The notes below the pieces were generated by a model. It had not been told where the DNA came from. It worked only from the letters and a program-made list of their open reading frames with translations, and searched no databases. Positions 1 to 38,654 of a stretch of 38,654 nucleotides of DNA are shown piece after piece (within the stretch, counting starts at the first letter, position 1; every line of letters begins with the position of its first letter). Both the position numbers and the translations under genes were made by a program. This stretch comes from Microcaldota archaeon (lineage in GTDB: Archaea; Iainarchaeota; Iainarchaeia; Iainarchaeales; 1-14-0-10-31-34): the NCBI GenBank assembly GCA_018829335.1, contig JAHJUD010000048.1, forward strand, positions 1-38,654. The letters are read 5' to 3'.

Positions 1-1
1 A

Positions 2-526
2 ATAGGCTTGTTTAAAATAATCAAAAGAGAAGGAATAAAAGACGGAATTGAAAGAATAACTTATTCTGTGGGATTAAGTGCAGTAAAATTAACCCAAGAA
101 AAAGAAAATTTATTAAAAGAATTAGCTGAACTGCTTTCATGCCCTGAAACAAAAATAGTGGATTCAACTAAAAGGATTTTTAGTGAATGGAAGCAGTTAA
201 GGAAACTGGCATCAAAAGGAAACTATGAAAGCAAAACAATTGAAGTAAAGAATCCTAAAGGAAGAAATTTTGTTTTAGCTGAAGGCATGCCTGATAAAGC
301 ATTTATTGCTTTTGCTGACAGGCTTGCAAAAGAAAACCCTGAAGGAGAAATTGTTCTGGTTAAAGGAGAAGAAATTCTAGTAATTGAAGGAAGCAAATCA
401 AAAAAACAAGCAAAAGAAACCTTAAAAGAAATTTTATCCAAAACAAAAGGAAAAGGCGGGGGAACAGAAAAAATTGCTAGAGGAAAAATAGAAGACAAAA
501 AAGAACTGGAAAAACTGGCCAGCTGA
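2..526 (+). CDS. alaS: Alanyl-tRNA synthetase, C-terminal part (5' truncated by window edge)
   Basis: Frame is open from the window edge (IGLFKIIKREGIKDGIERITY...), ending in a DHHA1-like glycine-rich segment ...KGKGGGTEKIARGKIED. Confidence 0.75.
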   Translation: MGLFKIIKREGIKDGIERITYSVGLSAVKLTQEKENLLKELAELLSCPETKIVDSTKRIFSEWKQLRKLASKGNYESKTIEVKNPKGRNFVLAEGMPDKAFIAFADRLAKENPEGEIVLVKGEEILVIEGSKSKKQAKETLKEILSKTKGKGGGTEKIARGKIEDKKELEKLAS

Positions 527-527
527 C

Positions 528-2348
528 TTATTCAACGTATTTTGTTTTTATTTCAATTACGCCCTTGATTTTTTTTAGTTTTTTCATTAAAGCTTCAAGT
601 TTTTTAGGGTTGGATAACTCTAAAGTAAAAGAATCTTTTCCAAGCCCGCTTTCATCGCTTGTTCTTATTTCAGCAGAAAAAATGTTTGCATTCACAGAAA
701 AAAAGACTTCTGCAAAATCTTTTATTAAGCCTATTCTATCCAATGCCCTGAATTCAAAGGTAACCAAACGCATTTCTTTTTTTTCTCTTTTTTTTACTTT
801 TAAATGCTTTTGGATTTCATTTCTTGCCTTAACTGAAATAGCAAAAGTGTTCCATAAACGAGAAACACGTTTTTTCTTTCCAGCCATAACTTCAATTAAA
901 TCCCCGTTTTTGAGTTTATGCCATAAAGGAACAAGCTGACCGTTAACTTTTCCTTTAACTGCATTGTTTCCTATATCAATGCTTAAAGCATAAGCTGCAT
1001 CTACAACTGAAGCGCCTCTTGGCAATTCAATTAGTTTTCCTTCTCTTGTAAAAACAAAAATTCTGTCCTGCAAGTAATCTGATTTAAGTACATTAATAAA
1101 ACTCTCTGAAGAAAGATCCTGGAAATCAATTGAAGAAAGGTCATTCAAAAAACAAATATTTTCATTGAATACATCAGGATTTGATTTAGCTTCTTTAAGT
1201 AACTGAATCAAGCCAAAACGCACCAAATAATCCATTTCTCTTGTCCTAATGTAAAATTTTACAGGAGAATGCTTTGGCCCCATTACAGTTGTGTGGATTG
1301 ACTTATAAAAAGAAAACTGGGAAACCGACATATGATCCCTGAATTTTAATGGAACAGGAGAAAAAGTGTTGTGAAGGATTCCCAAAAATTCATAGCATTG
1401 TTCTTTTGTGTCAGTTAAAACAATCAAAACAACAGAATCCTCTATTTCTGAAAGAGACTTCAGGTTTTGGGTCATTTTCTTGAATATGCTGTAAATTGTT
1501 CTCTCATACTTTGAAAAAGAAGCATTCAGATTCAGGTTTGAAATGTTTTCCTGAAGTTTTGCTGTCATTAAATCCATTTCGGCTTCCTTTTTTTTCCTTT
1601 TTTCTTCAACTTTGGTTTTTATTTTAACATAAATTTTTGGCTTAACTAACTTAAAGCAAATTTTTTCAAATTCATCTTGGAGTTCATGCAAGCCAAGCTT
1701 TTTTGCTAAAGGAATATAAAAATCCAAAACATCTTCTGCAATTATTTTCTGCTTGTCTTTTGGCAGATATTTTAAGGTAAGAAGATTATGGCGTTTGTCT
1801 GCAAGTTTTATTATAATTACTCTGACATCTTTTGTTGTAGCAAACAATATTTTATGCAAAAACACATTATTTTCTTTTCTTTTACTGGCTGAAACTATTT
1901 GTTTTAATTTAGTTAAACTTTTAACAAGAGAACCAACTTCTCCCCCAAACTTGGTTTTTATTTCGCTTAATTCTGTTTCAGTGTCTTCAATAACATCATG
2001 TAATAAGCCTGCTGCAATTGAAGGCGCATCCATTTTAATTTCAGCTAAATATATTGCAGTGTTATAAGGATGAATAAAATAAGGTTCTCCTGAAAGTCTT
2101 TTTTGTTTTGAATGCTTTTTCTTCGAATACCAGAAAGCCTTTCTAATTAGTTCTGAATCAAGATCCCCGCTTTCTTTATTCAAAAGTTTTAATGCTTTAT
2201 TCATTAGCTTTCTTGTTTTTGGGCCGCCTCTTAATGCTTTCTGAATAAATCCTTCTGCTTCTTTATTATTTGAATAATAAATTCTCAAAAGTTTTTCAAT
2301 CATTTTATCGTATTCAAGTTTTTTTGCAGGCATTAAATCACATTTCAT
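528..2348 (-). CDS. RelA/SpoT homologue (HD hydrolase, synthetase-like, TGS and ACT domains)
   Basis: HD motifs RLSGEPYFIHPYNTA, AAGLLHDVIEDT, KLADKRHNLLTL, YIPLAKKLGL; synthetase-like block FYKSIHTTVMGP..FYIRTREM; TGS IFVFTREGKLIELPRGASVVDAAYA; C-terminal ACT-like region. Start may be the Met at codon 6 (2333). Confidence 0.88.
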   Translation of the reverse strand: MKCDLMPAKKLEYDKMIEKLLRIYYSNNKEAEGFIQKALRGGPKTRKLMNKALKLLNKESGDLDSELIRKAFWYSKKKHSKQKRLSGEPYFIHPYNTAIYLAEIKMDAPSIAAGLLHDVIEDTETELSEIKTKFGGEVGSLVKSLTKLKQIVSASKRKENNVFLHKILFATTKDVRVIIIKLADKRHNLLTLKYLPKDKQKIIAEDVLDFYIPLAKKLGLHELQDEFEKICFKLVKPKIYVKIKTKVEEKRKKKEAEMDLMTAKLQENISNLNLNASFSKYERTIYSIFKKMTQNLKSLSEIEDSVVLIVLTDTKEQCYEFLGILHNTFSPVPLKFRDHMSVSQFSFYKSIHTTVMGPKHSPVKFYIRTREMDYLVRFGLIQLLKEAKSNPDVFNENICFLNDLSSIDFQDLSSESFINVLKSDYLQDRIFVFTREGKLIELPRGASVVDAAYALSIDIGNNAVKGKVNGQLVPLWHKLKNGDLIEVMAGKKKRVSRLWNTFAISVKARNEIQKHLKVKKREKKEMRLVTFEFRALDRIGLIKDFAEVFFSVNANIFSAEIRTSDESGLGKDSFTLELSNPKKLEALMKKLKKIKGVIEIKTKYVE

Positions 2349-4047
2349 CCAATACTTTTATTCCAAGTAAATTCAATCCGTTTTCTAACACAAAAGAAGT
2401 AGCTTGAACTAAAGCAAGCCTTGAATTCATTAAATTTTTTTCTTCATTTAATACATTGCATTTCTGATAAAAAACATTGAAAACAGAAGTTAATTCAAGC
2501 AGATAATGGCATAAAATATGAGGAGAAAGAGAATTAAAAGAAAAAACGACTTTTTCTGGGAAAAGAGATAAAACTGAAATTAAATTTTCTTCTTCGGGAG
2601 TTAAATTATTGAATTCATATTTTATTGGTTTTTTTGTTTTCCTTAAAATGCTCGTGCATCGTGCAAAAGCATACTGAATAAATGAAGCGGTTTCTCCTTC
2701 AAAAGAAATGCTTTCCTCTGGATTAAAATTAATGTCTTTTACTGCATCAGTTTTTAATAAAAAGAATTTTATTGCGCCTAAGCCAATTGTTTCCGCTCTT
2801 TTATTTAATTCTTTTTCTTTAATGGAAGGATTTCTTTTTTGCAGTTCTTTTTTTGCCAGTTCAATTAATTCTTTAATTAAATCATCTGCATCAACTACTT
2901 TTCCTTCTCTTGACTTCATTTTTCCTTCAGGCAGGTAAACCATTCCATAACTGTAATGAAGGCATTTTGGAACCCAATTAAAGCCTAAAAGTTCAAGTGT
3001 TTTAAATAACTGCTGGAAATAAAATTTTTGCTCTGAACCAACAACCCAAATGTTTTTTTCTAATTTAAACTGATTGAATTTTTCAACTGAAAGAACTAAA
3101 TCATTAGTTAAATAAATTGACGTTCCGTCCTTTCTTAAAACAACTTTTTTTCCTAAATTGAATTTTTCTAAATCGACAATAATGTTTTTTTCACTGTCTT
3201 TTATAAAAACTTTTTTTTGCATTCCTAAATCAATTATTTTTTTTGCTTTACCAAATTGTTCTGATTCTTTATAGATTACATCAAACTCTGAACCAAATTT
3301 TTTGTAAGTCTGAAATATTCCTTGCAAGGCCCATGCATTCATTTTCTTCCATAAAGCAATAGTTTTCTTGTCTTTTTTTTCCCATTTTTCAAGCAGCCCT
3401 AAAGCTTCTTTTTCTAATTCAGAGTTTTGTTTTGCTTTCTGGTTAAATAAAACATAATAGTCTCCTACAAAATGATCTGATTTTTTATTTGGAGTTTTTC
3501 CTTTCCCAAATTTTTGATATGCAAGCATTGATTTTGAAATATGAACTCCACGGTCATTAATTAAAATTGCTTTAACTGCATCAAAACCGTTTGCTTTAAT
3601 TATATTGCTTAAACTCATTCCAATAGAGTCATTTCTTAAATGGCCAATATGCAATGGCTTGTTTGTATTAGGAGACGAGTATTCAACCATTATTTTCTTT
3701 TTTTTGCCTGAAGAATTTAAGCCAAATTTATTTTTTTGTTTTAATACTTCAGGAATTAATGCATTTGCAAGAAAAGAATAATCTAAAAAGAAATTCAAAT
3801 AAGGGCCTTTTGTTTCTGTTTTTTTAATAAAAGAAAGTTTTTTTGATTCAATTTTTTGTTTTAAGTTTAATGCAATTTCTTTTGGATCTTTTTTCAGTTC
3901 TTTGGATAATTTAAAGCAAGGAAAAGAATAGTCTCCTAACTCTCTTGAAGGCGGAACTTCAATTAATTCAGTTAATTTTTCTTCTGTAAATTCTTTTGAA
4001 TTAACTGCTTTAACCAGTTCAACTGAAATTTGTTGCTTTAAATTCAT
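2338..4047 (-). CDS. argS: Arginyl-tRNA synthetase
   Basis: EYSSPNTNKPLHIGHLRNDSIG (HIGH motif region), YGMVYLPEGKMKSREGKVVDADDL (KMSKS-like region), C-terminal anticodon-binding domain. Confidence 0.95.
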   Translation of the reverse strand: MNLKQQISVELVKAVNSKEFTEEKLTELIEVPPSRELGDYSFPCFKLSKELKKDPKEIALNLKQKIESKKLSFIKKTETKGPYLNFFLDYSFLANALIPEVLKQKNKFGLNSSGKKKKIMVEYSSPNTNKPLHIGHLRNDSIGMSLSNIIKANGFDAVKAILINDRGVHISKSMLAYQKFGKGKTPNKKSDHFVGDYYVLFNQKAKQNSELEKEALGLLEKWEKKDKKTIALWKKMNAWALQGIFQTYKKFGSEFDVIYKESEQFGKAKKIIDLGMQKKVFIKDSEKNIIVDLEKFNLGKKVVLRKDGTSIYLTNDLVLSVEKFNQFKLEKNIWVVGSEQKFYFQQLFKTLELLGFNWVPKCLHYSYGMVYLPEGKMKSREGKVVDADDLIKELIELAKKELQKRNPSIKEKELNKRAETIGLGAIKFFLLKTDAVKDINFNPEESISFEGETASFIQYAFARCTSILRKTKKPIKYEFNNLTPEEENLISVLSLFPEKVVFSFNSLSPHILCHYLLELTSVFNVFYQKCNVLNEEKNLMNSRLALVQATSFVLENGLNLLGIKVLDEM

Positions 4048-4177
4048 TTAACCCACATAATTCAGAACAAAAAAGTTAATAAAAAATGGTTTAAGGGAAG
4101 TTTTGCGAGAAACCCTTTTATATTAGAATAAACTTTAATTAGTCAGAAAATAAATTTCTAAATTAAGAGGTGTTTAA

Positions 4178-5047
4178 TTGAATAAAAAGTTAATAGTTAT
4201 TTTTTTGGTTTTTGGGTTACTGCTTTTTTTCGGTTGCCTGAATGAAGGTGGAAAAGGAAAAGTTAATGTAAATGTTAGAGAAACAGGAGGAGAAAACCTT
4301 GAAGGCGCTGAAATAACTATTAAAACACGGACTTCAAACACTATTGTCGCGGAAGGAATGACAGACCAAGAAGGAAACTATGAAACAGAACTAACTCTTG
4401 GAGATTACACTATTAAAATTTCAAAAGAAGGATATGAAAACACTTACTTAGAAGACAAAACTTTAGGTTCAGGCGGAATTTCAATTAGCTGGGCTTTATC
4501 TCCTAAAACGCCTGTAAGCGAAGAAACACTAGAGGAAATTTTAGCTAAAGTAGACAATATAAATAGTCTGGAATTCACTTTGATAAATTTTGATGGAACT
4601 GAATCTCAAATTTACCAAAAAAACGAAAAATACAGGTTTGACACTAAAATTAAAGCAACAGTCAATTCAAAAGAAACAGTTTATGATTATTCAGGAATTT
4701 CTGACGGAGAAAACAAATATTATTCTTATGAAGAAGAAATTAACCCTGGCTTTACTCCATTTATGACTTTTGATTTAATAGGATTATCAAAAGATGCATT
4801 AAATGATTCTAAACTAAAAGAAATTGGAGCAGAAGAAATAAATGGAAAAACTGTAAGGATAATTGAATTTGGTTCAGAATACCAAAAAATTAAAGCATGG
4901 GTTTCAGAAGAATATGGGCTTATAGTGAAAACAGAGTTTGATGGAGGAACAATAGGAAAACTTGAAATAACAATAAAAAACATTAAAGTTAATTCAGTTG
5001 AAGATTCCGTTTTTGATGTTTCAGAATACAGTCTAATCCCACAGTGA
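4178..5047 (+). CDS. Lipoprotein with N-terminal carboxypeptidase-regulatory/PEGA-like domain and LolA-like C-terminal region
   Basis: Signal peptide with lipobox LLLFFGC, beta-rich 'EGNYETELTLGDYTIKISKEGY', TTG start. Confidence 0.6.
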   Translation: MNKKLIVIFLVFGLLLFFGCLNEGGKGKVNVNVRETGGENLEGAEITIKTRTSNTIVAEGMTDQEGNYETELTLGDYTIKISKEGYENTYLEDKTLGSGGISISWALSPKTPVSEETLEEILAKVDNINSLEFTLINFDGTESQIYQKNEKYRFDTKIKATVNSKETVYDYSGISDGENKYYSYEEEINPGFTPFMTFDLIGLSKDALNDSKLKEIGAEEINGKTVRIIEFGSEYQKIKAWVSEEYGLIVKTEFDGGTIGKLEITIKNIKVNSVEDSVFDVSEYSLIPQ

Positions 5048-5204
5048 AACTTTCTTTTTTTCATTTTTTTGGTTTAAGCAAATCTGATTAGTTAATTCTG
5101 CTTTAACCTTAGTTTTTCAATAAGTTTTTTATACTTTTTTTGAGCAAATAAACCGCGTTTTAAAAAACATAAAATATAATAATACTAAAAACAACAAGTA
5201 TTAC

Positions 5205-6842
5205 ATGAAAAAGATTTTTGTTTTGTTTTTAATTTTGATTTTTTCAGTTTTATTGTTTGGATGCCCTGAAGATTCAAAAGATTCAAATGGCTCTGATAAA
5301 AATGCTGGTGATTTAAACCAGTTAAATGATTTAAATAATCTTGATTTAAATATCTTTGATGAAAATGTAAATGATTCAAATATTTTGGATGAAAATATTT
5401 GTGTTGAAGACTGGGAATGCGATGAATGGAGTGAATGTGTTAATGGAGAAAAAACTAGAGACTGCTGGGGCAATAATGAATGCGATTTAGTCAATAACTT
5501 AACTGAAATCAGAGTTTGTGATTTAAACAATTTTGATTTGAATGTTGTTGACGAAAATTTAACTGATTTAAATGTCTTTGATGAAAATGGCAATTGCATT
5601 GAAAACTGGGAATGCACTGAATGGGATGAATGCGTTAATGGCTGGGAAGAAAGAACTTGTATTGAACAAAATAATTGCGAGATAACAGAATTACAGCCAA
5701 GTTTATACCAGCATTGCGGCGAATGCATTCATGAAGAAACAGTAGATTGTGTTACAGATGAAAATTGCAGCGGAATCCAAGAATGCATTTCAGGCGAATG
5801 GGGAGATTGCTTTGATGACCCTGAAGATAACTGCCCTGGAGATTGTCAAAATGGACATATTAAAGCCTGTGTTTTTCAGGGGCATTGCCCTGGAATCCAA
5901 ACTTGTTCTGATCATTCTTGGGAATATTGTGTTGACGCCCCTTATGATAATTGTCCTGGTGAATGTTATTTAGACCAAATAAGAAACTGTACTACCACAG
6001 AAAATTGTGCTGGAACACAAACCTGCCTAAACTATTCATGGGATTCGGTTTGCATTGATAAGCCTTATGACAATTGCCCTTTGCCTTGTGAAGGAGAAAA
6101 TAAAACTGAAATTGAATTAAAGGAAGAAAACCTGTATTACAAAGATGAAAGTGCAGTTCAGCATATTCTTCCTTTCTATGATGTAAGCTCTATTCTGGCA
6201 GATGATTCAACCAATACAATAGTAATTGACGGACAAACAATATGGTATCAGATAGATATATTTGATGAAAATCAGTCTTATAACAGAATTATTACTTTCA
6301 GGAAAAATAATTCAGAAGGAGAATTAATTAATATTTGGTCGTACACAGATGAAGCATACAATAAAACACTATTCCTTGAAGGCGCAAATGGAATAACTCA
6401 CGAATACCAATTAATGGTTGACGAATTTGATTCAAGTACAAGAGTCTGGTTGTTTTTAAGTGCTGCTTTTGGCGAAAGCAGTATTCTCACACAATATAAC
6501 AAATATGTAATGCCTAATGGGACAAGCATTAACACAGAAGCTAATGTTGAATATTACTTTTATCTGCCTCATAATTCTCTTCTCCCTGAAAGTTTTGGAG
6601 GCGGGGATAGCTTTGATCCTGAAGCCAATTTCAAGGCATATTTTTATTTTGATGAAGACGGGGACAAACTTTATGAGGTTATGGCTGCAGTTGACACTGA
6701 AACAGGAAATGTAATCAGCGGTTATTACAAAGAGACTGGTTATTTAGGCATGCCTGCATCAATTAACACTTTATATGGTTCTATTGTTGAATTAAACAAC
6801 AACAATTTCAAAATGACTATTCCAGAAAACTCTTGCAGTTAA
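5205..6842 (+). CDS. Cys-rich secreted lipoprotein with Asp/Asn-rich repeats and thrombospondin-1-like modules
   Basis: Lipobox VLLFGC; repeats WECDEWSECVNGEKTRDC / WECTEWDECVNGWEERTC; repeated CxTxxxCxGxQxCxxxxWxxCxDxPxDxCP modules. Confidence 0.75.
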   Translation: MKKIFVLFLILIFSVLLFGCPEDSKDSNGSDKNAGDLNQLNDLNNLDLNIFDENVNDSNILDENICVEDWECDEWSECVNGEKTRDCWGNNECDLVNNLTEIRVCDLNNFDLNVVDENLTDLNVFDENGNCIENWECTEWDECVNGWEERTCIEQNNCEITELQPSLYQHCGECIHEETVDCVTDENCSGIQECISGEWGDCFDDPEDNCPGDCQNGHIKACVFQGHCPGIQTCSDHSWEYCVDAPYDNCPGECYLDQIRNCTTTENCAGTQTCLNYSWDSVCIDKPYDNCPLPCEGENKTEIELKEENLYYKDESAVQHILPFYDVSSILADDSTNTIVIDGQTIWYQIDIFDENQSYNRIITFRKNNSEGELINIWSYTDEAYNKTLFLEGANGITHEYQLMVDEFDSSTRVWLFLSAAFGESSILTQYNKYVMPNGTSINTEANVEYYFYLPHNSLLPESFGGGDSFDPEANFKAYFYFDEDGDKLYEVMAAVDTETGNVISGYYKETGYLGMPASINTLYGSIVELNNNNFKMTIPENSCS

Positions 6843-6882
6843 AAAGAAAAGAATTAATAATTTGCTTTCCCTATACTAGATT

Positions 6883-8139
6883 ATGAAAAAAATTGTCTTT
6901 GTTTGTTTGATTTTAATAGTGTTTTTTTCTGGCTGTCTTTTGTTTCCTGAAATAAAAATAAGGTCTGCTGAAGTTTCAGGAGAAAAAATTTTAATCCAAA
7001 TTAAGTCAAATAAATGGGTTGAAGCAGAAATAAAAGTAGAAGACCGTGCAGGAAATTTATTTTGTGAAAAAACAGTTAATTTGAATCCAGATGATAATTT
7101 AATCGAGATTTCATGCGATTTAACAGAAGAAAGAATTCAAATTGAAGTTTTTGCTGAAGACAATAATTTTTCAAGAAAATTTACTGTTGAATTAATTACA
7201 GATGATCTGAAAGAAAATCAAAATGAACAAAACGAACAAGAAAAAGAAGAAGAGGAAAAAGTAGAAGAATATAATAAAGAAGAAGCAGCTAAAATCGCTT
7301 TAATTCTAACAGAAAAAACTCTTGAAGGCCAATTTATGAAAGTGTATGAAGAAAATTTTGCTAAATCAAGTGAATGTACTGCAATAAAATACATAGAAAA
7401 CAAAAATAAAGTAATAAAAGAATTTCCTGAACTTGAAAGTGAAGTTGGATTTAATTTAAATGAAACTCAAATTATTGAATTAGAAAAACAAATAGCGGAA
7501 ACAGAAAAATGCATTTGTTCTGTGAAAAAAGAAATAATAGAAAAAGAAAAAAACCAATTTTCAATAAAATATTTGTTAGACTGCAAAGGAGAATGCAAAG
7601 AAACTTATTTTGAACCATTTACTGAAAAACAAGAAGTTATTTCAACAAACAATTACTCTGAAGGAGAAAGAATAACAAACTTGGAAGGAAAAGATGGCGA
7701 AAAATACTATATTGATATAGGTACGGGGGCAGTTCAAGGATATGAAAATAAAATAACTTTAAGTCTTTTTTTGGAAGAAGGAGAATTAGTCAATTCAAGT
7801 CTTTTTAAAGAAGGAAAAATGGCTTTCTATAATGACGAAACAGGAAAAGAAATAATAAAAAATTCAATAACAATAAAAGAAATAAAAAGAGAAGTTTCAG
7901 GAGAAACAGAAAATTATTCAGCTTTAATTGAGAGAATAGAATATGTTGAATACTACAACCAATTTTCTTTATCAATTGAAGTTAACTTAACAGATAATTC
8001 AGTTAAAATAGGAAAATATGAAATTTCAGATAAAACAGAAGAACAAATTAAAAAAAATATGAGATTTTATGAGTTAATGGAAGAATGCCTTAAAGCATGG
8101 CTAATGAAAACACATGAAAAAGTATTAGAATCCAATTAG
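6883..8139 (+). CDS. Lipoprotein of unknown function, Glu/Lys-rich
   Basis: Signal peptide with lipobox VFFSGC, long ORF. Confidence 0.6.
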   Translation: MKKIVFVCLILIVFFSGCLLFPEIKIRSAEVSGEKILIQIKSNKWVEAEIKVEDRAGNLFCEKTVNLNPDDNLIEISCDLTEERIQIEVFAEDNNFSRKFTVELITDDLKENQNEQNEQEKEEEEKVEEYNKEEAAKIALILTEKTLEGQFMKVYEENFAKSSECTAIKYIENKNKVIKEFPELESEVGFNLNETQIIELEKQIAETEKCICSVKKEIIEKEKNQFSIKYLLDCKGECKETYFEPFTEKQEVISTNNYSEGERITNLEGKDGEKYYIDIGTGAVQGYENKITLSLFLEEGELVNSSLFKEGKMAFYNDETGKEIIKNSITIKEIKREVSGETENYSALIERIEYVEYYNQFSLSIEVNLTDNSVKIGKYEISDKTEEQIKKNMRFYELMEECLKAWLMKTHEKVLESN

Positions 8140-8194
8140 GAAGATTTCTTTTAATTTCAATAAGCTTTTATAGTAGTTTTAAAGTATTAATAAC

Positions 8195-9163
8195 ATGACA
8201 GCTCAAACTGTTTTGAAAACACAAGATATCTCTAAATCTTATGGAAAACAAAAAGTTTTAGTGGATGTAGACTTAGATGTAAAAGAAGGAGAAATCTTTG
8301 GTTTATTGGGACCAAACGGAGCAGGTAAAAGCACTGTAATGAAAATATTAAATGGATTAATTTCTCAGGATAAAGGAAAAGCAGTTTTTTTTGGAAAATT
8401 TAATCCAAAAGAAATTGAATTAAGAAAAAAAGTTGCTTTTGTTCCGCAAGAAGATTCTTTTTACAGATTTTTTTCAGTTGAAGAAAATCTTTCATTTTTT
8501 GGTTCATTGTATGGAATTGGTGGAAAAGAATTAAAGGAAAGAATTGAGTTTTTGCTTGAATGGCTTAACTTGAGTTTTTTTAGGAAAAGAAAAGCAGAAC
8601 ATCTTTCAGGCGGATACAGAAAAATGCTGAATATTGCGTGTTCTTTAGTTTATAATCCTTCATTTATTTTTTTGGATGAACCAACAGTAGGATTAGATCC
8701 TGATATGCGAAGGCTTTTATGGAAAAAATTAATTGAATTAAAAGAAAAAAAGAAAACGCTTTTTATTACAACACATTACATGGATGAAGCACAAGAATTA
8801 TGCAACAGGATTGCATTAATTTTGGAAGGAAAAATCATTGTATGTGAATCTCCAGAAAAACTGATTGACAAATACGGTGGAGAAAGAAACTTTGAATTTG
8901 AAGTAGACAAACCAATAACAAAAAAACTTGAAACAGAATTAACTAAAGCTTTAGGCAATACTTTTCATATGACAAATCAGGTTATTCATGTTTCATACCA
9001 AGGAAGAAATGAAATGAATGCTTTATCTAAAATAAATAATTTAATTAAACTAAATGGTTTTGCAATAACTAAAACAACAATAAAAGAACCAGATTTAGAA
9101 AATGTTTTTTTGAATTTAACAGGAAAAGTAGAAGGAATCAAAAACGTGCAAAAAGAGGAATAA
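8195..9163 (+). CDS. ABC transporter ATP-binding protein (ABC-2 type exporter)
   Basis: Walker A GPNGAGKS, signature LSGGYRK, Walker B FIFLDEPTVGLDP, H-loop TTHYMDEA. Confidence 0.95.
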   Translation: MTAQTVLKTQDISKSYGKQKVLVDVDLDVKEGEIFGLLGPNGAGKSTVMKILNGLISQDKGKAVFFGKFNPKEIELRKKVAFVPQEDSFYRFFSVEENLSFFGSLYGIGGKELKERIEFLLEWLNLSFFRKRKAEHLSGGYRKMLNIACSLVYNPSFIFLDEPTVGLDPDMRRLLWKKLIELKEKKKTLFITTHYMDEAQELCNRIALILEGKIIVCESPEKLIDKYGGERNFEFEVDKPITKKLETELTKALGNTFHMTNQVIHVSYQGRNEMNALSKINNLIKLNGFAITKTTIKEPDLENVFLNLTGKVEGIKNVQKEE

Positions 9164-9281
9164 CAAATTTTAGGAAAAGTTGTATCAAAAACAACTTTTA
9201 GAAAAAGTTGTATCAAAAAAACCTTTTTGGAAAAAAGGTTTAACAAAAATAAACTTTTTAGGAAAAAGTTTAATCAAAAAG
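9164..9281 (+). repeat. Array of three to four A/T-stem hairpin modules between ABC ATPase and permease genes
   Basis: Palindromes 9192-9210 CAACTTTTagaAAAAGTTG, 9220-9240 AACCTTTTTggAAAAAAGGTT, 9251-9271 AAACTTTTTaggAAAAAGTTT, each followed by a WAWCAAAAA-like linker. Confidence 0.85.
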
Positions 9282-9311
9282 AAAAAAAATGAAAAAAGGA
9301 AAGGAAAAAAA

Positions 9312-11132
9312 ATGAAATTACTTACAATTGCATTAAAGGAATTAAAGCTGATAAAAACGCAAAAGATTTCTTTATTGTTAATTTTCTTTTTTCCAATAAT
9401 TACTATTCTTGCAATAGGAACAGCTTTTGGTAATGTAAATGTTTTTACAGGAACAGGCTTTACTAAAGTTCCGGTTGGAATTTACATTCCATCAAATGCC
9501 AATAGTTCAACAGATATTATTGCTGAATTAAATGCTTACCAAGCAATTGAGTTAACCAAATATTATTCTCCAGAAGAAGTAATTGAGTCAATGAAAAAAA
9601 GAAAATCAAAAGTTGGAATAATAATAAGACAATCGCCGACAGCAGAAAGTGGAATAGATTTAGAGTTAATTTTTGATAATTCTTCTTTGCTTGAAACTCA
9701 GGTCACTTTGTTTGTTACGGAAACAGTATTAAATGAAATAAGTTACAGGAAATCCACTGAAATGATTGGAGAAGTTTTAGAAAACCTGGATACAATCAAA
9801 AAAACTGTCAGAGAAGAAATTACAACAATAGACAGCTTTATTACTAAATTAGATCAGTCATATTATTCTCTAAATAATCTTGAAAACAGATTAAATCAAA
9901 TTGATTTAAGTACAATGCAAAGCCAGCTTAATCAATTTGATACTTATTATTATCAGTCAAAAAATGATGTTTCAGATACAAGAACCGAAATTTATAATGC
10001 TAAATCACAGTTATCAGGTTATAAAACAAAAATTCAAACTCAAAGAAACCAAGTTGTAAGTTACCGAGACCAATTGAATAACTTGAATAATCAAATATCA
10101 AACATTATTGCAGTTTCTCCTCCTGAAGTTGATGTTCAGCTTTATCCAATACAAAATCAATTAAATAACACAATAAATGAAATGAATTATACAATAAATC
10201 AATTAGATCAGGCAGTAATTGATATTGATAGTACAAACAATAAATTAGATCAAACATTAGACAAACTAAATGACGTTGACTCAAGACTGAATTCAGCTAA
10301 TTCAAGCATTCAGTCATTTAAAAACACAGTTAGTTCAATGCAAAACACATTAAATGAAATCAAATTAATGATTACTGAAGCAAAATCTTCAAGAGAATCA
10401 ATAATGCAGGACTTAAAGGAAACAAAAAGTCAAATGCAGGCCCTTTCAACTAAATTAGAAAACTTGAGTTCATTGTCTCCTGATTCATTAGTAAGGCCAA
10501 TAAAAATTACCAAAGAACCATTGTTTGCTTCAACTGAAGTTTCAGTTATAACTCCAATGGCAATAGCAATAGTATTGCTTTTAACTTCACTTCTTTTAAC
10601 AAGCATTTCAATCATTCTGGAAAAAAATCAGGGAGTAGAATTAAGGGCAAAATTAAGCCCTACAATGCGTTTCACCTGGATTGCAGGAAAAATGCTAGGC
10701 CAAATGGTTTTTGCTTTATTTGAAGCATTAATTATTCTTTTAGTGGCATTTATTGGATTTGGAGTAATAGTTTACGGAAGCGCTTTAGACTTGTTTTTGG
10801 TTTTGCTTATTATTGCTTTTTCTTTTATTTCAATTGGATTATTCCTTACAAACTTTACTAAGACTCAGTCAACTGCAGTTTTGTCTTCTCTGCTTGTAAG
10901 CGTTCCATTGATTTTCTTAAGCGGAATGATTCTTCCAACTTCTTTTATGCCTTCTTTTGTGAAAAGCTTTAGTGAAGTGCTTCCATTAACTGTTGCAACA
11001 GAATTAGTGACTTCAATTTTAGTTAGAGGTTCTCCTATTTCATTCCTGATTCCACAAATGCTTTTATTGCTGGTTCCTGCAGGATTAATGGTTGCTTTTA
11101 CTTTAATTTATCCGAGAATAAAAGAAGACTAA
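9312..11132 (+). CDS. ABC-2 type transporter permease with long extracytoplasmic coiled-coil insertion
   Basis: N-terminal TM helix, Asn/Gln-rich coiled coil, C-terminal TM cluster with 'LSGMILPTSFMPSFVKSFSEVLPLT'. ATG at 9312 chosen; the ORF-track start at 9180 reads through the hairpin array. Confidence 0.85.
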   Translation: MKLLTIALKELKLIKTQKISLLLIFFFPIITILAIGTAFGNVNVFTGTGFTKVPVGIYIPSNANSSTDIIAELNAYQAIELTKYYSPEEVIESMKKRKSKVGIIIRQSPTAESGIDLELIFDNSSLLETQVTLFVTETVLNEISYRKSTEMIGEVLENLDTIKKTVREEITTIDSFITKLDQSYYSLNNLENRLNQIDLSTMQSQLNQFDTYYYQSKNDVSDTRTEIYNAKSQLSGYKTKIQTQRNQVVSYRDQLNNLNNQISNIIAVSPPEVDVQLYPIQNQLNNTINEMNYTINQLDQAVIDIDSTNNKLDQTLDKLNDVDSRLNSANSSIQSFKNTVSSMQNTLNEIKLMITEAKSSRESIMQDLKETKSQMQALSTKLENLSSLSPDSLVRPIKITKEPLFASTEVSVITPMAIAIVLLLTSLLLTSISIILEKNQGVELRAKLSPTMRFTWIAGKMLGQMVFALFEALIILLVAFIGFGVIVYGSALDLFLVLLIIAFSFISIGLFLTNFTKTQSTAVLSSLLVSVPLIFLSGMILPTSFMPSFVKSFSEVLPLTVATELVTSILVRGSPISFLIPQMLLLLVPAGLMVAFTLIYPRIKED

Positions 11133-11191
11133 ATTTTTTATTTAATTTTTCTAACAGGCTTTGGCTTGAATTTTTGATACAAAAAAGCAGC

Positions 11192-11593
11192 TCATTTTAT
11201 TCTTTCTAAAAATTCTTTCGGCTTAACAATTTTCATTTTATTAAACTCTTTTAATTTAAGCAAGTGTTTGTCTCCGCTGACAATATAATCTGCATCAGCT
11301 TCAAAAGCTGCCTCTAAAACCTTGTTGTCGTCTGGATCATCTTTAATCAAATTAATTTTATTTTTTGGCTTAACCAATTTCAAAGCTGAAACAAAAACAT
11401 CGATTCTTTCCTGAACTTCAGTTTCATTCAGCTTAAAGTCTCTCTTCAAAACTTTTGAATATTCCAGTAAAATTTCAGTTGAAGTGAAAACTTCAATTTT
11501 TCCTTCAAAAGCTAACCTCATTACTCTGAAAGGATTTCCTTTCCAAAAAGAAGCAGAAACCAAAATATTTGTGTCAACAACTGCTTTCTTCAT
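11192..11593 (-). CDS. PIN-domain toxin (VapC-like)
   Basis: VVDTNILVSASFW..., DDPDDNKVLEAAFEADADYIVSGDKHLL. Confidence 0.88.
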   Translation of the reverse strand: MKKAVVDTNILVSASFWKGNPFRVMRLAFEGKIEVFTSTEILLEYSKVLKRDFKLNETEVQERIDVFVSALKLVKPKNKINLIKDDPDDNKVLEAAFEADADYIVSGDKHLLKLKEFNKMKIVKPKEFLERIK

Positions 11594-11874
11594 TCTTTAA
11601 TGCCTCTTCCTTTATGAATCAGCTTTGAAACATCTTTTTCTTTTATTCCAAGTTTTTTGGCTTTTTTCTGCCCTTTTGAAACCAATTCTTCAAATTTTTT
11701 CAGCATTTCCTCTTTTGAAGGAGTTTTAATCCTCTTCAAAAGCAGACTGTCCTTGCTTCCAAAAACAGCAAAAGCTTCTCCTTCTTCCAGCTCCATTTCT
11801 TCTCTAATGTCCTGCGGGATAACAATCTGACCTCTTGAAGACATTCTGGTTAATTCAACTTCGCCCAAAAACAC
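11590..11874 (-). CDS. AbrB/SpoVT-type antitoxin
   Basis: ELTRMSSRGQIVIPQDIREEMELEEGEAFAVFG; GTG start at 11874 behind a GAGGT-like RBS; 4-nt overlap with the PIN gene. Confidence 0.85.
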   Translation of the reverse strand: MFLGEVELTRMSSRGQIVIPQDIREEMELEEGEAFAVFGSKDSLLLKRIKTPSKEEMLKKFEELVSKGQKKAKKLGIKEKDVSKLIHKGRGIKE

Positions 11875-11948
11875 CACCTCAATAAAAACAATAAACAAAA
11901 GGCTTAATAAGTTTTTCGGAAAATAAGAAAATAAGATTATTAGAATAT

Positions 11949-12023
11949 AACAGCTCGGCTGAACGAAGTGAATGCCGTGCGCCGTCACTCGCGAGCGGAA
12001 TCGCGACGGGCCTGGGAGGATTC
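11949..12023 (-). repeat. Duplicated 3' end of tRNA-Arg plus abutting hairpin(s)
   Basis: 22-nt exact repeat CGCGACGGGCCTGGGAGGATTC at 12002-12023 and 12657-12678; hairpin TCGCGA-N6-TCGCGA at 11989-12006. Confidence 0.85.
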
Positions 12024-12071
12024 TCAAATGTTTATTATAACTACTTTTTATTTTAATACTGTAGTCATAAA

Positions 12072-12299
12072 TTATCTTTCCAGCAATTCAAGAAATTCCT
12101 TTTTGTTCATTTTCAGGTCTTTCTTGATTATGCTGTTGAGTATTCCCGAACCAATTGATTCATTTCCATGAATTGGAACAGAAGTTTTTCTTCCGTCAGG
12201 ATGGGCAAATCTGTGATGGCTTCCTCTGATTCTCGTCTGCTCAAAACCTAATTTTTGTAATACTTTAATTAGTTTTTTTGATGTAACCTGCAAAGGCAA
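12072..12299 (-). CDS. hicA: HicA-like mRNA interferase toxin
   Basis: TSKKLIKVLQKLGFEQTRIRGSHHRFAHPDGRKTSVPIHGNESIGSGILNSIIK. Confidence 0.92.
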   Translation of the reverse strand: MPLQVTSKKLIKVLQKLGFEQTRIRGSHHRFAHPDGRKTSVPIHGNESIGSGILNSIIKKDLKMNKKEFLELLER

Positions 12300-12302
12300 G
12301 TT

Positions 12303-12524
12303 TTACACCTCAATTCTTTGAATGCCAACAAAAGAACTCTTAGGGATTTCTTCTTTTTCTTCCTCTAAGTCCTCTAAACATAACTCAATTACTTCTTTTA
12401 CTCTCTCAATTAGTTGATCCATTGACTTTGCCTGAGTATGGCATCCCTGCAATTCAGGAACATCAGCAACAAGCCATCCTTCTTCATCTCTTTCAATTAC
12501 AACAGTAAAAACCTTTTTTTCCAT
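12303..12524 (-). CDS. hicB: HicB-like antitoxin
   Basis: FTVVIERDEEGWLVADVPELQGCHTQAKSMDQLIERVKEVIELCLED; ATG at 12524. Confidence 0.9.
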   Translation of the reverse strand: MEKKVFTVVIERDEEGWLVADVPELQGCHTQAKSMDQLIERVKEVIELCLEDLEEEKEEIPKSSFVGIQRIEV

Positions 12525-12661
12525 AAGTTCACCTAAATAACTACACATCAAACAGATTTAAATCTTTTCATTCGCTAATCAACGAAAAAAGAAAAATATG
12601 TTACAGCTCTATCAAGTCTAAGGCGAAGATAGTGCACAAGCGCTCGCGGATTGAGCCGCGA

Positions 12662-12877
12662 CGGGCCTGGGAGGATTCGAACCCCCGATCCTCAGCTATC
12701 TTAACAATTTTTCCAATCAAAAAAACCAATAGTTTTCGCAAAGCGAAAACCTTTTTGACACAACTTTTTTAAAAGTTGTTTTTTGTTAAACCTTTTTTCT
12801 AAAAAGGTTTTTTTGATTAAACTTTTTTGCGAAAAAAGTTTAGAAGGCTGATGCCTTATCCACTAGGCTACAGGCCC
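12662..12877 (-). tRNA. tRNA-Arg(TCT) with ~143-nt intron (12698-12840) after position 37
   Basis: Acceptor GGGCCTG/CAGGCCC, D-arm, anticodon stem TCAGC/GCTGA with loop CTTCTA^A, T-arm GGGGGTTCGAATCCTCC. Intron sits at the canonical archaeal 37/38 position. Confidence 0.9.
12698..12840 (-). repeat. Hairpin-module array forming the tRNA-Arg intron
   Basis: Palindromes at 12732-12750, 12761-12778, 12789-12809 and 12819-12841 joined by AATCAAAAAA, TAACAAAAAA and TGTCAAAAA linkers on the minus strand. Confidence 0.85.
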
Positions 12878-12922
12878 CGCAAATAATAACTAATAAGACA
12901 AAGAATTAAAAAATAATTCAGT

Positions 12923-13459
12923 TCATTTAACATTAAAGATTTTGCTGAAAGCTTTTTTTTCAGTGAATTTTCCTTTGCTTAAATCCAACAGCCAGACAAA
13001 CAAGTTTTTTTTATTGAATTCTTTTCCGAAAAACTTGAGTTTTGCTTTTTTGTGGAAAACTTTTTCTGGTTTCCTGTAAAATTCCATTGAATTAAAAGGC
13101 AAAACAAAAATGAATTCATCTGCTTCGTTTGCATAACGTAATTTGTTTTTCATTTTTCCTTTGCTTGGCCTTGTTAAAACTTCCATGCCAATTAATTTGT
13201 TGTCTTTTGTTTCAACCAAAAAATCAAATTTTCCTTCATTAGAACAAAAAGAATTGGTTTTAGAGTGAATTAAAACAGTTTGTTCAGGGCAAATGCGTTT
13301 AAGGTTTAATTCTTGTTTTACATGCATTTTGTTTAATTCATTGAAAGTATATAAATGCATTAAATTGGTTTTAGTGTTTCCGTTGATTTCTGTTCCCGCC
13401 AGCCTTATGCAAAAACCCCCAAAAAAAGAAAACGCAAAAGAAGTATTTAAATCTTTCAC
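12923..13459 (-). CDS. Hypothetical protein, possibly nuclease-fold-like
   Basis: FDFLVETKDNKLIGMEVLT resembles a D...(E)x core but lacks the ExK lysine. Confidence 0.5.
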   Translation of the reverse strand: MKDLNTSFAFSFFGGFCIRLAGTEINGNTKTNLMHLYTFNELNKMHVKQELNLKRICPEQTVLIHSKTNSFCSNEGKFDFLVETKDNKLIGMEVLTRPSKGKMKNKLRYANEADEFIFVLPFNSMEFYRKPEKVFHKKAKLKFFGKEFNKKNLFVWLLDLSKGKFTEKKAFSKIFNVK

Positions 13460-13902
13460 AGGTTTTTAATGAATTCTCTTGCCTGCTCCTGTTTTTTTTC
13501 GTTTAAACCCAAAAAAGAAGAAATCACAATTGAATCTTTTACTTTTCCTCCATGAAATGAAACAATGCTTGAAGCTTTTTTTAATGCGTTCCCATGCAAG
13601 CCAATACAAGAAATAAAAATTGCTGTTTTTTTTCCTTTAATGTTAACGCACTGCTTTAAGTAATCGTTCATTAAATGAGAAGAAGAAATTCCTATTACAG
13701 GAAAACCTAATACAACTAAATCAAAAGCTTTCCAGTCTGTTACACCAGATTTTATTCTGGATAACTTGCTTTTTCCTTTTTTTTTGTGTTTAATGACCTC
13801 TGACAGCTGAACAGAAAAATTTTTTTTCTCTAATTCTTCTTTGACTATTTCAGCCAGCTTTATTGTTTCAGCCGAGCCCACAAAAGGAATTAAGGCTTTC
13901 AT
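13456..13902 (-). CDS. Flavodoxin-like protein
   Basis: MKALIPFVGSAETIKLAEIVKEELEK... DLVVLGFPVIGISSSHLMNDYL... KKTAIFISCIGLHG. Confidence 0.6.
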   Translation of the reverse strand: MKALIPFVGSAETIKLAEIVKEELEKKNFSVQLSEVIKHKKKGKSKLSRIKSGVTDWKAFDLVVLGFPVIGISSSHLMNDYLKQCVNIKGKKTAIFISCIGLHGNALKKASSIVSFHGGKVKDSIVISSFLGLNEKKQEQAREFIKNL

Positions 13903-13984
13903 GAAAAAAAAGTAAAGCAAAATGATTTAAATAAGAAAGCAAAACAAAAACTATTATTAAGACAGAAAACCATTATATTTTCAG

Positions 13985-14977
13985 GTGAAAGAAATGAAGA
14001 AATTAAGCCTTTTGTTTTTAGTAATGCTGGCTGTGGCTGTGAATGCAGTCCAGATTAATTCTGCAACAGAAATTCCTGCAAACATTAACTGGAGTTTTAG
14101 TGTTGAATTAAATCCAAGCAATTCTTTTACTAAAACAGAAGTGTATTTTGATGAATTATTTATTGTAACTGCATTCAATGACAAACAGCCAATAATACAA
14201 GAAGATTTTGTGTTAAAGACATTTGTTTTTGACAAGGTTCCAGAAGATAACACTGGATTGACTTTGTATGTTTCATATTTTGGAATAGAAGAAGGAACAC
14301 ATAAAATCAAAACAAAAACTTTTAACGGAGAAAGCTTAATTGAAGAAAAAGAATTTGAATTAAATGCAGTTGACACAATAACTGCATTACAAAAAATACC
14401 TGAAAGCATTCCAAGAGAAGAAGTTGACTTATTAATGAACACAATGATAGACAAAATAAACAAAGACAAAGAAGAATTAGACGCATTAAAGAATTCAACT
14501 GAACAAAACTTAGAAGACAAAACAGCAGTGTTAGAACAGGAAATAAAATCACTGGAAGATTCTCTTTCTGAATTAAGTTCACTAAAAGAGCTGGCAGCAA
14601 AAGAAGAAAAAAAAGCACAAGAAAAGCTTTTGGAAATCAAAAAAACTGTTTTTTCAGGAGAAACACAGACAACTGAAACAATAGATTCCGGAAATTCCCA
14701 AAAAGAAAATTTTGCCACAGGCTTCTACAATTTTTCTGTTTCTCATGCATGGTATGGAGTGGTTTTTTTGATTGTATTGCTTGTATTAATTGCATTATTT
14801 CAATTGTATAAAATAAAAGGAAACAGCGACATGATTTTTGAAGAAGCATTAGAAGACAAAGCAAAAGAAGAAAAAAGAAATGAAAAAATAGATTTTGCAC
14901 TTCAAGAAGAAGATTCAGCTGAAATGATTCCCAAAAAAACAAAAAAATTCGGATTAAGCGATTTGCTGAAAAAATAA
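13985..14977 (+). CDS. Secreted/membrane-anchored coiled-coil protein
   Basis: N-terminal signal, beta region, coiled coil, TM WYGVVFLIVLLVLIALFQLY near the C-terminus. ATG alternative at 13994. Confidence 0.6.
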   Translation: MKEMKKLSLLFLVMLAVAVNAVQINSATEIPANINWSFSVELNPSNSFTKTEVYFDELFIVTAFNDKQPIIQEDFVLKTFVFDKVPEDNTGLTLYVSYFGIEEGTHKIKTKTFNGESLIEEKEFELNAVDTITALQKIPESIPREEVDLLMNTMIDKINKDKEELDALKNSTEQNLEDKTAVLEQEIKSLEDSLSELSSLKELAAKEEKKAQEKLLEIKKTVFSGETQTTETIDSGNSQKENFATGFYNFSVSHAWYGVVFLIVLLVLIALFQLYKIKGNSDMIFEEALEDKAKEEKRNEKIDFALQEEDSAEMIPKKTKKFGLSDLLKK

Positions 14978-15064
14978 GAAAAAAACTGCAAAAAAAACAA
15001 TAAAAGCAGTTACTTTTAAATATGATGAAGTTTTTATTATTACAGTCTTTTGTTGTGAGAAAAA

Positions 15065-15334
15065 ATGAAATTCAAGTATTGCCCTGAATGCGGTTCAATA
15101 CAACTTAAAAGTATTCAAAACGCATTACAATGCAAGAAATGCAGTTATTCTGGAAACATGAAAGAAGATTCAATTGATGTAATTAATTCTTTTGTTACCT
15201 CAAAAAAAATGCATAATAATTCAGCAGTGCAGTCAACTGGCTCATCTCAAATAATAATACAGCAGGAACCAAAACCTGATTCACTAAAAGAAAGGCTGAA
15301 AAAATTCCAGAATAAAGACATAGAAATCCTTTAA
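15065..15334 (+). CDS. Small zinc-ribbon protein
   Basis: CPECGSIQLKSIQNALQCKKCSYSG (two CxxC knuckles). Confidence 0.7.
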   Translation: MKFKYCPECGSIQLKSIQNALQCKKCSYSGNMKEDSIDVINSFVTSKKMHNNSAVQSTGSSQIIIQQEPKPDSLKERLKKFQNKDIEIL

Positions 15335-15388
15335 TCAAACAGAAAAGCTTTTTACTTGTTATTTATTTTATTTTATTGAGGAAAATTT

Positions 15389-16195
15389 ATGCCCGCTATA
15401 AGAAAAAGAAGACAAACAGAAAGAATAGGTTATTTCAGGCAAACAGGCACTTATTTGCCTCAAAAACCAAAACAAATAAGAAGAAAAAGAATTCAAATTT
15501 ATTATGGCAGAATTGGCTTAATTAAAACCAAAAAAGTTTTAAGGAAACTAAAGAAACTCATAGAAACAAGAATAAGGCAAAAAAAAGAAACAAGAACAAA
15601 AATAAAATCATTGAAAGCAGAAATCGTAGAAGCTAATAAAACATATGCGAATACATTAATGAAGACAGGAAAAAAAATAGCTAACAAAGAGTCAGATGCA
15701 GAAGATTATGAAAGATTCATGGAAATTCAGGTTAGAAAAATAGAAAAGTCTAAAACAAAAAAGGAAAGAGTAAATGAAGAACACCCTAAAAAAATAGGAA
15801 AGCTGGAGTCGAGAATTAGAACTGCACAAAGCAAAAAAAGAATGGACAATGTTGTATTAAATTTTAACGGAAAACTGCTTGCATTTGAAGCAGATATGCA
15901 GACTCTTTCAGAAGTTAATGCACGCTTATTGCAACTGGAAAAAATCAGACTTGATGAAAGCATTGCAGTAAACGAAATTCTTAAAAGAAATCCAAGAAGA
16001 AAAATCAAAGACATAGTTAAGGAAATGGGTAAAAGAGGCTTTGAAATAAATGAAAGAAAAGCAAGAAAAATAGTTAATTATTTGATTGACAAAGGAGCAG
16101 TTATTGAAAGAGGAAAAAGCAGCGTTCCCTCAAAAGAAAAAACAGAGTATCCAAGCACAAGAAAATTAGTTGAAGAAGAACTCAAGAAAAATTGA
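15389..16195 (+). CDS. Basic coiled-coil protein with possible C-terminal winged-helix
   Basis: Arg/Lys-rich N-terminus, coiled coil, 'AVNEILKRNPRRKIKDIVKEMGKRGFEINERKARKIVNYLIDKGAVIERG'. Confidence 0.55.
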   Translation: MPAIRKRRQTERIGYFRQTGTYLPQKPKQIRRKRIQIYYGRIGLIKTKKVLRKLKKLIETRIRQKKETRTKIKSLKAEIVEANKTYANTLMKTGKKIANKESDAEDYERFMEIQVRKIEKSKTKKERVNEEHPKKIGKLESRIRTAQSKKRMDNVVLNFNGKLLAFEADMQTLSEVNARLLQLEKIRLDESIAVNEILKRNPRRKIKDIVKEMGKRGFEINERKARKIVNYLIDKGAVIERGKSSVPSKEKTEYPSTRKLVEEELKKN

Positions 16196-16219
16196 AAAAA
16201 CTCTTTATTAAATTGAGAA

Positions 16220-16240
16220 TGCGGAGTGAAGGATTTGAAC
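16220..16240 (-). pseudogene. tRNA 3'-end remnant
   Basis: Minus strand GTTCAAATCCTTCACTCCGCA resembles a T-loop plus acceptor 3' strand; no matching 5' half seen. Confidence 0.45.
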
Positions 16241-16266
16241 ATCTGTCACTGTCAGCTGGCACCCGC

Positions 16267-16331
16267 GCACGGCATAAAGCCGTGCTAGTCCAGCTTTATG
16301 CTGGACCTCGTGCTTAAACGGCGAAACGTTT
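16267..16331. repeat. Hairpin array in the 3' trailer of tRNA-Leu
   Basis: GCACGGCataaaGCCGTGC (16267-16285), GTCCAGCtttatGCTGGAC (16288-16306), AAACGgcgaaaCGTTT (16316-16331). Confidence 0.85.
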
Positions 16332-16333
16332 AT

Positions 16334-16416
16334 GCGGGAGGAGAGATTCGAACTCTCGAAGACACTAAGTCACTGGCCCCTCAAGCCAGCCGAATTGACC
16401 GCTATCGGACTCCCGC
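16334..16416 (-). tRNA. tRNA-Leu(GAG)
   Basis: GCGGGAG/CTCCCGC acceptor, anticodon stem CTGGC-TTGAGGG-GCCAG, long variable arm, T-arm GAGAGTTCGAATCTCTC. Confidence 0.92.
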
Positions 16417-16488
16417 AAAAACTTTTAGAAAAAGTTGCATCAAAAACCAAAACCGTAAAATATATAAATAAGGAAATGCTTAATAAAA

Positions 16489-18504
16489 TTGATGAACAAA
16501 AAACTTCCTTTATATTTATTGTTTATTGTAATAACATTGCTTCCATTAATTAATGCAGATAAAGCTTTAATTTTATTTGAAGGAGAAGAAGGAGCACCAA
16601 TAGAACCACCGCCAGAGCCGCCGGCACCAGAACCACAAATTGAACCACCACAAAATGAGCCTCCTCTAGAACCACCTCAAGATCAACCTCAAATGCCTCC
16701 CCAAGAAGAGCCGCCTTTTGAAGAACCACCAAAAGATTTTGGAGGGCAAGAAGTTCCTGAAGGATGTGTTGCAGTTGAAACAGGAACTGGAATGAGCCAA
16801 ATGCAATGTGATTTTGAAGCAAGCGAACCAGAATTTCAAGAATTTGATATAAAAGAAGAAATTGACTCATGCCAAGGAAAATTTGAAATGATTAACGGAA
16901 AGCCAACTTGCATTAAAGAAGGAAAAGAAGGATTTGTCGGAGTAACTTGTCCTACGCCAAAAGAATTAGATTCAATTAAATCAAACTGTAAATCTAAAAT
17001 AGAAGAATTCACTGACGATAAAGGATGCACTTCAATAATGTGTGTTAACGAAAAATTCAAAGAACAATACAATGAAAAAATAGAAGAAAAATATGGACAT
17101 GATCCAATTAAAGCACAAGCAATTCAATGCCAAAAAGACGGCGGAGAATTTATGTTAATTGAAAATCAGCCAAGATGTTTAATGGAATTTGATGAACCAA
17201 TAAGGGCAGGAAAAATAAAAGAAATGACTCCAGAAGAAATGACTGACCTTGCAGAAAAACTGAATAAAACAGAAGAAAGCATAGGCTTTATTGGCGAAAA
17301 ACTTGAGAAACTAAAAATAGTTTATCAGTCAAAAGGAGATACTCAAACATTAAATGCAATAGAATATGCAATAGAAAAACTAGGGTCAGTGCAGATAAAA
17401 TTAAACTCAATAAAAAACAAGTTAAATGCAGGAACAGCCACACACCAAGAACTAGAAGAAATGTTTACTGACTTAAAAAGTTTAAGAAAAGAAGTTTCAA
17501 AAATCACTAAAGCAATGGCAACAGGAACAGTTCCAACAATAGAAGAAATTGAAGCAAAAGTAAAAGAACAAATGGATGTATTTTATCATACTCCATTTGA
17601 AAATGAAGAAGAATTCAAAGCGTTTTTGGAAAAAGAAAAAAGTGCAATGGAAATGGTCCACACCTGCCATAAGTATGATTTAGAAAATATAAAATCTTTT
17701 GTTCCCCCTGACCCAGAAGGATTTATCACAAATGCCAGCTTATATTTTGACGGAACAAACTGTCTGATGACTTTAACAACAAAAGAAGGAAAAAAAGCTG
17801 AATTCACTTTAACAGAAGAAGAATACAAAAACTTTAGTGATCCAAGCGTTTTTGCCAGCATTCCTTGTTCAGGAGATTGTACTGCATTAAATGAAATATT
17901 TTCAATGGCTCACGGTCCAGGCGGAGTAGAAGAAGAATGCATGGAAGCATGCATTCAAAAAGATTGCAGTAAAAGCATGTTTGAATGCATGTTTGACAAC
18001 AAAGAAAAATGTGAATTAACTTGTGGTTTAAGAAAAGAAGGAGAAGGCCCGTTTGTTGACGGACAAATAGATCCATTCCAAGGATGTATTATGGTTTGTG
18101 TAGGCGAAGAAAATGCAAGAGAATGCGGGCCAAACACAACTAATCCTAAATGCATTGAATGCGAAGAAAAATGCATGAAAGAATATGGACCAGGAATAGG
18201 ATATGAACACTGCCTAAATGAAGAACAAATGGAAGCAAAACAAGAGCAATGCCAGGCAAACAACCAGTACGGAAAACCAGTTGAATCTCCTACCCCAGAC
18301 GGAAAAATGTGCATTAGTGATGTAATATGCAAAAACTTTGATCCAAACGAATGGGGAGACAATCCAGGAACAGGACCAGACAACTGGGAACCAGGGCATG
18401 GACCAGGAGAAGAATATGGACCGCCAACAGGAAACGTCATATTAGATACAGGAAAAGAAGTTATTTCAAGAATAATTGGTTTTTTTACAGGATGGTTTAA
18501 ATGA
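16489..18504 (+). CDS. Secreted protein with Pro/Glu-rich linker and Cys-rich C-terminal half
   Basis: Signal peptide, PPPEPPAPEPQIEPPQNEPPLEPP... tract, CMEACIQKDCSKSMFECMFDNKEKCELTC, hydrophobic C-terminus. Confidence 0.7.
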   Translation: MMNKKLPLYLLFIVITLLPLINADKALILFEGEEGAPIEPPPEPPAPEPQIEPPQNEPPLEPPQDQPQMPPQEEPPFEEPPKDFGGQEVPEGCVAVETGTGMSQMQCDFEASEPEFQEFDIKEEIDSCQGKFEMINGKPTCIKEGKEGFVGVTCPTPKELDSIKSNCKSKIEEFTDDKGCTSIMCVNEKFKEQYNEKIEEKYGHDPIKAQAIQCQKDGGEFMLIENQPRCLMEFDEPIRAGKIKEMTPEEMTDLAEKLNKTEESIGFIGEKLEKLKIVYQSKGDTQTLNAIEYAIEKLGSVQIKLNSIKNKLNAGTATHQELEEMFTDLKSLRKEVSKITKAMATGTVPTIEEIEAKVKEQMDVFYHTPFENEEEFKAFLEKEKSAMEMVHTCHKYDLENIKSFVPPDPEGFITNASLYFDGTNCLMTLTTKEGKKAEFTLTEEEYKNFSDPSVFASIPCSGDCTALNEIFSMAHGPGGVEEECMEACIQKDCSKSMFECMFDNKEKCELTCGLRKEGEGPFVDGQIDPFQGCIMVCVGEENARECGPNTTNPKCIECEEKCMKEYGPGIGYEHCLNEEQMEAKQEQCQANNQYGKPVESPTPDGKMCISDVICKNFDPNEWGDNPGTGPDNWEPGHGPGEEYGPPTGNVILDTGKEVISRIIGFFTGWFK

Positions 18505-18755
18505 AAAAAATAATTTTTTTGATTTTAATTTTGATTTTCTTTTTTGGTTGCACTCAGCCTGCACCAAAAGAAATAACAAAAAAAACTGATTCCGATGAAA
18601 CAGGAAATATATTAGATGATTCTGGCGGAACAGCAGAAACAGGAAATGACAACACAAACAAAGAACTAAAAAAAGACCCTACTGCAGAAGATGTTACAGG
18701 AGATTTAACTGATTTAATGGATGACTTAGAAGGATTAGAAAACGATTTCACTTAA
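18501..18755 (+). CDS. Small lipoprotein
   Basis: Lipobox IFFFGC; ATGA overlap with the upstream gene. Confidence 0.65.
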   Translation: MKKIIFLILILIFFFGCTQPAPKEITKKTDSDETGNILDDSGGTAETGNDNTNKELKKDPTAEDVTGDLTDLMDDLEGLENDFT

Positions 18756-18794
18756 ACAAAGAAATAAAAGCTTTTTTTAATAGAAAATTGATTT

Positions 18795-19031
18795 ATGGGA
18801 ATAGAGTTCACAAAAAAAGTAATTGAATACTTTCTAGACAAAATCACTTTATTTGTCAGCTTAATTTACATCTGGTTTTTTATGGGAATACTAACAGGCA
18901 TGCTTTTAATGATTCACGGATTAACTGCTTTTGCTGTTGTTCCATTAATTATTGCATTAATTGCATATTATAACAGGGCTTTTTCAGTAATCCTCTTTTT
19001 TGTTTCTGCCGTAATCTTTTTCTTGATTTAA
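18795..19031 (+). CDS. Small membrane protein
   Basis: Several hydrophobic segments in 78 aa. Confidence 0.5.
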   Translation: MGIEFTKKVIEYFLDKITLFVSLIYIWFFMGILTGMLLMIHGLTAFAVVPLIIALIAYYNRAFSVILFFVSAVIFFLI

Positions 19032-19034
19032 AAA

Positions 19035-19217
19035 TCACTTTAAAAGAATTGAAAAAAGCTCTTTTTCAGAAATAGTTTTTCCTTCTTTAATTTCTTTTCT
19101 AATCTTGTTTAGTTCAGCTGATTCCTTTGCGCTAAGTCTTAAACAAATTTCTTTATCCCTTTGTTCCACTAAAACATTTTTCTCAAAATTACCTTTTGTA
19201 TCTGAATATTTTATCAT
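19035..19217 (-). CDS. Small protein downstream of relE-like gene (possible antitoxin)
   Basis: IKYSDTKGNFEKNVLVEQRDKEICLRLSAKESAELNKIRKEIKEGKTISEKELFSILLK; overlaps the end of the toxin ORF. Confidence 0.45.
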   Translation of the reverse strand: MIKYSDTKGNFEKNVLVEQRDKEICLRLSAKESAELNKIRKEIKEGKTISEKELFSILLK

Positions 19218-19584
19218 ATTTTTCATGATCAATAATGTCTAATACATCCAGCCATATTGACAGCACGTCTATTTCAGTGGCTTCTCTTAACGGCTGCTTT
19301 AAAGTGTAAATCATTCTCCAATAACTTGGCAAATTAATTTTCCACAAGTTTGTAACTTCGTATTTTTCCAGATATTTTTTCGGGATTTGCTTTTTCTTTA
19401 TTTGAATCCCTGCTTCACAGTTTATTTTCAGTAATTCTATTTTGTCATTAATTCCCTTTAACAATGTCTAATGAGGAGAATTAAGTATTCCATTTGTTTT
19501 TTCTTCTTTTACTATTCTGTTCAATTCTTTGTATTCTTCTGAAGCATCATCCAAAAGTTTCACTGTAACTTTCCTTCTCTTCAT
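19189..19584 (-). pseudogene. RelE/ParE-superfamily toxin interrupted by in-frame TAG
   Basis: MKRRKVTVKLLDDASEEYKELNRIVKEEKTNGILNSPH[TAG]TLLKGINDKIELLKINCEAGIQIKKKQIPKKYLEKYEVTNLWKINLPSYWRMIYTLKQ... TAG at 19468-19470, frame continuous on both sides. Confidence 0.75.
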
Positions 19585-19587
19585 TAA

Positions 19588-19860
19588 TTAAACCTCTATT
19601 CCTCTTCTTTCTGCTTCCATGAGTTTCTTGCTTGGATTAAAAGTCCAAATAAATCCATTCCTTGTCTCTAAAATTATTCCTTTGTTTTCCAAATAATTTA
19701 AAGCATAATTCAAAGTAGAACGCATTACTTTCTTAGGCAGTCTATCCAGAATTTCATTCCTGCTTACAGCCAAATCAGCATTCTTTATAACTTCTTCAAT
19801 CGCTAAAACAGTTTTAAGAGTAGGAAAATGAACAACATTAGTTTTCTGAACAACAACCAT
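19588..19860 (-). CDS. Winged-helix protein, likely antitoxin/regulator of the relE operon
   Basis: TLKTVLAIEEVIKNADLAVSRNEILDRLPKKVMRSTLNYALNYLENKGIILETRNG; ATG at 19860 after GGTGGTGAA. Confidence 0.6.
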   Translation of the reverse strand: MVVVQKTNVVHFPTLKTVLAIEEVIKNADLAVSRNEILDRLPKKVMRSTLNYALNYLENKGIILETRNGFIWTFNPSKKLMEAERRGIEV

Positions 19861-19865
19861 TTCAC

Positions 19866-19897
19866 CACCTAATATATTTATCACCTAATATATTTAT
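19866..19897 (-). promoter_or_regulatory. Exact tandem 16-bp repeat over the putative TATA box
   Basis: CACCTAATATATTTAT twice in tandem; minus strand ATAAATATATTAGGTG x2. Confidence 0.7.
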
Positions 19898-20045
19898 AAT
19901 CCTTTTGTTGGTTTTTTTCTTTAGTATGCACGCATAATAGTTAGCTCTACAAATAAATAAATGCATCTAATTTGTAGGCATAATTGACTTAAGATTCAAG
20001 TGGCAAAAGAATCAGATTTTTTTGTTGTTAATGAATTTCAGCAGT

Positions 20046-20166
20046 TTAGTGAAAAGCACAACATAAAGTTGTAATAGTCCAGATTTATGCCGCATGTTTG
20101 GTCAAACTTTAAAAAGCAGTGCGACTTTACGTCGCACATTTTGATAAACCTTTTCTTAAAAGGTTT
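20046..20166. repeat. Hairpin array next to tRNA-Ser 3' remnant
   Basis: GTGCGACtttacGTCGCAC (20119-20137), AAACCTTTTcttAAAAGGTTT (20146-20166), plus a degenerate unit near 20070-20100. Confidence 0.75.
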
Positions 20167-20178
20167 ACGCAGAGGACG
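20162..20178 (-). pseudogene. tRNA-Ser 3'-end remnant
   Basis: GGTTTACGCAGAGGACG, identical to 34086-34102 (end of tRNA-Ser(TGA) plus trailer); one mismatch to 22487-22503. Confidence 0.65.
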
Positions 20179-20228
20179 TAAGTCCCTCAAAAAGTTCAAG
20201 TCCGAAAACTTTAAATATTCCTGGCAAA

Positions 20229-20813
20229 CTAGGCAGCATAAAAATTTTTTTGTTCTGTTTTTTTGCAACCATTTTTGTTTAAGCAGATTTCCAAGTGTGG
20301 ACAGTAAAGCTTGTTAAGCGCATTTTCAATGGATTTTTTCTTTTTCTTGTCTGTTTCTCCATCAAATAATCCTATAAGAACCATGTATAATTCCGCGTAC
20401 ATTGATTCAGTGAATTTTCCATGCAATGGTCTGATGCTTCCAAAGGCGTTTGCTGATGCACACCTAACTTTTCCGCTTTCATCAACTATTGTTTTCAGGA
20501 ACAATTCCAACATTTCATTGATTTTTTCTTCAAAAATATCCGATATCTGCATTGTGCTAAGCCCTCTAAGCCCAGCATAACGCGTTTCTGGTTTTTGAGA
20601 GAAACCCATTTTTAAAAATTCATCTCGCAAAAACTCCAGTGTTTTTGTTGCCTTTTGCCCAGATATTCTGCTCCATTTCTCATCATAGTGTTGATGGAGC
20701 ATTTTATTCAAAGTCTTTACGGCTTCATTTATTTTCTGTGTTTCTCCAGACATTAAAAAATCCAAAACTTCTTCAGCAATTTTTTTGTTCGCCTTTCCTT
20801 CAAATATTTCCAT
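20229..20813 (-). CDS. HEAT/ARM-like alpha-helical protein, third gene of abiE operon
   Basis: All-helical ORF 'VDESGKVRCASANAFGSIRPLHGKFTESMYAELYMVLIGLFDGETDKKKKKSIENALNKL'; start is 1 nt after the abiEii stop. Confidence 0.55.
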   Translation of the reverse strand: MEIFEGKANKKIAEEVLDFLMSGETQKINEAVKTLNKMLHQHYDEKWSRISGQKATKTLEFLRDEFLKMGFSQKPETRYAGLRGLSTMQISDIFEEKINEMLELFLKTIVDESGKVRCASANAFGSIRPLHGKFTESMYAELYMVLIGLFDGETDKKKKKSIENALNKLYCPHLEICLNKNGCKKTEQKNFYAA

Positions 20814-20814
20814 T

Positions 20815-21606
20815 TCAATTACCTTTTATTTGCCTTTTTTTCTTTTTTTCTTGTTTTAGGTTAAAATGTTTTGCAAAGCTTGTTATTACTTGATGAAAAG
20901 AAACTTCTTTTGCTATTAATGGAATTAAATCTTTGTCCCAACGGTTTTTCAGCTTGTTTGCATTGTTAAACATTCTTGTTATATCAAATTCTTTTTTTGA
21001 CTGCCTGCATTTTTTTCTTACTATTTCAAAGTCAATTTCTTGTTTTGCCTGAATTATTTCATATACATCAAAATGGTCTCTTGGTTTATTTCTGGTTATT
21101 GCAGCAGAAACTTTTTCTGCTATTAACTCTTTTTTTGCCAGAGTATTCAATGAAAAGCTAGGAATAAATTCATTGTAAAAGTGTTTTATTTCGTGTTTTT
21201 CCGGCAGCAAAAACAACTTTGCTCTTTTGTTCAAGTCAATAAAAACTTTTTCTTTTTCTCCGTTGAATCCAGTATAATGCACAACAAGCCTTGTAAAGTC
21301 TTCAACAGTTTTGTCTTCAGTTATTCTCTCAAAAAAACCAGATTCCTGCAATGCCGAGATTATTTCCTGCTTTACAATGCTGATGTCTTTTGTTACTGTA
21401 AAGTCAATGTCTTCGCTTAAGCGCGAATAATTCAAAAAAATTTTTTGTAGCGCTGTCCCGCCCTTAAAATATATCCTATTAATATTCCTAATCAAATACA
21501 ATACCAAAGTCAAATAATAATCTTTAGCCAAAAATATTGGGTTAAATTTAAGCAAAACAGCCAGATCCTTGAATTCAGATTCACTCAGCTTCTTGATTTC
21601 ATCCAT
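20815..21606 (-). CDS. AbiEii-like nucleotidyltransferase toxin
   Basis: IYFKGGTALQKIFLNYSRLSEDIDF, typical GG(T/S)..ExxDxD nucleotidyltransferase motif. Confidence 0.9.
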   Translation of the reverse strand: MDEIKKLSESEFKDLAVLLKFNPIFLAKDYYLTLVLYLIRNINRIYFKGGTALQKIFLNYSRLSEDIDFTVTKDISIVKQEIISALQESGFFERITEDKTVEDFTRLVVHYTGFNGEKEKVFIDLNKRAKLFLLPEKHEIKHFYNEFIPSFSLNTLAKKELIAEKVSAAITRNKPRDHFDVYEIIQAKQEIDFEIVRKKCRQSKKEFDITRMFNNANKLKNRWDKDLIPLIAKEVSFHQVITSFAKHFNLKQEKKKKRQIKGN

Positions 21607-22097
21607 TCTTTTGCCTGTTTTTTGTTCAAAACATTGAAACTGTGATTTCCAATGTTTTTAGAAACAGAATTTTCAAGGCTTTTTTTTGTTGTCCTGTGGA
21701 ATACAAAACGCATATTAAAAATTTCTTTTTTGCCTTGCCTTTTAGTAGTAAAAATATCTATTTGAGCAGGAATCTGGTCAGAAAACTTCCAAAAATATGC
21801 TGCAGCATAACCTCCGACAAAATAATTGCTTCCATCAAAAATTTCGTCAGCAATCACAAAAGGATTCTCAATCCAGGAACCGCTTTTTGCTTTTATCGGA
21901 ACAAGATAATACTTGCTTCTGTTAAGCTTTATTATCCGCTTTTTTTTCAAAAGATTTTTCATTACATTATACCTTTGATTTTTGCTTTTGAAAAAACGCT
22001 TTATTTCCTGAACTCTAAAAAAATATTTACCGTAAAACTCAATCCAAGAAACAATTTCCATTTCTTTCTTTGAAAGCCCGCTAAAAACAACAACCAT
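21585..22097 (-). CDS. AbiEi-like antitoxin/transcriptional regulator
   Basis: N-terminal wHTH, 'GGYAAAYFWKFSDQIPAQIDIFTTKRQGKKEIFNMRFVFHRT'; overlaps abiEii. Confidence 0.82.
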   Translation of the reverse strand: MVVVFSGLSKKEMEIVSWIEFYGKYFFRVQEIKRFFKSKNQRYNVMKNLLKKKRIIKLNRSKYYLVPIKAKSGSWIENPFVIADEIFDGSNYFVGGYAAAYFWKFSDQIPAQIDIFTTKRQGKKEIFNMRFVFHRTTKKSLENSVSKNIGNHSFNVLNKKQAKEWMKSRS

Positions 22098-22108
22098 ACA
22101 AAAACACC

Positions 22109-22131
22109 AATTAGTAAATATACTACTAATT
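22109..22131. promoter_or_regulatory. Palindromic operator candidate upstream of abiEi
   Basis: AATTAGTA-AATATAC-TACTAATT perfect 8-bp inverted repeat 12 nt upstream of the start. Confidence 0.6.
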
Positions 22132-22286
22132 AATGTTAATCCTTAAAAAGCTTTTGTTTTTCAACTGCCAGTAACCGAAACACAAACAGTTTTCATAACC
22201 AAAAACCCAACTAAAAATGAATCAATGCCGGCAATGCAAGCTTTTTAAGCTCTTCATTCTTCCTGATTTTAGGACTTAAATTTTTG

Positions 22287-22481
22287 CAGTCCGGCTTTAC
22301 GCCTGACGTTTGGTTAAACCCTTTGCAGTACGGGCTTGCCCCATACATTTAGTTAAACCCTTTGCAGTACGGGTTTATCCCGTACATTTAGTTAAACCCT
22401 TTGCAGTACGGGTTTATCCCGTACATTTAGTTAAACCCTTTGCAGTACGGGTTTATCCCGTACATTTAGTTAAACCCTTTG
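22287..22481. repeat. Five tandem 39-bp units, each with a hairpin
   Basis: CAGTACGGGTTTATCCCGTACATTTAGTTAAACCCTTTG; units at 22287, 22326, 22365, 22404 and 22443; the last three identical. Confidence 0.95.
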
Positions 22482-22493
22482 GAAAGGGTTTAC

Positions 22494-22576
22494 GCGGAGG
22501 ACGAGATTTGAACTCGCGAGTCCTTTCGGACACCAGCTCTCCAAGCTGGCGCATTAGACCGCTCTGCCACCTCCGC
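22494..22576 (-). tRNA. tRNA-Ser(GGA)
   Basis: GCGGAGG/CCTCCGC acceptor, anticodon stem CCAGC-TTGGAGA-GCTGG, long variable arm, T-arm CGAGTTCAAATCTCG. Confidence 0.93.
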
Positions 22577-22670
22577 AACAAACTTTTTTCAAAAGTTTGA
22601 TCAAAAACAGTTCACTTCGTGAACAGTATAAACAAACCATAAAATTAGATAAATAAACAATTAAAAAGCA

Positions 22671-23180
22671 TTATTCAGATTGTTTTTCTTCGATTTTTTT
22701 CAAGGCTAATTCAACTGCCTCTTTAGGAGTAGACGCACTTAAAATTTTCACTTTTTTTGTGTCATCCAGAAAAGAGTTTTTGACTTTATCTGAAATGCCT
22801 CCGCTTCCTGTCAAGGCAATAATCGGCTTTTCTTGCAGGTAAGAGGCTAAAGCTTCAATATATGTTCCTGCCTGCCCTTCAATTAAGATTACTGCATCAG
22901 CTGAATTTACTAGAATAAAGTTTCTTCCAAAACCTATTCCTGAAGGAATTACAACAGAACAAAACTTGTTTGCATCAGATTTATCATTTGAAGGAATAAC
23001 ACAAATTGAAGTTCCTTTTTCTTCTGAAACTCCTTTACAGGAAGATTCCATTACCCCTGTTAGGCCTCCGCAGATTAAAATACAGTTTTTTTTGGCGATT
23101 TCTTTTCCTGTTTCTTCAGCTAATTTCATTGAAGAAAAAGAAGCTTTATGCGAGCCTGCGACAAAAATCACTTTCTTCAT
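22671..23180 (-). CDS. SLOG/TIGR00725-like Rossmann-fold protein
   Basis: VIFVAGSHKASF..., CGGLTGVMESSCKGVSEEKGTSICVIPS, EGQAGTYIEALASYLQEKPIIAL. Confidence 0.75.
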   Translation of the reverse strand: MKKVIFVAGSHKASFSSMKLAEETGKEIAKKNCILICGGLTGVMESSCKGVSEEKGTSICVIPSNDKSDANKFCSVVIPSGIGFGRNFILVNSADAVILIEGQAGTYIEALASYLQEKPIIALTGSGGISDKVKNSFLDDTKKVKILSASTPKEAVELALKKIEEKQSE

Positions 23181-23184
23181 TTAA

Positions 23185-23592
23185 TCACTTTTTTTGTTCT
23201 TGTATTTCTTTCTGGATTTTTTTTTCTTCTTTTTTTATTTTTTCTTTGAATTTTTTGTCTTTTTCTATTACTTTAATTACAGGGTGCTCTTTGACTGCAT
23301 TGGATGCAACTTTGTTGATGAACAAAAAAATTAATCCTATTCCAATAAAAACATAAAAGATAGTGAAAAGCCTGCCAAAAAAAGTTACCGGATACAAGTC
23401 TCCGTAGCCTATAGTGGTTAAAGTGACAACAGAAAAATAAACTGCATTAAAAAAACTCCATTTTTCAAAATAAGAATAAATCAGACCGCCTAAAACAACT
23501 GCAAGGAAAACAAAAATAAGCAGGACTCTTATTTCTTTGTCTTTTAATTCATTTTTGATTATTTTTAAAATATTAAGAAAAGAAACTTTGAT
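23185..23592 (-). CDS. Potassium-channel-like membrane protein (start codon not identifiable)
   Basis: VSFLNILKIIKNELKDKEIRVLLIFVFLAVVLGGLIYSYFEKWSFFNAVYFSVVTLTTIGYGDLYPVTFFGRLFTIFYVFIGIGLIFLFI: pore motif TTIGYGD. The ORF track shows only the part after TTG at 23397. Confidence 0.75.
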   Translation of the reverse strand: MKVSFLNILKIIKNELKDKEIRVLLIFVFLAVVLGGLIYSYFEKWSFFNAVYFSVVTLTTIGYGDLYPVTFFGRLFTIFYVFIGIGLIFLFINKVASNAVKEHPVIKVIEKDKKFKEKIKKEEKKIQKEIQEQKK

Positions 23593-23627
23593 TTAAGACA
23601 CCTTTAATTGAATAACAAAAAAAAGGG

Positions 23628-23987
23628 TTAAAAACCTTCATTTTGAAGTGATTCAAGGTTTTCTAACAGCATTTGGTCAATATCAATGCCAAAAACCATT
23701 TCAACAGCAAAAAACAAGAGCTGTTTTACTATTCCAAGAAGCAGAATAAAAACCAATACAAGCAGTAATTTTTTTTTCCAGCCAGGCCAATCATGAATAT
23801 AAGGGAATTTTTTGCCTAAATGGTGTTCAATGAAATCATAGATTTTTTTCCTGAAAAAAATCAATAAAATAAAGAATACAGCAAAAATTGCTATTACTTC
23901 AACCGGAATTTTAGCTAAATAAAAAGAAAACAAAAGAAAAGGAAGCAAAAAAATCCTGATTAAAGTTCTTTTCTTGAATTCAGCCAT
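23628..23987 (-). CDS. Membrane protein of unknown function
   Basis: Several hydrophobic helices, 119 aa. Confidence 0.55.
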   Translation of the reverse strand: MAEFKKRTLIRIFLLPFLLFSFYLAKIPVEVIAIFAVFFILLIFFRKKIYDFIEHHLGKKFPYIHDWPGWKKKLLLVLVFILLLGIVKQLLFFAVEMVFGIDIDQMLLENLESLQNEGF

Positions 23988-24077
23988 AACAAAAAATAAG
24001 TAAAAGAATGCTTTTAAAGAAAAGGCTAAAAAAAACTGAATATATTTAAATTACTTATCTGGTTTTATTTATGAAGT

Positions 24078-24674
24078 ATGAGCCTTTTGTTGTTTGTTGA
24101 TTCAGGAATATTTTCTTTTATTGTATTGCCTTTGTTCATTTTTTTTGCAAGAGTAATGGATGTCAGCCTTGGAACAATAAGATTAGTGTTTATTTCAAGG
24201 GGATTCAAACATTATGCTTCAATAATAGGTTTTTTTGAGATTTTAATCTGGCTGACTGCTATTTCACAGATAATGCAGAACATGAACAGCCCATTACTTT
24301 TTTTGTTTTATGCTGGAGGGTTTGCCACAGGAACCTTTGTTGGAATATGGATTGAAGAAAAACTTTCACTTGGAACCATTATGATTGAAGTTATTACAAG
24401 AAAAAATGCTTTAGGAATGATTGAAGAACTTAAAGCAAAAAAATTCAAGGTTACAAGCATTGACGCAGAAGGAGAAAACGGGCATGTAAAAATGATTTTT
24501 ATTGTAACTAAAAGGCATAATGCTTTGAAAGTAATTGAAATAATAAGGGAATTCAATTCAAAGGCATTTTATGCAATAGAAGATGTAAGGTCTGTTAATG
24601 ACGGAACCATTCCAACAAGAAAAAACAGGCTTGATTACATGAAATTGTTTGCGCCTTTCAGGAAAGGAAAATAG
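24078..24674 (+). CDS. DUF2179/UPF0316-like membrane protein
   Basis: FFARVMDVSLGTIRLVFISRG, FATGTFVGIWIEEKLSLG, C-terminal DUF2179-like domain. Confidence 0.75.
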   Translation: MSLLLFVDSGIFSFIVLPLFIFFARVMDVSLGTIRLVFISRGFKHYASIIGFFEILIWLTAISQIMQNMNSPLLFLFYAGGFATGTFVGIWIEEKLSLGTIMIEVITRKNALGMIEELKAKKFKVTSIDAEGENGHVKMIFIVTKRHNALKVIEIIREFNSKAFYAIEDVRSVNDGTIPTRKNRLDYMKLFAPFRKGK

Positions 24675-24799
24675 CCTTAAATAAGCTTAAAAATCCATTG
24701 AAAGAAAATTAAGGTTAGGCGTGGCGACTTTTGTCGTGGCGGCAAAAAAAACTGATTCTGACAACAGCCTGATTCTGCCTTAAAAGGAGGAATCAAAAA

Positions 24800-24874
24800 A
24801 TGAAGAAACCGGTTAAAAAAACTAATGAAATGAAGAATCCATCTAACCAAAACCAGCAGAACATGAACAGATAA
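24800..24874 (+). CDS. Small ORF, 24 aa (possible leader peptide)
   Basis: Strong AGGAGG 9 nt upstream; MKKPVKKTNEMKNPSNQNQQNMNR. Confidence 0.4.
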   Translation: MKKPVKKTNEMKNPSNQNQQNMNR

Positions 24875-24890
24875 AATTAATTAAAAAATA

Positions 24891-24906
24891 GGGGAGGAAA
24901 CTCCCC
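24891..24906 (+). promoter_or_regulatory. GNRA-capped hairpin between small ORF and PPC-domain gene
   Basis: GGGGAG-GAAA-CTCCCC followed by TTTC. Confidence 0.6.
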
Positions 24907-24952
24907 TTTCAAAAAAAAGGAATGATAAAAAAAATTAAGAGAGGGGTTAAAA

Positions 24953-25330
24953 ATGAGTGAAAATACTTTTGTTTTGAGTTTAAGCGAGAACGCAGACTTA
25001 ATGCAGGAACTTGAAAAGTTTGCAGTAGAAAAAGAAATTGAATACGGCTTGTTTATCAGCGCTTCAGGAAAAATTAAAGACTGTGAAATAACTTCAATTG
25101 AACCAAAAGGCGGAATGTCAAGAATAAGGCTTTCAGGAGAAAACGAAGTTAATGCAGTCAGCGGAAAAATAGAAAAAGACAAAAAAAACAAGGTTGCAAT
25201 AAATTTAAGGGTTTCAGTTGGAACAACAGATTTTTCAAACAAGTCAGGCCAGTTAATCAACGGCAAAGCAGGAAAAGCACTTCAGATAGGAATAAGAAAA
25301 GTGAATACAAGCAAAATCATTAAAGCATGA
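24953..25330 (+). CDS. PPC/DUF296-domain protein
   Basis: MQELEKFAVEKEIEYGLFISASGKIKDCEITSIEPKG... Confidence 0.65.
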   Translation: MSENTFVLSLSENADLMQELEKFAVEKEIEYGLFISASGKIKDCEITSIEPKGGMSRIRLSGENEVNAVSGKIEKDKKNKVAINLRVSVGTTDFSNKSGQLINGKAGKALQIGIRKVNTSKIIKA

Positions 25331-25370
25331 AAAAACAAGGAATTAAAAAACTTTCAAACATAATTAAATT

Positions 25371-25550
25371 ATGTGCCTTGCATTAGCAGGAAAAGTGGCT
25401 GAAGTCAAAGAAAACGGAATGGCAGAAGTAGAGATAAAAGGAAAAAAAATTACTGCAATGAACCCTGAAAAAATAAGAAAAGGCGAGTATGTTTTAGTAC
25501 AGCAGGGAATAATAATAGAAAAAATCAGCGAAAAAGAAGCCCTTTGTTAA
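25371..25550 (+). CDS. hypC: Hydrogenase maturation chaperone HypC/HupF family
   Basis: MCLALAGKVAEVKENGMAEVEIKGKKITAMNPEKIRKGEYVLVQQGIIIEKISEKEAL. Absent from the ORF track (59 aa). Confidence 0.85.
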   Translation: MCLALAGKVAEVKENGMAEVEIKGKKITAMNPEKIRKGEYVLVQQGIIIEKISEKEALC

Positions 25551-26274
25551 GCAATGAATTGACTGCATTAATGTTTTTTTCAGTGAATTTTTTCAGGTTA
25601 TGCAATTCTGTTTTGTCTATTTGTTCTACTGCAAAATTCCAATGAACTGAAACAAAAGAATTTTTTTCAGGAGAAAAAACAAGCCCTGAATCAATTTTTT
25701 TTGTTTTTTCCTTTAATTTGAATTCATTGAATTCAAATAAAAGTTCAGTTGAATTAACAAGCAAAAAATTTTCCTGTACTTCTTTTATTTTTCCCCATGA
25801 AATCAGGCAGTTGTCCAGGTTTTTTAAAACAGGCTCAACTTTTTTTGTGACAAAATTAATATACAAAACATGAAAAGAATGATGGGAAACAGAATTTTCA
25901 GGAATTAATTCTGCTTTTTTTTCTGCAATGTTTTTTGGAAGCAGGCCGGGCTTTGCAAATTCCTCTAAAATCATTTTTTTTGTTTCTTCAAGCGAAACTT
26001 TTTCAAGCAAATCAGAGCCAAGCCAGTAAGCTTCAATAGTTTTTTCATCTAAAGGAGAAAGATTGTTTGCTTTGGAAATCAGTTTAAGGTAAGGAAATAA
26101 GGCTTCAAAAGAAGAAAAAAGAGATTCAATTCTTTGAATTTTTGAAGGAACAGGATTTTCAATGAAGTCCCTGAATTCAGAAAAAGCATTGTTTTGACCA
26201 CAGTAATTTTTCTGGTTTGTAATAAAAGAATATTTGCAGGCTTTAATCAAAGAGTTAATTTTTTTTTGAGACAA
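25525..26274 (-). CDS. Hypothetical protein, possibly DUF6390-like
   Basis: KACKYSFITNQKNYCGQNNAFSEF...; convergent 26-nt overlap with hypC. Family guess only. Confidence 0.4.
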   Translation of the reverse strand: MSQKKINSLIKACKYSFITNQKNYCGQNNAFSEFRDFIENPVPSKIQRIESLFSSFEALFPYLKLISKANNLSPLDEKTIEAYWLGSDLLEKVSLEETKKMILEEFAKPGLLPKNIAEKKAELIPENSVSHHSFHVLYINFVTKKVEPVLKNLDNCLISWGKIKEVQENFLLVNSTELLFEFNEFKLKEKTKKIDSGLVFSPEKNSFVSVHWNFAVEQIDKTELHNLKKFTEKNINAVNSLLNKGLLFR

Positions 26275-27172
26275 AAGAAAAACCCAAAAATTTTAATGCA
26301 TTCAGGAAAAAAGAAAAGCCAGCAATTATCAAAACGCCAAAAACAATCATAATCAGTCCAAAGGCTTCAGTTAAAGAAACTGCCTGACCAAAAAAAACAA
26401 AGGAAAGCAAAGCTGTAATCGGCTGGCCTAATAAAAGAATTGAAGTTGCAGCTGAAACGCTGATGTGTTTTAAGCCTGAATAATAGGTTAAAACATAAAA
26501 GAAGAGAAGAAAGGCTGTAAGCAGAATCCAAGACCATTGATCAATTGAATGAGTTGCAATAAGTGAAAGCTGGCCTGAAAACAAAAGGAACAGCAAAATA
26601 AAAAGAGAGCCAAAAAACATTCTTGCGCCTGCAACAACTGTACCGCTTAATTCATTTAATGCGTTTTTTGAGAGAATGTTTTCTCCTGCCCAGAATAAGA
26701 CTGCAGTTAAAACAAGTAATTCAGGAAAACCAAAAGAAAAAGTTTGATTGAATAACAGGAAATTGCCTGTCAATAAAAGAATTGCGCCTGCAATAAGCTT
26801 TTTTGAGAGTTTTTCTTTTAAGAAAAAGAAAGCCAGCAATGAAGCCCAAACAAAAAGGGTTTTATGCAGGAATCCTGCAGTTGAAGCAGTTGTAAGTTTT
26901 AATGCATAAAAGTATAGAAGGAATGGAACACTTCCGCCAATCAGGCCGATCAAGGAAAGATTAAGCCATTGTTTTCTGGTCAGGTTTTTTAGGGAATTAA
27001 GCTGGCCTGACAAAACAATAAGCGAAATAAGAAAAACTGCTACAATTAAGTTTTTCATTCCAGTGAAAACAAAAGGGTTGAATCCTTTTACTGCAAAAGC
27101 ATTCAAAAAAATGCTTATACCGCTTATAATTGCCGTAAGCAGGACAAGAATTATTCCTTTTGATTGGTTCAT
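26255..27172 (-). CDS. EamA/DMT-superfamily transporter
   Basis: Ten hydrophobic helices in two repeats; ISGISIFLNAFAVKGFNPFVFTGMKNLIVAVFLI. Confidence 0.85.
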   Translation of the reverse strand: MNQSKGIILVLLTAIISGISIFLNAFAVKGFNPFVFTGMKNLIVAVFLISLIVLSGQLNSLKNLTRKQWLNLSLIGLIGGSVPFLLYFYALKLTTASTAGFLHKTLFVWASLLAFFFLKEKLSKKLIAGAILLLTGNFLLFNQTFSFGFPELLVLTAVLFWAGENILSKNALNELSGTVVAGARMFFGSLFILLFLLFSGQLSLIATHSIDQWSWILLTAFLLFFYVLTYYSGLKHISVSAATSILLLGQPITALLSFVFFGQAVSLTEAFGLIMIVFGVLIIAGFSFFLNALKFLGFSFVSKKN

Positions 27173-27228
27173 GAATTAAACTAATACAAAAATGGTTTTA
27201 AATATTTATTTAATTGAGTTATCTTTAG

Positions 27229-27666
27229 ATGAAAAAGAAAATTCTTGTTTTTGGCAATTTATTGCTGGAAAATGATTCTGTTCCGTTAAAGATTTTGCAT
27301 GAATTAAGAAAAGAGTTTCCACAAATTGAATTCAAGGAATTTGATCCAAGCGAAAACCTTGAAAAAGAAGGAAAAAAACTTGAAATAATTGACTGCGTAC
27401 AAGGAATAAAAAAATGCACAAAGATAAAGGGAACAGAAAAAATGGTTTCAGGAAAAATTTTTTCTTTGCATGACTTTGATTTAGGTGCAAACTTAAAATT
27501 ACTGGAAAAAGCCGGCCTGCTGGAAGAAGTGACTGTTTTTGGGGTGCCAATGCATTATACCGAAAAACAGGCATTAAAGGAATTAAAAGAATTAATTAAA
27601 GCAAATTATTTAAAGAGAAAGAAAAAAACGAATATTTTTAATCAAAAAACAAAAATTTCTGTTTAA
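27229..27666 (+). CDS. Hydrogenase maturation protease-like (HycI/M52 family)
   Basis: KILVFGNLLLENDSVPLKILHELRKEFPQIEFKEFDPSENL...; HDFDLGANLKLLEKAGLLEEVTVFGVP. Confidence 0.7.
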   Translation: MKKKILVFGNLLLENDSVPLKILHELRKEFPQIEFKEFDPSENLEKEGKKLEIIDCVQGIKKCTKIKGTEKMVSGKIFSLHDFDLGANLKLLEKAGLLEEVTVFGVPMHYTEKQALKELKELIKANYLKRKKKTNIFNQKTKISV

Positions 27667-27706
27667 ATCTTTTTTTGTTTACACAGATAATAGGATTAGT
27701 GATTAA

Positions 27707-28870
27707 ATGACTGTTTATTCTCATTCCCGCATTGAAAGTTTTTTTCAGTGTCCTTTAAAGTTTAAGTTTAATTATATTGAGAAACCTAAAATTCCTTTAA
27801 AGGAAGGCATTGAAGCTTTTATGGGTTCAAGAGTGCATGAAACAATAGAGTATTTATATAAATTGGTTCAGAACACAAAAGTTCCTTCTGAAAAAGAATT
27901 AATTGAATATTATGATAAGTTATGGAAAGAAAACTGGAATGAAAATGTTGTAGTAACAAGAGCTGGTTTAGAACCAAAAAATTATTTTGATTTGGGAATT
28001 AAATGCATTAAAAATTACTATGAAAAAAACCATCCATTTAATCAGGGTTTAACGATTGGAATAGAAAAAAGAATTTTAATTAATTTGAATGACAAGTATA
28101 AACTTCAGGGGTTTATTGACAGGCTAGTGGAAAAAGAATCAGGCCATTATGAAATTCACGATTATAAGACTTATTCTAATTTGCCTGAGCAAAGCAAATT
28201 AGACCAAGACAACCAGTTAGCTTTGTATGCTATTGGTTTGGAACAGGAATTTAATGACATTAAGTCAATTGATTTGGTTTGGCATTTGGTTGTTTTTGGA
28301 AAAGAATTAAGGAGTTCAAGAACAAAAGAAGAATTAAATGAATTAAAAGAAAAAACAATTGAAAGAATAAAAGAAATTGAATCTGCAAAAGATTTTCCTG
28401 CAAAACCTTCTGCTTTATGCAATTGGTGTGCTTTTCAATGCATTTGCCCAGAATTCAAACATGAAATTGAAACAGAAAAACTTTCTTCAAACAAGTATTT
28501 GGAAGAGGAAGGCGTGGTTTTGGCAAACAAATTCATTGAATTAAAAAACAAAGAAACAGAAATAAAAAAAGAATTAAACGAACTAAGAGAAGCAGTCATA
28601 ATTTATGCTAAAGCAAAAGGTTATTCCATAATTCAGGGAAGTGACGGAAAACTAATTATTAGAGAATCTAAGACAGTAAGGCTGCCAAAAAAGAATTCAA
28701 AAGAATACAAAAAAATTGAAGAATTATTGCATAAAATTAATGCTTGGAATGAAACAAGTTGTTTAGACCAAACAAAAGTCAAAGCTTTTTTAGCAAAAAA
28801 ACCAAATAAACAAATTGAGGCATTACTTGAAAAAAAATTTATTTCGGTTGTCAAAGTAGGCAAAAAATAA
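27707..28870 (+). CDS. RecB/Cas4-like PD-(D/E)XK nuclease with 4-Cys cluster
   Basis: YSHSRIESFFQCPLKFKFNYI, GSRVHETIEYL, LQGFIDRLVEKESGHYEIHDYKT, CNWCAFQCICPEF. Confidence 0.85.
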   Translation: MTVYSHSRIESFFQCPLKFKFNYIEKPKIPLKEGIEAFMGSRVHETIEYLYKLVQNTKVPSEKELIEYYDKLWKENWNENVVVTRAGLEPKNYFDLGIKCIKNYYEKNHPFNQGLTIGIEKRILINLNDKYKLQGFIDRLVEKESGHYEIHDYKTYSNLPEQSKLDQDNQLALYAIGLEQEFNDIKSIDLVWHLVVFGKELRSSRTKEELNELKEKTIERIKEIESAKDFPAKPSALCNWCAFQCICPEFKHEIETEKLSSNKYLEEEGVVLANKFIELKNKETEIKKELNELREAVIIYAKAKGYSIIQGSDGKLIIRESKTVRLPKKNSKEYKKIEELLHKINAWNETSCLDQTKVKAFLAKKPNKQIEALLEKKFISVVKVGKK

Positions 28871-29055
28871 CTTTGACTTAAAAGAATTAAAGAACCATAA
28901 AAACTCGATATCTGCTTTATTTTAATAGAAAGAGAAGAACTCAAAAAAATGCTGTAACAACTTTTATTTGATTTCAGGGGCAGTGAGGCCTAAAAACTAT
29001 TTTAAATGAAAAAAACTGTGTTTAATATGCTGTGGCACAGCAGGAAGGTAATTAA

Positions 29056-29199
29056 ATGAGTTATATATTAATTGGAGACACTGCACATAAAAATCCGCCT
29101 CAAAATGGTTGCAACGCATCTGCTTCAAATGGGAGAGTAAGCGCTGAAATTCCTACAGGATTTGAAAAATGCGACCGTTGTTTTAGGCTTCCAAGATAA
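29056..29199 (+). CDS. Small ORF, 47 aa, CxxC-containing
   Basis: MSYILIGDTAHKNPPQNGCNASASNGRVSAEIPTGFEKCDRCFRLPR; 47-aa ORF not in the track. Confidence 0.35.
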   Translation: MSYILIGDTAHKNPPQNGCNASASNGRVSAEIPTGFEKCDRCFRLPR

Positions 29200-29323
29200 A
29201 GACAGGATAAATTGGTTTACTAGCTTTAAAGCCAAGATTTATTTAGATGTTTCTATATATTTTGTACGAGTTTTCAAGAGGTTAGGCAATAAGTTTGCAT
29301 CCTCTCAAAAGGCAGGAAATTTT

Positions 29324-29887
29324 ATGCAAAAAAAACAAATAATTAATGAATTGTCCGATTTGCAAAAAGTTATAGTTCTTTTATTAGAAGCAGACAGTTC
29401 CAAACCCATTCCTGGAAATACCTGGTATCAAAAAGAACTTTTTTTGATAGGGAAAAATTTGGAAAACGTTTCGGAAGAAGCCACTTTTGAACCAGATTTT
29501 TTTGGTCCTTTTAGTGAAAATGCAGAAGAACAGCTTTCTGATTTAGAGCAAGAAGATTTTGTTGACAGGGAAGGAAATAAAATAAAAATTTCCAAAGATG
29601 GAAAAGAACTGGCAAAAGAGATAAAGAAAGAGTTTGACAAAAAAATTCTTGAGTTGATTGAAGAATTTAAAAAATTGCTGAATGACCTTAACGAAGAAGA
29701 ACTTTTAACTTTTATTTATTTTAATTTTCCCCAAACTACTTCTGAATCTCAAGTTAGAGAAAAAATAATAAAAAACAGAATTAAAAACGCAATTTCTCTT
29801 TACAAAAAAAGTAAAATAAGCCTTTCAAAAGCTTCTGAAATAGCTGGAATGCCAATTGAAAAGTTAAAAAAAATGGTGGACAAATGA
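29324..29887 (+). CDS. Panacea/UPF0175-like antitoxin/regulator
   Basis: N-terminal YQKELFLIGKNL...FEPDFFGPFSENAEEQLSDLEQEDFV; C-terminal AISLYKKSKISLSKASEIAGMPIEKLKKMV (UPF0175-like helix pair). ATG at 29324 preferred. Confidence 0.6.
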   Translation: MQKKQIINELSDLQKVIVLLLEADSSKPIPGNTWYQKELFLIGKNLENVSEEATFEPDFFGPFSENAEEQLSDLEQEDFVDREGNKIKISKDGKELAKEIKKEFDKKILELIEEFKKLLNDLNEEELLTFIYFNFPQTTSESQVREKIIKNRIKNAISLYKKSKISLSKASEIAGMPIEKLKKMVDK

Positions 29888-30393
29888 AGCTTTTGGACAC
29901 ATCTTGTTTAATTTGCATATTCTCCGAAATAGATTTCCCAAGCGTGTTGCACAAATGGATTGGAGAAGGCTATAAGATTTGCATTCCTTTTGAAGTTTTT
30001 TCTGAACTGCAAGATAACTATAAAACAAAAAGTAAAGTTGAAAATGAAATTAAATCAGACAAAATAAAAGTTTTAAATAAAATAGAGGAACAAAAGATAG
30101 AAATTTTGAAGAACCGATTTCCCATTTTAGGCAAAGGAGAACTTTCTGTCATTGTCATTGCTAAAGAACTTGAGGATTCAAAAAAGAAGTATTATGCAGT
30201 GTTGGATGACAAAAAAGCAAGGGAAACAGCCAAAAAACTGCAAATAAATTTTACTGGTTCATATGGCTTAATAAAAGCTTTACTCGACAAAAAATTAATA
30301 AACCAAGAATTATTTGAACAGTTGGTAAAAAAAATGAAAGAATCAAACTTTAGGATGATTTTTAAGGGTAACGAAAATGAGCATAGAAACTAA
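29884..30393 (+). CDS. DUF3368-like PIN-domain toxin
   Basis: LLDTSCLICIFSE..., LGKGELSVIVIAKEL, YAVLDDKKARETAKKLQINFTGSYGLIKALLDKKLI; ATGA overlap with upstream gene. Confidence 0.8.
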   Translation: MKLLDTSCLICIFSEIDFPSVLHKWIGEGYKICIPFEVFSELQDNYKTKSKVENEIKSDKIKVLNKIEEQKIEILKNRFPILGKGELSVIVIAKELEDSKKKYYAVLDDKKARETAKKLQINFTGSYGLIKALLDKKLINQELFEQLVKKMKESNFRMIFKGNENEHRN

Positions 30394-31528
30394 AGTAAAA
30401 ATAATTAATAGTGACCCATTCTCTTTGTACAAAACCCAAAAAATTCGTTTTTCGTCAAGCCTTTCTTTTACTACCCCTTCAAAGGCAATAGATTTAGACA
30501 AATTAGGGTTGGAACAAAAACTTAACAAGGATGCAAAAAGATTTAATGAAATTTTTAAGAGATTTAATGCAGAACAAATTAAGCGGATTGATGAAGAAAA
30601 CGAATTGTTTGACAGACTGCAAAATTGGTTTAACAGACAGAAAAAAAAGGCAGAACCTGAAACACCTACCGTGACTATTGTTGAATTTGATGAAGACAGG
30701 TTTCCCTCAAAGGAAGAAATAGAATTTTTGATAGGTGCAATTTACCCGAATTCTGACATAGTTACAATACCTATTGTTCCGGGAATAAACAAAAAGAAAA
30801 AATCAGAACTTGACTTTGATGGCTACAAAAAATATGTAAAAGAAGCAATAGAAGACATTGAAGGCTTAAACAATAAGCCGATTATGGGAACTATTCCAAA
30901 GTTGCCGGGAACTTTGATTAAAGATTTGATTAATTTTTATGTTGGTTTCGGCATAAATTCGTTTCTTGTTGATTTTGATGGAAGCAATCCTGTAAGCTAT
31001 GACATGAGAACCCACAGGATTCTTAGAGCACTAAAGGAAAACAAGCTTTTAGAAACTTCTTATCTTTTTGGTCATAATGTAGGCTTGGGAAGGCCAAATA
31101 AAGATGTACTGGCCGTCCCTGCAAGAGATATTTTGGGTTTTGGGTTAGGTTTAAACTCTTTGGGGAATAAACACAAAAAATTTGTTCCAAATAGAACTTT
31201 TTTTGAATTCATCAAAATGAACCCTGAAAAAAAATTTAGGTTGTTTGATAAAGGCAGTTATAGTTATTGGAATTATGAAGCAGTGTCTAAATCTCCAGAA
31301 GCTTACCCAAAAGACAGTTCTATTTCTTGGGATGAATTAAAAAAAAGTAAAATGCCAAACAAGCTTCAAAAAACTTTTAATGAAGAACAAATTGCGTTAG
31401 AAACCAACAAAATATATTCAGTGATAAATGAAGATTCCGAAAAATCTCTTTCATATCTTAAAAGCAAAAAATTTGTAGAAAAAGACGATTTCAAAAAAAT
31501 TGAGAATTCCACAAAAAGAATTAATTAA
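30377..31528 (+). CDS. Unknown protein, possible TIM-barrel core
   Basis: Alternating strand/helix pattern IMGTIPKLPGTLIKDLINFYVGFGINSFLVDFDGSNP...; 17-nt overlap with the PIN gene. Confidence 0.55.
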   Translation: MSIETKVKIINSDPFSLYKTQKIRFSSSLSFTTPSKAIDLDKLGLEQKLNKDAKRFNEIFKRFNAEQIKRIDEENELFDRLQNWFNRQKKKAEPETPTVTIVEFDEDRFPSKEEIEFLIGAIYPNSDIVTIPIVPGINKKKKSELDFDGYKKYVKEAIEDIEGLNNKPIMGTIPKLPGTLIKDLINFYVGFGINSFLVDFDGSNPVSYDMRTHRILRALKENKLLETSYLFGHNVGLGRPNKDVLAVPARDILGFGLGLNSLGNKHKKFVPNRTFFEFIKMNPEKKFRLFDKGSYSYWNYEAVSKSPEAYPKDSSISWDELKKSKMPNKLQKTFNEEQIALETNKIYSVINEDSEKSLSYLKSKKFVEKDDFKKIENSTKRIN

Positions 31529-32808
31529 AGCCAGTTTATTTTAAGAAAGTGAGCAGCACAACTCATGCAAGGGTCATAAGCTCTAATTAATTTTTCTATT
31601 TCAAACTGGATTGATTCTTTTGTTTCATCCAAGTTTTTCTGAACTATTACCGCAACATCTTTTTCAATGTTAATCTGGTTCTGGCCTGTTGGAACAACAA
31701 CTTTTCCTTTTTTTATTATTCCTTTTTCATCTAATTCAACTTTATAAAATAATGTTCCTCTAGGAGCTTCAATTACTCCAATACCAGTGCTTTTTTTCGG
31801 GGTAATTACAGGCTTGGGTTCTGGTTTTGGCTCAAATGATTCAAGAATTGAAATAGAAGAATCAATGCAATGCAGTACTTCAATTGCCTGCGCAAGATTA
31901 TTGTCGTAAATGTTATTTGAAGGAAATTTTTTCAAATACTTTGAAACATCTTTTTTTGTTTCCTTGTTTAAGCTTTGCTTGTTTAAATTCATTCTTGATA
32001 AAGCGCCAACCATAAATTCTTTTCCTTCAAACTTGTATCCTGAAGCCTGAGAATAAGGCAAAACTACATGCTCTAAATGGTCTTCCATTTTTCCTTCAGG
32101 AACACATACTCCAGTGCTTGAACAAAGATTGCCTTGCCTGAAATCATAGTCTTTGTTTGTTATTGCAACAAAATTTGTTTTCCTTGAAAAATCAAAATCA
32201 CATTTAAAGTAAATGTCAATCAGCTTCAAGACTTTTTCTCTTTGGGCTTTAAGCTCTTTAACCATTTCAGGAAAAAGTTTTGGGTCAGGCAGTTTATTAA
32301 AACCGCCAACTGAAGGAAAAGGCGCATGCACTGAACGTCCTGCAATAAGTTTTGTTAAATTGTTTCCTGCTCCTTTAACAGAAAAACAATCATGCAGTAA
32401 TTCATGCTCAAAAGAGTTTTTTTCGTCAAAGTCAAGAATTGAATCTTTTCCTATTACGTCAGGCAAACTAAACATGTATAAATGAAGTGAATGGTCTCGG
32501 ATCATTAAGCCATTCATTGCAAGAGTTTTAAGGAGTTTAGTCTGCTCTGATTCTTTTACTTCTAAAGCGTTTTCTATTGATTCAATACAGCATAATAAAT
32601 GCGCAATGCTACAGGTGCCGCAGATTCTTGACATTAATTGCGGGGCAGCAAGAAAATTTTTTCCTCTAATTGCCTGAGTATAAAACCTCTTGTTTTCAAG
32701 GATTTTAAAGCGAACATCTTTTACTACGCCTTTCCTTACTTTAACATCCAAGCCTGCATGGCCTTCAGTCTTGCTGATATTTTCTATTGTTATATCACAA
32801 TTATGCAT
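31525..32808 (-). CDS. NiFe hydrogenase large subunit (group 3-like)
   Basis: L1 SRICGTCSIAH, L2 DPCMSCAAHFLKINWL at the C-terminus. Confidence 0.93.
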   Translation of the reverse strand: MHNCDITIENISKTEGHAGLDVKVRKGVVKDVRFKILENKRFYTQAIRGKNFLAAPQLMSRICGTCSIAHLLCCIESIENALEVKESEQTKLLKTLAMNGLMIRDHSLHLYMFSLPDVIGKDSILDFDEKNSFEHELLHDCFSVKGAGNNLTKLIAGRSVHAPFPSVGGFNKLPDPKLFPEMVKELKAQREKVLKLIDIYFKCDFDFSRKTNFVAITNKDYDFRQGNLCSSTGVCVPEGKMEDHLEHVVLPYSQASGYKFEGKEFMVGALSRMNLNKQSLNKETKKDVSKYLKKFPSNNIYDNNLAQAIEVLHCIDSSISILESFEPKPEPKPVITPKKSTGIGVIEAPRGTLFYKVELDEKGIIKKGKVVVPTGQNQINIEKDVAVIVQKNLDETKESIQFEIEKLIRAYDPCMSCAAHFLKINWL

Positions 32809-33286
32809 TTTTTACACCAAACTCTATCATTAAATCATTGAATAATTTTAAGAAAACTTTTTCATCCATTGGACAGCCTGGAACACTTGCATCAACTTTA
32901 ACTATTTTGCTTAAAGGAACAACTTTTTTTGCTAACTTGAATCTTTCAACCAAAAAAGATATTTCTTTTGTTTTTTCTGCATCAAATTCGTTTCTTTGGG
33001 CTGAAGGCATTCCTGTTACAGCACAAGAGCCTATAGCAACAAGCTTTTTTGAGTTTTTTCTTAATTCTTTGAGTTTTTTTTCGTCTTTTTTGCTTGCAAT
33101 AGCGCCTTCAACAAAAGCTACATCCAAATCTGTTTCATCATTTTTTGCTTTTAAAATCCTTGAAGCCTTGAAGTCAACTAACTTAAGCCATTCTTCATAA
33201 TGGTCATTCATTAATTCCATGAAAAGTATGGTGCTGTCTTCACAGCACGAAAAAGAAAACCAGCCAACCTTTAATTTCTTGTTCAT
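32801..33286 (-). CDS. NiFe hydrogenase small subunit
   Basis: GWFSFSCCEDS, FVEGAI, AIGSCAVTGMPS, VPGCPMDEKVF; ATG at 33286. Confidence 0.9.
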   Translation of the reverse strand: MNKKLKVGWFSFSCCEDSTILFMELMNDHYEEWLKLVDFKASRILKAKNDETDLDVAFVEGAIASKKDEKKLKELRKNSKKLVAIGSCAVTGMPSAQRNEFDAEKTKEISFLVERFKLAKKVVPLSKIVKVDASVPGCPMDEKVFLKLFNDLMIEFGVKNA

Positions 33287-33340
33287 CACAAAAAAATAAG
33301 AGCGATTATAAAAAAAGCTTTTGCTTTTTTTCAATTACCT

Positions 33341-33910
33341 TCATTTCTTGTTTATTTCCACTACTTTAATCCAAAACTCTAATGTTTTTCCTGCCATTGG
33401 ATGAACAAATTTAATTGTTGCTGTTCCATCATTGATTGCTATAATGGTTCCAGCCTGACCATTTGAAGCATACAAAATTGAGCCAACCTCTAAACTTTCT
33501 CCACCGTCAATCTGGCTTAAAGGAACCTGCATTTCCTGTCCTGAATCTAAAGTGCCGTAAGCGTCTTCTGGAAGAAGAATAACAGTTTTTTCTTGGTTTA
33601 ATTTCATTCCTAAAACCGCTGAATCAAATCCTTTAATCATTTGCCCTGCTCCAACAGTAAATTCTAATGGCCCTCTTCCTGTGCTTTGGTCAAACACTTC
33701 GCCTGAATCAGGAAATTTTCCAATGTATTCAACTTTGATTGTGTCTCCTACTTCAACTGTTTGCATTAAATCGCCTCCTGAAGTGTTTTCTTTTATTTCT
33801 TCTGTTAAATTATTTTTTTGCTGTGAATTAACTTCATTGGCTTTTCCTGTGTTTTCAGTGCAGCCAAACAAAATTAATCCAAAAATTAATAATATCAAAA
33901 CTTTTTTCAT
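33341..33910 (-). CDS. FKBP-type peptidyl-prolyl isomerase, lipoprotein
   Basis: Lipobox LILFGC; VEVGDTIKVEYIGKFPDSGEVFDQSTGRGPLEFTVGAGQMIKGFDSAVLGM. Confidence 0.9.
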   Translation of the reverse strand: MKKVLILLIFGLILFGCTENTGKANEVNSQQKNNLTEEIKENTSGGDLMQTVEVGDTIKVEYIGKFPDSGEVFDQSTGRGPLEFTVGAGQMIKGFDSAVLGMKLNQEKTVILLPEDAYGTLDSGQEMQVPLSQIDGGESLEVGSILYASNGQAGTIIAINDGTATIKFVHPMAGKTLEFWIKVVEINKK

Positions 33911-33949
33911 TTTCTCATCTCCAAAAAAATAAATGCCGAAATATTAATA

Positions 33950-34090
33950 CCCTATTGAAAATAGGGCGACAGATGTCGGTACTCGCGGCCGAAACCGCGA
34001 ACGCACAGCTGAAAGCTGTGCAATTTTTGATAAAACTTTTCAGTACGGGCTTGCCCCGTACATTTGGTTAAACCCTTTCTTAAAGGGTTT
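33950..34090. repeat. Five-hairpin array in the 3' trailer of tRNA-Ser(TGA)
   Basis: CCCTATtgaaAATAGGG (33950-33966), CGACAgaTGTCG (33967-33978), TCGCGGccgaaaCCGCGA (33983-34000), GCACAGCtgaaaGCTGTGC (34003-34021), GTACGGGcttgcCCCGTAC (34043-34061); then AAACCCTTTcttAAAGGGTTT (34070-34090) next to the tRNA. Confidence 0.9.
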
Positions 34091-34092
34091 AC

Positions 34093-34175
34093 GCAGAGGA
34101 CGAGATTTGAACTCGCGCATCCTTTCGGATACCGGCTCTCAAGGCCGGCGCGTTAGACCACTCCGCCACCTCTGC
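34093..34175 (-). tRNA. tRNA-Ser(TGA)
   Basis: GCAGAGG/CCTCTGC acceptor, anticodon stem CCGGC-CTTGAGA-GCCGG, long variable arm, T-arm CGAGTTCAAATCTCG. Confidence 0.93.
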
Positions 34176-34386
34176 AACAGCCTTTTTTCAAAAAAAAGGC
34201 TGGCGAAAAAAGGTTTTCGCTACGCGAAAACAACCATAATAACTCTAAAAAATAGCTGTAAAAATATTTATAAGCAGTTAGTGAAGGCAATTAGCCTGCA
34301 AGCTAACAAAACACAAAGAATGATTTATTATTTGTTTTATCCTTTTAGTATTGCTGGAAAAGCTTTTACAGCAAGGAGGAAAAAAA

Positions 34387-35262
34387 ATGGAAAATAAAAA
34401 TTATTTAATTTTGTCTTTTGGGATTATTTTTGCTGTGTTAATTATTGCAATTGCATTTAATTTAAACAGTTTTAATCCTGAAAAAACAGGAGAAAAAAAC
34501 AATACAGTTTTGGTGCCTGATTATTTAGTAAAAGAAAATTCAGTTCAGTACTCAGGCAGTTTGGATTCGGCAATATCAAGCGACACAATAAGTTTTGCTT
34601 CAGATGATTCACAAAACGACAAAAGGCTTTTGACTGTTTCAGGGACAGCAACATTAAAGGAAAGTCCAAACAAAGCATTAATTGTGTTAAGCGTGCAGAC
34701 AGTAAACAAGAATGCAGCACAAAGCCAGCAGGAAAACGCAAACCTTTCAGCTAATGTAAAAAATGCATTAAAAGAACTTGGATTAAGTGATGACAGCATT
34801 AAAACAGTTTCATATAATTTAAACGAAAAACAGGAATGGAATGCTTTAACAAAAAAATATGAAATAATAGGTTATCAAACAACAAACAGTATTCAGGTTA
34901 CAGTGACTGATTTAAGCACTACAGGAAAAGTAATTGATAAGGCAGTAGAAGCAGGAGCAAATAATGTTTCAAGTGTTAGTTTTGCTTTATCTGAAGAAAA
35001 ACAAGCAGTTTTAATGAGTGAAGCATTAAAGCAGGCTTCAGTTAATGCAAAAACTAAAGCAGAAAGCATTGCTTTAGGATTAAATGTTTCTTTAGGGAAT
35101 GTTTTTAGTGCAAGCGAAAACAGTTATTATTCTGTTCCATACTTAAGAAATTATTCGATGGATTCAGCTGGAATGGGAATGGAAGTGCAAGCTGATACGC
35201 TTATTACCCCTGGAGACATTGAATTCAGCGCAACAGTTACAGTGCAGTTTGAAATAATTTAA
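34387..35262 (+). CDS. SIMPL (DUF541) domain protein, membrane-anchored
   Basis: LLTVSGTATLKESPNKALIVLSVQT..., TGKVIDKAVEAGANNVSSVSFALSEEKQ; AAGGAGG upstream of ATG 34387. Confidence 0.88.
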   Translation: MENKNYLILSFGIIFAVLIIAIAFNLNSFNPEKTGEKNNTVLVPDYLVKENSVQYSGSLDSAISSDTISFASDDSQNDKRLLTVSGTATLKESPNKALIVLSVQTVNKNAAQSQQENANLSANVKNALKELGLSDDSIKTVSYNLNEKQEWNALTKKYEIIGYQTTNSIQVTVTDLSTTGKVIDKAVEAGANNVSSVSFALSEEKQAVLMSEALKQASVNAKTKAESIALGLNVSLGNVFSASENSYYSVPYLRNYSMDSAGMGMEVQADTLITPGDIEFSATVTVQFEII

Positions 35263-35438
35263 ACTGCATTTTCTTTTTCTTTTTTTTAAAATAAATTTTT
35301 AAAATAAAATTAGAATGGTTAAAGAAAGCAAGCCAGGGATCTGCAATGCAGTATAACTTGCTTCCTTAACTCCCAATACCAGAATAACAATTCAAACAAA
35401 CTATTTAAAAAAATTATTCTATTTAACTACATAATTTT

Positions 35439-36881
35439 TTATTTTGCTGCAACTGTTTTTGTTACAATTAAGAGAATTACTCCTATTACAAAGATTGCTG
35501 CAAGAACTGTTGTTGTGCTTGAATCTTCTTTTCCGCATTGGTCTTCAATGTCAATGCAAGAACTCCATATTCCATTAATGCAGGTTTTGGTTCCAGGGCA
35601 ATTACTTATAGTGCAGTCTCTTTGTTCTCCTTCACTACAAGTAATAGAAGAATAACTTATTGTTTTTGTCTGATAACCTGTTTTTTTTGCTGTTATGTCT
35701 TGTATTCCTTCTGTTTCAATAAAACTGGTTAATCCTTGAGTGTTGGTTGTTTTTGTTTCTCCTGCATAAGTTACCTGAACATTAGCTAAAGGATTTCCTT
35801 GGGAATCAGTTACTTTAACAGTTAAAATTGTCTCAATTTTTGTTTCTGCAGTTGTTGTTGTAATAACTAATTCTTTTAATTCACAGTCTAAAGGACAGCT
35901 TGCATAATCTTCAAAAGGGCTTTCGCATTTATTGTTTCCGCATTCAATTGACTCAATAGTAAGGTTAACTGTTTTTGTAGCATAGCCTGTTGTGGTTAAA
36001 GTAACTGAAGTAAATTCTTTTTGTGCGTTAAGGATTAACTGGCCTTGAATGTTAGTGTAATATGTTTTTCCTGCATAAACTGTTTTAGTGTTAATTAAAG
36101 GTGTTCCTTCATCAGTTAAAGTTGTTAAAGTAAATGACTGGCCATGCTGTATTATTTGAGGTTTTACTTCAACTATGATTTCTTTTAATGGCACAGGACA
36201 AGAATCATTTGGAATATCATTGCATTCTCCCCACTGGGAACCAGAACAAGTTTGTGTTCCAGTACATCCTTGGATTGTAGTGCAGTTTTGTGTTGCGCTT
36301 GTAGTGCATGAACCACAAGATTGTGATTCAGATGGCTTGAATTCTGTTGTGCCACAAGAACTCAAATCACTGCAAGTTCTTGTTTGGCTTCCATTACTAC
36401 AGATTCCCCAACTGCTGCAGCTCCAGTTTTCTTCGCATGATTCAATGCATTCAGTTGTCTGATAATTGTTTTCACAGCAATAGTCTGAAGAAAAAATTTC
36501 TGCACCACAATAGCATTCTTCTGTAATTAATCCTTGAGAACAGGTTCCAATAGGACAGTTGTCGTCAGGGAAAATATCAATGCATTCAGTCCAGCTTTCA
36601 TTAAAGCATCCTTGCTTTCCTGAACATCCTTTTGTTGTAGTGCAGTCTTGCACTTCTATTTCTTCGCATTCAATGACATAACAATTTTTTGTTTGAACTG
36701 GTTTATTGCTTTCTGTTCCGCAGTTGTTGTTGTCCCAGCAGGTTCTGGCCTGCTGATTGTTAATACAAGAACTCCAAACAGAACATTCCCATTGTTCATA
36801 ACATGAACTTAAACTAGTAACCTGGCTAAAAAAAAAAGAAAAAACAATCAATAAAACTAGAATAAACAAAAATCTTTTCAT
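35439..36881 (-). CDS. Cys-rich surface protein with TSP1-like modules, beta-sandwich repeats and C-terminal TM
   Basis: WECSVWSSCINNQQARTC, WSCSSWGICSNGSQTRTC, CTTIQGCTGTQTCSGSQWGECNDIPNDSCP; C-terminal TM VLAAIFVIGVILLIVT. Confidence 0.78.
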   Translation of the reverse strand: MKRFLFILVLLIVFSFFFSQVTSLSSCYEQWECSVWSSCINNQQARTCWDNNNCGTESNKPVQTKNCYVIECEEIEVQDCTTTKGCSGKQGCFNESWTECIDIFPDDNCPIGTCSQGLITEECYCGAEIFSSDYCCENNYQTTECIESCEENWSCSSWGICSNGSQTRTCSDLSSCGTTEFKPSESQSCGSCTTSATQNCTTIQGCTGTQTCSGSQWGECNDIPNDSCPVPLKEIIVEVKPQIIQHGQSFTLTTLTDEGTPLINTKTVYAGKTYYTNIQGQLILNAQKEFTSVTLTTTGYATKTVNLTIESIECGNNKCESPFEDYASCPLDCELKELVITTTTAETKIETILTVKVTDSQGNPLANVQVTYAGETKTTNTQGLTSFIETEGIQDITAKKTGYQTKTISYSSITCSEGEQRDCTISNCPGTKTCINGIWSSCIDIEDQCGKEDSSTTTVLAAIFVIGVILLIVTKTVAAK

Positions 36882-36968
36882 TAAGAGAATTAGCGTTTTA
36901 GTGTTTAAATATATTTGCTTAAATCAAACCAAAAACAATTTAAAGGAAAATAGTGTAATAATAAGTGA

Positions 36969-38591
36969 ATGAAAATAAAATTATTGTTTTTAGTTGTTTT
37001 AATAGTTTTTTTTATGGGCTGCCCTGACATTTTTCCCAATGGCGGAGGAAACGGGGGAGGAACAAATGATGTGGCTTTAGGCGCGCCATCAAACCTTAAC
37101 GCAACACCAAAAACTAATGCAATTGACTTAAGCTGGGACCAAATAACAAACGAAAACTTAAAAGGATTCAATATTTACAGGACATTAAACCAAGGAAAAG
37201 ATTATGGAAAAATAAATTCTTATCCTATAACTGACAGCAGTTTCAGGGATGACGGATTAACAGGCGGGATAACATATTATTATGTGGTTACTTCAATTAC
37301 AAAAACAGATAAAGAAAGCAATTATTCAGAAGAGGCAAACGCTGTTCCAATAATACTTGAAGACAAAAACCAGCAAAGCCCTTACATGGAATTATGCGGA
37401 AAAGAACCAACACAATTAAAAATAGACCAATGCCTGAATGAATATGCATTAGGATTCAACGATATTTCTGCCTGCAGGGAAATGAAAGAATTAAATGTAG
37501 ACAAATGCATTAAAGAAATCGCAGTAAAATTAAACGATTATGATTCATGCAAAGAAATAAAACTAAAAAATGTAACAATAAGAGATGAATGCTTTTATGA
37601 AATATCAATTGCATTAAAGGATGCAACAGGCTGCAATCAAATAATAACAACAACAAAAGCAAATGAATGCAATGCAATTGTTGCAGCAGCAGAAAACAGC
37701 CTTGAAGCATGCAGAAAAATTTCAGTGATAAAAGACAAGGACATCTGCTTTAAGGCGCTTGCTTTAACAGGCAAAAACTATGTTATATGCAATTATATTT
37801 CAACTGCAAAAACAGATAAAGGATTTGAAAGAGACGACTGCCTGAATACAATTCTTTCAACCGTTAAAGAAGAAACTTTATGCGAATACTTTATAGACCA
37901 AAAAGAAAAAAACAATTGTTACTGGGAAGTCGGAGCATTCCTAAAAAACCATTTAATATGCAAAAAATCATCTGACCAAAACATAACAGACCACTGCATT
38001 AAAGATGTTGCAATAGCAGAAGAAGATTCAGATTACTGCCTTCAGATTGAAGACACAAACATTTTCCAGGAATGCGTTATAGCAGTTTCAGAAGCAAACC
38101 CAAACAAAGACGTATGCGCGTTAATAACAGAATTATCAGTAAAAGATACCTGCTATTATAATACTGCTAAAGCAACAGAAAAAGACGTTTACTGCACTTA
38201 CATAATAGAAAACGAAATAAAAGACACATGCTATTCTGAACTTGCAATAGAATTAAATAATGCCGCATTATGCGGCAAAATAAGGTATTTAAGCCCAAAC
38301 CTAAGAAATTACTGTTATTCAACTGTTGCAGTAAATTCACTTAATTCTATTTTATGCGAAAAAGTTACAGGAAGCGACACTTATGTTTCCTGTTATAAAG
38401 CAATTGCAATTGAATTAACAGACTACACTATATGTGATTCTGCATCAAAAAGATTTACTACTTTAGTTTACTTAACACAAGACTATTGTTTTTATGGTTA
38501 TGCAGAAGAAACAAAAGAAGCAAACGCCTGCGAACAAATCAACAATCCGGTTTACAGAAACGACTGCGATGTAAACGCTTTAGCACCTTAA
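36969..38591 (+). CDS. Lipoprotein with FN3-like domain and long Cys-containing helical repeat region
   Basis: Lipobox VFFMGC; APSNLNATPKTNAIDLSWDQITNENLKGFNIYR (FN3); repeated C..I....xD.C......A pattern. Confidence 0.72.
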   Translation: MKIKLLFLVVLIVFFMGCPDIFPNGGGNGGGTNDVALGAPSNLNATPKTNAIDLSWDQITNENLKGFNIYRTLNQGKDYGKINSYPITDSSFRDDGLTGGITYYYVVTSITKTDKESNYSEEANAVPIILEDKNQQSPYMELCGKEPTQLKIDQCLNEYALGFNDISACREMKELNVDKCIKEIAVKLNDYDSCKEIKLKNVTIRDECFYEISIALKDATGCNQIITTTKANECNAIVAAAENSLEACRKISVIKDKDICFKALALTGKNYVICNYISTAKTDKGFERDDCLNTILSTVKEETLCEYFIDQKEKNNCYWEVGAFLKNHLICKKSSDQNITDHCIKDVAIAEEDSDYCLQIEDTNIFQECVIAVSEANPNKDVCALITELSVKDTCYYNTAKATEKDVYCTYIIENEIKDTCYSELAIELNNAALCGKIRYLSPNLRNYCYSTVAVNSLNSILCEKVTGSDTYVSCYKAIAIELTDYTICDSASKRFTTLVYLTQDYCFYGYAEETKEANACEQINNPVYRNDCDVNALAP

Positions 38592-38594
38592 ACT

Positions 38595-38654
38595 TTTAAA
38601 AAAAGTTTTTAATCAAAACAACCTTTAAACCTTTTAGGAAAAGCTTTACCAAAA
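38595..38654 (+). repeat. Hairpin modules of the same family at window edge
   Basis: AAACTTTTaaAAAAAGTTT then TTAATCAAAA; AAACCTTTTaggAAAAGCTTT then ACCAAAA. Confidence 0.65.

Follow-up and report, generated by a model that had tools for sequence, protein, structure and literature searches.

Genomic islands targeted to tRNA genes are recognized by their ends: an intact tRNA gene borders one of them, and a 3' fragment displaced from that gene marks the opposite one (the Islander concept, PMC4383910; PMC8371274). Insertion by tyrosine recombinases at the T-arm/acceptor end of such genes is known in archaea, with tRNA-Arg(TCT) being named a favoured target (PMC8371274); the word DPANN is absent from the main text of this review of the archaeal tyrosine recombinases. 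Integrons and CALINs, including the archaeal ones (PMC9668308), comprise tandem small cassettes with a conserved end site, a single orientation and toxin-antitoxin (TA) cargo, and some of their arrays are found without an adjacent integrase. The dif/pdif modules of Acinetobacter (PMC6449649) are likewise small, often TA-bearing units without a recombinase of their own, which are thought to be moved by the Xer recombinases of the host. The cassettes described here, which belong to a family of archaea, share features with each of these systems. They have the two ends of tRNA-gene islands but differ from them in being 0.6-2.7 kb long, mostly integrase-less, loaded with TA or defence genes and sometimes tandem. 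Those in tandem arrays resemble integrons and CALINs in all the above respects, but their anchor is a tRNA gene and their sites hold the 3' end of tRNA-Tyr. In contrast to dif/pdif modules, the sites derive from tRNA genes and lie on the chromosome as direct repeats.

The window, i.e. the whole 38,654-nt stretch of DNA analysed here, is one complete contig of the 1.45-Mb, 158-contig assembly (genome G000) of a Microcaldota archaeon; the introns of its tRNA genes likewise indicate an archaeal source. On its minus strand, an intact tRNA-Ser(GGA) gene is followed in order by a hairpin array, abiEi, abiEii, a HEAT-like gene, a tRNA-Ser 3' remnant and further hairpin modules (Table 1). The initial annotation had proposed this arrangement, and the tRNA calls, the profile matches and a 17-nt identity of the remnant bear it out; the third gene is present as claimed, but its HEAT identity is weak, with the profile match lying below the cut-off. 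From their profile matches, abiEi and abiEii are identified as an AbiE-type pair of predicted antitoxin and toxin, and they are adjacent and overlap, as is common to the type IV AbiE systems; in contrast, none of the other abiE copies examined was accompanied by a third, HEAT-like gene. Profile searches of the genes enclosed by tRNA-Ser and the remnant recovered no integrase match. The core of the remnant, CGTCCTCTGCG on the minus strand (20168-20178), corresponds to the last 11 nt of tRNA-Ser and is followed by TAAACC from its trailer. The remnant is identical at 17/17 nt to the end and trailer of tRNA-Ser(TGA) and has one mismatch to those of tRNA-Ser(GGA), and the match extends over 62 nt at 81%.

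Table 1. Features of the tRNA-Ser and tRNA-Arg loci in the window
Feature	Coordinates	Strand	Basis or remark
tRNA-Ser(GGA), intact, cassette anchor	22492-22577	-	ARAGORN and Rfam RF00005
39-nt tandem hairpin array directly 3' of tRNA-Ser(GGA)	22283-22491	-	dispersed tRNA-enriched repeat family, not cassette-specific
abiEi-like antitoxin gene	21585-22097	-	PADLOC AbiEi 5.7e-20
abiEii toxin gene (nucleotidyltransferase)	20815-21606	-	Pfam PF08843 2.9e-25
HEAT-like cargo gene	20229-20813	-	PF02985 E=0.003 (below cut-off); weak JetB E=1.8e-5
Cassette distal end: inverted tRNA-Ser T-loop GACTTGAACT (9/10) and 16-nt spacer	20179-20203	-	direct reading and weight matrix
tRNA-Ser 3' remnant GGTTTACGCAGAGGACG	20162-20178	-	11-nt core and 6 nt of trailer
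Hairpin modules beyond the Ser remnant	20046-20161	-	
tRNA-Ser(TGA), intact, without cassette; 3' end also matches the Ser remnant	34091-34176	-	ARAGORN
tRNA-Arg(TCT) with 143-nt intron, hicAB anchor	12662-12877	-	ARAGORN with introns allowed; missed by the default search
hicB antitoxin gene	12303-12551	-	PF15919 3.4e-9
hicA toxin gene	12072-12299	-	PF07927 2.1e-18
tRNA-Arg 3' remnant past hicAB, 22 nt, exact	12002-12023	-	copy of the tRNA-Arg 3' end GAATCCTCCCAGGCCCGTCGCG

We propose, with a probability of about 0.72, that the ~2.3-kb segment with abiEi, abiEii and the HEAT-like gene is an integrase-less cassette that entered tRNA-Ser(GGA) at its 3' end. The insertion would be the work of a tyrosine recombinase, supplied in trans or once borne on the element and since lost: the cassette, in circular form, would have carried a tRNA-like site, and the enzyme would have recombined this site with the T-arm/acceptor portion of the gene, the crossover probably falling in or near the T-arm. 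The outcome would be an intact tRNA restored on one side and its displaced 3' end left at 20162-20178 on the other. By the same process, hicAB would have come to lie behind tRNA-Arg, other TA or defence cassettes behind other tRNAs of this archaeal family and tandem arrays behind tRNA-Tyr, with this cargo probably being kept by selection after the remainder of an element has decayed. The footprint is the known one of tRNA-targeted integration, here in miniature and devoid of an integrase. In favour of the proposal stand the results detailed below: the repeats and their excess over the controls, the lack of abiE behind this tRNA in two relatives of the genus, the differing cargo found behind one tRNA in sister species, the sites that different cargos share, the truncated integrase of one cassette, the acceptor-end repeat of an integrase-bearing element and the likeness of the Ser remnant to the Tyr sites; the class of recombinase, the circular intermediates and present-day mobility are inferred. 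Counting against it, the tRNA-derived portion of the Ser remnant is only 11 nt, and the abiE cassette encodes no recombinase, nor has one been tied to the sites.

The relatives compared, each represented by a single, fragmented assembly per species, were two of the same genus (G001 and G002) and one of the same family (G003). The window shares synteny with G001:C47 (L054) and G002:C58 (L076). Only 281 nt separate tRNA-Ser(GGA) in G002 from the ortholog of the window gene at 18795-19031, as against 3.5 kb in the window, and AbiEii has no match anywhere in the G002 genome; G001 does have an AbiEii match, but elsewhere than behind tRNA-Ser(GGA). The tRNA-Ser site is uninterrupted in G002, just as is expected of a tRNA-integrated island, and the lack of abiE behind tRNA-Ser(GGA) of both G001 and G002 answers the concern that the locus might be ancestral across the clade. 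Further, tRNA-Ser(GGA) ends with CCTCTGC in both of them, as does the remnant, and with CCTCCGC in the window. The acceptor of the window's own gene probably changed after the insertion, and the remnant would fit the older 3' end of the same tRNA-Ser(GGA) gene, which explains its closer resemblance to tRNA-Ser(TGA). Between the remnant and the syntenic flank, the window has a further stretch of ~1.1 kb that is likewise missing from G002 and holds two small genes (19189-19884); L003 8826-9430 contains a pair paralogous to them. That no remnant bounds the window pair counts against the proposal of an integrated cassette, as does the location of abiE mostly away from tRNAs in other relatives. Trailer similarity was rejected as a proof of the empty site: the hairpin modules share a vocabulary and the trailers of unrelated tRNAs match equally well, and hence the comparison is not diagnostic of empty versus filled sites.

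The hicAB locus, to which the initial annotation had attributed the same order with a tRNA-Arg, is a true second case of this layout, with an intron-bearing tRNA-Arg(TCT) on one side of the gene pair and an exact 22-nt 3' copy on the other. In G001, a Fic gene lies behind tRNA-Arg(TCT) between exact 37-nt repeats, in place of the hicAB pair of the window; the tRNA at L054 12526-12736, one of those mislabelled by ARAGORN, is a tRNA-Arg(TCT) by sequence. An end shared by the hicAB and Fic cassettes was considered as a set of recombinase arm sites but is more likely a relic of the Fic promoter region. Just past the hicAB remnant, the window carries an AbrB-like and PIN_3 gene pair (11192-11874) not seen at the site in G001 or G002, which is paralogous to the AbrB-like/PIN_3 genes directly upstream of tRNA-Ala in L016.

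For 141 tRNAs in the four genomes, the final 17 nt were then searched for exact 11-mer recurrences within 8 kb in each direction and on each strand. We found 13 copies downstream on the same strand, none upstream, one downstream in reverse and none upstream in reverse. One of the 13 stems from a mis-called tRNA, leaving 12 genuine copies against one in the controls; the Ser remnant itself falls outside this set owing to its mismatch. Given the excess of 13 over one in the three control directions, the 3'-end copies are therefore not chance matches, and the configuration of an intact tRNA at one end with a displaced 3' fragment at the other, which typifies tRNA-integrated islands, is present. 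Remnants were recovered at several other tRNAs with adjacent cassettes, and the class of tRNA-anchored TA/defence cassettes suggested from the first two cases gains members at tRNA-Thr, tRNA-Leu(CAA), tRNA-Gly and tRNA-Tyr, along with the Fic cassette at tRNA-Arg of G001.

Alternatively, the 3' copies could have arisen by the spread of tRNA hairpin repeats through slippage or homologous recombination, with the cargo caught between them by accident. Stem-loops are indeed several times denser in and around the tRNAs of the genus (2-5 per kb) than in other intergenic DNA (0.4-0.8 per kb), and only hairpins separate some tRNA-end copies (Gln and L055 in G001; Leu(CAG) in G002). We consider this improbable: the repeats at tRNA-Gly, tRNA-Asn and tRNA-Tyr of G003 have no hairpin clusters between tRNA and remnant, the cargo is repeatedly TA or Fic, and the conserved 38-nt site described below is not a hairpin. 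Hairpins also occur upstream of tRNAs, around cassette-free tRNAs and inside tRNA introns. They are a separate, tRNA-enriched repeat family that is not specific to cassettes, and the idea that they form an attC-like part of the cassettes is not supported. As separate observations, introns packed with the tRNA-flanking hairpin modules are seen at window 12662-12877, L002 106-370, L017 1-206 and L071 7676-7864, and such tRNAs of the genus can escape default searches; moreover, two tandem 48-nt copies behind tRNA-Gln(CTG) of G003 (L127 7853-7960) fold into a strong hairpin, one arm of which is the tRNA end (z -5.4).

Other single cassettes and elements illustrate the range of contents at tRNA ends. 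Behind tRNA-Thr(CGT) of G000, a Fic gene lies between two tRNA 3' halves unlike that tRNA's own end, and behind tRNA-Gly(CCC) of G003 a Doc-like gene (HAFASGNRR) lies between repeats that include the trailer. The cassette at tRNA-Leu(CAA) of G000 runs from a 49-codon frame through an ImmA-type regulator and a DUF4411 gene to the remnant. Its first 147 nt are 89% identical to the integrase gene behind tRNA-Leu(CAG) of G001; the frames agree over 31 codons only, with 28/31 residues matching, and we read this cassette as opening with a truncated integrase. Full integrase elements occur at tRNA ends at tRNA-Leu(CAG) and tRNA-Asp of G001 and at tRNA-Asn of G003; the last of these spans 6.1 kb, encodes a complete tyrosine integrase and shows, like the cassettes, an acceptor-end repeat, here of 12 nt. 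The genomes examined encode one or more other integrases and, in most cases, a XerA-like protein; the latter (289 aa) and the integrases of 400-450 aa are candidates for the recombinase. In addition, tRNA-Thr(CGT), tRNA-Pro(CGG) and tRNA-Leu(GAG) are each followed, at a distance of 60-100 nt, by the 3' half of a different tRNA (L006 7547-7571; L014 6451-6475; window 16216-16236).

The truncated integrase and the full elements lend weight to the view that these loci are decayed islands, i.e. integrase-bearing tRNA insertions that lost all but their TA genes and do not constitute a class of mobile cassettes. It shares the insertion step with our proposal and differs on movement without an integrase of their own. 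A TA system is, moreover, known to promote the maintenance of an integrated element (PMC2654960). The tRNA-Tyr arrays speak against such decay, with their many cassettes and well conserved sites without an integrase match, as do the repeats at tRNA-Arg of G001, whose near-identity across ~50 nt suggests a recent insertion without an integrase; we rate this view as a serious one, somewhat short of even odds. Casposase-type Cas1-like enzymes also target tRNA 3' ends. Transposition by such an enzyme with a long target duplication would yield direct repeats of tRNA 3' ends and tandem insertions; however, a target duplication would be of fixed length, whereas the repeats range between 12 and at least 37 nt, and this same family has tyrosine integrases placed directly at tRNA ends, making it a very remote prospect.

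The arrays behind tRNA-Tyr bring the likeness to integrons into focus. In G003, six cassettes are marked off by five 38-nt sites (consensus CGGGAGTTGCACCCGYAGAGCAGNGTTGGGAGGCGGGA) together with one last copy of the tRNA end; their respective cargos are a transposase-like gene with a surface protein, Fic with a RuBisCO-like protein, RHH with PIN, Fic, an HTH gene and a YhaV/ParE-like gene. Related sites in G000, G001 and G002 lie on contigs with Fic, PemK, RHH with PIN and other genes, with a DEAD-box helicase-like gene past the last site in all three; assembly breaks separate the arrays from tRNA-Tyr in G000 and G002, so that their tRNA end is missing. In all, there are 15 such sites in five genomes, and the tandem cassettes are each closed by a conserved site, as in integrons. 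Among 75 genomes of the order, all four belonging to the family have the site; outside the family, G015 has two copies and G066 a single weak one, and the reversed pattern is found in none. Its end is the 3' end of tRNA-Tyr and its start reads as the T-arm of tRNA-Tyr inverted. The loose analogy to integrons raised in the initial annotation gains better support than was apparent there, from these tandem sites and not from the hairpins, but fails on two counts: the arrays contain no PF00589 integrase match, and attC-like folding was seen neither in two Tyr sites (z -0.29, -1.17) nor in the Ser remnant (z -0.40). Since the two tested sites do not fold significantly, the Tyr sites are not attC by structure. 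The sites are absent from the viral and phage sequence collections searched, and none of the papers searched reports tRNA-Tyr cassette arrays. A common right-end motif for the second type of Tyr junction was supported only in part, since a portion of it looks like PemK homology.

The Ser locus holds a single site, as against the tandem sites at tRNA-Tyr. At the Ser locus, GACTTGAACT, an inverted tRNA-Ser T-loop with one mismatch, stands 16 nt before the core of the remnant. Scored with a weight matrix that was built from Tyr sites only and covers positions upstream of the core, the Ser remnant reaches p~6e-4 in exact register and 3e-3 with two positions' play either way; of 14 other remnants, only the Gln copies of G003 score similarly (1.4e-3, 8e-3). 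Corrected for 15 remnants, p is ~0.01 at exact register, which suggests, but does not prove, a resemblance of the Ser remnant to the Tyr sites. As a tentative and rather doubtful extension, a trans-acting recombinase in this family might collect, stack and exchange single TA/defence cassettes at tRNAs independently of integrons, using sites made up of an inverted T-arm, a spacer and a tRNA 3' end, with the Tyr array as the main platform and abiE and hicAB as single-cassette outposts.

An integron-like array behind one tRNA may represent a little-known way of collecting TA and defence genes. It would provide streamlined archaea with a concrete route to gain and exchange such genes, account for their recurrence beside tRNAs in this archaeal family, and imply that integron-like arrays may escape attC-based searches. 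The cassettes may still be mobile, and the conserved 38-nt site, together with the empty and filled sites, makes mobility directly testable. Finally, the T-loop of tRNA-Tyr in G001 and G003 (L200 2920-3085; L225 1141-1338) reads TGCAAAT, with an unusual base, G, at position 55.
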